From Bacillota bacterium (lineage in GTDB: Bacteria; Bacillota; DTU025; MWDF01), in assembly GCA_029565935.1 (NCBI GenBank), contig JAKQNF010000016.1:180031-219922 (forward strand): DNA of 39,892 bases, given 5' to 3'. The notes under the pieces were generated by a model. The model saw nothing but the letters and a program-made list of their open reading frames with translations. It did no database searches and was not told where the DNA came from. Positions 1-39,892 of this stretch are shown here, in pieces (the stretch's first letter is position 1; every line of letters begins with the position of its first letter). A program made the translations under genes and the position numbers.

Positions 1-383
1 GCAGGCACCAGCCGAACCTGATCCTAAAGCTCGGCTCCGGGATAGTCAGCCTTTACAACATAACGACTTTCATGAGCGACATAGTCTCTTACAGCAGGCT
101 ATTCGGCCTCGGCTTCACCAGCATAGTGATCGGCATAGTGATCAACTACATGGCCAAGATGCTCCTTGGCGTCCCTGTGGTAGGCTACTTGCTGTTCCTG
201 GTGGTGCTCGTGTTCGGGCACATGTTCAATTTGCTCATCAACGTGACCAGCGCGTTCATACACTCGGCGAGGCTCCAGTACGTGGAGTTCTTCGGCAAGT
301 TCGCCGATTTCGGCGGCACCAAGTTCGAACCGTTCAGGGTATTCAACAAATATGTTGATATAGACATAGAGGAGGCAAAGTAA
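1..383 (+). CDS. atpI: V-type ATP synthase subunit I (a-subunit homologue), C-terminal part
   Basis: This is the 3' end of a gene that starts before the window; the frame is open from base 3, giving about 126 residues. Subunit I is the membrane stator of V/A-type ATPases and provides the ion half-channels against the proteolipid ring. The visible part covers the last transmembrane helices. It contains SDIVSYSRLFGLGF and, further on, AFIHSARLQYVEFFGKF. These match the two family segments that carry the essential arginines (R735 and R799 in yeast Vph1); the first Arg codon here is at 96-98. The stop lies 1 nt before atpK, and the GGAGG at 371-375 inside this gene is the ribosome site for atpK. 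It is the first visible gene of the I-K-E-C-F-A-B-D operon. Confidence 0.93.
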   Translation, partial: RHQPNLILKLGSGIVSLYNITTFMSDIVSYSRLFGLGFTSIVIGIVINYMAKMLLGVPVVGYLLFLVVLVFGHMFNLLINVTSAFIHSARLQYVEFFGKFADFGGTKFEPFRVFNKYVDIDIEEAK

Positions 384-384
384 A

Positions 385-852
385 ATGACACTAGGCACTA
401 TCCTGGCGCTGTTCTCCATAGGAATCGCAGTCGGTCTTCCGGGCTACGGCTCATCTTACGGCGTAGGGCTGGTCGGTGAAGCCGGCGCAGGGGTCGTATC
501 GGAGAACCCAGATAAGTTCGGCCAGATCCTCCTTCTGGAGATCGTCCCCGGTACGCAGGGCATATACGGAGTGCTGGCCGGCTTGATGATCATGCTGAGG
601 GCGGGGTTCCTCTCCGGCAGCATCCCGTCGTTCACGGTGCTTGAAGGCGTAGCATACATAATGGCAGCATTGCCCATCGGTTTCGTGGGATGGGTATCGG
701 CCATCTACCAGGGCAGGGTCGCGGCGGCGGGCGTTGGCATCATCGCTAAGAAGCCCAACGAGATGGGCAAGGCCATTCTATTCGCCGCGATGGTCGAGAC
801 CTATGCCATCCTTTCGCTCCTTGTGAGCCTGCTGCTCATCATCAGGCTATAA
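385..852 (+). CDS. atpK: V-type ATP synthase subunit K (c-ring proteolipid)
   Basis: A 155-aa four-helix proteolipid made of two fused hairpins, close in length to Enterococcus NtpK (156 aa). It forms the rotating membrane ring. The ion-carrying carboxylate is Glu138 in the helix MVETYAIL; the first hairpin carries PGTQGIYG at residues 55-62. In NtpK the Na+ site is built by L61, T64, Q65, Q110 and E139, with Y68 capping. By alignment the equivalents here are V54, T57, Q58, Q109, E138 and Y61, so every side-chain ligand is kept; L61 contributes only its backbone. This supports Na+ rather than H+ coupling, as an inference. The start has GGAGG 9 nt upstream. Only the second hairpin has the transport glutamate at this site. 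Confidence 0.95.
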   Translation: MTLGTILALFSIGIAVGLPGYGSSYGVGLVGEAGAGVVSENPDKFGQILLLEIVPGTQGIYGVLAGLMIMLRAGFLSGSIPSFTVLEGVAYIMAALPIGFVGWVSAIYQGRVAAAGVGIIAKKPNEMGKAILFAAMVETYAILSLLVSLLLIIRL

Positions 853-870
853 GGGAATCCGGAGGAAACA

Positions 871-1473
871 ATGGAGAACTTATCCGCGATATTAGAAAGC
901 ATAGATACGAAGGCCAGGATTGAAGCCGCCTCGATAATCTCGAAGGCGGAGGAGTCGGCCGCGAAGATAATCGCGGAAGGCAGGGCGAAGGCCAAGGCAG
1001 AGGAAGAAAGGATCATCAAGAACGCGCTGGCCGTATCCGAAGAGGAGCTAAGGCGCGTCAAGGTAACGGCCGGCCTGGAAGCGAGGAACGAAATCCTGGC
1101 TTCCAAGGGGTCCTTGATCTCAGGCGTCCTGGCTGAGCTTCCCGCGAAGCTCCACTCACTGACGGACAAGGACTACGCATGCCTCATAAGGGGCGTCGTC
1201 CTTTCGTTCGCGCCGCTCGGACTGGTCCATGTGATCCCGGCTGAAGCCGACAAGGACGTATTCAACTCCATGTTCGTGATGGGCATAAACACCGCCTTGG
1301 AAGCAAGGGGGCAGGATACGACCCTGATCCTTACGGGGGAGACGGTTGATGCGAGCGGGGGGCTGGTCCTTAGGAGCGATACCGTGACGGTGGACTGCAC
1401 GCTGGAATCCATATGCGAATATTATAAAGAGGCGCTTGAGCCCATTATCTCTAACGCGCTGTTCACCGAGTGA
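871..1473 (+). CDS. atpE: V-type ATP synthase subunit E (peripheral stalk)
   Basis: A 200-aa protein. Residues about 5-85 are a long charged, Ala/Glu/Lys-rich helix typical of the stalk coiled coil, followed by a compact C-terminal domain with hydrophobic beta segments. Subunit E pairs with the G/H subunit to form the peripheral stalk holding the A3B3 head against subunit I. No separate G subunit gene is visible, so it should lie upstream of the window. The ATG follows CGGAGGAAACA, a good ribosome site. The stop overlaps the GTG start of the subunit C gene by 4 nt, indicating translational coupling. Family assignment rests on position in the operon, length and coiled-coil composition, since this subunit is poorly conserved. 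Confidence 0.88.
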   Translation: MENLSAILESIDTKARIEAASIISKAEESAAKIIAEGRAKAKAEEERIIKNALAVSEEELRRVKVTAGLEARNEILASKGSLISGVLAELPAKLHSLTDKDYACLIRGVVLSFAPLGLVHVIPAEADKDVFNSMFVMGINTALEARGQDTTLILTGETVDASGGLVLRSDTVTVDCTLESICEYYKEALEPIISNALFTE

Positions 1474-2567
1474 GCGGGTTGAAGGGATTGAAGAGCTTGA
1501 ACAACACAGACTCCTACGCATATGCGGTCGGAAGGACCAAGGCCCTTGAGGCGCGGATGCTAGACACGGCCAGGATACAGAGGATCGCCGAAGCCCCGGA
1601 CTACGAGGACGCGGTCAGGTACCTTGCCGATAGCGAGTACTCGCACATGGTCGGGGACATAGGATTCGAGAAGGCCCTCGAGGAGGAGCGCAGGAGGGTG
1701 CACCTTACCGTCGCATCTTACTCCCCCGACCCTTATTTCACGGGGTTGTTCTTCTCGGCGGACGATTTTCTCTACCTTAAGTCGATCATTAAGGGATTCT
1801 TCCTCAAAGGCACGGTCGAATCCGGTATCGGCAGGGAAAAGAAGGCCGGATGGCTGGGGTTGGATGCAATAACGGCGATCGCAGAGGCGGCCTGCAAGGA
1901 CGAGCCGAGGGACGAAGAGGAGATGAAGCTCGACTTTGCGTCGGCGGCGAAGAAGCTGACCGGTGCAGGATATGTCGAGTACGTGCTCCGCGACGCGGCT
2001 TACAAGGCAGTGGCCGCATTCAGGGCGTCGGAGGATTCCCTGGACATTGACGTCATCGTCGACAAGGCCTATTTCGGATATGCCCAGCAGCTAGCATCCT
2101 CCAGGAAGGCGTCATGGCTTTTAAGCTTCATTGCGCTGAAGGTCGACTTGATGAACATCGTCATGCTCATGAGGGCGATCAACACGGGCAAGAGCATCGC
2201 TTTCCTCGAGAAGTCCATGATAGACGGCGGCAACGTCGCCCTTAAGGAGCTGCTGGATGCCTACAGGGAAGGGGCCGCAAGGCTTCAGAAACTCCTGGAA
2301 TCCACCAACTACTGGAAGACCCTGTCCTCGGGATTCGAGATTTGGTCGAAGACTTCCGCGCTGAGGCCGTTCGAGATGGCTGCGGAAGGGCTGCTAGCGT
2401 CGTACGCGAGACAGTCGAAGCAGATGTCCAGCGGCTATGAGCCGGTGGTCGGCTATCTGATAGCGAAGGACACTGAGATAACGATACTAAGGAAGGTACT
2501 AACGGGCAAGTCGAAACGCCTGGCCGTACCGTTCATACGCGAGAGGTTGAGTGACGGCAATGCATAA
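1470..2567 (+). CDS. atpC: V-type ATP synthase subunit C (d-subunit homologue)
   Basis: A 365-aa mostly helical soluble protein matching the size of bacterial subunit C/NtpC. This funnel-shaped part sits on the c-ring and connects it to the central shaft (D and F). The segment NNTDSYAYAVGRTKALEARML near the start is typical of the family, as is the repeated pattern of helices with Asp/Glu-Tyr pairs. The GTG start overlaps the atpE stop as GTGA. In-frame TTG codons at 1479 and 1488 are alternative starts, and no strong ribosome site precedes the GTG, so translation probably relies on coupling. The 3' end overlaps the start of atpF by 17 nt. Confidence 0.9.
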   Translation: MSGLKGLKSLNNTDSYAYAVGRTKALEARMLDTARIQRIAEAPDYEDAVRYLADSEYSHMVGDIGFEKALEEERRRVHLTVASYSPDPYFTGLFFSADDFLYLKSIIKGFFLKGTVESGIGREKKAGWLGLDAITAIAEAACKDEPRDEEEMKLDFASAAKKLTGAGYVEYVLRDAAYKAVAAFRASEDSLDIDVIVDKAYFGYAQQLASSRKASWLLSFIALKVDLMNIVMLMRAINTGKSIAFLEKSMIDGGNVALKELLDAYREGAARLQKLLESTNYWKTLSSGFEIWSKTSALRPFEMAAEGLLASYARQSKQMSSGYEPVVGYLIAKDTEITILRKVLTGKSKRLAVPFIRERLSDGNA

Positions 2568-2892
2568 GATGGCAGTGATAGGCGATGCGTCGTCGGTCGT
2601 GGGCTTCGTGGCGCTGGGCGTCACGGTGTTGACGGCCAAGGATGCCGGGGAGGGTTCGCTGCTCCTCAAGAAGGCGGCGGATGAAGGCTTCGCCGTTATC
2701 TTCGTGACGGAGGGCATAGCCCTGGGGATGATAGACGCGATCACCTCGTACTCCAAGAAACCATTGCCGATAGTGCTAACGATACCTGATAACGAGGGAC
2801 ACACCGGCGCCGCACTAGAGAAACTGAGGCGCACCGTTGAAAAGGCGCTAGGCGCCGATATACTCTTCGGGAAAGAAGGTACTGGCCAGTGA
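2551..2892 (+). CDS. atpF: V-type ATP synthase subunit F
   Basis: A protein of about 110 aa with the small Rossmann-like fold of subunit F, which binds the central shaft subunit D and modulates the head. The N-terminal [18 protein letters not shown] corresponds to the conserved IGD-x-x-x-x-GF opening. [15 protein letters not shown] in the second half matches the usual V-x-IP segment. The start is uncertain: GTG at 2551 lies 4 nt after GAGAGG, while in-frame ATGs at 2560 and 2569 would give the family's usual short N-terminus. It overlaps atpC upstream and atpA downstream (GTGA at 2889-2892), consistent with tight stoichiometric coupling. Confidence 0.9.
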
Positions 2893-4676
2893 GCACGGAT
2901 ATGATAGTTGGCAGGATTATCAAGGTCAGCGGCCCGCTAGTCGTCGCCGAGGGCATGGTGGGCGCTAGGATGTACGAAGTCGTGAGGGTCTCGGACAAGC
3001 GCCTGATAGGCGAGATAATCGAGATGCGAGGCGACAGGGCATCCATACAGGTATATGAGGAGACCTTCGGGCTGGGTCCTGGCGAACCGGTCTATTCGAC
3101 CGGCGAGCCCCTATCCGTTGAGTTGGGGCCTGGGCTCATAGGCTCCATCTATGACGGGATCCAAAGGCCGCTGGACAGGATATATGAACAGGTAGGCGAC
3201 AGGATCAGCCGCGGCGTAGGGGCCGACGGCATAGACCATTCCAAGAAATGGGAATTTGTCCCGACCGTCAAGCCGGATCAGAAGGTCAAGGGCGGCGACA
3301 TAATCGGCACCGTCGACGAGACGAGGATCATCCAGCACAAGGTGATGGTCCCGCACGGGATAAACGGGACTGTAGTGTCGATAGAATCGGGCGAGTTCAC
3401 CGTGACGGACCCCGTCGCCATCGTCAGATCCGACGACGGCACGGAGCACAAGGTGTGCATGATGCAGCGCTGGCCCATCAGGCAGAGCCGTCCTATAGCC
3501 AGGAAGCTGTCGCCCTGCGAGCTTCTGACTACCGGCCAGAGGGTCATAGATACTTTCTTCCCGGTGGCGAAAGGCGGTACCGCGTGCGTGCCCGGACCAT
3601 TCGGTTCCGGCAAGACCGTAGTCCAGCACCAGCTGGCGAAGTGGGCGGACGCGGAGATCATCGTATACGTCGGCTGCGGCGAGCGCGGCAATGAGATGAC
3701 GGACGTCCTGATGGAGTTCCCGCAGCTTAAGGACCCCAAGAGCGGAGAGCCGCTGATGAAGAGGACCGTCCTGATAGCCAACACGTCGGACATGCCGGTC
3801 TCGGCAAGAGAATCGTCCGTCTACACCGGCATAACGATAGCCGAGTACTACAGGGACATGGGATACTCGGTCGCCCTCATGGCGGACTCGACGAGCCGCT
3901 GGGCGGAGGCCCTCAGGGAGATGTCGGGCAGGCTCGAGGAGATGCCGGGCGAGGAAGGATACCCCGCATATCTGGGAAGCCGCGCGGCGGAGTTCTATGA
4001 AAGGGCGGGCAGGGTCACATGTGCCGGCACGGAAGGGCGCGAAGGCGTCCTGACGGTCGTAGGCGCGGTGAGCCCCGCCGGCGGGGACCTGTCGGAACCG
4101 GTCGCGCAGGCGACCCTAAGGATAGTGAAAGTGTTCTGGAGCCTGGAGGCGAGCCTTGCGTACGCGAGGCACTTCCCGGCGATAGGATGGCTCACCAGCT
4201 ATTCCCTGTACGAGGACCAGGTAGCGGGATACATCGAAAAGGAGATAGGCAAAGAATTCCTCGACAATAAGAAGGAAGCCATGAAAATCCTGCAGGAAGA
4301 GGCCGACCTTTCCGAGATCGTAAGGCTAGTCGGTATCGACTCGCTAGGGCCGATGGACCGCATAACGCTCGAGACCGCCAAGACGATAAGGGAAGACTTC
4401 CTGCACCAGAACGCATTCCATGAAGTGGACACATACACTTCCCTTCCGAAGCAGAAGGCGATGCTGTCAGTAATCCTAAGGCTGGACAAGGAGATGAGGA
4501 GGGGCGCCGGCGCGGACATAGAGCTGGACGACCTCCTTGCGATACCAGCCAGGGACAAGGTAGGAAGGATGAAGTACATAGAAGAGAAGCAGATCGGGAA
4601 GATTTCGGCCATCGAAGAGGAGATCACCTCTGAAGTGACAGCCCTGATGGCGGAGGATGGTGGTAAGAGTGCTTAA
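2889..4676 (+). CDS. atpA: V-type ATP synthase subunit A (catalytic)
   Basis: A 595-aa catalytic subunit, normal length for the family (about 580-600 aa). It has a beta-barrel at the N-terminus and the A-subunit-specific bulge at about residues 110-190. The P-loop GPFGSGKT is at 236-243. [10 protein letters not shown], which carries the catalytic Glu, follows. [20 protein letters not shown], the arginine-containing nucleotide-binding stretch, and a C-terminal helical bundle complete it. The serine-containing P-loop GPFGSGKT is the version specific to V/A-type A subunits rather than F1 beta. The GTG start overlaps the atpF stop. An in-frame ATG at 2901 is an alternative. Three copies alternate with subunit B to form the head. 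Confidence 0.97.
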
Positions 4677-6057
4677 GGAATATAAGACCATCAGAGAGAT
4701 CGCCGGTCCGTTGATGCTCGTACAGATGGTCGAAGGAGTGAAGTACGGCGAGCTCGTCGAGATAGCCGGTACGGAAGGGCAGACCAGGCGCGGCAGGGTG
4801 CTGGAAGTATCCGACAACAACGCGCTGGTGCAGCTATTCGAAGGATCCTCGGGTATGGACCTCTCCACGGCCTCCGTGAAGTTCTTGGGCCACGGCATAG
4901 AGCTGGGCGTCTCGATGGACATGCTCGGCAGGGTTTTCACGGGCCTTGGCAATCCGCGCGACGACGGACCGAGGATAATCCCCGAGAAGCGCATGGACAT
5001 CAACGGTTCGCCGGTGAATCCGTTCGCCAGGGACTACCCGTCCGAATTCATCCAGACGGGCATATCGACCATAGACGGCCTGAACACCCTAGTGCGCGGC
5101 CAGAAGCTGCCCATATTCTCCGGATCCGGTCTGCCGCACTCCCAGATGGCGGCCCAGATAGCAAGGCAGGCCAAGGTGTTGGGAAGCGACGAGCGCTTTG
5201 CCGTCGTGTTCGCGGCGATGGGCATCACCTTCGAGGAAGCCGACTTCTTCGTCAAGGACTTCCAGCGCACGGGCGCTATCGAAAGGGCCGTGCTATTCCT
5301 GAACCTCGCGAACGACCCGGCCATCGAAAGGATCGCCACACCCAGGATGGCGCTGACAGCGGCCGAATACCTGGCATACGAGAAGGACATGCACGTCCTT
5401 GTCATACTGACGGACATGACGAACTACTGCGAGGCCTTAAGGGAGATCTCGGCCGCGAGGAAGGAAGTGCCTGGGCGCCGCGGATACCCGGGCTACTTGT
5501 ACACCGACCTTGCCACGATATATGAGAGGGCCGGCAGGATAAAGGGGCGCGAAGGGTCCATAACGCAAATACCCATACTATCGATGCCCGAGGACGATAA
5601 GACCCACCCGATCCCCGACCTTACGGGATACATCACCGAAGGCCAGATCGTACTGTCGCGCGAGCTGCACAAGAAGGGCATATACCCGCCCGTCGACACG
5701 ATGCCCTCGCTGTCCAGGCTCAAGGACAAGGGCATCGGGAAGGGCAAGACGAGAGAGGACCACGCGGATACGCTCAACCAGCTCTATGCGGCGTACGCAA
5801 GGGGCAAGGAGGCGAAGGAGCTGGCGGTTATCCTGGGCGAGGCCGCGCTTTCCCCGACGGACCGCATATTCGCGAAGTTCGCCGACGAGTTCGAGAACAG
5901 GTACGTGGCCCAGGGAGTCGAAGAGGACCGCACGATATTCAGGACCTTGGACCTGGGCTGGGAGCTACTCTCGATGCTGCCGGTAAGGGAGCTGAAGAGG
6001 GTGCGCGAGGAGTTCATTACGGAATACATGCCGGAAATCGGCGGAAGCCAAGACTAG
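4669..6057 (+). CDS. atpB: V-type ATP synthase subunit B (regulatory, non-catalytic)
   Basis: About 462 aa, the usual length. The B subunit alternates with A in the head and lacks a functional P-loop: [20 protein letters not shown] replaces it, as in the family. The start chosen is GTG at 4669, giving a protein beginning [14 protein letters not shown], the typical N-terminus of bacterial homologues. It lies 12 nt after GGAGG (4652-4656). The in-frame ATG at 4657 directly abuts that ribosome site and is less likely. The gene overlaps the end of atpA by 8 nt. [17 protein letters not shown] in the C-terminal half and the final helical domain are well preserved. Confidence 0.96.
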
Positions 6058-6076
6058 CGGTTAGGAGGTAGCATCC

Positions 6077-6718
6077 TTGCAGACCAACGTTAGCCCGACA
6101 AGGATGCAGCTCCAGAAGCTCAAGAGACGCTATGCGGTTGCCAGGAGGGGGCACAAGCTCCTGAAGGACAAACTGGACGAGTTGCTCAAGAACTTCATGG
6201 AGCTGGTCCGGAGGAATAGGGACCTGAGGACTGCCGTAGACGCCGCCCTGGCCGAGGCTTTCACGGGTTTCACGGTAGCCAGGGCGGTGATGTCATCCGC
6301 CGCGGTCGAAGAAGCCCTGATGTTCCCGAAGGAGAGGGCCTCCGTGACGGCATCGTCCAGGAACCTAATGAGCGTGCAGGTACCGACGCTGAAATGGGAC
6401 TTCGAGGAGCAGAAGGACCGCAGCCAGATTTACCCTTATGGGTTCGCGCTCACGAGCGTGGAGCTCGACAGGGCCATAAAGCTGCTCTCGGATACGATGC
6501 CGCTGCTCATAGAGCTCGCGGAAGTGGAGAAGAGCGTGGAGCTCCTGGCCGAGGCCATAGAGGGCACCAGAAGGCGTGTGAACGCGCTGGAGCACATCCT
6601 CATCCCGCAGCTCGAGACTGACATCAAGTACATAAGGATGAAACTGGAAGAAGCCGAGAGGAGCAACCTCACAAGGCTCATGAAAGTGAAGGACATAGTA
6701 AGGGCGAAGAGCATATAG
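6077..6718 (+). CDS. atpD: V-type ATP synthase subunit D (central rotor shaft)
   Basis: A 213-aa protein of two long helices (about residues 5-75 and 125-205) forming the antiparallel coiled coil of the rotor shaft, which turns inside the A3B3 head. The N-terminal PTRMQLQKLKRRYAVARRGH is the family hallmark (PTR-x-x-L ... RGHxLLKDK). A TTG start is used: TTAGGAGGTAG lies just upstream with about 8 nt spacing, and the first ATG (6104) would remove part of the conserved segment. It is the last gene of the operon and is followed by a strong hairpin. Confidence 0.93.
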   Translation: MQTNVSPTRMQLQKLKRRYAVARRGHKLLKDKLDELLKNFMELVRRNRDLRTAVDAALAEAFTGFTVARAVMSSAAVEEALMFPKERASVTASSRNLMSVQVPTLKWDFEEQKDRSQIYPYGFALTSVELDRAIKLLSDTMPLLIELAEVEKSVELLAEAIEGTRRRVNALEHILIPQLETDIKYIRMKLEEAERSNLTRLMKVKDIVRAKSI

Positions 6719-6753
6719 CCTTTACGAAGCATCTTCCACGTAGGTTGGACAAA

Positions 6754-6794
6754 TAGGACGCGGCGCCCGGCTATCTGCCGGGCGCCGCGTCCTA
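6754..6794. terminator. Bidirectional hairpin between convergent operons
   Basis: A perfect 17-bp inverted repeat: left arm 6754-6770, loop CTATCTG at 6771-6777, right arm 6778-6794. It lies between atpD (+) and the convergent ABC-ATPase gene (-). The stem is very GC-rich, but there is no long T-run on either side, so it may act as a transcript-end stabiliser or a Rho-assisted end rather than a textbook intrinsic terminator. Confidence 0.7.
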
Positions 6795-6826
6795 CAATCC
6801 GTCCATCGGGCAGCGTATCGCCTTTC

Positions 6827-7930
6827 CTACTTCATCGCAAGGCCAGTGGCGCGGTCGAAGAGATGCGCCTTGGTCAGGTCCGCAGAGAGCGTGACGGGCT
6901 TACCGAATGCCGCCTTGGTCGAAGGATTGACCTTGGCCGTCACCTGCGTGCCGCCTTTGGCGGTGACATAGAGCAGCGTCTCGGAACCCATCGGCTCGAC
7001 AACATCGGCGGTCGCCCCCAATACTGCCCTATCGGCCCCCATAGGGGCGAACTCCGCGTCCTCAATATGCTCGGGCCTTATGCCCAGCACGACATCGAGG
7101 CCGTCCCTCGACGCTAGGCTACCGAACCTCTTCTCAGGAAGCGATATCGTCAGATCGCCTGAATCGAAACAGGCCCCGTCATATGTATTCCTTATCTTCC
7201 CATCTATTAGGTTCATCGAAGGTGAACCTATGAACCCGGCGACGAATATGTTGACCGGATCATCGTAGAGCTGCATCGGTTCGCCCTGCTGCTGTATGAT
7301 CCCGTCTTTCATAAGGACGATCCTTTCGCCCATCGTCATGGCCTCTGTCTGGTCGTGCGTCACGTATACGATGGTTGCGCCGATCCTCTTGTGTATCCTC
7401 GACAGCTCCGCACGCATCTGGACCCTGAGCTTGGCGTCTAGGTTGGACAGCGGTTCGTCCATAAGGAAGACCCTCGGTTTCCTTACGATGGCCCTTCCTA
7501 GGGCGACCCTCTGCTTCTGACCTCCCGAAAGGGCCTTAGGCTTCCTTTCGAGCAGGTCCTCTATCCCCAGTATCTTTGCCGCTTCCTTGACCCTCGCTTC
7601 TATCTCGGCGGCCGGCATCTTCTGCATCTTGAGCCCGAAGGCCATGTTGTTGTAGACGTCCATGTGGGGGTACAGGGCGTAGTTCTGGAACACCATCGCG
7701 ATGTCGCGGTCCTTGGGTTCCACGCCCTTCATGGACTTGCCCTCTATGAAGATCTCGCCTTCGTCCGGATCGTCCAGGCCTGCTATCATCCTCAGCGTCG
7801 TCGTCTTGCCGCAGCCCGAAGGGCCAACCAGCACGAGAAGCTCCTTGTCCTTGACCTCAAGGTCAAGCCCGCTTACTGCGACTGTCTTGCCGAATTTCTT
7901 CGTGACCCCTTTTAATATGACTTCAGCCAT
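6827..7930 (-). CDS. ugpC: Carbohydrate ABC transporter ATP-binding protein (MsmK/UgpC/MalK type)
   Basis: A 367-aa ABC ATPase of the CUT1 carbohydrate-importer class; ugpC is a family label and does not show the substrate. Walker A GPSGCGKTT is at residues 36-44, followed by the Q-loop, signature ALSGGQKQRVALGRA and Walker B FLMDEPLSNLD. From about residue 235 it has the C-terminal regulatory OB/TOBE domain (VLGIRPEHIEDAEF), as in MalK and MsmK. Such ATPases energise two-permease importers and are often shared between several. The ATG is preceded by CGGAGGTTCTCG on the minus strand. It is last in a five-gene minus-strand cluster, 18 nt after the RpiR-type regulator. Confidence 0.93.
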   Translation of the reverse strand: MAEVILKGVTKKFGKTVAVSGLDLEVKDKELLVLVGPSGCGKTTTLRMIAGLDDPDEGEIFIEGKSMKGVEPKDRDIAMVFQNYALYPHMDVYNNMAFGLKMQKMPAAEIEARVKEAAKILGIEDLLERKPKALSGGQKQRVALGRAIVRKPRVFLMDEPLSNLDAKLRVQMRAELSRIHKRIGATIVYVTHDQTEAMTMGERIVLMKDGIIQQQGEPMQLYDDPVNIFVAGFIGSPSMNLIDGKIRNTYDGACFDSGDLTISLPEKRFGSLASRDGLDVVLGIRPEHIEDAEFAPMGADRAVLGATADVVEPMGSETLLYVTAKGGTQVTAKVNPSTKAAFGKPVTLSADLTKAHLFDRATGLAMK

Positions 7931-7948
7931 CGAGAACCTCCGAAGCTG

Positions 7949-8824
7949 TTAATCTCCTATGCCGAGCCTGTCCAGGAGGGCCTTCTGTGAAAGCGCGTCG
8001 GCGCCATCCTCGCGCCCCATCTTGAAGGCTACCGCCATCATTAGGACGTCGACCACAGCCAGTCCGATTATCCTCGGTATGGACCACATTCCTACGTCGA
8101 ACTGGCTCTGCCTTATCTCGGGCGTTATAACGAAGTCCGAACCTCTCGCAAGCATCGAATCACGTGAGTTCGTGATTCCAATCGTAGCTGCCCCGGCATT
8201 CCTCGCAAGCCCGATAGCCTCGACGATTTCCTTGGTAGAACCTGAATAGGATATCCCTACCGCCGCATCGTCCGGGGTGAGCTTTGAGGCTTGCATCAGC
8301 TGCGCGTACGAGGATGTCTCATACTGCGAATCGAAGCCGAACCTCATCAGCCTGTTGTTCAGCTCGCTGGCTACCGTCCCGGAGAGCCCTGCTGCGAAGA
8401 TGACGACCTTCTTGGACGAAGAGAGCCTCTCCGCGGCGCCGTCCAGCTGTTCTCTGTCCACCGTGGACAAGGCTTCGTTGAGGACCGACACATCCAGGTC
8501 CTTCACCTTGCGGATTATGCCTTCCACGTCGCCGAATTCCTTCACGTGTTCATTAAGCGCGTTCTTTATCTCCGGTGGAGGGGCCGAGCCCAGCTCCTGG
8601 GACATCGCGACCTTGAACTGCTTGAAGCCGGCGAAACCCGCCTTCTTGCAGAACCTTACGACTGCCGCTTCCGATGAACCGCTTCGCCTGGCTAAATCGC
8701 TTATCCCCATATCGATGACCAAGGTGGGGTCCTCCAGGATCGAGACGGCTACTTTCTGCTCGCTCGGAGCCAGCTTAGCGAAAAGGCTCTCCACCCTGAC
8801 AAGATGGCCTTTCCTTTGTACCAT
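7949..8824 (-). CDS. MurR/RpiR-family transcriptional regulator (HTH + SIS)
   Basis: About 291 aa. An N-terminal helix-turn-helix of the RpiR type spans roughly residues 1-80, with LARRSGSSEAAVVRFCKKAG as recognition region. A C-terminal SIS sugar-phosphate binding domain (about 110-260) includes VVIFAAGLSGTVASELNNRL and VGISYSGSTKEIVEAI. RpiR regulators sense phosphosugars and control sugar uptake or catabolism genes. The chosen ATG (8824) follows GAGGGAGGG. An upstream in-frame ATG at 8851 and a longer form beginning at 8887 exist but lack a ribosome site and the family does not need them. It sits inside the sugar ABC cluster it probably controls. Confidence 0.88.
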   Translation of the reverse strand: MVQRKGHLVRVESLFAKLAPSEQKVAVSILEDPTLVIDMGISDLARRSGSSEAAVVRFCKKAGFAGFKQFKVAMSQELGSAPPPEIKNALNEHVKEFGDVEGIIRKVKDLDVSVLNEALSTVDREQLDGAAERLSSSKKVVIFAAGLSGTVASELNNRLMRFGFDSQYETSSYAQLMQASKLTPDDAAVGISYSGSTKEIVEAIGLARNAGAATIGITNSRDSMLARGSDFVITPEIRQSQFDVGMWSIPRIIGLAVVDVLMMAVAFKMGREDGADALSQKALLDRLGIGD

Positions 8825-8951
8825 GGCGTCCGGCCCTCCCTCACGCGTCATGAAATCCCGCGATAACCTTAACCTGTATGTCGTCATTATCGCATATCGA
8901 AGGCCAAGACAGGAAGGACGCGGGCTTTAAGCCGGTGTTTATTGACCGCCT

Positions 8952-10217
8952 CTATTTCCCCGACAGCTCCTTGATCACGTCGTTCGAATCCGCCACTGCG
9001 CTCTTCAAAGACTGGGTCGGGTCCTTAGTGTACTCGAACAGCACCTTTTCTCCAACGGCGTTGATTATGTTGGAGACGCGGGAGTATGACAGCACGTTGG
9101 GCCTCGGCCTTGCGAAATCCAGCTGGGATACGACCGTCGCCACGAGAGGGTCGGCGGCTAAGACGGCCTTGTACTCCTTGGAATTAAGGGCGCTCTTCCT
9201 GGTAGGCGTGTAACCGGTCGCGATGGCCCACCTCGTGGATACGGCATCGCTGGTCAGCCACTTCACGAACGAGAAGGCAGCGTCCTCGCGTACCTTGTCC
9301 GACTTGAATATGCCGATGCTGCTGCCTCCAACGCCGGTCACCTTCTTGACCCCCGCCGGCATATGGGCAACCCCGAGGTTGAACTTGGCAGCGGATTTAT
9401 AATATCCGAGCGAGGAGGTGCTAGCGAGCGCCATCGCCGCCCTTCCGTTCAGGAAGGCGTCGGCTATATTCGCAAGGGGCAGTATCTGGTATGTGACGAG
9501 CTTCTGGAGGTACTGCACAGCTTTTATTGCGGCGGCCGAATCGAAGGCCGCAGCGGAGAAATCCTTGTTATACAGCTCTGCGCCGCCTTGCCATAGGAAG
9601 GTCACGAAATAGTAGACCATGCCGGTATTCGCGGTTACCGGCATCGAAAGGCCGAACTGGTCGACCTTGCCGTCCTTGTTGGTGTCCTTCGATAGCTTAA
9701 GGCCCATCTGGAACAGCTCGTCCCAGGTCTTGGGCGGCTTCTCGGGATCCAGCCCCACGGCCTTGAACATATCCTTGTTATAATACAGGACCTGGTTTGA
9801 CATTCCGAACGGCATGGTCCACATACTGCCGGAAAAGCTCGCCGCCTGCTTCGCGGGCGTAAGGAAGTCCTGTTCCTCGGCTTCGGTCAACCTGCCGTCC
9901 AGGTTGAGCAAGGCCCCCGAGTTCGCAAGCTCTGGCACCCAGAACTGGTCCATAAGCGCCATGTCGGGCGCTGCCTTAGCCACAATGGCGGCAAGGAGCT
10001 TGTCCTGCATTGTCCTGTTGTTGCCTCCGTATGAAAGCTCGACGAAGACCGACGAGTTGTCGGCGTTCCACTCGTCTACGAGGGACTTGAATATCGAGCT
10101 GGTGTCGCTTCCAAGGTAATGCCACAGGGTCAGGGTGGTGCGCGGAGCCGCAGCCGACGCCATGGCGAATACGAGGACGAGCACAATCGAAGCTATTACG
10201 GTTGATGTCTTTCTCAT
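8952..10217 (-). CDS. ABC transporter extracellular sugar-binding protein (family 1)
   Basis: About 421 aa, the usual size for CUT1 binding proteins. The N-terminus has a clear signal peptide: basic MRKTS, a hydrophobic core, then an Ala-rich SPase I-type cleavage region near residues 20-25. No lipobox Cys is present. The mature protein starts TLTLWHYLGSD, typical of family-1 solute-binding proteins (LTLWH), and contains DMALMDQFWVPELANSGALL and PKTWDELFQMGLKLSKDTNKDG. The ligand is probably an oligosaccharide or sugar derivative, but this cannot be told from sequence. The start follows AGGAG on the minus strand. A much longer open frame runs upstream of it, but that part overlaps the permease gene and is not coding. 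Confidence 0.92.
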   Translation of the reverse strand: MRKTSTVIASIVLVLVFAMASAAAPRTTLTLWHYLGSDTSSIFKSLVDEWNADNSSVFVELSYGGNNRTMQDKLLAAIVAKAAPDMALMDQFWVPELANSGALLNLDGRLTEAEEQDFLTPAKQAASFSGSMWTMPFGMSNQVLYYNKDMFKAVGLDPEKPPKTWDELFQMGLKLSKDTNKDGKVDQFGLSMPVTANTGMVYYFVTFLWQGGAELYNKDFSAAAFDSAAAIKAVQYLQKLVTYQILPLANIADAFLNGRAAMALASTSSLGYYKSAAKFNLGVAHMPAGVKKVTGVGGSSIGIFKSDKVREDAAFSFVKWLTSDAVSTRWAIATGYTPTRKSALNSKEYKAVLAADPLVATVVSQLDFARPRPNVLSYSRVSNIINAVGEKVLFEYTKDPTQSLKSAVADSNDVIKELSGK

Positions 10218-10237
10218 GTTGTCTTCATCTCCTGGAT

Positions 10238-11269
10238 TTACATGTTTATGCCGCTCATCGCAACGCTCCTGGTGAACTTGCGCTGGGTGAACAGGAAAGC
10301 GACGATGACGGGCAGGGTAACCAATACGGACGCTGCCATTATCACGGGCCAGTCGGTGCCGGCCTCCCACTTGAGCATGTCCAGACCCACCTGAAGGGTG
10401 AACATCTCCCTTCTTGTGGTGACCATAAGGGGCCAGAGGAACTCGTTCCAGCTCGTCATGAAGCTGAACAGCGCAAGAGTGGCAAGCCCCGGCTTCGCAA
10501 GGGGCACGAAGATCCTGACCAGGACGTCGAACCTCGTACATCCGTCCAGCACGGCGGCCTCTTCGAGCTCCTTCGGGAGCGCCATGAAGAACTGCCTCAT
10601 CATGAAGGCGCCGAATGGGGCGGCCGCGAAGGGCAGCACGAGGGCCGCATAAGTGTCTACGAGGCCGAGCCTGTTTATAAGCATGAACGCAGGGATCAAA
10701 GTCGCCTGCTGGGGTATCAGCATGAGGGACGCGTACGCCCAGAACAGCTTGTCCCGGCCGGGGAAATCGAGCCTGGAGAAGGCGTATCCGGCAAGGCAGC
10801 TGGTGACCAGCTGCAAGGCCGTGACCGATATAGCTACGATAGCGCTGTTGACGAGCATCCTCGCGAACGGCACCCTGGTCCATATGGCCGAGTAGGCCGA
10901 GAAGTCCAGGCCGTAAAGAGTACCTGAAGAGAATGCGAGCACTAGCGCCGTTATCCATAGCGCCACGCTTATCGATCCTGCTAGTCGCTGATGCTTGCCG
11001 GTCTTTCTGAGAACTATCGAGTACATCGTAAGGAAGATTGCCGCGAGTATGACGACCACGAGGGAAGGGTGGGCCCCCAAGGCGGACAGGCTGGCCTTCA
11101 GCTGAGGTACGAAGTTCTGCCCGTAGAACACGTCGCGCCTGCTCTTAAGGGATACAGTCAGCATCCACACGAAGGGCACTACCATGGCGGCACTAGAGAC
11201 GAGAAGCAAGGCTTCCGTCGCCGTGCGGTAAATGGCCTTGGGCCATCTGGCCGTTGACTTCGTGCTCAT
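10238..11269 (-). CDS. Carbohydrate ABC transporter permease, MalG type
   Basis: About 343 aa, longer than the common 270-300 aa. The N-terminal half holds an extra pair of hydrophobic segments (about residues 75-135) before the conserved permease core starting near FARMLVNSAIVAISVTALQL. The EAA loop that docks on the ATPase is EEAAVLDGCTRFDVLVRIFV, followed by PLAKPGLATLALF. The C-terminus QRKFTRSVAMSGIN is a normal MalG-type ending. The ATG overlaps the stop of the partner permease as ATGA and has GAGGAGG upstream. The binding-protein gene begins 20 nt after it. Together with the MalF-type partner it forms the membrane channel of the importer. Confidence 0.92.
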   Translation of the reverse strand: MSTKSTARWPKAIYRTATEALLLVSSAAMVVPFVWMLTVSLKSRRDVFYGQNFVPQLKASLSALGAHPSLVVVILAAIFLTMYSIVLRKTGKHQRLAGSISVALWITALVLAFSSGTLYGLDFSAYSAIWTRVPFARMLVNSAIVAISVTALQLVTSCLAGYAFSRLDFPGRDKLFWAYASLMLIPQQATLIPAFMLINRLGLVDTYAALVLPFAAAPFGAFMMRQFFMALPKELEEAAVLDGCTRFDVLVRIFVPLAKPGLATLALFSFMTSWNEFLWPLMVTTRREMFTLQVGLDMLKWEAGTDWPVIMAASVLVTLPVIVAFLFTQRKFTRSVAMSGINM

Positions 11270-12156
11270 TGCTCGATCCTCCTCATAGTGCGCGCTTCCA
11301 AGACCGCTAGGATGCCCAGTACGAGGAACACCACCCATGCGGCGGCAGAGGCGTAGCCGAGCCTGTATGGCGATTCGAACGCTTGCCGGTAGATGTAGTA
11401 GACGGCGACGAGGGTAGAGTTCGTAGGACCTCCCCCGGTCATTATCCTGACCTGGCTGAAGACCTGGAAAGATCGGATCGTGCTTATGATCATTGTGAAG
11501 GAGAAGATCCTCCCCATGAGGGGTATGGTTATGTACCTCGTGAGCCTCTGACCGTAGGCGCCGTCGAGCGCCGCCGCGTCGTAGATGTCCTTCGGGATGT
11601 CCTGCAGCCCTGCTAGATATATTACCATGCTATATCCCAGGTTCTTCCATATCGCCATGATTATTATCCCGGCCAGGGCCCAGGACGGGTCCGACAGCCA
11701 CGCCGGGCCCGATATACCGATCTTGGCCATTAAAGCGTTGAAGCCGCCGTAGAAAGGGTCGTAGAAGAGGAACCACACCGTCGCCACAGAGGCTGTTGAC
11801 GCCACCACGGGCATGAAGAAGGCCGTTCTGTATATGGGAGTGAGGGCAAGCTTTCTGTTAAGTGCTAAAGCCAGCATGAACGACAAAGCGTTCGCTACCG
11901 GGACAACGGCTACTGTGTAGATCAACGTATTGAGCATGGCCTTCCAGAACGTGGGGTCCTTGAAGAGCTTTACGTAGTTGGAGAGGCCTATGAAAGTTGA
12001 ACCTTGCTTTAGCAGGCCGGCGTCGGTGAAGCTGATGGACAAGGAGTATAAGAGAGGGTACAAGGTGAATACCAGAAAGACGGCGAATGATGGCAGCAAG
12101 GCAAAAAAAGCCGTGCTGTGCTGCTCGTTCTTAAAGACTTTCAGAGTCCTTGCCAT
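11266..12156 (-). CDS. Carbohydrate ABC transporter permease, MalF type
   Basis: About 296 aa with six predicted membrane helices. TAFFALLPSFAVFLVFTLYP opens the first helix, as in MalF/UgpA/LacF-type permeases. The EAA loop is YDAAALDGAYGQRLTRYITI followed by PLMGRIFSF. It is the first gene of the minus-strand sugar-uptake cluster. The ATG at 12156 follows CGGAGGGTCA on the minus strand. Upstream in-frame ATGs at 12180 and 12177 lie in AT-rich DNA without a ribosome site. A regulatory region with palindromes lies directly upstream. Confidence 0.92.
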   Translation of the reverse strand: MARTLKVFKNEQHSTAFFALLPSFAVFLVFTLYPLLYSLSISFTDAGLLKQGSTFIGLSNYVKLFKDPTFWKAMLNTLIYTVAVVPVANALSFMLALALNRKLALTPIYRTAFFMPVVASTASVATVWFLFYDPFYGGFNALMAKIGISGPAWLSDPSWALAGIIIMAIWKNLGYSMVIYLAGLQDIPKDIYDAAALDGAYGQRLTRYITIPLMGRIFSFTMIISTIRSFQVFSQVRIMTGGGPTNSTLVAVYYIYRQAFESPYRLGYASAAAWVVFLVLGILAVLEARTMRRIEQ

Positions 12157-12208
12157 TGACCCTCCGATTTTCAGCATCATATAATTAATTGGCTAGTTAT
12201 AAGCGCAT

Positions 12209-12249
12209 ATGATAATGAAAATATTTATCATCACGATTTTATCATTATA
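12209..12249 (-). promoter_or_regulatory. Candidate operator/promoter of the sugar ABC cluster
   Basis: The AT-rich region before the MalF-type gene contains ATGATAA (12209-12215) inverted with TTATCAT (12225-12231), and a second TTATCAT at 12239-12245. A nested pair, ATAATGA (12212-12218) and TCATTAT (12242-12248), is also exactly inverted. On the minus strand a consensus -10 TATAAT occupies 12249-12244, overlapping these repeats. A binding protein here would cover the -10 and the transcription start. The RpiR-type regulator encoded in the same cluster is the obvious candidate; this is inference. Confidence 0.5.
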
Positions 12250-12402
12250 TACGGCAGTAGTTAAGTAGGAAAAGAGGTATGTGCAGAAACAAGTACAAAA
12301 ATGACGTAGAATGTATGCGCGGATGCTCATTTATTAGGAACTTGTAAAGGCACGCTATTAAGGGTCAAGTCCGGATCAATAAAGAGATTTAGGCTACTTA
12401 AT
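12250..12402. other. AT-rich intergenic stretch, no recognisable gene
   Basis: About 150 bases between the operator-like repeats and the ccm terminator. It is clearly less GC-rich than the flanking genes. Only a 22-codon open frame at 12279-12347 (+) is visible, with AAGAGG almost touching its ATG; I do not consider it supported. No tRNA-like or strong hairpin structure was found. Confidence 0.5.
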
Positions 12403-12440
12403 AAAACGAGGTGCGGTTAAGATTTACCGCACCTCGTTTT
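12403..12440 (-). terminator. Intrinsic terminator of the ccm cluster
   Basis: A perfect 15-bp inverted repeat: arms 12403-12417 and 12426-12440, loop TAAGATTT. Read on the minus strand, downstream of ccmF, the stem ends in TTTTATT. On the plus strand it ends in TTTTT, so it could work in both directions. Confidence 0.85.
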
Positions 12441-12486
12441 TGATGATTCAAAATCGCTGTTGATATGGCATTAAAGAATACTTTCT

Positions 12487-14742
12487 TTATCTAGCTTCCA
12501 TGAACCTCTTTACTAAAGCTATCGTAGTCCCCGCTACGATAAGGCACGCCCCTATCCAGAGCAACGACACGAAAGGCTTGCGGCTCACTTCCACAAGGAA
12601 TGAACCGGCGCTCGTAGTTGCAGCCTCGGAGGCTTTTGCGAGGTTCAGGTAGATCTTTCCCGAGCTTGCGTCGATTCCGCTCATCGAGAGGCTAAACTTT
12701 CCGGAAGAACCATCGATGATAACCGATGAGCCTTCTACGTTAGCCACCGCGACGGACATGAAGATCTTCCCTTCGTACAGAGTCTTCCCTGTCTCCGATA
12801 CCTTAATATCCGCGCCGACCTTCCCCTCGTTCATCCCGCTTATGTCGAAAGCTGAGAAGTCTATGGTTAGCCCTTCGGCGCTCACGCTCCCACCCTTCTT
12901 AACCTCCAACTCAGTGCCTCCCATGGCCGTCATCCCGGTCGTCGATCCGCTGAGCGTAAGCGGGGAGATGTAGATGTCCTCGGTGAGGGTCGAATGGATC
13001 ATCGGATGCCTTAGGGTGTTGTCCATCTTCGTCTTCTGCATATAAGGCTCGCCCTCCTGGAAGAGCTTGCCGTCTTTGTACAGCTTCAGCGGCACGTAGA
13101 CCGTGCTGCCGTCCGTACTGGTCCTAGGTGTCGCCGCCTCGATCGTAAGGCCCGCAGTCTCGGCGGTGCCCCCGATAGGTATCATGACCCTCTCCGTGAC
13201 GGTCCAGCCCCCTGTCGCGATTATCCCCGCGAATACCAGGGCCACCCCGAGGTGCGTAGCATAGCTGCCTATATGCTTCAGTCCGTTCCTTATCGTCCTT
13301 GCGAGCATATACAGGTTCGCTAACAGGCCGAACAGAGATACGAACATGAAGATGAGGTATGCGGCGCCGCTCCCGCCGGCTAAAATCACTGCTATCGTGC
13401 CGATGGCGGCGATTACAAACGATCCTAGGAGGCCGCTACTTGCGGATTTCAGCTCGTCGGTTCCCCATCTAAAGATTGGGAACATGCCCATGATTATCGC
13501 GACCAACACCGCCAGCGGATAATTGGTGATATTGTAGAAGTTCGTGTCAACGGCCTGCGATTCCCCGAATATCCTGGTAAGCAAGGGCGCCGACGTGCCT
13601 AGTAGAGTCACGAGGCCCGTCGCGAGCAGGACGGACGCGCCTATGAATATCCCGAAGTCCCTGCTGGTCCACTTCTCGTAGATCTCCTCGTACTTCCTTG
13701 ATGCCGTCATGTCCTTGAGGCGGATGATGTAAAGCGCCAAGGCCGGAAGCCCGATCACGGCAAGGAACAGGAGAAGGTACGAAGAGATGCCGAGGTCCGC
13801 GAAGGAGTGGACCGAGAAGTCCGAGAGCACCCCGGAGCGGGTGAGGAAAGTACCGTATCCGATGAGCAGATAGGTCACTATGGCAAGGGCGATGTTCGTC
13901 CTCACCATCTTGCCTCTTGCCTTCTGGCTGAGGAAAGTATGCAGAAGTGCCATGCCCGATATCCAAGGCACCAGCGAAGCGTTCTCGACTGGGTCCCAGC
14001 CCCAGTAACCGCCCCAGCCAAGCACCGCGTAAGCCCACCTAGCCCCTATCATGATGCCGGAACCCAGAAGAAGCCAGGCGAGCAGGTTCCACCAAGTGCC
14101 CGCTGCCACCCACCCTTTATAGTCCTTCTTCGTAAGGGCCCCCATCGCGAGAGCATAGGGCGCCGCGATCGCGGCGTACCCGGCGAAGACTATCGGAGGG
14201 TGTATCGCCATCCATGGGTTCTTGAGGAGAGGGTTCAGGCCCATGCCTTCTGATGCCGCCGTATCAAGCATCCTGAACGGGCTCATCCTGAAGGCTATGA
14301 GAAGCAATGCCGCCTGGGCGAGCGCATACCAGGGCATCGCGTATGGTTCCTCGTCCTTCGACGTAAGGGCCAGGAGGCATCCGAACAGCGCCGAGAAGAG
14401 CCCCCAGAGGAGAAGGCTGCCCTCCTGCCCTGCCCAGAATGCCGATACGAGGTATATGCCTTCGAGGCCCCTCTCTGAGTTGCTGACGACGTACTCGAAC
14501 CTGAAATCATGCCTCAGAAGCATCGAAAGAAGCCCTGCCGAGGCTATCACGAGGGCCACGAAGGAGATGGCCATGAGGGCCCTTCCGTAGCCTATGTCTT
14601 TTGCGACGCCCTTCCTCCTGGATGAGGAGAGCTCCAACGGGCCCCTACCGCCTGCGGCCTTGGCCGCCATCGCGTAGAACACGCCCGCGCCAATGGTGGC
14701 GGCCAGCGCCGCAAGGATCATGAAATCCCACGTGTTCATCAT
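12487..14742 (-). CDS. ccmF: Cytochrome c maturation heme lyase subunit CcmF
   Basis: About 751 aa, a large polytopic membrane protein of the heme-handling family. LNPLLKNPWMAIHPP (about residues 169-183) and the tryptophan-rich WWD motif GWGGYWGWDPVENASLVPW (from about 242) are diagnostic for CcmF/NrfE. CcmF receives heme from CcmE and attaches it to apocytochrome c. The C-terminal 200 residues form a long extracytoplasmic beta-rich region followed by a final helix (about 725-745). The ATG overlaps the ccmE stop as ATGA and follows GGAGGAGG. It is the last gene of the cluster and precedes the terminator. The longer open frame to 14778 overlaps ccmE and is not needed. Confidence 0.94.
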   Translation of the reverse strand: MMNTWDFMILAALAATIGAGVFYAMAAKAAGGRGPLELSSSRRKGVAKDIGYGRALMAISFVALVIASAGLLSMLLRHDFRFEYVVSNSERGLEGIYLVSAFWAGQEGSLLLWGLFSALFGCLLALTSKDEEPYAMPWYALAQAALLLIAFRMSPFRMLDTAASEGMGLNPLLKNPWMAIHPPIVFAGYAAIAAPYALAMGALTKKDYKGWVAAGTWWNLLAWLLLGSGIMIGARWAYAVLGWGGYWGWDPVENASLVPWISGMALLHTFLSQKARGKMVRTNIALAIVTYLLIGYGTFLTRSGVLSDFSVHSFADLGISSYLLLFLAVIGLPALALYIIRLKDMTASRKYEEIYEKWTSRDFGIFIGASVLLATGLVTLLGTSAPLLTRIFGESQAVDTNFYNITNYPLAVLVAIIMGMFPIFRWGTDELKSASSGLLGSFVIAAIGTIAVILAGGSGAAYLIFMFVSLFGLLANLYMLARTIRNGLKHIGSYATHLGVALVFAGIIATGGWTVTERVMIPIGGTAETAGLTIEAATPRTSTDGSTVYVPLKLYKDGKLFQEGEPYMQKTKMDNTLRHPMIHSTLTEDIYISPLTLSGSTTGMTAMGGTELEVKKGGSVSAEGLTIDFSAFDISGMNEGKVGADIKVSETGKTLYEGKIFMSVAVANVEGSSVIIDGSSGKFSLSMSGIDASSGKIYLNLAKASEAATTSAGSFLVEVSRKPFVSLLWIGACLIVAGTTIALVKRFMEAR

Positions 14743-15128
14743 TTTCCGCCTCCTCCGGCCTGGTACTTCGACGGGCACTTTACGAGCATCTTCTTCGCCA
14801 CGAACTCGTCCGTCAGATACTTGCCTATCACTACCACGTTCGTCGCGTCGTCGAAGTTGGAGGGCTTGGCCCCCAGGAACCTGACCGTGACCTTCTCCCC
14901 GACGTGGTCGGTCATCTCGAACATGAAATCGTTCGTGCCCTGCTCATACCTCTGGCTGGCGAAGTCCGGCACGCCAGCTACCTGCACGGTCGTGCCGCGC
15001 TTCCTTGCCTCCTCGAGCGTAACGTAAGGAGTCAGCGAACCCGAGAAGGAGATGAGCACCACCACTGCCATCGCGGCCATTATCACTATCCCGGCGATCA
15101 GGCCGAAAGTCCTCTTTTTCTTTGCCAC
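14739..15128 (-). CDS. ccmE: Cytochrome c maturation heme chaperone CcmE, Cys-type
   Basis: About 129 aa: a short basic N-terminus, one membrane anchor (FGLIAGIVIMAAMAVVVLIS), then an OB-fold beta-barrel outside the membrane. Classical CcmE binds heme covalently through His in an HxxxY motif. Here the matching site is CPSKY, with Cys118 and Tyr122. This is the CxxxY version described for System I* in Desulfovibrio and archaea. The start chosen is GTG at 15128, after GGGGGT. A GTG at 15182 would add 18 residues but has no ribosome site. The stop overlaps the ccmF start. Heme would arrive from CcmC/CcmAB and pass to CcmF. Confidence 0.92.
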   Translation of the reverse strand: MAKKKRTFGLIAGIVIMAAMAVVVLISFSGSLTPYVTLEEARKRGTTVQVAGVPDFASQRYEQGTNDFMFEMTDHVGEKVTVRFLGAKPSNFDDATNVVVIGKYLTDEFVAKKMLVKCPSKYQAGGGGK

Positions 15129-15231
15129 GACTGGACTACCCCCAAAACCACGGCCCGTCCTGCGGGCCTGAATGTAACTCACTTATATCGTATGGTAAAA
15201 TCATCCATCCTGCGAGCTGCGCCGCGAAAAC

Positions 15232-15369
15232 CTACCTGCCCCTGTTCCTGCGCCTTTCGGCCTTAGCGAGGTCCTTGTCGACCTTAAGCATGTAGAAGAA
15301 CACGAACGCCCAGGTTATCACGGCAACGACCCCGGTTATCCAAAGGGCCCCACTAGATGCGAACTCCAT
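15232..15369 (-). CDS. ccmD: CcmD-like small membrane protein
   Basis: A 45-aa open frame with one hydrophobic helix (about residues 8-28, ALWITGVVAVITWAFVFFYM) followed by a strongly basic tail (KAERRRNRGR). CcmD proteins have just this plan, are 40-70 aa, and sit next to ccmC. They stabilise release of holo-CcmE from the CcmABC complex. The ATG lies directly after the ccmC stop and has GGAGG with 6 nt spacing. Position, topology and charge pattern support the call, since primary sequence conservation in this family is very low. About 100 nt separate it from ccmE. Confidence 0.82.
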   Translation of the reverse strand: MEFASSGALWITGVVAVITWAFVFFYMLKVDKDLAKAERRRNRGR

Positions 15370-15370
15370 G

Positions 15371-16033
15371 CTATACCTCCTTGGCCTCGGCCTTGTCCGA
15401 GAGCCTTAATGCTACAAACCTCATCTTCAGTCCGAACATCCACAGCGACACCCCGGTGAATCCGACCAGCGACGCTATGAACACGGCGAGCATCTTGAGG
15501 TCCATGTTGAGCTTGTTCGAGATTATCGCCTCGTTAGGGTGCAGTCCTTGTATGCCGGGCAGCCTTGGTATCACGAAGACCAGCAGCGGCACGGTAACGA
15601 AGGCGATTATCGAGTACACGGATGAGAGAGACGCCCTCCGCTCTGGATCGTCGATGGCGCTTCTTAGCGCGATGTACGCCATGTAGATCAGGAACAGGAC
15701 GAATATGGAAGTCTGCCTTGGATCCCAGCTCCAATATGCGCCCCAGGTGGCCTTCGCGAATATGGCGCCGCTCACGGTCGCCACGACTATGAACAGAAGG
15801 CCGATCTCGGCCCAGACCGCCGCCGCGGCGTCGTCCTTCTCGTCCCTGCTCCTGAGGTATCTGACGCCGTAGACCATGCACGCAAGGAAGCCCAGCACCG
15901 ATACCCACGCCGTGGGTATGTGGAAGAATATGATCCTGGATATCTCGCCAAGCGTGGCATCCGCGGGCGCCCATACGAACGCCGCGAGACATACGGCCCC
16001 CATCCATATCCCTAGAAGGTATTTGATGAACAT
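15371..16033 (-). CDS. ccmC: Heme exporter protein CcmC
   Basis: A 220-aa membrane protein with six helices. The WWD heme-binding motif WGAYWSWDPRQTS is at about residues 97-109. The two flanking heme-ligand histidines are visible: H38 in FFHIPTAWV and H165 in GLHPNE. CcmC presents heme to CcmE and is needed for its covalent attachment. The ATG follows CAGGAGGTCAGG. It lies 37 nt after ccmB and directly precedes the CcmD-like gene, the standard order for System I. Confidence 0.95.
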   Translation of the reverse strand: MFIKYLLGIWMGAVCLAAFVWAPADATLGEISRIIFFHIPTAWVSVLGFLACMVYGVRYLRSRDEKDDAAAAVWAEIGLLFIVVATVSGAIFAKATWGAYWSWDPRQTSIFVLFLIYMAYIALRSAIDDPERRASLSSVYSIIAFVTVPLLVFVIPRLPGIQGLHPNEAIISNKLNMDLKMLAVFIASLVGFTGVSLWMFGLKMRFVALRLSDKAEAKEV

Positions 16034-16070
16034 CCTGACCTCCTGTACAAACCCTGGAATTTGCCCGTGC

Positions 16071-16748
16071 TCAGTCGTTCCACACGAATTCGAACAGCAT
16101 GGAAGAGAGCACGGTGATCATCACCGTGAAAGCGATTATACCCGAAATCTCGCTCACAGAGGAAGACATGCCAAGGCCCGCGAGCGCCGAGTTCGTCATC
16201 CTCACCGCCATGATGAGCCCGGGCATCGTCACCGGGAACGAGAGGACGGCGAAGAGCGTGCCCTTGGAGTTCGCCTTGGAGATGATCGCCGCGACTATCG
16301 TCGTCGCAGCCGACATGTACGCCGTCCCAAGCACAATCGCCACGATGAACAGGCCATAGGACTTCAAGGACACGTCCATGAAAAGGAGGAACATCGGGAC
16401 TACTATCAGCTCGACGGCGATCATTAAAGTGAGGTTGAAGGCCATCTTGCCGTAGAACACCGCAAGAGGAGGGGCCGATAGCTTCAAGGCCAGGGATGTC
16501 CTGGTCTCCTCCTCCTTCACGAAGGAGCGTGAAAGCCCGGACATGGAGGAGAAGAAGAGCACCACCCATAGGAAGGCCGACTGCGCGTCGGATTCTAGGG
16601 CGTAGGGGCTTACGGCGAAGCTTGCGACGACGAGGGAGGTGACGGCGAACAGCGCCACCGAACCTACGCCGTAACGGGTCCTTACCTCGGACCTCAAATC
16701 CTTCGCGAAGATAGCGAACGCCTTAGCGGCCAAGCTCGATGACTTCAT
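16071..16748 (-). CDS. ccmB: Heme exporter permease CcmB
   Basis: A 225-aa membrane protein with six helices. KDLRSEVRTRYGVGSVALF near the start and FVKEEETRTSLALKLSAPPL, the cytoplasmic loop facing the ATPase, are typical for CcmB. With CcmA it forms the ABC complex whose ATP hydrolysis releases heme-loaded CcmE from CcmC. The ATG lies inside the 3' end of ccmA (26-nt overlap), indicating coupled translation. Confidence 0.94.
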   Translation of the reverse strand: MKSSSLAAKAFAIFAKDLRSEVRTRYGVGSVALFAVTSLVVASFAVSPYALESDAQSAFLWVVLFFSSMSGLSRSFVKEEETRTSLALKLSAPPLAVFYGKMAFNLTLMIAVELIVVPMFLLFMDVSLKSYGLFIVAIVLGTAYMSAATTIVAAIISKANSKGTLFAVLSFPVTMPGLIMAVRMTNSALAGLGMSSSVSEISGIIAFTVMITVLSSMLFEFVWND

Positions 16749-17343
16749 CGCCGAGGCGCACCTCCTCCTTCTCGTTGGTCGCGATTATCAGCGCCGATTT
16801 CTTGCGCATGTCTTCTATGAGTGAATAGACGAGCTCCTTTCCCGCATCGTCGAGGTTCGCGGTGGGCTCGTCCAGTATCCATACGTCGGGATCGTTAATC
16901 AGGGAGAAACAGAACTTCATCCTCTGCTTCATGCCGGAGGAGAAGCTTGACAACGGATCATCGGCCCTGTCAAGGAGGCCGACCCTTTCTAGGAGGGCTT
17001 CCCCTTTTAAGGCCGCATCCCGTACACCTTTCAGACCACCGAAGAAAGTCAGGTTGTCCAAGGCGGAAAGCTCGTCATACAGCGAGAGCTCGGGCGAGAC
17101 GAAGCCTATCCTGTCAGAGAAGAGCTCAGGCGAGCCGTCGTCTGCGCCGTCTCTGTACACTACCGAGCCCGTGGAGGGCCTGAGAAGGCCGGCCGCTATC
17201 TTAAGCAGCGTGGACTTGCCGGAGCCGTTGCGCCCCGTTACGAGAAGCAGCCTGCCGGGTCTGGCGGCGGCGCTCACTTTGCGAAGCGCGGTCCTTTCGC
17301 CGAACCGCCTGGAGACTCCATCGATCACGACGGTAATAGCCAT
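16723..17343 (-). CDS. ccmA: Heme exporter ATP-binding protein CcmA
   Basis: A 206-aa single-domain ABC ATPase, the normal CcmA length. Walker A GRNGSGKST is at 37-45. The signature is FSSGMKQRMKFCFSLINDPD, with the SSGMKQR variant typical for CcmA, and Walker B is VWILDEPTANLD. The product works with CcmB and CcmC on the inner face of the membrane. It is the first gene of the ccm cluster. The ATG follows CGAGGGC on the minus strand, and a promoter-like pair lies about 50 nt upstream. Confidence 0.94.
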   Translation of the reverse strand: MAITVVIDGVSRRFGERTALRKVSAAARPGRLLLVTGRNGSGKSTLLKIAAGLLRPSTGSVVYRDGADDGSPELFSDRIGFVSPELSLYDELSALDNLTFFGGLKGVRDAALKGEALLERVGLLDRADDPLSSFSSGMKQRMKFCFSLINDPDVWILDEPTANLDDAGKELVYSLIEDMRKKSALIIATNEKEEVRLGDEVIELGR

Positions 17344-17391
17344 GATTACCAGCCCTCGCTCGAATAGAATAACAATTGAGCCTGATGATTT

Positions 17392-17420
17392 ATTATACTA
17401 ATTAGGGTGAACATAGTAAA
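17392..17420 (-). promoter_or_regulatory. Sigma-70-type promoter of the ccm cluster
   Basis: On the minus strand TTTACT (17420-17415), a 17-bp spacer and a consensus TATAAT (17397-17392) precede ccmA by about 49 nt. The TATAAT/ATTATA block lies between two divergent operons, so the same AT-rich patch may also serve argS. No convincing -35 was found on the plus strand. Confidence 0.5.
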
Positions 17421-17421
17421 A

Positions 17422-17453
17422 CCGGCGGTACGCCTAAGAGGCAGCCCCGCCGG
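17422..17453 (+). promoter_or_regulatory. Structured leader before argS
   Basis: The argS 5' region can fold with an outer stem CCGGCGG (17422-17428) pairing CCGCCGG (17447-17453) and an inner stem GCCT (17432-17435) pairing AGGC (17439-17442). It lies just before the ribosome site (17457-17461) and has no T-run, so it is not a terminator. A role in translation control is only a guess. Confidence 0.35.
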
Positions 17454-17468
17454 CCCGGAGGTCGAAAG

Positions 17469-19172
17469 ATGCCCGCAGTGCAGCAAGTGAACATTTCCAG
17501 GGACATGAAAGACGACATAGCAAAGGCGATCGAAAAGGCTATCGGACGCTTGAAGTCGGAGGGGGTCATACCTTCCCAAGCGGCGGCATCCGTGCCAATA
17601 GAGATACCAAAGGACCCGAAGTTCGGTGACTTCGCATCCCCCGTGGCGCTTTCGCTAGCGAAGGAAGCCGGCCTGAAGCCGAGGGACCTGGCGTTGAAGA
17701 TCGCAGGGGAAGTGATGGAGGAGAAGGACCCCTTGATACTGAAGGTCGAGGTGGCGGGCCCGGGCTTCATCAACCTCTACCTCGCCGACAAGTGGCTGGA
17801 CCATGCCGTCAAGGCCATAAGGAAGGCCGGGTCGGACTACGGCAGGAGCGGGAACGGGGCGGGAGAGAGGGTGAACGTGGAGTTCGTGTCCGCGAATCCT
17901 GTCGGCCCGCTGAACATAGTGAACGCAAGGGCTGCGGCGGTCGGCGATTCGCTTGTCAGGATGATGAACTTCACCGGCTACAAGGCCGAGAGCGAGTTCT
18001 ACGTTAACGACGCCGGCAACCAGGTGGGCGTCCTCACCGATTCCGTATACGCCAGGTTCAGGCAGTCGCTCGGCGAGGATTACCCGTTCCCGGAGGAAGG
18101 CTACCAGGGCCTTTACGTGAAGGACATGGCCGAGAAGGCCAAGGAGGAATTCGGCCCTGAGCTGGCAAACATGCCGCCGGAAGAGGCGAAGCGGCTTCTC
18201 AGGCCGTTCTCCCTCAAGCAGATGCTGGAGTGGCAGAAGAAGTCCCTTAAGGCCTACGATGTGGAGTTTGATACGTGGACGTCAGAGAAGAGCCTTAGGG
18301 ACAAAGGCGCCGTAGAGGAGGCGCTGGACAGGATGCGCGACAACGATGACCTCTATGAAGAGGAAGGCGCGGTATGGTTCAAGTCGACGAAGTACGGCGA
18401 CGACAAGGACCGCGTGATGATAAAGGGCGACGGCGAGTACACGTACGTAGCTCCGGACTTCGCATACCACCTCGACAAGCTCGGTAGGGGCTTCACGAAG
18501 CTCATAGACGTGCTCGGCCCCGACCATCACGGCTACCAGGGGAGGATGCAGGCCGGCATAAAATCCTTCGGCTATCCCGAAGGGACGCTGTACGTGCTGA
18601 TACTCCAGCTCGTGACGCTGCTTCGCGGAGGCGAGGCGGTGAAGATGTCGAAGAGGGCGGGGGAGTTCATAACCATGGACGACCTGCTCGAGGAGGTCCC
18701 CAAGGACGCGGCCCGCTACTTCTTCATAATGAGGAACACCAACTCCCACCTGGAGTTCGACATGGAAGTGGCGGCCAAGAGCACGCCGGACAATCCGGTC
18801 TGGTACGTGCAGTACGCACATGCGAGATGCTGCTCGATATTCGAGAAGGCCCAGCGGGAAGGAACGGACCTCACCCTAATGGAGGGCGCCGACTGCTCAT
18901 TGCTCAACCATCCCACCGAGACCGCGCTCGTAAGGAGGATGTCGGTGTTCCCCGACGAGCTGTGGGCCGCCGTCGAGGAGCTGCAGCCGTCGAGGATGGC
19001 AAGGTACGCCTACGAGCTGGCCGGTGAGTTCCACAGGTTCTACACCGAGTGCAGGGTCGTCAGCGAGGACGTCGCTCTGTCCGCCGCGCGCCTTGCGCTG
19101 GTCGACGCCGTAAGGATAACGATAGCAAACCTGCTGCCCCTGATGGGCATAAGCGCACCCGAGAGGATGTGA
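17469..19172 (+). CDS. argS: Arginyl-tRNA synthetase
   Basis: A 567-aa class I synthetase that charges tRNA-Arg. The N-terminal domain with KFGDFASPVALSLAKEAG (about 50-70) is the ArgRS additional domain that reads the tRNA D-loop. The catalytic core begins with NVEFVSANPVGPLNIVNARA; the KMSKS-type loop KMSKRAGEF starts at residue 392. The C-terminal anticodon-binding domain ends in NLLPLMGISAPERM, as usual. The oddity is the HIGH signature: residues 149-152 read N-I-V-N instead of H-[IV]-G-H, so both histidines are missing. The rest of the protein looks intact. The ATG follows CGGAGG with 7 nt spacing. A structured leader precedes it. Confidence 0.95.
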   Translation: MPAVQQVNISRDMKDDIAKAIEKAIGRLKSEGVIPSQAAASVPIEIPKDPKFGDFASPVALSLAKEAGLKPRDLALKIAGEVMEEKDPLILKVEVAGPGFINLYLADKWLDHAVKAIRKAGSDYGRSGNGAGERVNVEFVSANPVGPLNIVNARAAAVGDSLVRMMNFTGYKAESEFYVNDAGNQVGVLTDSVYARFRQSLGEDYPFPEEGYQGLYVKDMAEKAKEEFGPELANMPPEEAKRLLRPFSLKQMLEWQKKSLKAYDVEFDTWTSEKSLRDKGAVEEALDRMRDNDDLYEEEGAVWFKSTKYGDDKDRVMIKGDGEYTYVAPDFAYHLDKLGRGFTKLIDVLGPDHHGYQGRMQAGIKSFGYPEGTLYVLILQLVTLLRGGEAVKMSKRAGEFITMDDLLEEVPKDAARYFFIMRNTNSHLEFDMEVAAKSTPDNPVWYVQYAHARCCSIFEKAQREGTDLTLMEGADCSLLNHPTETALVRRMSVFPDELWAAVEELQPSRMARYAYELAGEFHRFYTECRVVSEDVALSAARLALVDAVRITIANLLPLMGISAPERM

Positions 19173-19176
19173 GCAG

Positions 19177-19965
19177 ATGGCGATGGAGCCTAAGGGTAAG
19201 GCGCCCAGCGCCCTGGATGCCGTGATCGACTTCGCAAGGGCGTTCAGGATGTGGTACGAGAGGATAGTGCTGTCCTTCGTGTTCGCATCGACCTGGTGGG
19301 CCCTGGGCTTCGTGGCGGCTCAGCTTGCGTTGGTGAACCCCCTTATGCTGATCCCTGCGAGCGCGGTATGGGCAGTGGCGGCCGCGGCATCCATGTCCAT
19401 GGCCAACAGGGCCGTCCACCTGGAGGACTTCGAGCTCGGGGCGTTCTTCAAGGACCTTAAAAAGCGCCTTTTGAAGTACGCCGGCCTTTTCTTCCTGTCC
19501 GTCGCTTCGCTGCTTCTCTACATCCCTCTCGTGCTTTACCTGCCGACCCTCAACAACTTTTTGGGTTATGCAGGATTCGGCATATGCGCCTGGGTGGGGA
19601 TCTTCTCCTTCATAACCGTCTGTTACGCGGCTGGTATAATAACCGAGCTCGACGAGGGCACCTTCAGGGCGGTCAGGAAGGGCTTCCTTCTGATGATGGA
19701 CAATCCCGGCTACAGCCTGGTCTGCGGGATATTGCTCCTTATGCTGGCGTTTATCGGCTATCTGCTGCCCATGCTCTCCATGACCTGGTCATCCTGGGCA
19801 TATCTGGTGCTCGTGGTGATAGGCGTGTTCATGTACGGCTCGGTCAACGCTTACTACATCTGCTTCGCGACGAGGAGGCTGCTTAGGAGATACGGCCTCG
19901 ACAGGAAGAGCGGCAGGGAGTCTTTGCAGGAAGAGCTCGCGGGCAAGCAAGGCGCAAAGAATTAG
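19177..19965 (+). CDS. YesL/DUF624-like integral membrane protein
   Basis: A 262-aa protein with five or six hydrophobic segments (about residues 28-52, 55-75, 97-122, 130-155, 175-195, 200-225). The layout resembles YesL/DUF624 proteins: an N-terminal RMWYERIVLSFVFASTWWAL segment, a small-residue PASAVWAVAAAA helix, then a soluble loop with LEDFELGAFFKDLKK before further helices. The function of the family is unknown; some members sit near sugar-uptake genes. It follows argS after 4 nt and precedes the metallo-hydrolase, so it is co-transcribed with them. The C-terminal 30 residues are charged and cytoplasmic in prediction. Family assignment is moderate. Confidence 0.65.
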   Translation: MAMEPKGKAPSALDAVIDFARAFRMWYERIVLSFVFASTWWALGFVAAQLALVNPLMLIPASAVWAVAAAASMSMANRAVHLEDFELGAFFKDLKKRLLKYAGLFFLSVASLLLYIPLVLYLPTLNNFLGYAGFGICAWVGIFSFITVCYAAGIITELDEGTFRAVRKGFLLMMDNPGYSLVCGILLLMLAFIGYLLPMLSMTWSSWAYLVLVVIGVFMYGSVNAYYICFATRRLLRRYGLDRKSGRESLQEELAGKQGAKN

Positions 19966-19982
19966 TGAAGGAGGGTTTGACC

Positions 19983-20621
19983 ATGAAGGTAAGATGGTTC
20001 GGTCATTCGTGCTTCCAGCTGAGAACGGAAGACGGCGTGAGGATAGTGACCGATCCGTATGATCCTACCGTAGGGACGCTGCCGGCGGACCTTACGGCGG
20101 ATATCGTGACGGTCAGCCACCAGCATTTCGACCACAACTACGTAACCGCCGTAAAAGGAAGATATGAGATGTTCACGGGCCCGGGCGCGCATGAGGCGGC
20201 GGGTGTGAAGGTGACGGGCATCCACAGCTGGCATGACGAGCAGATGGGCGCCAAGAGGGGCCCCAATACGATATTCGTGATCGAGGCCGACGGCCTAAGG
20301 ATATGCCACATGGGGGACCTAGGCGCGATCCCGGGCAAGGAGGAGCTCCTTTCGCTGCAGGACCTGGACTATGTCATGGTGCCGGTGGGCGGCACGTACA
20401 CCCTCGACCCACAAGGTGCCGACAGGCTGATAAGTATGATCGGCCCCAGGGTAGTGATACCGATGCATTACGGGATGAAGCCCGGCCTGGACAAGCTAAT
20501 CCCCGTCGCGCGGTACATCGAGGGCAAGGACGACGTGATACACGCAGCCTCTGTGGAGTATGCGATGGTAAAACCTGTCAAGAAGGCCGGCCGGCCGGCG
20601 TATCTCTTGCTCAAACCTTAG
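19983..20621 (+). CDS. MBL-fold metal-dependent hydrolase (UlaG/UPF0173 type)
   Basis: A 212-aa metallo-beta-lactamase-fold protein. The N-terminal MKVRWFGHSCFQL is the standard opening of the UPF0173/UlaG-like group. The metal motif HxHxDH is SHQHFDHN with H46, H48, D50 and H51. Further metal ligands are suggested by GIHSWHDE, CHMGDLGAIP (Asp) and IPMHYGMKPG (His). These enzymes have been linked to lactone or phosphodiester cleavage, but the substrate here is unknown. The ATG follows AAGGAGGGTTTGACC; an upstream in-frame GTG at 19965 would add six residues and overlaps the previous stop. It ends the argS transcription unit. Confidence 0.88.
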   Translation: MKVRWFGHSCFQLRTEDGVRIVTDPYDPTVGTLPADLTADIVTVSHQHFDHNYVTAVKGRYEMFTGPGAHEAAGVKVTGIHSWHDEQMGAKRGPNTIFVIEADGLRICHMGDLGAIPGKEELLSLQDLDYVMVPVGGTYTLDPQGADRLISMIGPRVVIPMHYGMKPGLDKLIPVARYIEGKDDVIHAASVEYAMVKPVKKAGRPAYLLLKP

Positions 20622-20645
20622 TACAATATTAGAGGCCGGCGGCAT

Positions 20646-22316
<1,671 letters not shown>

Positions 22317-22502
22317 TATGCCCCTGCGTGAAGGATAAGCGCGTCGAGCATAGAATTGTTACCGCGAAAGCAATAACAACCGAAATATTCGCCTTTCACA
22401 CTAAAGAGGACCACCCAGACGAAATCCGCAGATGCCGGGTTTTGCCGTTGTGTGTGTGCACCCCGAGATTTTTACATATCAACCTATCCCGGACGGAGGA
22501 AA

Positions 22503-24233
22503 ATGATGGATAACAAGATACTAGAACTAGGCGCAAAAGGCGTGCTTGAACTGAAGGACGAGGCCAAGAGGCTTAAGGTTCCGGGATTCAGGACGCTCAG
22601 GAAGGCGGAGTTGATCGAGGCTTTGACGCAGATATACGAGAAAGAGGCTGAGGCCGCCAAGGTCGAAGATGCCCCGATTGAGGAGGCCGCCATAAAGAAG
22701 CCCCAGCGCGGAAGGCCTAGGAAGAGGACCGAACCTCAGCAGGAGTTCAGGACCATCGAGCCGGCGTCTTTCAAGATCATAAGCGTCGGCGGAGAGGATG
22801 GCAGGACCGGCACCGAGTCGGACATAGAGCGCATGTCGAATATGATCAAGGAGGCCGGTACGAGCGAAGGTCCGCCACCCGCCCCCGCGGTGAGGGCATT
22901 CGCGCGCAGGAAGACCACAAGGGCGCTTCATCCCAGAGATGGGCAGGAGCAGGCATCCCAGCCGGGCGATGCCGTATCGCAGAACACTGCGCGTATCGAG
23001 CCGTACCAGGCTCCGGCGCAGGCTGCCACCGTGTACGAGACGTTGAGGGAGGCCCCTCTTCCAGGATACTTGAAGGAAGGCGCCATGTCGGCGAAGGGCA
23101 TACTGGTCATAAAGCAGGAAGGCTATGGCTTCCTTAGGGCCAACCAGCCCCATACCCAGGGCTATGACGACATATACATCTCCCCGTCCCAGATCAAGAG
23201 GTTCAGGCTGAGAAACGGCGACGAAGTCGCCGGCTTCGTCAGGCCGCCCAACGAGGGAGAGAAGAACTCCGCCTTGATAAGGGTCGAATCGGTCAACGGG
23301 GACCCGCCCGAATACTGCGAGACGAGGAAGTTCTTCGAGGACCTCACGCCCATCTTCCCCAAGGAGAGGCTGACGCTCGAGACCCAGCCGGGCGAGATAA
23401 CCGGCAGGGTGATAGACCTCATGGTCCCGGTCGGCAAGGGCCAGAGGGGCCTGATCGTCGCCCAGCCCAAGGTCGGCAAGACCACGGTGCTGAAGACCGT
23501 CGCGAAGGCCATAATGGACAATTCTCCGGACATCAACCTCATAGTACTGCTGGTCGACGAAAGGCCCGAGGAAGTCACCGACTGGGTCCAGTGGATAGGC
23601 AACAAGGGCCAGGTCTTCTCATCGACTTTCGACCAGCCCGCGGAGAACCACACGAGGGTCGCCGAGATAGTCCTCGAGATCGCAAAAAGGCAGGTCGAGC
23701 ACAAGAAGGACGTATGCATACTGCTCGATTCCCTCACCAGGCTCACAAGGGCCTACAACACTACAACCCCGTCGTCCGGAAGGACGCTGTCCGGAGGCCT
23801 GGACCCTTCGGCGCTGCATCCTGCGAAGAGGTTCTTCGGCGCCGCAAGGAACATACAAGACGGAGGCTCGCTGACCATATTGGCCACCGTGCTTGTGGAT
23901 ACCGGAAGCCGCATGGACGACATGATCTACGAGGAGTTCAAGGGCACGGGCAACATGGAGATCCATCTCGAGCGCGACCTCGCCGAGAGGAGGATCTTCC
24001 CCGCGATAGACATAAAGGCCTCTTCGACGAGGAGGGACGAGCTGCTCTACTCGGCCAAGGAAAGGGAGGCCGCATGGGTCCTCAGAGTCGCAATGGCGTC
24101 CATGAATCCGATAGAACAAACCGACTTCCTGTTCCAGAGGGTCAAGCAGTCTAGCGGCAACGAAGACCTGATAGACAAGGTAGTGAGCTCGAAATACGCA
24201 AGCAGCATGAAAGAGCGCGGGAACATTTATTGA
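22503..24233 (+). CDS. rho: Transcription termination factor Rho
   Basis: About 576 aa. An N-terminal Rho_N helical domain (about residues 5-45, KGVLELKDEAKRLKVPGFRT) is followed by about 150 residues rich in Pro, Ala, Glu and Arg that look disordered. The cold-shock RNA-binding domain begins near 195 (KGILVIKQEGYGFLR). The RecA-like motor has Walker A PKVGKT at 322-327 and VCILLDSLTRLTRAYN as Walker B. Most Rho proteins have PPKAGKT; here it is QPKVGKT. The hexameric ATPase releases RNA from polymerase. The start is the ATG pair at 22503/22506 after GGAGG; the upstream extension to 22452 has no ribosome site. Confidence 0.95.
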   Translation: MMDNKILELGAKGVLELKDEAKRLKVPGFRTLRKAELIEALTQIYEKEAEAAKVEDAPIEEAAIKKPQRGRPRKRTEPQQEFRTIEPASFKIISVGGEDGRTGTESDIERMSNMIKEAGTSEGPPPAPAVRAFARRKTTRALHPRDGQEQASQPGDAVSQNTARIEPYQAPAQAATVYETLREAPLPGYLKEGAMSAKGILVIKQEGYGFLRANQPHTQGYDDIYISPSQIKRFRLRNGDEVAGFVRPPNEGEKNSALIRVESVNGDPPEYCETRKFFEDLTPIFPKERLTLETQPGEITGRVIDLMVPVGKGQRGLIVAQPKVGKTTVLKTVAKAIMDNSPDINLIVLLVDERPEEVTDWVQWIGNKGQVFSSTFDQPAENHTRVAEIVLEIAKRQVEHKKDVCILLDSLTRLTRAYNTTTPSSGRTLSGGLDPSALHPAKRFFGAARNIQDGGSLTILATVLVDTGSRMDDMIYEEFKGTGNMEIHLERDLAERRIFPAIDIKASSTRRDELLYSAKEREAAWVLRVAMASMNPIEQTDFLFQRVKQSSGNEDLIDKVVSSKYASSMKERGNIY

Positions 24234-24261
24234 GACTCTGGACGTTATATAGACAATGTGA

Positions 24262-24287
24262 GGTCCTGCAGGGCGGTTTGCAGGACC
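24262..24287 (+). terminator. Hairpin after rho
   Basis: A perfect 9-bp inverted repeat, GGTCCTGCA (24262-24270) with TGCAGGACC (24279-24287), loop GGGCGGTT. It is followed by AGACGGCTTTATTG, a weak T-rich tail. It probably separates rho from the peptidase gene. Confidence 0.55.
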
Positions 24288-24340
24288 AGACGGCTTTATT
24301 GTAGAATATTCACATCAATCTCGTCGGAAGGGGCCAAGGA

Positions 24341-25399
24341 TTGAAGTACAGGCAGGAGATACCGAAGATACCGAGATCGGTGGCAAGGACTTTCGCAGCC
24401 TTGCTATTCGCAATCCTGTTTCTCGTACTGACCCCTTCATCCGCCGACATAGGCCTAATACCTGGTGAGGGCGACCCCATAACCGGCTCGGGCATCGCAA
24501 GGATCGCATCCAACGTATTCGACATGCTTACGGAACCGTTCTCGTCGAACCCCGAGGCTCACGGCCTGGACGAGGACTTGTTCGCCGTGGGCGATGGGTC
24601 GTTCACCACGGGATCCCCGCTGGAGAACCTCAGGGGCATACTCGAGAAGAAACCCTACATAATCGAGCACATCGTTGAGCCGGGCGATACGATCTGGTCG
24701 ATAATGAAGGCCTATAACGTCGACGAAGCGACGATAGTAAACGCCAACAACCTCGCCAACGCATCCAAGCTCAAAGTCGGGCAGAAGCTCACGTTCCCCT
24801 CCGTGACCGGACTCACCCACACGGTCAAGAAGGGCGACACCATATCGGACATAGCTAGGACCTACCAGGTCAACGTTCAGATAATAGAAGAGGCCAACGA
24901 GCTGACGCAAAGCAGCAAGATATTCGCCGGCCAGGTGTTGGTCATACCCGGCGGCAAGATGCCGCGCGCGGCTAAGTCAACCGGCTCTTCCAGCGGTTCC
25001 TCATCCAAGACGGCGAGCATAGGGATCAGCATGATACATCCCCTTGGCAGCGGCACCAGGGTCACGTCGAGCTACGGCATACGAAGCGGAAGGATGCACA
25101 GCGGCATAGACTTCGGCGTGTCGACCGGCACGAAGGTGAAAGCATCGGCGGCCGGCGTAGTGACGACGGCAGGATGGCTGGGCGGATACGGAAAGCTCAT
25201 CGTGATTGACCACGGGCAGGGCGTCAAGACCTATTACGGGCATAACTCGAAGCTGCTCGTCTCCGTAGGGGACAGGGTAGAGCAAGGACAAGTCATATCC
25301 AATTCCGGCAACACCGGAAGGTCCACCGGGCCTCACCTCCACTTCGAGGTCCGGGTCAACAACAGGGCACAGAACCCACTCAACTACATCAAGAAATAG
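24341..25399 (+). CDS. LysM domain M23 family cell-wall endopeptidase
   Basis: A 352-aa exported protein. Residues about 13-33 form a hydrophobic signal or anchor segment ending in SSA. Two LysM peptidoglycan-binding repeats follow (about 106-151, IVEPGDTIWSIMKAY; and 157-203, HTVKKGDTISDIARTY). A Ser-rich linker leads to the M23 (LytM) peptidase domain from about 225. The zinc ligands are present: H253 and D257 in HSGIDF, and H334 in HLHF, with H332 as catalytic His. It should therefore be an active peptidoglycan hydrolase rather than an EnvC-like activator. The start is TTG at 24341, after GGAAGGGGCCAAGGA; no ATG is suitably placed. Confidence 0.92.
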   Translation: MKYRQEIPKIPRSVARTFAALLFAILFLVLTPSSADIGLIPGEGDPITGSGIARIASNVFDMLTEPFSSNPEAHGLDEDLFAVGDGSFTTGSPLENLRGILEKKPYIIEHIVEPGDTIWSIMKAYNVDEATIVNANNLANASKLKVGQKLTFPSVTGLTHTVKKGDTISDIARTYQVNVQIIEEANELTQSSKIFAGQVLVIPGGKMPRAAKSTGSSSGSSSKTASIGISMIHPLGSGTRVTSSYGIRSGRMHSGIDFGVSTGTKVKASAAGVVTTAGWLGGYGKLIVIDHGQGVKTYYGHNSKLLVSVGDRVEQGQVISNSGNTGRSTGPHLHFEVRVNNRAQNPLNYIKK

Positions 25400-25448
25400 C
25401 GCCGGTCCTGGCTCCCTTCAAGCCTGCCGGCGGCAGGAGGTCGATTTC

Positions 25449-26840
25449 GTGGACTTCAAGGGAATCATGGCCGATGCCATCTCGTCCTACAGGGGCAGGG
25501 CGGACTACCTCGAGGTAAGGATCGAACAGAGGGAGGCCACCTCGCTCCTATACAGGCTCGCAGAAGCCGACAGCGTATCCGTTAAGCTAGTCTTAGGAGG
25601 CAACGTGCGCGCTCTCGTCGACGGCGGCTGGGGCTTCGCCGCATTCAATGACCTTGCGGCCATAGGTAAAGCTTGTGAGGACGCCGTGACGTCGGCGAAG
25701 TACGTAGGCTCGTGCCTGTCCGCTTCCGAGAAGGTGTCCCTCGCCAGGGTGACCACCGCGTACGACGAGGTGGACCTGGGGATAAAAAGAGGCGCCAAGG
25801 ATGTAACCCTCGCAGATAAGATGAAGATCATGGGCGAATATGCCCAAATACTGGCCAAAAGCGATCCGAGGGTGGTATCGTCGCATGTCAGGTACGGCGA
25901 TTTCTACGTGAAGAAGTACTTCGCGAACTCGGAAGGTGCGTTCATAGTCTCGGAAGGTTCTGACATGAACGCCTCGTTCGGCGCTTCGGCCATGAAGGAA
26001 GGAAGGCCGGTGGAGGCGTTCGAGGGCGTGGGAAGCACGCTGGACTTCCAAGACCTGGAAGGAAGGCACGACGTCGCCCGGAAGGTCGTAAAGACTTGCA
26101 TCGAGACGCTGGATGCCGAGCCCGTGAAGGCAGGCGTCTATACGGTCGTGTGCGACCCGCACCTTGCGGGAGTGTTCATCCACGAGGCCTTCGGGCACCT
26201 TTCCGAATCCGACTTCATAGCCGAGAACGATGACGCGAGGAAGATGATGACCCTGGGGCGCCGCTTCGGGCAGGACTTCCTGAACGTGGCGGACGAGCCG
26301 GTCCCCGAGGGGCTCCGCGGCTCGTACAAGTACGATGATGAGGGCACTCCGGCCGTGACGGCGCCTCTGATCACCAACGGTCTTCTGGTCGGAAGGCTGC
26401 ACTCAAGGGAGACCGCCGCGAAGATGACCGAGCCCACGACCGGGAACGCCAGGGCGGTGAACCACAAGTTCGCACCCATAGTCAGAATGAGGAATACGGT
26501 CATCCGCCCCGGCAAATCGAGCTTCGACAACCTCATCGGCGACATCAAGCTGGGTATATTCGCAAAGGCCGCGTACGGCGGCCAGACGGTCATAGAGCAG
26601 TTCTCCTTCTCGGCCAGGGAGGCGTTCATGATAAGGGACGGCAAGATCGCCGAGAGGGTGCGCGACGTCGTCATGGCGGGCAACCTCTTCGAGACCCTCA
26701 TGAACATAGAGGGCATAGGATCCGACTTCAGATGGACCGGGCACACGGGAGGATGCGGCAAGGGAGGGCAGTACCCTCTGCCCGTAATGATGGGCTCGCC
26801 TTCCATAAGGATCAAGAACGTCGTCGTTGGAGGGAGATAG
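25449..26840 (+). CDS. tldD: Metalloprotease TldD
   Basis: A 463-aa TldD-family protease subunit. The zinc-binding motif HExxxH is HEAFGHLSESD with H245, E246 and H250. The downstream Cys ligand region is TGGCGKGGQYPLPVM, typical of TldD. TldD pairs with TldE as a heterodimer that degrades unfolded or modified peptides, including antibiotic precursors such as microcin B17 in E. coli. The GTG start follows GGCAGGAGGTCGATTTC. The tldE gene begins 1 nt after its stop. Confidence 0.94.
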   Translation: MDFKGIMADAISSYRGRADYLEVRIEQREATSLLYRLAEADSVSVKLVLGGNVRALVDGGWGFAAFNDLAAIGKACEDAVTSAKYVGSCLSASEKVSLARVTTAYDEVDLGIKRGAKDVTLADKMKIMGEYAQILAKSDPRVVSSHVRYGDFYVKKYFANSEGAFIVSEGSDMNASFGASAMKEGRPVEAFEGVGSTLDFQDLEGRHDVARKVVKTCIETLDAEPVKAGVYTVVCDPHLAGVFIHEAFGHLSESDFIAENDDARKMMTLGRRFGQDFLNVADEPVPEGLRGSYKYDDEGTPAVTAPLITNGLLVGRLHSRETAAKMTEPTTGNARAVNHKFAPIVRMRNTVIRPGKSSFDNLIGDIKLGIFAKAAYGGQTVIEQFSFSAREAFMIRDGKIAERVRDVVMAGNLFETLMNIEGIGSDFRWTGHTGGCGKGGQYPLPVMMGSPSIRIKNVVVGGR

Positions 26841-26841
26841 G

Positions 26842-28152
26842 ATGGAGAAGATTCTGAAGAAGGCATTGGAGAGCACCGGGAAAGCCGAGGTCTTCCACGG
26901 GGACTACCGCACGGCGGAGGTCTCGTACGAGAACGGGAAGCTCAAGACGGTAAGCTCGGTGAGGATGACAGGAGCCGGCCTAAGGCTCATAAAGGACGGG
27001 AGGCTGGGCTACGCTTCGACCACGGACTTCTCCCAGACCGACAGGCTCGTGCTTGCAGCGCTGGATACGGCCGCTGCCGGGCCGAAGGCGAAGTTCGACT
27101 TCCCGGGCGATCCCGGGAAGCTTGTAAGCGTAGATTCCGTGAAGGAGAAGGCGACCAGGCTCGGCATAAGCGAGATGGTCGAGATGGGGGCCAGATACGT
27201 CGAGAAGCTCAAGAAGCTCGCTCCTGACTGCTACCCTGAGACCAGCATAACCGTCGAGCACGACAAGACTTGCATACTAAACTCCTCCGGCCTGGACTAC
27301 GAATCGGAGGGGGCCATGTACCACGTCTACTTCGGCGCGACGGTGATCAAAGGCTCCGACGTTCTCATGGTGCCCGCATTCAAGATACCCCTCGACGACG
27401 AATACGACCCGGACCTCGCGGCTGAGGAAGTCGCCGAGAAGATAAAGAGGGCCGAGACCGTAGCAGAGGTCGAGACCGGGCCTACGACCGTGCTCTTCTC
27501 CCCCATGGGGCTCGACAGCATACTGATGGCGCTGGACGCGGGCTTCAACGGCAAGTACGTGGAGCTCGGCATATCCCCCATAAAGGGCCTGAGGGGAAGC
27601 AAGGCGCTTTCTGACAAGCTGACGGTATGGAACGATCCGACGGTAAGGTATTGGTTCCGCTCCGGTGCGCTGGACCAGGAGGGGATCCCGACGGAAAAGA
27701 GGGCCCTAGTGCGCGAAGGAGTCATCGGGGAGCCCTACTACGATCTGCTTACGGCGGACATGTACGGCAGGCGGAGCACGGGTTCCGGATACAGGAACGG
27801 CTTCGAGGCGCCGCCTTCCCCCTCGGTGTCGCTCATGGCGGTAGAGCCCGGGGACAAGGAAGTATCCGAGATGCTGGCCTCCATCGAGGACGGCCTTTAC
27901 GTGGACTACTGCCTGGGCGCAGGACAAGGCAACGTCCTCGCCGGGGAGTTCTCGAACAACATCGGCCTGGGCTACAAGGTCAAGGACGGCAAGATAGTGG
28001 GCAGGGTGAAGAACCTCATGGTTGCAGGCAACGCATACGACACCCTCAAGGACAACATCGTGGCCGTCGGCGACAAGAGGGGGTTCAGCATGACGATGTG
28101 CCTGACGCCCCACATCCTGGTCGACAAGGTCAGCGTGACTGCGAAGAAATAG
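26842..28152 (+). CDS. pmbA: Metalloprotease subunit TldE/PmbA
   Basis: About 436 aa, the partner subunit of TldD. It has the same overall fold but lacks the HExxxH motif: the corresponding region reads VLFSPMGLDSILMALDAG. That is the expected difference between TldE and TldD. The C-terminal GVGDKRG-like turn VGDKRGFSMTMCLTPHILVD is conserved in PmbA. The ATG at 26842 follows GGAGGGAGATAG; an in-frame TTG at 26827 is a longer but unneeded alternative. It is followed by a terminator. Confidence 0.93.
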   Translation: MEKILKKALESTGKAEVFHGDYRTAEVSYENGKLKTVSSVRMTGAGLRLIKDGRLGYASTTDFSQTDRLVLAALDTAAAGPKAKFDFPGDPGKLVSVDSVKEKATRLGISEMVEMGARYVEKLKKLAPDCYPETSITVEHDKTCILNSSGLDYESEGAMYHVYFGATVIKGSDVLMVPAFKIPLDDEYDPDLAAEEVAEKIKRAETVAEVETGPTTVLFSPMGLDSILMALDAGFNGKYVELGISPIKGLRGSKALSDKLTVWNDPTVRYWFRSGALDQEGIPTEKRALVREGVIGEPYYDLLTADMYGRRSTGSGYRNGFEAPPSPSVSLMAVEPGDKEVSEMLASIEDGLYVDYCLGAGQGNVLAGEFSNNIGLGYKVKDGKIVGRVKNLMVAGNAYDTLKDNIVAVGDKRGFSMTMCLTPHILVDKVSVTAKK

Positions 28153-28176
28153 GGAAGCGGCCCCATAGGCTGCGGG

Positions 28177-28200
28177 CCCCGGGGTGCGACCCGGGGTTTT
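28177..28200 (+). terminator. Intrinsic terminator after tldE
   Basis: A GC-rich stem of CCCCGGGGT (28177-28185) against ACCCGGGG (28189-28196), with loop GCG and one bulged G. It is followed directly by TTTT. It ends the tldD-tldE unit just before the SdpI-like gene. Confidence 0.7.
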
Positions 28201-28222
28201 CCGTCTAGGAGGAGGCGATGCG

Positions 28223-28594
28223 ATGAGGATCCTGTACTGCTTCGTCACAGCCGTGTTCGTCCTCGGGTCGGCGATCAGGCAGGCGGTCGCGGCGCCCAAG
28301 GAGCCGACCGCAAGGTCCGGTTATCGAAGCAGCTTCGCCATGATGAACGTCGCGGTCTGGAACGAGGCCCAGATGATCTGGGCCCGCGCGATGCTGGCTG
28401 CCGGGATCGCAGGGCTCGCTGCGAGCACCGTCTGCTACTTCCTCATCGATGGAAGCGCCGGTTACCTCGCGTCGATGCTCATCAGCGCTGCGGCGGCGGC
28501 TTGCACCGTACCTTATACCGAATCGAGGCTGAAGGCGACGTTCGACGAGAAGGGCTTGCGGAAGAGGAAAGAGGGGGCCGGCATAGATGGCTAG
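28223..28594 (+). CDS. SdpI-like small membrane protein
   Basis: About 123 aa with three hydrophobic segments: residues 3-23, 54-76 and 80-97. Between the first and second lies GYRSS (33-37) followed by N-x-x-x-WNEAQ (42-50). This resembles the C-terminal part of SdpI-family proteins (GYRT...S...N...W..AQ), whose founding member gives immunity to the SdpC toxin in Bacillus. Many family members have no known toxin partner, and no toxin gene is seen here. The ATG follows GGAGGAGGCGATGCG; another ATG at 28218 is in a different frame. The 3' end overlaps radA by 8 nt, so the two are co-translated. Assignment is by motif only. Confidence 0.6.
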   Translation: MRILYCFVTAVFVLGSAIRQAVAAPKEPTARSGYRSSFAMMNVAVWNEAQMIWARAMLAAGIAGLAASTVCYFLIDGSAGYLASMLISAAAAACTVPYTESRLKATFDEKGLRKRKEGAGIDG

Positions 28595-29966
28595 GATAAA
28601 GAGCAGGTACGTCTGCCAGCAGTGCGGAGGTGAGTTCCCGACCTGGTACGGAAGGTGTCCGTCGTGCTCGAGCTGGAACAGCGTGGTCGAGGAGGCGGCG
28701 CCCAGGCAGGACGAAAGGCCGACCAGGTCCTCGCGCTTAGGCGTGTCCGCAAGGCAGCCCGTGAGGATAACCGAGGCGGGCATGGCCGAGACCCAAAGGC
28801 AGAAGACTGGGATAGATGAGCTGGACAGGGTCCTCGGAGGAGGGATCGTGCCCGGCTCGGCGGTCCTGGTGTCAGGAGAGCCGGGCATAGGCAAATCGAC
28901 GTTGATGATGCATACGGCCGCGAAGATAGCAGAGGGCGCCCCGGTCCTGTACGTTACGGGAGAAGAATCCGTCGGCCAGGTAGGCATGAGGGCGAGGCGC
29001 CTGAAGGCGGTGAACGACCGGATATTCGTGCTCCCCGAGACCGACATCGTCGAAGTCCTCCAGGCCGCGGGCAGTATAAAACCGGCCGTGCTGATGATCG
29101 ATTCCATACAGACGATGGAGGACGCGTCGCTCGCATCGGCCGCCGGGAGCGTCGGCCAGGTGAGGCAGTGCGCGGCCCTTCTCATAGAGGCGAGCAAGGC
29201 ATCGGACATGGCCACCTTCATGGTCGGGCACGTTACCAAGACGGGAGCTGTGGCCGGCCCTAAGGTCCTGGAGCACATGGTCGACACCGTCCTTCAGTTC
29301 GAAGGCGGCATACACCAGGCCTACAGGGTGGTGAGGACCCTCAAGAACAGGTTCGGGTCCACGGACGAGGTGGGCGTCTTCGAGATGGGAGAGGACGGCC
29401 TTAGGGAAGTGACGAACCCGTCCGAGGCTTTCCTCAGGGAGCGCGTGGCCGGCATGGCCGGGTCGATCGTCGTACCTTGCATGGAAGGCACCAGGCCCTT
29501 CCTCGTCGAGCTGCAGGCGCTCGTCGGATCCCCGGGGGCCAACTTCCCGAGGAGGACGTCGTCAGGGGTGGACCAGGGCAGGGTGGCGATAATGCTCGCT
29601 GTGCTGGGAAGGCGGATAGGGCTGGGAATCGAGGCCAACGACACTTTCATGAACGTGGCCGGGGGCATCTCAGTGGACGAGCCGGCAGCCGACCTTGGCC
29701 TTGCCGTAGCCTTGACGTCGAGTTATAAGAACAGGGCCATAAATCCCAGGACGGCCGTATTCGGGGAGATAGGCCTTTCGGGCGAGCTCAGGTCCGTGCC
29801 GAAGGCGGAGGCGAGGGCCGCGGAGGCGGCAAGGCTCGGATTCGTCAACCTCGTCGTGCCGAAAGCCAACCTCACGAGGATGAAAGCGTCCAGGCAGTTA
29901 AGCGAACAGGCGGAGGTGTTCGGGGCGGGCACGCTCGCCGAAGCCCTCGAATATTTGCTGGGCTGA
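28587..29966 (+). CDS. radA: DNA repair protein RadA
   Basis: A 459-aa RecA-like helicase/branch-migration protein of normal length. The N-terminal zinc finger has C10, C13, C24 and C27 (CQQC ... CPSC). Walker A GEPGIGKST is at 97-105. The RadA-specific KNRFGS motif starts at 253. The C-terminal Lon protease-like domain (from about 290) has SVDEPAADLGLAVAL. RadA extends D-loops during recombination. In Bacillus it binds and inhibits DisA, whose gene is next here. The ATG lies within the end of the SdpI-like gene. Confidence 0.96.
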   Translation: MARIKSRYVCQQCGGEFPTWYGRCPSCSSWNSVVEEAAPRQDERPTRSSRLGVSARQPVRITEAGMAETQRQKTGIDELDRVLGGGIVPGSAVLVSGEPGIGKSTLMMHTAAKIAEGAPVLYVTGEESVGQVGMRARRLKAVNDRIFVLPETDIVEVLQAAGSIKPAVLMIDSIQTMEDASLASAAGSVGQVRQCAALLIEASKASDMATFMVGHVTKTGAVAGPKVLEHMVDTVLQFEGGIHQAYRVVRTLKNRFGSTDEVGVFEMGEDGLREVTNPSEAFLRERVAGMAGSIVVPCMEGTRPFLVELQALVGSPGANFPRRTSSGVDQGRVAIMLAVLGRRIGLGIEANDTFMNVAGGISVDEPAADLGLAVALTSSYKNRAINPRTAVFGEIGLSGELRSVPKAEARAAEAARLGFVNLVVPKANLTRMKASRQLSEQAEVFGAGTLAEALEYLLG

Positions 29967-30042
29967 GCATCCAAGGAAGGAATCTGCCCATACAACTGAG
30001 AAATATATTAAGAAGGCGAGCGTCCCTGCGGAGGTGGGAGAA

Positions 30043-31095
30043 TTGATACCCAAGGCATTAAGGCAGGTAGTTGCCCAGTTGGCACCGGGTACGAACCTGC
30101 ATGAGGGGATAGAGTTCATAATAAGAGCAAGGACCGGCGCGCTGGTCGTCATGGGGGACAGCCCCGAGGTGATGGACCTGTGCAAGGGCGGCTTCAAGAT
30201 CGACGCGCCCTATCTTCCCAACAGCTTCTATGAGCTGGCGAAGATGGACGGGGCCATAATACTGTCGTCGGCGCTGGACAGGATAATGTACGCCAACGTG
30301 CACCTGTTCCCGGACCCGATGCTGCCCACAAACGAGACCGGCACCAGGCACGCGGCGGCCGAAAGGACCGCAAGGGCGACCGGCAAGCCGGTCATTGCGA
30401 TATCCAGCAGGAGGAACGTCATCACCATATACCATAGCAGGCAGAAGTACATCCTCAGGGATGTAGGATACATACTCGACATGGCGAACCAGGCCCTCCA
30501 GACGCTGGCGAAATACAGGGAGGTCCTCGACAAGGCGCTCATCAAGCTCACCGCCTTCGAGTTCGAAGACGACGTGACGGTGGCCGACGTGGCCGAGTGC
30601 GTGAGAAGGTGGGAGCTCACCAGAAGGGTCGGCGAGGAGGTCAACAGCTACATAATAGAGCTGGGCACCGAGGGCAGGCTGATCAGGATGCAGATGCAGG
30701 AGATGGTCAGGGGCCGCCGCGAGGAGACCGAGAACCTTCTGAGGGATTATATGGAGGAAGGCGAGTACAAGCACCCGGAGAAGTTCCTGGCGGCAATAGA
30801 GGAATGGGACCTGGACGATATCATGGAGAACGGCATCATAGAAAGGGCGATAAGAAGACTAGGGGAAGAAGGGCCAGACACCGAGGTCTCATCGCGCGGA
30901 TACCGCACGCTGTCCCAGCTCACATCCCGCATGCCCGAGCAGATAGTGGAGAATCTGATCAAGAGCTTCGGGAACCTGCATAACATATTCGTGGCGAGCG
31001 TCGAGGAGCTCGACGAGGTCGAAGGTATAGGTAAAAGCAGGGCGGTGACCCTTCACGACGGTCTTAGGAGGATCAGGGACCAGGTGAGCAGCTAG
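30043..31095 (+). CDS. disA: Diadenylate cyclase DisA (DNA integrity scanning protein)
   Basis: About 350 aa. The N-terminal DAC domain makes c-di-AMP from two ATP. A helical linker follows, and a C-terminal helix-hairpin-helix domain (LDEVEGIGKSRAVTLHDGL) binds branched DNA. The DGA motif is at D69-A71. The second catalytic motif, normally RHR within GTRHR-x-AER, reads GTRHAAAER here: R102, H103, A104. The final Arg is replaced by Ala. The DNA reads AGG CAC GCG, so this is not a translation slip. Activity may be reduced or the protein may be a sensor; this needs testing. The TTG start at 30043 has GGAGG 8 nt upstream; GTG at 30034 is an alternative. Confidence 0.94.
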   Translation: MIPKALRQVVAQLAPGTNLHEGIEFIIRARTGALVVMGDSPEVMDLCKGGFKIDAPYLPNSFYELAKMDGAIILSSALDRIMYANVHLFPDPMLPTNETGTRHAAAERTARATGKPVIAISSRRNVITIYHSRQKYILRDVGYILDMANQALQTLAKYREVLDKALIKLTAFEFEDDVTVADVAECVRRWELTRRVGEEVNSYIIELGTEGRLIRMQMQEMVRGRREETENLLRDYMEEGEYKHPEKFLAAIEEWDLDDIMENGIIERAIRRLGEEGPDTEVSSRGYRTLSQLTSRMPEQIVENLIKSFGNLHNIFVASVEELDEVEGIGKSRAVTLHDGLRRIRDQVSS

Positions 31096-31098
31096 GCT

Positions 31099-31497
31099 TC
31101 AGCGAAGGCTGAACTTCCCGAGCGCGATGAGCTTTCCGCTCTCCGAGGAGATGATCTCCTCCAGGCTCATGCCCAGCGTATCGCATAGCGCCGTAAGGTA
31201 GAACGCGACCCGCCCGGCCTCCTCCTCGACATGTTCCCTGCAATCGGGGCACAGCTCCCCTTCCAGATGGGTCGTAAGCTGTTCCTTTATGAGGTCGTAC
31301 GGGAGATCTTCCGGGAAGCGCTGTTTCTGGGAGGCGTTTATCTTAAGGCAACCGCATGCGGTGACTGCTTTGGTGATTGCCCTGTTCAGCCTGGCGGACG
31401 ATTCATCAAGTTTGGACATGGTATCGAGTATGCTCTTGTGGCGGAACAGGTTCTGGCGCACGGTATCCTGGAAAGAGACCAGCGTGGGCTTGCTCAT
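31099..31497 (-). CDS. Conserved hypothetical protein with MazG-like helical tail and Cys motifs
   Basis: About 132 aa, convergent with disA (the two stops are 3 nt apart). I recognise the pattern from unnamed clostridial-type proteins but no function. It is predicted all-helical. C48 and C50 (ACGCLKIN) with C83 and C86 (ELCPDC) could bind a metal. The C-terminal part HVEEEAGRVAFYLTALCDTL resembles the metal-binding helices of MazG-type nucleotide hydrolases (E-x-x-E ... D/Y-L), but key Asp residues are missing. The start at 31497 follows AAGGGGGT. The open frame extends to 31560 without a better start. It is the only minus-strand gene between 17469 and 39249. Confidence 0.7.
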   Translation of the reverse strand: MSKPTLVSFQDTVRQNLFRHKSILDTMSKLDESSARLNRAITKAVTACGCLKINASQKQRFPEDLPYDLIKEQLTTHLEGELCPDCREHVEEEAGRVAFYLTALCDTLGMSLEEIISSESGKLIALGKFSLR

Positions 31498-31607
31498 GGA
31501 AGGGCACCCCCTTAAGGCAGCTTCTAGCACCATTATCACGATATAGCCCCGCAATGTCAAACTTCAATGTGTCGATTTTCACTATTCTCTCCGAGGGTGT
31601 TGGTACG

Positions 31608-32705
31608 ATGCAAAGGCTGTTGAAGGTAATGTTAATAGTGATCAGCTCGGTGGCCGGATACCTGGGATATCTGCTCATGACGTCGGGTAATTCGCTGCTG
31701 GCGAACCTTGATTCTGCCGACAGGTACAACCTCATGTTGGTCATGGTCCTGTGCGGGTCCCTGGTCGGCATAATACTCGCCATCCTCGGCTCCGGGCTGG
31801 TGAAGGGCCTCAGCCGCAGGATCCACGACGCGATGAGCGCAATCAGCCTGTACGATTTCTTCATAGCGGCCATTGGCGCGATACTCGGGCTTGTGGTGGC
31901 CAACCTGGTCGCGCTTCCCGTAAGCGACATACCCTTCGCCGGCAGCTACATCTCGCTGGCACTTAACATGCTTTCAGGCCTTCTTGGCATGATCATAGCG
32001 GTTTCTTTAAAGGACGACATAAGCGAGAGGATGAGGGGCACCATATCCGGCGGCGGGCCGGGCAAGTACGGCGGCTACAGAGCGTACTCGAGGGTAGGGT
32101 CTAAGATACTGGACACGAGCAGCCTGATAGACGGAAGGGTGCTGGACATCGCTAGGAGCGGCTTCCTGGACGGTACCCTGGTGGTGCCGGAGTTCGTCCT
32201 GAACGAGCTGCAGAAGGTGGCGGACAGCTCGGACCAGTTCAAGAGGGCCCGCGGAAGGCGGGGCCTGGATGTGCTGAAGAGGATGCAGGACGACGCCTCC
32301 ATCGACCTTAGGATCATGCCGTTCCCGCAGGAGGATCAGGAGACGGACGCCAGCCTGATCAAGATGTCAAGGAGCCTTTCCGCCGCCGTCGTGACTACGG
32401 ACTACAACCTCAACAAGGCGGCCACGCTGCAAGGAAGCCTGGTGCTCAACGTGAACGAGCTGTCCAACGCGGTGAAGCCCATGGTGCTGCCCGGCGAAGA
32501 CATGAAGGTGATGGTGATCAAGGAGGGCAAGGAACACGGGCAGGGCGTGGGCTACCTCGACGACGGGACCATGATAGTCGTGGAGGGCGCGAAGAAGATG
32601 ATAGGCCGTGAGCTGTCGGTGACCGTCACGAGTGTGCTCCAGACGTCGGCCGGCAGGATGATATTCACAAAACTAAAGGAAGGAATGAGTTCGAATGGAT
32701 CTTGA
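31608..32705 (+). CDS. PIN/TRAM domain membrane protein (YacL type)
   Basis: About 365 aa. Four membrane helices occupy the first 140 residues (MLIVISSVAGYLGYLLM, VMVLCGSLVGIILAIL and two more). A PIN nuclease domain follows, opening KILDTSSLIDGRVLDIARSG with its first acidic residue, and continuing with VVPEFVLNELQKVAD and VVTTDYNLN, which carry further acidic residues. A TRAM RNA-binding domain ends the protein (about 305-360). This is the YacL/PIN-TRAM architecture found between disA and ispD in Bacillus. The ATG follows GAGGGTGTTGGTACG. A longer open frame to 31377 overlaps the antisense gene and is rejected. It overlaps ispD by 11 nt. Confidence 0.88.
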   Translation: MQRLLKVMLIVISSVAGYLGYLLMTSGNSLLANLDSADRYNLMLVMVLCGSLVGIILAILGSGLVKGLSRRIHDAMSAISLYDFFIAAIGAILGLVVANLVALPVSDIPFAGSYISLALNMLSGLLGMIIAVSLKDDISERMRGTISGGGPGKYGGYRAYSRVGSKILDTSSLIDGRVLDIARSGFLDGTLVVPEFVLNELQKVADSSDQFKRARGRRGLDVLKRMQDDASIDLRIMPFPQEDQETDASLIKMSRSLSAAVVTTDYNLNKAATLQGSLVLNVNELSNAVKPMVLPGEDMKVMVIKEGKEHGQGVGYLDDGTMIVVEGAKKMIGRELSVTVTSVLQTSAGRMIFTKLKEGMSSNGS

Positions 32706-33414
32706 AACCCGAAGGGAAGGCCTCAAGTGCGCAGCCATCGTCGTTGCGGGAGGTTCGGGGCTGAGGATGGGCTCCAACATCCCGAAGCAGTTCCTGAAGA
32801 TAGCGGGCAAGCCGATAATGTGGTGGACGCTGAGGAAGTTGTCGGAGAGCGGCCTTTTCGAGGAGATCGTGCTGGTGCTCCCTCAAGGGTGGCTTTCCAG
32901 GGCGGAGGAACTGCTTGACGGGCTGGCTCTTGGGGCCAGGGTGGCGGAAGGAGGGCCGAGAAGGCAGATCTCCGTCCTGAACGGCCTTATGCAGACGGAC
33001 GACGACGTCGACATAGTCCTCGTGCACGACGCGGTCAGGCCCTTCGTGAGGAGGAAGACGCTGTCGGACGTCATAGATGCGGCGGCGAGGTTCGGAGCCG
33101 CTACCGCAGCCATGCCAGCAAAGGAGACGATCGGCGTCTCCAACGACGGCGAGGTCTTGAACGAAGTGCCCGAAAGGTCAAGGCTATGGCACGTGCAGAC
33201 GCCGCAGGCCTTCAGGAGGGACATACTCCTCGAGGCACACAAGGAAGGGCTCGAGGCGACGACTTACGCCACTGACGACTGCCAGCTGGTCATGAGGCGC
33301 GGCATAAGGCCGGCCATCGTGCACGGGTCCGAGGACAACCTGAAGATCACGAGCCCGATGGACATGATGATAGCCGAGCAGATCGCCCTTAGGAGGGAGA
33401 ATGAGGATGAGTAA
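32695..33414 (+). CDS. ispD: 2-C-methyl-D-erythritol 4-phosphate cytidylyltransferase
   Basis: A 239-aa enzyme of the MEP isoprenoid pathway that forms CDP-ME from MEP and CTP. The nucleotide-binding loop is GGSGLRMGSNIPKQF (the family pattern G-x-G-x-R-x-G...PKQ). VLVHDAVRPFV and RLWHVQTPQAFRRD match the other conserved blocks. ATDDCQLVMRRG is the usual DD motif near the C-terminus. The start overlaps the PIN/TRAM gene and the end overlaps ispF, so the three are translationally coupled. Confidence 0.95.
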   Translation: MDLETRREGLKCAAIVVAGGSGLRMGSNIPKQFLKIAGKPIMWWTLRKLSESGLFEEIVLVLPQGWLSRAEELLDGLALGARVAEGGPRRQISVLNGLMQTDDDVDIVLVHDAVRPFVRRKTLSDVIDAAARFGAATAAMPAKETIGVSNDGEVLNEVPERSRLWHVQTPQAFRRDILLEAHKEGLEATTYATDDCQLVMRRGIRPAIVHGSEDNLKITSPMDMMIAEQIALRRENEDE

Positions 33415-33898
33415 GCTCCAGGGCCTCAAGGTGTCCTTCGGTTATGATTCCCACAAGACCGACAAGGACAGGAGGCTGATACTAGGCGGGGTGGAGCTGC
33501 CCGGAGAGGTCGGGCTGGCCGGTCATTCGGACGCGGACGTGCTGTGCCATGCAGTGACGGACGCTTTGGCATCGGCCTCGGGCCTTGGCGACATCGGCAG
33601 GATGTTCCCGGACGACGATCCCGAATACGAAGGGGCCGACAGCCTTAAGCTGCTCGAAAGGGTCCGCCAAGCCGCGAAGGACATGGGGTACAGGACGATC
33701 AACTGCGACTGCACGCTCATCGCCGAAAGGCCAAGGATCGCCGGCTTCGCCGACATCATGGCCCGCAACATCGCCTCAGCCCTCGGGCTGGAGGAAGGAT
33801 CTGTCAGCGTGAAGGGCAAGACGAACGAGGGCATGGACTGCATAGGAAGAGGTGAGGGCATGGCCGCCTATGTGGTCATGCTGGTCATAAAAGAATAA
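33401..33898 (+). CDS. ispF: 2-C-methyl-D-erythritol 2,4-cyclodiphosphate synthase
   Basis: A 165-aa enzyme that cyclises CDP-ME 2-phosphate in the MEP pathway. The metal ligands are Asp and His in YDSHKT and the His in LAGHSDADVLCHAVTDAL. GDIGRMFPDDDPEYEG and VSVKGKTNEGMDCIGRGEG are the other family blocks. Usual length is about 157 aa. Two starts are possible: ATG 33401, 4 nt after AGGAGG, or ATG 33407, 10 nt after. IspE, which acts between IspD and IspF, is not in this window. A strong terminator follows. Confidence 0.95.
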   Translation: MRMSKLQGLKVSFGYDSHKTDKDRRLILGGVELPGEVGLAGHSDADVLCHAVTDALASASGLGDIGRMFPDDDPEYEGADSLKLLERVRQAAKDMGYRTINCDCTLIAERPRIAGFADIMARNIASALGLEEGSVSVKGKTNEGMDCIGRGEGMAAYVVMLVIKE

Positions 33899-33913
33899 CA
33901 CAAGCTCTTGTAG

Positions 33914-33946
33914 AAGGCGCCGGTGAGAGAAACCGGCGCCTTTTTG
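33914..33946 (+). terminator. Intrinsic terminator after ispF
   Basis: A perfect 11-bp stem (33914-33924 with 33932-33942), loop GAGAGAA, overlapping a run of T at 33941-33945. It ends the radA-disA...ispF series. Confidence 0.92.
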
Positions 33947-33983
33947 TTGTATTATAAGCTTAAGTCTACTGTGAGGTGTGCGA

Positions 33984-35015
33984 ATGAGAAAGTTGTTTGC
34001 ATTTACCGTGGCGGCCTTAGTAATCGCGGGGGCCCTAGGGGCTTCAATGGCCGCCGATTGGGCACAGGGCATGGTCTTAGGATTCGGCGAAAAGCTGACG
34101 GCGCCGCAGCAGTCGATACTGAAAGTCCAGCTCGGAGCATCTACGCAGAGCGGTACCGAAAGCATTGGGGAATCCGTGGAACCGATCGTGGTATCCGCAA
34201 AGGACGAGGCCGCGCCGTTCGAAGGCCTGCTGGACGCGGCGGGCATGGGACCGAAGGGCGTCTCCGGGGCGTTCATAAGGAATGCGGACCAGGGCGCGGG
34301 CATATGGGTGACCTCCTCGAACTGCGATTATGTTCCGGTCGTATACGCGAACGCGTTGTACACCGCAGGGGTGCGCGACGCCGTAATCAGCCTTAGCTCG
34401 GCCGAGCCTGTGAAGGGCATGATGGCGTTCGGCATCGCGGTGAAGGCCTACGAGAAGCTGAGGGGCGTAAAGCTTGACAGCAAGGATGTCAAGCTGGCGG
34501 CGGAGGAGATGCTGCTCACAGCGGGGCTGGGCGAGGCGATAGGCCACATGGAGATGGCAGCCGAGGTCGTGGCCCATGCCAAGGAGCAAGCCTCCAAGGA
34601 CGGGGGACTGGATTCCGCGGCCATTTCCGGGCTGATGGCAGAGCGGCTGGCGATATATGAAAGGCCGGCCGACGAGGCGGCGCTCAAGGACATATCCTCG
34701 TACGTCGTGAAGTACGCGAAGAACGGCGACGACCATTCGGACATGCCGGTACAGCTCGCCACGCTGAGAGCCGAGCAGCTCTGGCTGGTGGAGCCCAAGG
34801 AGAGGATGGTCGACGAGCAGGTCCTGGCCGAGGCCGACAAGGAGCTGCAGGACATAATCGGATACCTTGAGAAGGAACAGACAAAGCAGTCGTTCTACCA
34901 GAGGAACTCGAGCTGGCTTTTGCCGGTGGGGCTCGTTGTGGTTGCGGCTGCCCTTTCGATACTGATAGCTTACATACAGACGAAGCCCAAAAAGGCCGCA
35001 AAGAAGCAGTCCTAG
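33984..35015 (+). CDS. Secreted DUF1002 (YpuA-like) protein with C-terminal anchor
   Basis: About 343 aa. An N-terminal signal peptide (MRKLFAFTVAALVIAGALGA, cleavage after ASMAA) leads to an extracytoplasmic domain matching DUF1002: LGFGEKLTAPQQSILKVQL, a GAGIWVTSSN stretch, VYANALYTAGVRDAVI and GMMAFGIAVKAYEKL. A C-terminal membrane helix (about 307-330) is followed by a Lys-rich cytoplasmic tail (TKPKKAAKKQ). The family (for example Bacillus YpuA) has no firm function. The ATG follows GTGAGG with 7 nt spacing. It stands alone between the ispF terminator and cysS, where Bacillus has gltX and cysE. Confidence 0.78.
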   Translation: MRKLFAFTVAALVIAGALGASMAADWAQGMVLGFGEKLTAPQQSILKVQLGASTQSGTESIGESVEPIVVSAKDEAAPFEGLLDAAGMGPKGVSGAFIRNADQGAGIWVTSSNCDYVPVVYANALYTAGVRDAVISLSSAEPVKGMMAFGIAVKAYEKLRGVKLDSKDVKLAAEEMLLTAGLGEAIGHMEMAAEVVAHAKEQASKDGGLDSAAISGLMAERLAIYERPADEAALKDISSYVVKYAKNGDDHSDMPVQLATLRAEQLWLVEPKERMVDEQVLAEADKELQDIIGYLEKEQTKQSFYQRNSSWLLPVGLVVVAAALSILIAYIQTKPKKAAKKQS

Positions 35016-35068
35016 GCGATCTTTAAGGCGGCTTTAGGCCGCAGGGCGGAATCCGCGGAGGGTAGAGA

Positions 35069-36559
35069 ATGGCTATAAGGATCTACAACACGATGACGAG
35101 GCGCAAGGAGGATTTCGAGCCGTACGTCGAGGGCAAGGTGGGCATGTACTGCTGCGGGCCCACGGTGTACGACTACTTCCACATAGGCAACGCCAGGGCG
35201 TTCGTCGTCCCGGACATGGTGAGGAAGTACCTGGAGTTCAGGGGCTATGACGTGACTTACGTGCAGAACGTCACTGACATCGAGGATAAGATAATAAACA
35301 GGGCGAAGGAGCGCGGAGTCACCACCGACGACATCGTGAGGCAGTACACGAAGGCCTTCTTCGAGGACAGGGCCGCGCTTGGGGTGGGGGCCCCGGACTA
35401 CCAGCCCAGGGCCACCGAACATGTGAAGGACATCATAAGCATGGTCGACGGGATAATAAAGAAGGGCCATGCGTACGTCAGCGGCGGGGATGTCTACTTC
35501 GACGTTTCCAGCTTCGCTGGATACGGCAAGCTCTCCGGTCAGAACCCGGACGATCTGAAGGCCGGGGCGAGGGTGGACATCTCCGAGCATAAGGACGATC
35601 CGCTGGATTTCGTGCTGTGGAAGGGCGCTAAACCGGGCGAGCCGTCATGGGACAGCCCATGGGGACCCGGCAGGCCCGGATGGCACATAGAATGCTCCGT
35701 GATGTCGGCGGGATATCTTGGCGGGCGCGTGGACATACACCTAGGAGGCAGTGACCTGGTGTTCCCGCACCATGAGAACGAGATCGCCCAGAGCGAGAGC
35801 TTCTGCGAGGGAGAGTTCGTCAAGTACTGGATGCACAACGCCATGGTCAACGTGGAAGGGGAGCGCATGGGCAAGTCCATGGGCAACTTCTTCACGGTAA
35901 GGGACATCCTGAAGAAATATCCCGGCAAGGTCGTGCGGTACTACCTAGTGGCCAGCCACTACAGGCAGCCGATAAGCTTCGGGCTGGATGAGCTCGATAT
36001 GTGCGCAAGGGCGCTCGCAAGGCTGGAAGACAGCATAATAAACGCGATGAAGGCGATGAGGCTGGGATCCGAGGATATCAGTAAATCCTTGGAAGCAGCG
36101 AAGTCGAAGGTGAACGACATCCAGGCAAATAACCTCATAACAGCAGCCGATTCTGCCATATCGTCTTTCATCGACTTCATGGACGACGATTTCAACACCT
36201 CAGGGGCCATGTCGGCCCTGCATGAGCTCGCGCGCGCGATCAATGCCTTCATAGCGGAAGGCTCAAGGGGCGAGGACTCTGCTTCGGCCGCGGCATATGC
36301 CGTCGGGAAGCTCTGGAGGATGGGGAATGTCCTCGGATTCATGGATGACGAGACTTTGGAGGCCGACGCCGCCGCGGCTCTGGGCGAAGGGGAAGGGCTC
36401 ACCGGCCCCCTTATGGAACTGGTTCTGAAGATAAGGGCAGACGCCAGGGCGAAGAAGAACTGGGTTCTTTCGGATTTCATCAGGGACGGCCTGAAGGAGC
36501 TGGGGATTACTGTGGAGGATACGAAGGACGGAGCGAGGTGGAAGCTTGAGCGGAAGTAG
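35069..36559 (+). CDS. cysS: Cysteinyl-tRNA synthetase
   Basis: A 496-aa class I synthetase that charges tRNA-Cys. The zinc site begins with C28 in YCCGPTVYDY; the HIGH motif is HIGN at 38-41, normal for CysRS. The other zinc ligands lie in HIECSVMS and FPHHENEIAQ. The KMSKS loop is RMGKS at 266-270, a mild variant with the second lysine kept. The DALR-type helical domain and C-terminal tail follow. The ATG comes after GGAGGGTAGAGA. The 3' end overlaps mrnC by 14 nt. Confidence 0.96.
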   Translation: MAIRIYNTMTRRKEDFEPYVEGKVGMYCCGPTVYDYFHIGNARAFVVPDMVRKYLEFRGYDVTYVQNVTDIEDKIINRAKERGVTTDDIVRQYTKAFFEDRAALGVGAPDYQPRATEHVKDIISMVDGIIKKGHAYVSGGDVYFDVSSFAGYGKLSGQNPDDLKAGARVDISEHKDDPLDFVLWKGAKPGEPSWDSPWGPGRPGWHIECSVMSAGYLGGRVDIHLGGSDLVFPHHENEIAQSESFCEGEFVKYWMHNAMVNVEGERMGKSMGNFFTVRDILKKYPGKVVRYYLVASHYRQPISFGLDELDMCARALARLEDSIINAMKAMRLGSEDISKSLEAAKSKVNDIQANNLITAADSAISSFIDFMDDDFNTSGAMSALHELARAINAFIAEGSRGEDSASAAAYAVGKLWRMGNVLGFMDDETLEADAAAALGEGEGLTGPLMELVLKIRADARAKKNWVLSDFIRDGLKELGITVEDTKDGARWKLERK

Positions 36560-36971
36560 CTTCTCGCCGGCCGAGCTGCCGGCATTGGTCCTTGCGTACC
36601 TAGGCGACGTGGTCTGGGAGGCTTATGTTAGGAGGAGGCTGGTCAAGGAGGCTGGGATCAGGGTTACCGCGAGGGCCCTTCACGAGAAGGCCCTGAAGAT
36701 GGTGAGCGCGACCGCCCAGGCTTCGGTGCTCAAGAGCTTCGAGGGCGCCCTTTCCGAGGAAGAGATCGCAGTGATGAAAAGGGGAAGGCGAACCAGGGCG
36801 CGGCGGAGCAACAGGCCGTCGACCATGTCCGAATACAGGAACAGCACCGGTTTCGAAGCGCTTCTGGGGTATTTGGATCTGAAAGGAGAGGAATCAAGGC
36901 TGGACGAGCTCATGGGGCTCGCCTTCGACCTTGAGGCCGCAGAATATGGCAGAAACGAGACAGGGGAATAG
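36546..36971 (+). CDS. mrnC: Mini-ribonuclease III
   Basis: A 141-aa catalytic-domain-only RNase III that matures 23S rRNA ends in Bacillus. The conserved opening is LAYLGDVVWEAYVRRRLV with the acidic metal residues. RGRRTRARRSNRPSTMSEYR and STGFEALLGYLDL correspond to the family RGRNA...YR..TGFEALIGYL block. It starts at TTG (36546) within the end of cysS, after GAGGTGG. It overlaps rlmB at the 3' end. The order cysS-mrnC-rlmB is the same as in Bacillus. Confidence 0.92.
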   Translation: MSGSSFSPAELPALVLAYLGDVVWEAYVRRRLVKEAGIRVTARALHEKALKMVSATAQASVLKSFEGALSEEEIAVMKRGRRTRARRSNRPSTMSEYRNSTGFEALLGYLDLKGEESRLDELMGLAFDLEAAEYGRNETGE

Positions 36972-37779
36972 AGGGCGCAGGCTCGACGATCCGCGAAGGG
37001 CGGCACGGCCCGCCACGCCTGACGGGCAGGAGCAAGGGGATGACAAGGACGTTCTCCTCGGGCCCAGGGCCGTCAAGGAAGCATTCGCGGCCGGCAGGCA
37101 GATCAACAAGGTGGTAGTCGCGAAGGGCTGCGGCAGCGCTGATTCAGAATCGGAGATCAGGGCACTGGCAAGGGAAGCCGGGGTGCCTGTGCAGCTCGTC
37201 GAAAGGGTTGCGATTGACAGGATCTCGGCCGGCGGGAACCATCAGGGGATAGCCGCTTTCGTCGCTCCGTTCCAGTACGCGGAGTTGGAGGAGCTTATGA
37301 ATTTGGGCCTTGCACGCAGCAGGCCGCTCTTTTTGGTGCTGCTTGACGGTATAATGGATCCGGGGAACCTGGGATCTGTGATAAGGACGGCGAACGCAGC
37401 AGGCGCTGATGGTGTAGTGATAACGGCAAGAAGATGCGCTCAGGTGAACTCAGCCGTGGCAAGATCGAGCGCCGGGGCCCTGGAGCATACGCCAGTGGCT
37501 CGTGTGAGCAATCTCAACTATGCGATTGATAAGCTTAAGGGCCAGGGCATATGGGTCGCCGGGCTTGACATGGGCGCTGAGCAGACGATCTGGGAGGCGG
37601 ACTTGAAAGGACCGTTGGCCGTGGTCATCGGCTCGGAAGGGGCAGGGATGTCGAGGCTGGTCGGAGAAAAGTGCGATTTCATGCTGCGCATACCGATGGC
37701 CGGAGAGATATCGTCGCTTAATGCTGCCGTGTCGTTTGCCATAGTGGCATATGAACGGGTCAGGCAAAGGGGGATCTGA
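36946..37779 (+). CDS. rlmB: 23S rRNA (guanosine-2'-O)-methyltransferase RlmB
   Basis: About 277 aa. The first 35 residues are a basic, polar tail; the SpoU substrate-binding domain follows (LLGPRAVKEAFAAGRQINKV). The knotted SpoU methyltransferase domain has its three motifs: LDGIMDPGNLGSVIRTANAA, VIGSEGAGMSRLV and IPMAGEISSLNAAVSFAI. It uses SAM to methylate a 23S rRNA guanosine. The ATG at 36946 has GAGG 9 nt upstream and lies within mrnC. Confidence 0.93.
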   Translation: MAETRQGNRGRRLDDPRRAARPATPDGQEQGDDKDVLLGPRAVKEAFAAGRQINKVVVAKGCGSADSESEIRALAREAGVPVQLVERVAIDRISAGGNHQGIAAFVAPFQYAELEELMNLGLARSRPLFLVLLDGIMDPGNLGSVIRTANAAGADGVVITARRCAQVNSAVARSSAGALEHTPVARVSNLNYAIDKLKGQGIWVAGLDMGAEQTIWEADLKGPLAVVIGSEGAGMSRLVGEKCDFMLRIPMAGEISSLNAAVSFAIVAYERVRQRGI

Positions 37780-37805
37780 GGCGTAGGGCGGTGCATCATT
37801 AGCGA

Positions 37806-37835
37806 TTGACTTGCCTGATGAAGGGGAAGTACAAT
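37806..37835 (+). promoter_or_regulatory. Sigma-70-type promoter of sigH
   Basis: TTGACT (37806-37811), an 18-bp spacer and TACAAT (37830-37835), each five of six to consensus. It lies about 48 nt before the sigH start, showing that sigH can be transcribed independently of the cysS-mrnC-rlmB unit. Confidence 0.75.
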
Positions 37836-37883
37836 TTTTACCAAATTGAGAGGACTCTAAGCTCCAATCCCAGGAGGTGCAAA

Positions 37884-38525
37884 TTGACCGATCTGAACGA
37901 AGAGGCAAACCAGGGATTCAACGAGCTTACCGACGAGGCGATAGTCGAGTACGCCAGGGAAGGCAGTACTGAGGCCGCTGAATACCTTATCCATAAGTAC
38001 AAGAATTTCGTCCGTTCCAAGGCGAGGTCCTATTTCCTCGTCGGGGCGGACCGTGAAGACATAATCCAGGAAGGCATGATAGGGCTCTATAAAGCCATAA
38101 GGGACTTCAGGAGCGATAAACAGGTCTATTTCAGATCATTCGCCGAGCTTTGCGTGACGAGGCAGATCATAACCGCAATAAAGACGGCGACTAGGCAGAA
38201 GCACATACCGCTCAACTCGTACGTGTCGCTCAACAAGCCCATCTATGACGAGGAGTCCGACAGGACGCTGATGGATGTGCTATCGGGGAACCATATCGCG
38301 GACCCCGAGGAGATGATAATCAGCCGCGAAGAGATGCAGGACATGGAATCGGAGATGACAGGATCGCTTTCCGACCTGGAGATGAAGGTCCTGCTCTCGT
38401 ATCTGGACGGAAGGTCCTACCAGGAGATAGCGGATGATCTGGACCGGCACATCAAATCCATCGACAACGCGCTGCAAAGAATCAAACGCAAGGTCGAGAA
38501 ATACCTGGAGAAAAGGGCGAAGTGA
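37884..38525 (+). CDS. sigH: RNA polymerase sigma factor SigH (sigma-30 type)
   Basis: About 213 aa. Region 2 is very well conserved: YKNFVRSKARSYFLVGADRE followed by DIIQEGMIGLYKAIRDF, the core-binding and -10 recognition part of SigH. Region 4 is LSDLEMKVLLSYLDGRSYQE with the helix-turn-helix. In Bacillus SigH drives early stationary-phase and sporulation genes, but many non-sporulating relatives carry it. The TTG start at 37884 follows AGGAGG with 6 nt spacing; the upstream open frame contains the promoter. The gene comes after rlmB as in Bacillus, but the yacP-type gene normally between them is missing. Confidence 0.94.
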   Translation: MTDLNEEANQGFNELTDEAIVEYAREGSTEAAEYLIHKYKNFVRSKARSYFLVGADREDIIQEGMIGLYKAIRDFRSDKQVYFRSFAELCVTRQIITAIKTATRQKHIPLNSYVSLNKPIYDEESDRTLMDVLSGNHIADPEEMIISREEMQDMESEMTGSLSDLEMKVLLSYLDGRSYQEIADDLDRHIKSIDNALQRIKRKVEKYLEKRAK

Positions 38526-38539
38526 CCATTAGGACCCGT

Positions 38540-38580
38540 GGCCGGGGCCGGGCATGAGCGGCCCTGGCCTTATCTTTTTA
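38540..38580 (+). terminator. Intrinsic terminator after sigH
   Basis: An 11-bp stem (38540-38550 with 38559-38569, one G-T pair), loop GGCATGAG, followed by TTATCTTTTTATT. It ends the sigH transcript just before the HAD gene. Confidence 0.85.
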
Positions 38581-38592
38581 TTGAGGTGGACG

Positions 38593-39249
38593 ATGAGGGC
38601 GCCAAGATACGTACTGCTTGATGTGGACAACACACTGTACCCTAAATCCAGCGGGCTCGACAGGGTCCTAAGGAGAAGGATAATCGAATACCTGATGGAC
38701 AGACATGGCCTTACGGCCAAAGAAGCCGAAGGAGCAAGGGAAAGGTACGTAAAGGAGTACGGCCTATCACTGCCCGGGATAATGAGCGACTTCGACACCG
38801 ATGTCGTGGACTATCAGGAATTCATACATGACGTGGATATCGAAGAGTACGTAAAGCCGGATCCGGAGCTTTGCAGCATGCTGGATTCGATTGACGCTGA
38901 GAAGGTGCTTTACACGAACTCATCCGAGCAGCATACGAGGAGGGTCATCGCGGCTCTGGGGCTCGATATATCGATCTTCGGACATATCGTGGACTTCAGA
39001 AGCACTGGATGTATAGCCAAGCCCTTTCCTGAGAGCTTCGAAGCCATGCTCAGAATAATCGGCGCCAATGGTGAGGATTGCGTGATGGTCGACGACATGC
39101 CCAAGACGATCGTAGTGGCGAAGCAAGTCTTCGGCATGGGGACGGTCCTTGTCGACGAGGATGATGCCGCATGCTGCGTGGAAGCGGACATGAAGATAAA
39201 AAGGATAAGTGATCTCAAGCGGGCGATATATCCCGTACAGGGGCTTTGA
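38593..39249 (+). CDS. HAD-family hydrolase, pyrimidine 5'-nucleotidase-like
   Basis: About 218 aa. HAD motif I is LLDVDNTLYP, with both catalytic Asp residues. Motif II is VLYTNSSEQH, motif III uses Lys in IAKPFPESF, and motif IV is CVMVDDMPKTIVVA. The opening DVDNTLYPKSSG and the helical cap are characteristic of the SDT1/PHM8-like pyrimidine 5'-nucleotidase group, which removes phosphate from nucleoside monophosphates. The true substrate is unknown. The ATG follows TTGAGGTGGACG; the upstream in-frame ATG at 38554 lies inside the terminator hairpin. Confidence 0.85.
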   Translation: MRAPRYVLLDVDNTLYPKSSGLDRVLRRRIIEYLMDRHGLTAKEAEGARERYVKEYGLSLPGIMSDFDTDVVDYQEFIHDVDIEEYVKPDPELCSMLDSIDAEKVLYTNSSEQHTRRVIAALGLDISIFGHIVDFRSTGCIAKPFPESFEAMLRIIGANGEDCVMVDDMPKTIVVAKQVFGMGTVLVDEDDAACCVEADMKIKRISDLKRAIYPVQGL

Positions 39250-39253
39250 TGGA

Positions 39254-39282
39254 TTGTCGTAAGGGGTCTTGAAGGATATAAT
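39254..39282 (+). promoter_or_regulatory. Promoter of tRNA-Arg
   Basis: TTGTCG (39254-39259), a 17-bp spacer and a consensus TATAAT (39277-39282) lie about 45 nt before the tRNA. The HAD gene ends just upstream. Confidence 0.65.
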
Positions 39283-39327
39283 ATTAATGTTTCTTAAAAA
39301 GCTGGCGGTGTCCGATTACCATCATTT

Positions 39328-39403
<76 letters not shown>

Positions 39404-39533
39404 CTAATATTCCCAGCTATAATAGCAATTTCGATAATGCAATGTAGGCTATTTTATACAAACATAGCACAGATTCACCACAGAACGCGACAAAAGGCCA
39501 GCTAAATACTAGTGTAATTTTCGTTATTTTTTG
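39404..39533. mobile_element. Left edge of an integrated element at tRNA-Arg (attL region)
   Basis: The composition drops to AT-rich immediately after the tRNA CCA and stays so through the integrase gene. The attachment core is expected to be the tRNA 3' part (about 39381-39403), but the second copy lies outside the window. GACAAAA (39489-39495) is inverted at 39529-39535, which could be an arm site or part of the integrase 3' hairpin. Nothing else is recognisable here. Confidence 0.6.
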
Positions 39534-39892
39534 TCAGGGTTTATAATCCGTCAGGATATCGCCAACAAGCGCTGCAGCTTTTTTCTGAGCTGTTAGTGAA
39601 GCGTGAGCATAGGTTCTTAATGTGAATGCAGCATCACTATGGCCAAGCCTATCTGCAACAGTCCTTGCTGAAATATCGGAAGCTGCGAGCCATGTGGCGT
39701 GGGTATGCCTAAGATCATGAAAACGCATATGAGGCAGTCCGGCACGTTTACATATGCGGTCAATAACGCGATAGCTTAAGTACGACAATTCGACCTCTTG
39801 GCCTTTCCACTTTCCTGGAAACACCAGATCACCTTTTGTAGCACTTCTTTGTTCTTGAAGTAAAGCTATTGCTACCGGTGGCAAAGGCACAA
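39534..39892 (-). CDS. Tyrosine recombinase/integrase, C-terminal part
   Basis: The 3' end of an integrase gene that runs off the right edge; about 118 residues are visible. The catalytic core shows HDLRHTHATWLAAS (His-x-x-Arg), LGHSDAAF with the third His, and the nucleophile Tyr in LRTYAH. This is the phage/ICE type of site-specific recombinase. It points toward the tRNA-Arg gene 130 nt away, the usual layout at one end of a tRNA-integrated prophage or island. Base composition is clearly more AT-rich than the genes to the left. The first catalytic Arg is outside the window. Confidence 0.92.
   Translation of the reverse strand, partial: VPLPPVAIALLQEQRSATKGDLVFPGKWKGQEVELSYLSYRVIDRICKRAGLPHMRFHDLRHTHATWLAASDISARTVADRLGHSDAAFTLRTYAHASLTAQKKAAALVGDILTDYKP

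Follow-up and report, generated by a model that had tools for sequence, protein, structure and literature searches.

A DisA-type protein without the third arginine of its RHR motif, probably a functional enzyme and the sole diadenylate cyclase detected in a genus of Bacillota

The question raised by this locus is whether a diadenylate cyclase can go on making c-di-AMP once the third residue of its RHR motif has been lost. In published work, as far as it was accessible, RHR serves as a signature of these enzymes and has mostly been mutated as a block (Rv3586, CdaS, CdaM). In the disA gene described here, which lies in a window of 39,892 nucleotides (the whole stretch of DNA that was analysed), the canonical GTRHRxAER reads GTRHAAAER. 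A sequence-only reading of the window had noticed this alanine and an intact DGA motif, both of which are confirmed by translation, and had suggested that c-di-AMP synthesis may be weakened or tuned as a result. It had placed the motif at 30343-30369, but those bases encode TRHAAAERT, one codon late. The evidence set out below makes it probable, at the level of sequence comparison, that the protein is a functional diadenylate cyclase without the third arginine, possibly with altered kinetics.

The gene carries the DisA domain set of DAC, DisA-linker and helix-hairpin-helix (Table 1), and its alignments to DisA structures span residues 3-349, with GTRHR in the structures standing against GTRHA in the query. 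Its nearest named relatives, at 95% and 86% identity, come from metagenome assemblies of Bacillota. The DisA equivalog score, together with the DAC and DisA-linker matches, rules out a chance open reading frame, and a sequencing error was discarded as unlikely because three separate genomes from this genus carry the identical alanine. The DGA motif is complete and RHR is not (RHA), and since the third arginine is missing the protein is not classed as a canonical RHR enzyme. The program-made list of open reading frames starts the gene at GTG 30034 (30034-31095); TTG 30043 is the likelier start, because GGAGGT lies at 30030-30035, 7 bases ahead of it, and because a sister genome of the genus (G001) has a methionine at the aligned codon. 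Residue numbers are counted here from GTG 30034 (107, 115, 196), so that Ala107 is Ala104 from TTG 30043, the number given to it in the sequence-only reading.

Table 1. Features of the disA locus in the window (residues counted from GTG 30034)
Feature	Position	Strand	Residues	Evidence
Small SdpI/YfhL-family protein, immediately upstream of radA	28184-28594			PF13630
radA/sms, upstream neighbour of disA	28587-29966	+		TIGR00416, 541.8 bits (cut-off 403.05)
disA, DisA-type diadenylate cyclase	30043-31095	+		NF010009, 430.4 bits (cut-off 201); phmmer 7y0d 4e-77, 3c1y 2e-73
DAC domain (PF02457)	30103-30438	+	24-135	E 4e-24, 84.9 bits (cut-off 27)
DGA motif, intact	30247-30255	+	72-74	Translation and alignment
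GTRHAAAER (canonical GTRHRxAER)	30340-30366	+		Translation and alignment
GCG codon	30352-30354	+	Ala107 (Ala104 from TTG)	Arg in 84 of 101 distinct DisA sequences
GCG codon	30376-30378	+	Ala115	Gln in 82 of 84 RHR-type DisA; Met in 8 of 8 RHS sequences
DisA-linker domain (PF10635)	30454-30852	+	141-273	E 1.8e-41
C-terminal helix-hairpin-helix	30976-31044	+	315-337	Pfam score under curated cut-off; alignments to DisA structures extend through it
153-aa open reading frame	31099-31560	opposite		No Pfam match
PIN-TRAM protein, downstream of disA	31377-32705	+		PF01938 2.2e-6; PF01850 5e-4 (under its cut-off)
ispD, after the PIN-TRAM gene	32695-33414			IspD 2.6e-57

On its upstream side disA adjoins radA/sms, an arrangement that is usual for DisA and not defining. 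The PIN-TRAM protein on the other side is one that we take to be YacL-like; its reading frame overlaps that of the 153-aa product on the opposite strand, and its true start probably lies further downstream than 31377.

As to whether the alanine is fixed in the lineage, which the sequence-only reading had proposed to settle by alignment, it was found in all three sampled genomes of the genus (G000, the source genome, to G002) and serine in all nine other sampled genomes of the order (G003-G011), arginine being absent from 12 of 12. Had alanine proved common at this site in DisA, the suggested weakening would have lost its footing; it was seen solely in this genus, both by pattern over 398 genomes and among 101 distinct DisA sequences. 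These 101 were obtained from 130 matched loci by asking for at least 250 covered query residues and merging identical sequences, which excluded the shorter L197 and L082 (the latter, from G010, reads serine), and the third RHR residue in them is arginine in 84, serine in eight, lysine in four, alanine in three, and threonine and isoleucine in one each. They form a non-random sample, because they come from relatives of the query and from two pattern searches, one of which was aimed at non-arginine residues, and the pairs L003/L004 and L045/L046, with the same identities and residues, probably represent the same genomes. Strong conservation of the arginine is counted against a working enzyme.

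A less biased sample is given by 398 genomes of the phylum, 12 in the order and 386 outside it, which were searched with the pattern E-[TS]-G-x-R-H-(codon with second base not G)-x-A-E-R for non-arginine residues and with MGN in that codon for arginine (MGN also takes the serine codons AGC and AGT). The first pattern matched 10 genomes, four in the order (three alanine, one serine) and six outside (four lysine, one threonine, one isoleucine), and all six outside matches are DisA. The second matched 175 genomes, of which at most 167 have arginine, eight among the matches listed being order members with serine. Of the 173 genomes matched outside the order, about 6 thus have a residue other than arginine; the remaining 213 of the 386 fit neither pattern and are uncounted. 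In a maximum-likelihood tree the alanine and serine sequences form a single clade (support 100/99), and four changes between arginine and another residue are required: in the order, in a Lys/Thr clade, and in one lysine and one isoleucine sequence. The arginine was most likely lost once, to judge from this tree, before the sampled genomes of the order diverged, with serine now in families f2 and f3 and alanine in the genus. The branch leading to the RHA clade is long (0.75), which also counts against a working enzyme.

When the 11 sequences that represent the order in the tree set (three alanine, eight serine) were compared with the 84 arginine-type sequences, three positions were conserved in at least 90% of the latter and changed in all 11 of the former: 107 itself, Gln115 and Val196. 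Val196 (81 of 84) belongs to the linker, and Gln115, eight residues downstream of 107 and replaced by alanine in three and methionine in eight order sequences, is the sole other position of the DAC domain. Position 115 is thereby a candidate for a compensating or interface change accompanying that at 107. Both near-invariant DAC positions being changed in all 11 sequences would suit an enzyme that is active and tuned, with lower turnover, a different metal or ATP dependence or a different inhibition by branched DNA; in the same vein, S222A in Leptospira CdaA lowers conversion (47.5%) and does not abolish it (PMC12974146). All six DisA sequences with lysine, threonine or isoleucine nevertheless keep Gln115, so coupling between the two positions is not obligatory, and this tuning, which would be a sub-case of the functional enzyme, is regarded as possible but rather doubtful.

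What is known of the motif from mutants comes, in the accessible text of the reports, from replacing all of it or its first residue. Activity was abolished together with ATP binding when RHR was changed to AAA in Rv3586 (PMC3328451), c-di-AMP formation was abolished by either RHR to AAA or DGA to AAA in CdaS (PMC4568413), and activity was lost in the R141A/H142A/R143A triple mutant of M. bovis CdaM (PMC13022847). Activity was likewise abolished in Leptospira CdaA by D172A and by R203A, the first arginine of GXRHRXA (PMC12974146), and MtbDisA with D72A/G73A made no c-di-AMP (PMC3900455). DGA and RHR are described as nucleotide contacts, with the third residue not singled out, in the accessible parts of two of these reports (PMC3328451, PMC3900455), a description that weighs against a working RHA enzyme; those of PMC8573169 and PMC10167629 hold nothing on the third arginine. 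A literature search that left most subscription journals outside recognised no mutant of the third arginine only and no natural RHA or RHS DisA, and within the literature searched for them neither R205A, R110A or R107A nor an assay of any of the 17 non-arginine DisA sequences was found. The two residues with single-mutant evidence in Leptospira CdaA, the aspartate of DGA and the first arginine of RHR, are intact in the present protein, and so is the histidine. The sequence-only reading was thus right that the arginine is missing and that its replacement is rare, and its step from there to weakened synthesis finds no support in these mutants, in which the whole of RHR or its first arginine had been changed.

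The whole-motif mutant of Rv3586 does lend itself to a rival explanation, namely that loss of the arginine abolished or nearly abolished synthesis, was tolerated while CdaA was present, and left a decommissioned protein that is kept for DNA scanning and the regulation of RadA/RecA, possibly still binding ATP, in a genus that makes no c-di-AMP. The position of disA next to radA would agree with this, but the unchanged DGA and RH of the protein would not.

The distribution of other cyclases bears on both explanations. A search with PF02457 found a single DAC match in the source genome (98.16% complete), with no second one, and one DAC domain apiece in the other two genomes of the genus (89% and 77% complete). 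CdaA, which the sequence-only reading had proposed to look for, was found in none of the three, and RHA-DisA is therefore the sole diadenylate cyclase detected in the genus. A second DAC of the CdaA type is present in seven of the nine other genomes of the order, the remaining two having a completeness of 87% and 72%; it is also present in five of the six non-arginine genomes outside the order, all five reading GTRHRA. That CdaA accompanies seven of nine RHS enzymes and five of six variants elsewhere is what would be expected if loss of the arginine costs activity, and it is counted against a working DisA, the RHS cases also in favour of decommissioning. On the other side stands G207 (loci L212/L167), which belongs to another family and is 100% complete, and in which, independently, a threonine variant (RHT) is the only DAC match; the pattern match of G341, from the same family as G207, reads RHR. 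YbbR was considered as a synteny marker of a lost cdaA and proved uninformative, its Pfam model matching just 4 of the 12 genomes from the order.

It could also be that c-di-AMP is made in the genus by an unrecognised second cyclase, or by a CdaA missed in assembly gaps, leaving DisA free to drift. The three genomes are indeed drafts (98, 89 and 77% complete, in 36, about 100 and about 150 contigs), but the best of them is nearly complete, the search that found no second DAC in any of the three did find CdaA in seven of nine sister genomes, and disA is under purifying selection, which together make this very improbable.

Within the genus, dN/dS for disA is 0.055 and 0.079, which with the open frame rules out a pseudogene. 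Pairwise values were 0.080, 0.103 and 0.088 for the DAC part, 0.043, 0.036 and 0.092 for the linker, and 0.037 and 0.063 for the helix-hairpin-helix (the third not being computable), so that DAC exceeds linker in two of three comparisons. The most reliable pair is G000-G001, because dS is near saturation against G002, and the looser DAC part in that pair is counted against a working enzyme, with constraint still strong. The DAC part thus remains under purifying selection, which speaks against decommissioning, and purifying selection acts as well on two further genes of the c-di-AMP circuit, a BusR-like gene and the HD domain of PgpH (dN/dS about 0.03-0.1 for all three).

The sequence-only reading had also proposed to look for phosphodiesterases and receptors, and a PgpH-type phosphodiesterase and a candidate receptor were found. 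All 12 sampled genomes of the order have a 7TM-HD protein (PF07698), and the copy in the source genome has the PgpH domain set of 7TMR-HDED, 7TM and HD (PF07697, PF07698, PF01966) and can be aligned for 222 aa to 4s1b, the HD structure from Listeria (5.4e-61); each of the three copies of the genus has its HD motifs intact (YHHS, HDCGK, HHG). Two comparisons within the genus gave a dN/dS of 0.031 and 0.062 for the HD domain, against 0.076 and 0.187 upstream of it, and this weaker constraint outside HD is another point against a working DisA. Among the four DHHA1 matches of the source genome (alanyl-tRNA synthetase, RecJ, an AlaX-like protein and an NrnA-like DHH-DHHA1 protein under the NCBIfam cut-off) there is no GdpP.

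The candidate receptor, present in all three genomes of the genus (dN/dS 0.038 and 0.074), combines a GntR wHTH with RCK_C and aligns over most of its length with the BusR structures 7wjg (1.7e-33) and 7b5t (6.7e-32). In the source genome it lies just upstream of three transporter genes of the glycine-betaine type, which encode an OpuAC-type binding protein, the permease and a CBS-bearing ATPase, the regulator and ABC operon occupying 2397-6319 of locus L218 (contig C32, about 10396-14318). The CBS domain is, like RCK_C, linked to c-di-AMP. RCK_C subunits of the potassium-transport type are present as well. Characterised BusR represses busA with c-di-AMP bound, and RCK_C is described as a c-di-AMP-binding domain, in the accessible text of PMC8517857. 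Compared with that BusR, the homologue keeps the pocket residues Trp159, Ala164, Thr165, Ile166, Gly180 and Pro181, and is changed at both residues of the polar rim (Asn157, His160) and at pocket-lining Ile153, Gly154 and Val158. Binding of c-di-AMP by the homologue is possible on this comparison, and unsure because of these five changes, which are counted against a working DisA and, as regards the polar rim, in favour of decommissioning. The ydaO/c-di-AMP riboswitch is absent from all three genus genomes, which is scored the same way on both counts; its absence is not diagnostic, because it is also missing from three of the nine sister genomes.

The case for a working enzyme was argued from the loss of the arginine throughout the order (12 of 12 genomes), from the purifying selection, and from a genus in which no other DAC was detected yet PgpH and the BusR-like regulator are kept; the same facts run against weakened synthesis. 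Were the substitution lethal to catalysis, c-di-AMP signalling would have ceased once CdaA was lost, and it would be hard to explain why the catalytic domain of PgpH and the BusR-like gene are conserved, both under strong purifying selection. Decommissioning is considered unlikely.

If RHA-DisA is functional, the ancestor of the sampled order genomes would have lost the third arginine, and the genus would then have done without CdaA and come to rely on this enzyme; that the arginine went before CdaA we infer from their distribution. RHA-DisA would still condense two ATP into c-di-AMP, the third arginine being a supporting and non-essential residue that perhaps affects kinetics or the protomer interface, with Gln115 to Ala or Met as its candidate companion change. 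PgpH would degrade the product, and BusR, and perhaps the RCK_C potassium-transport subunits, would read it, in the former case for glycine-betaine uptake. A bolder form of this can be offered only tentatively, with rather less than even confidence: that the order runs its DisA with an RH[A/S] site and a replaced Gln115, and that in the genus, where the RHA enzyme would be the sole source of c-di-AMP, the third arginine is dispensable in an alternative arrangement of the DAC active site, perhaps under altered control. A lineage whose sole detected cyclase lacks this residue, and which has a phosphodiesterase and a candidate receptor, amounts to a natural experiment on the residues that are needed, and cautions that the motif alone is insufficient for calling such DAC proteins dead.

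Set beside the known DisA cyclases (PDB 3c1y, 7y0d and 9y4s; M. tuberculosis Rv3586), the protein shares with them a near full-length alignment over DAC, linker and helix-hairpin-helix, the DGA motif, and the first arginine and the histidine of RHR, with radA adjoining disA in the window, and it differs in having alanine both for the third arginine and for Gln115. The relatives of the order with RHS DisA fall in the same clade, share the loss of the arginine and have Gln115 replaced too, but carry serine where alanine is found here and, in all eight long sequences, methionine in place of alanine at 115, and in seven of nine genomes they have CdaA besides. That CdaA of the sister genera has the DAC domain, DGA and GTRH in common with the DisA of the genus, and in all seven cases it has kept GTRHR, whereas the genus, in which CdaA was not detected, has GTRHA in its DisA.
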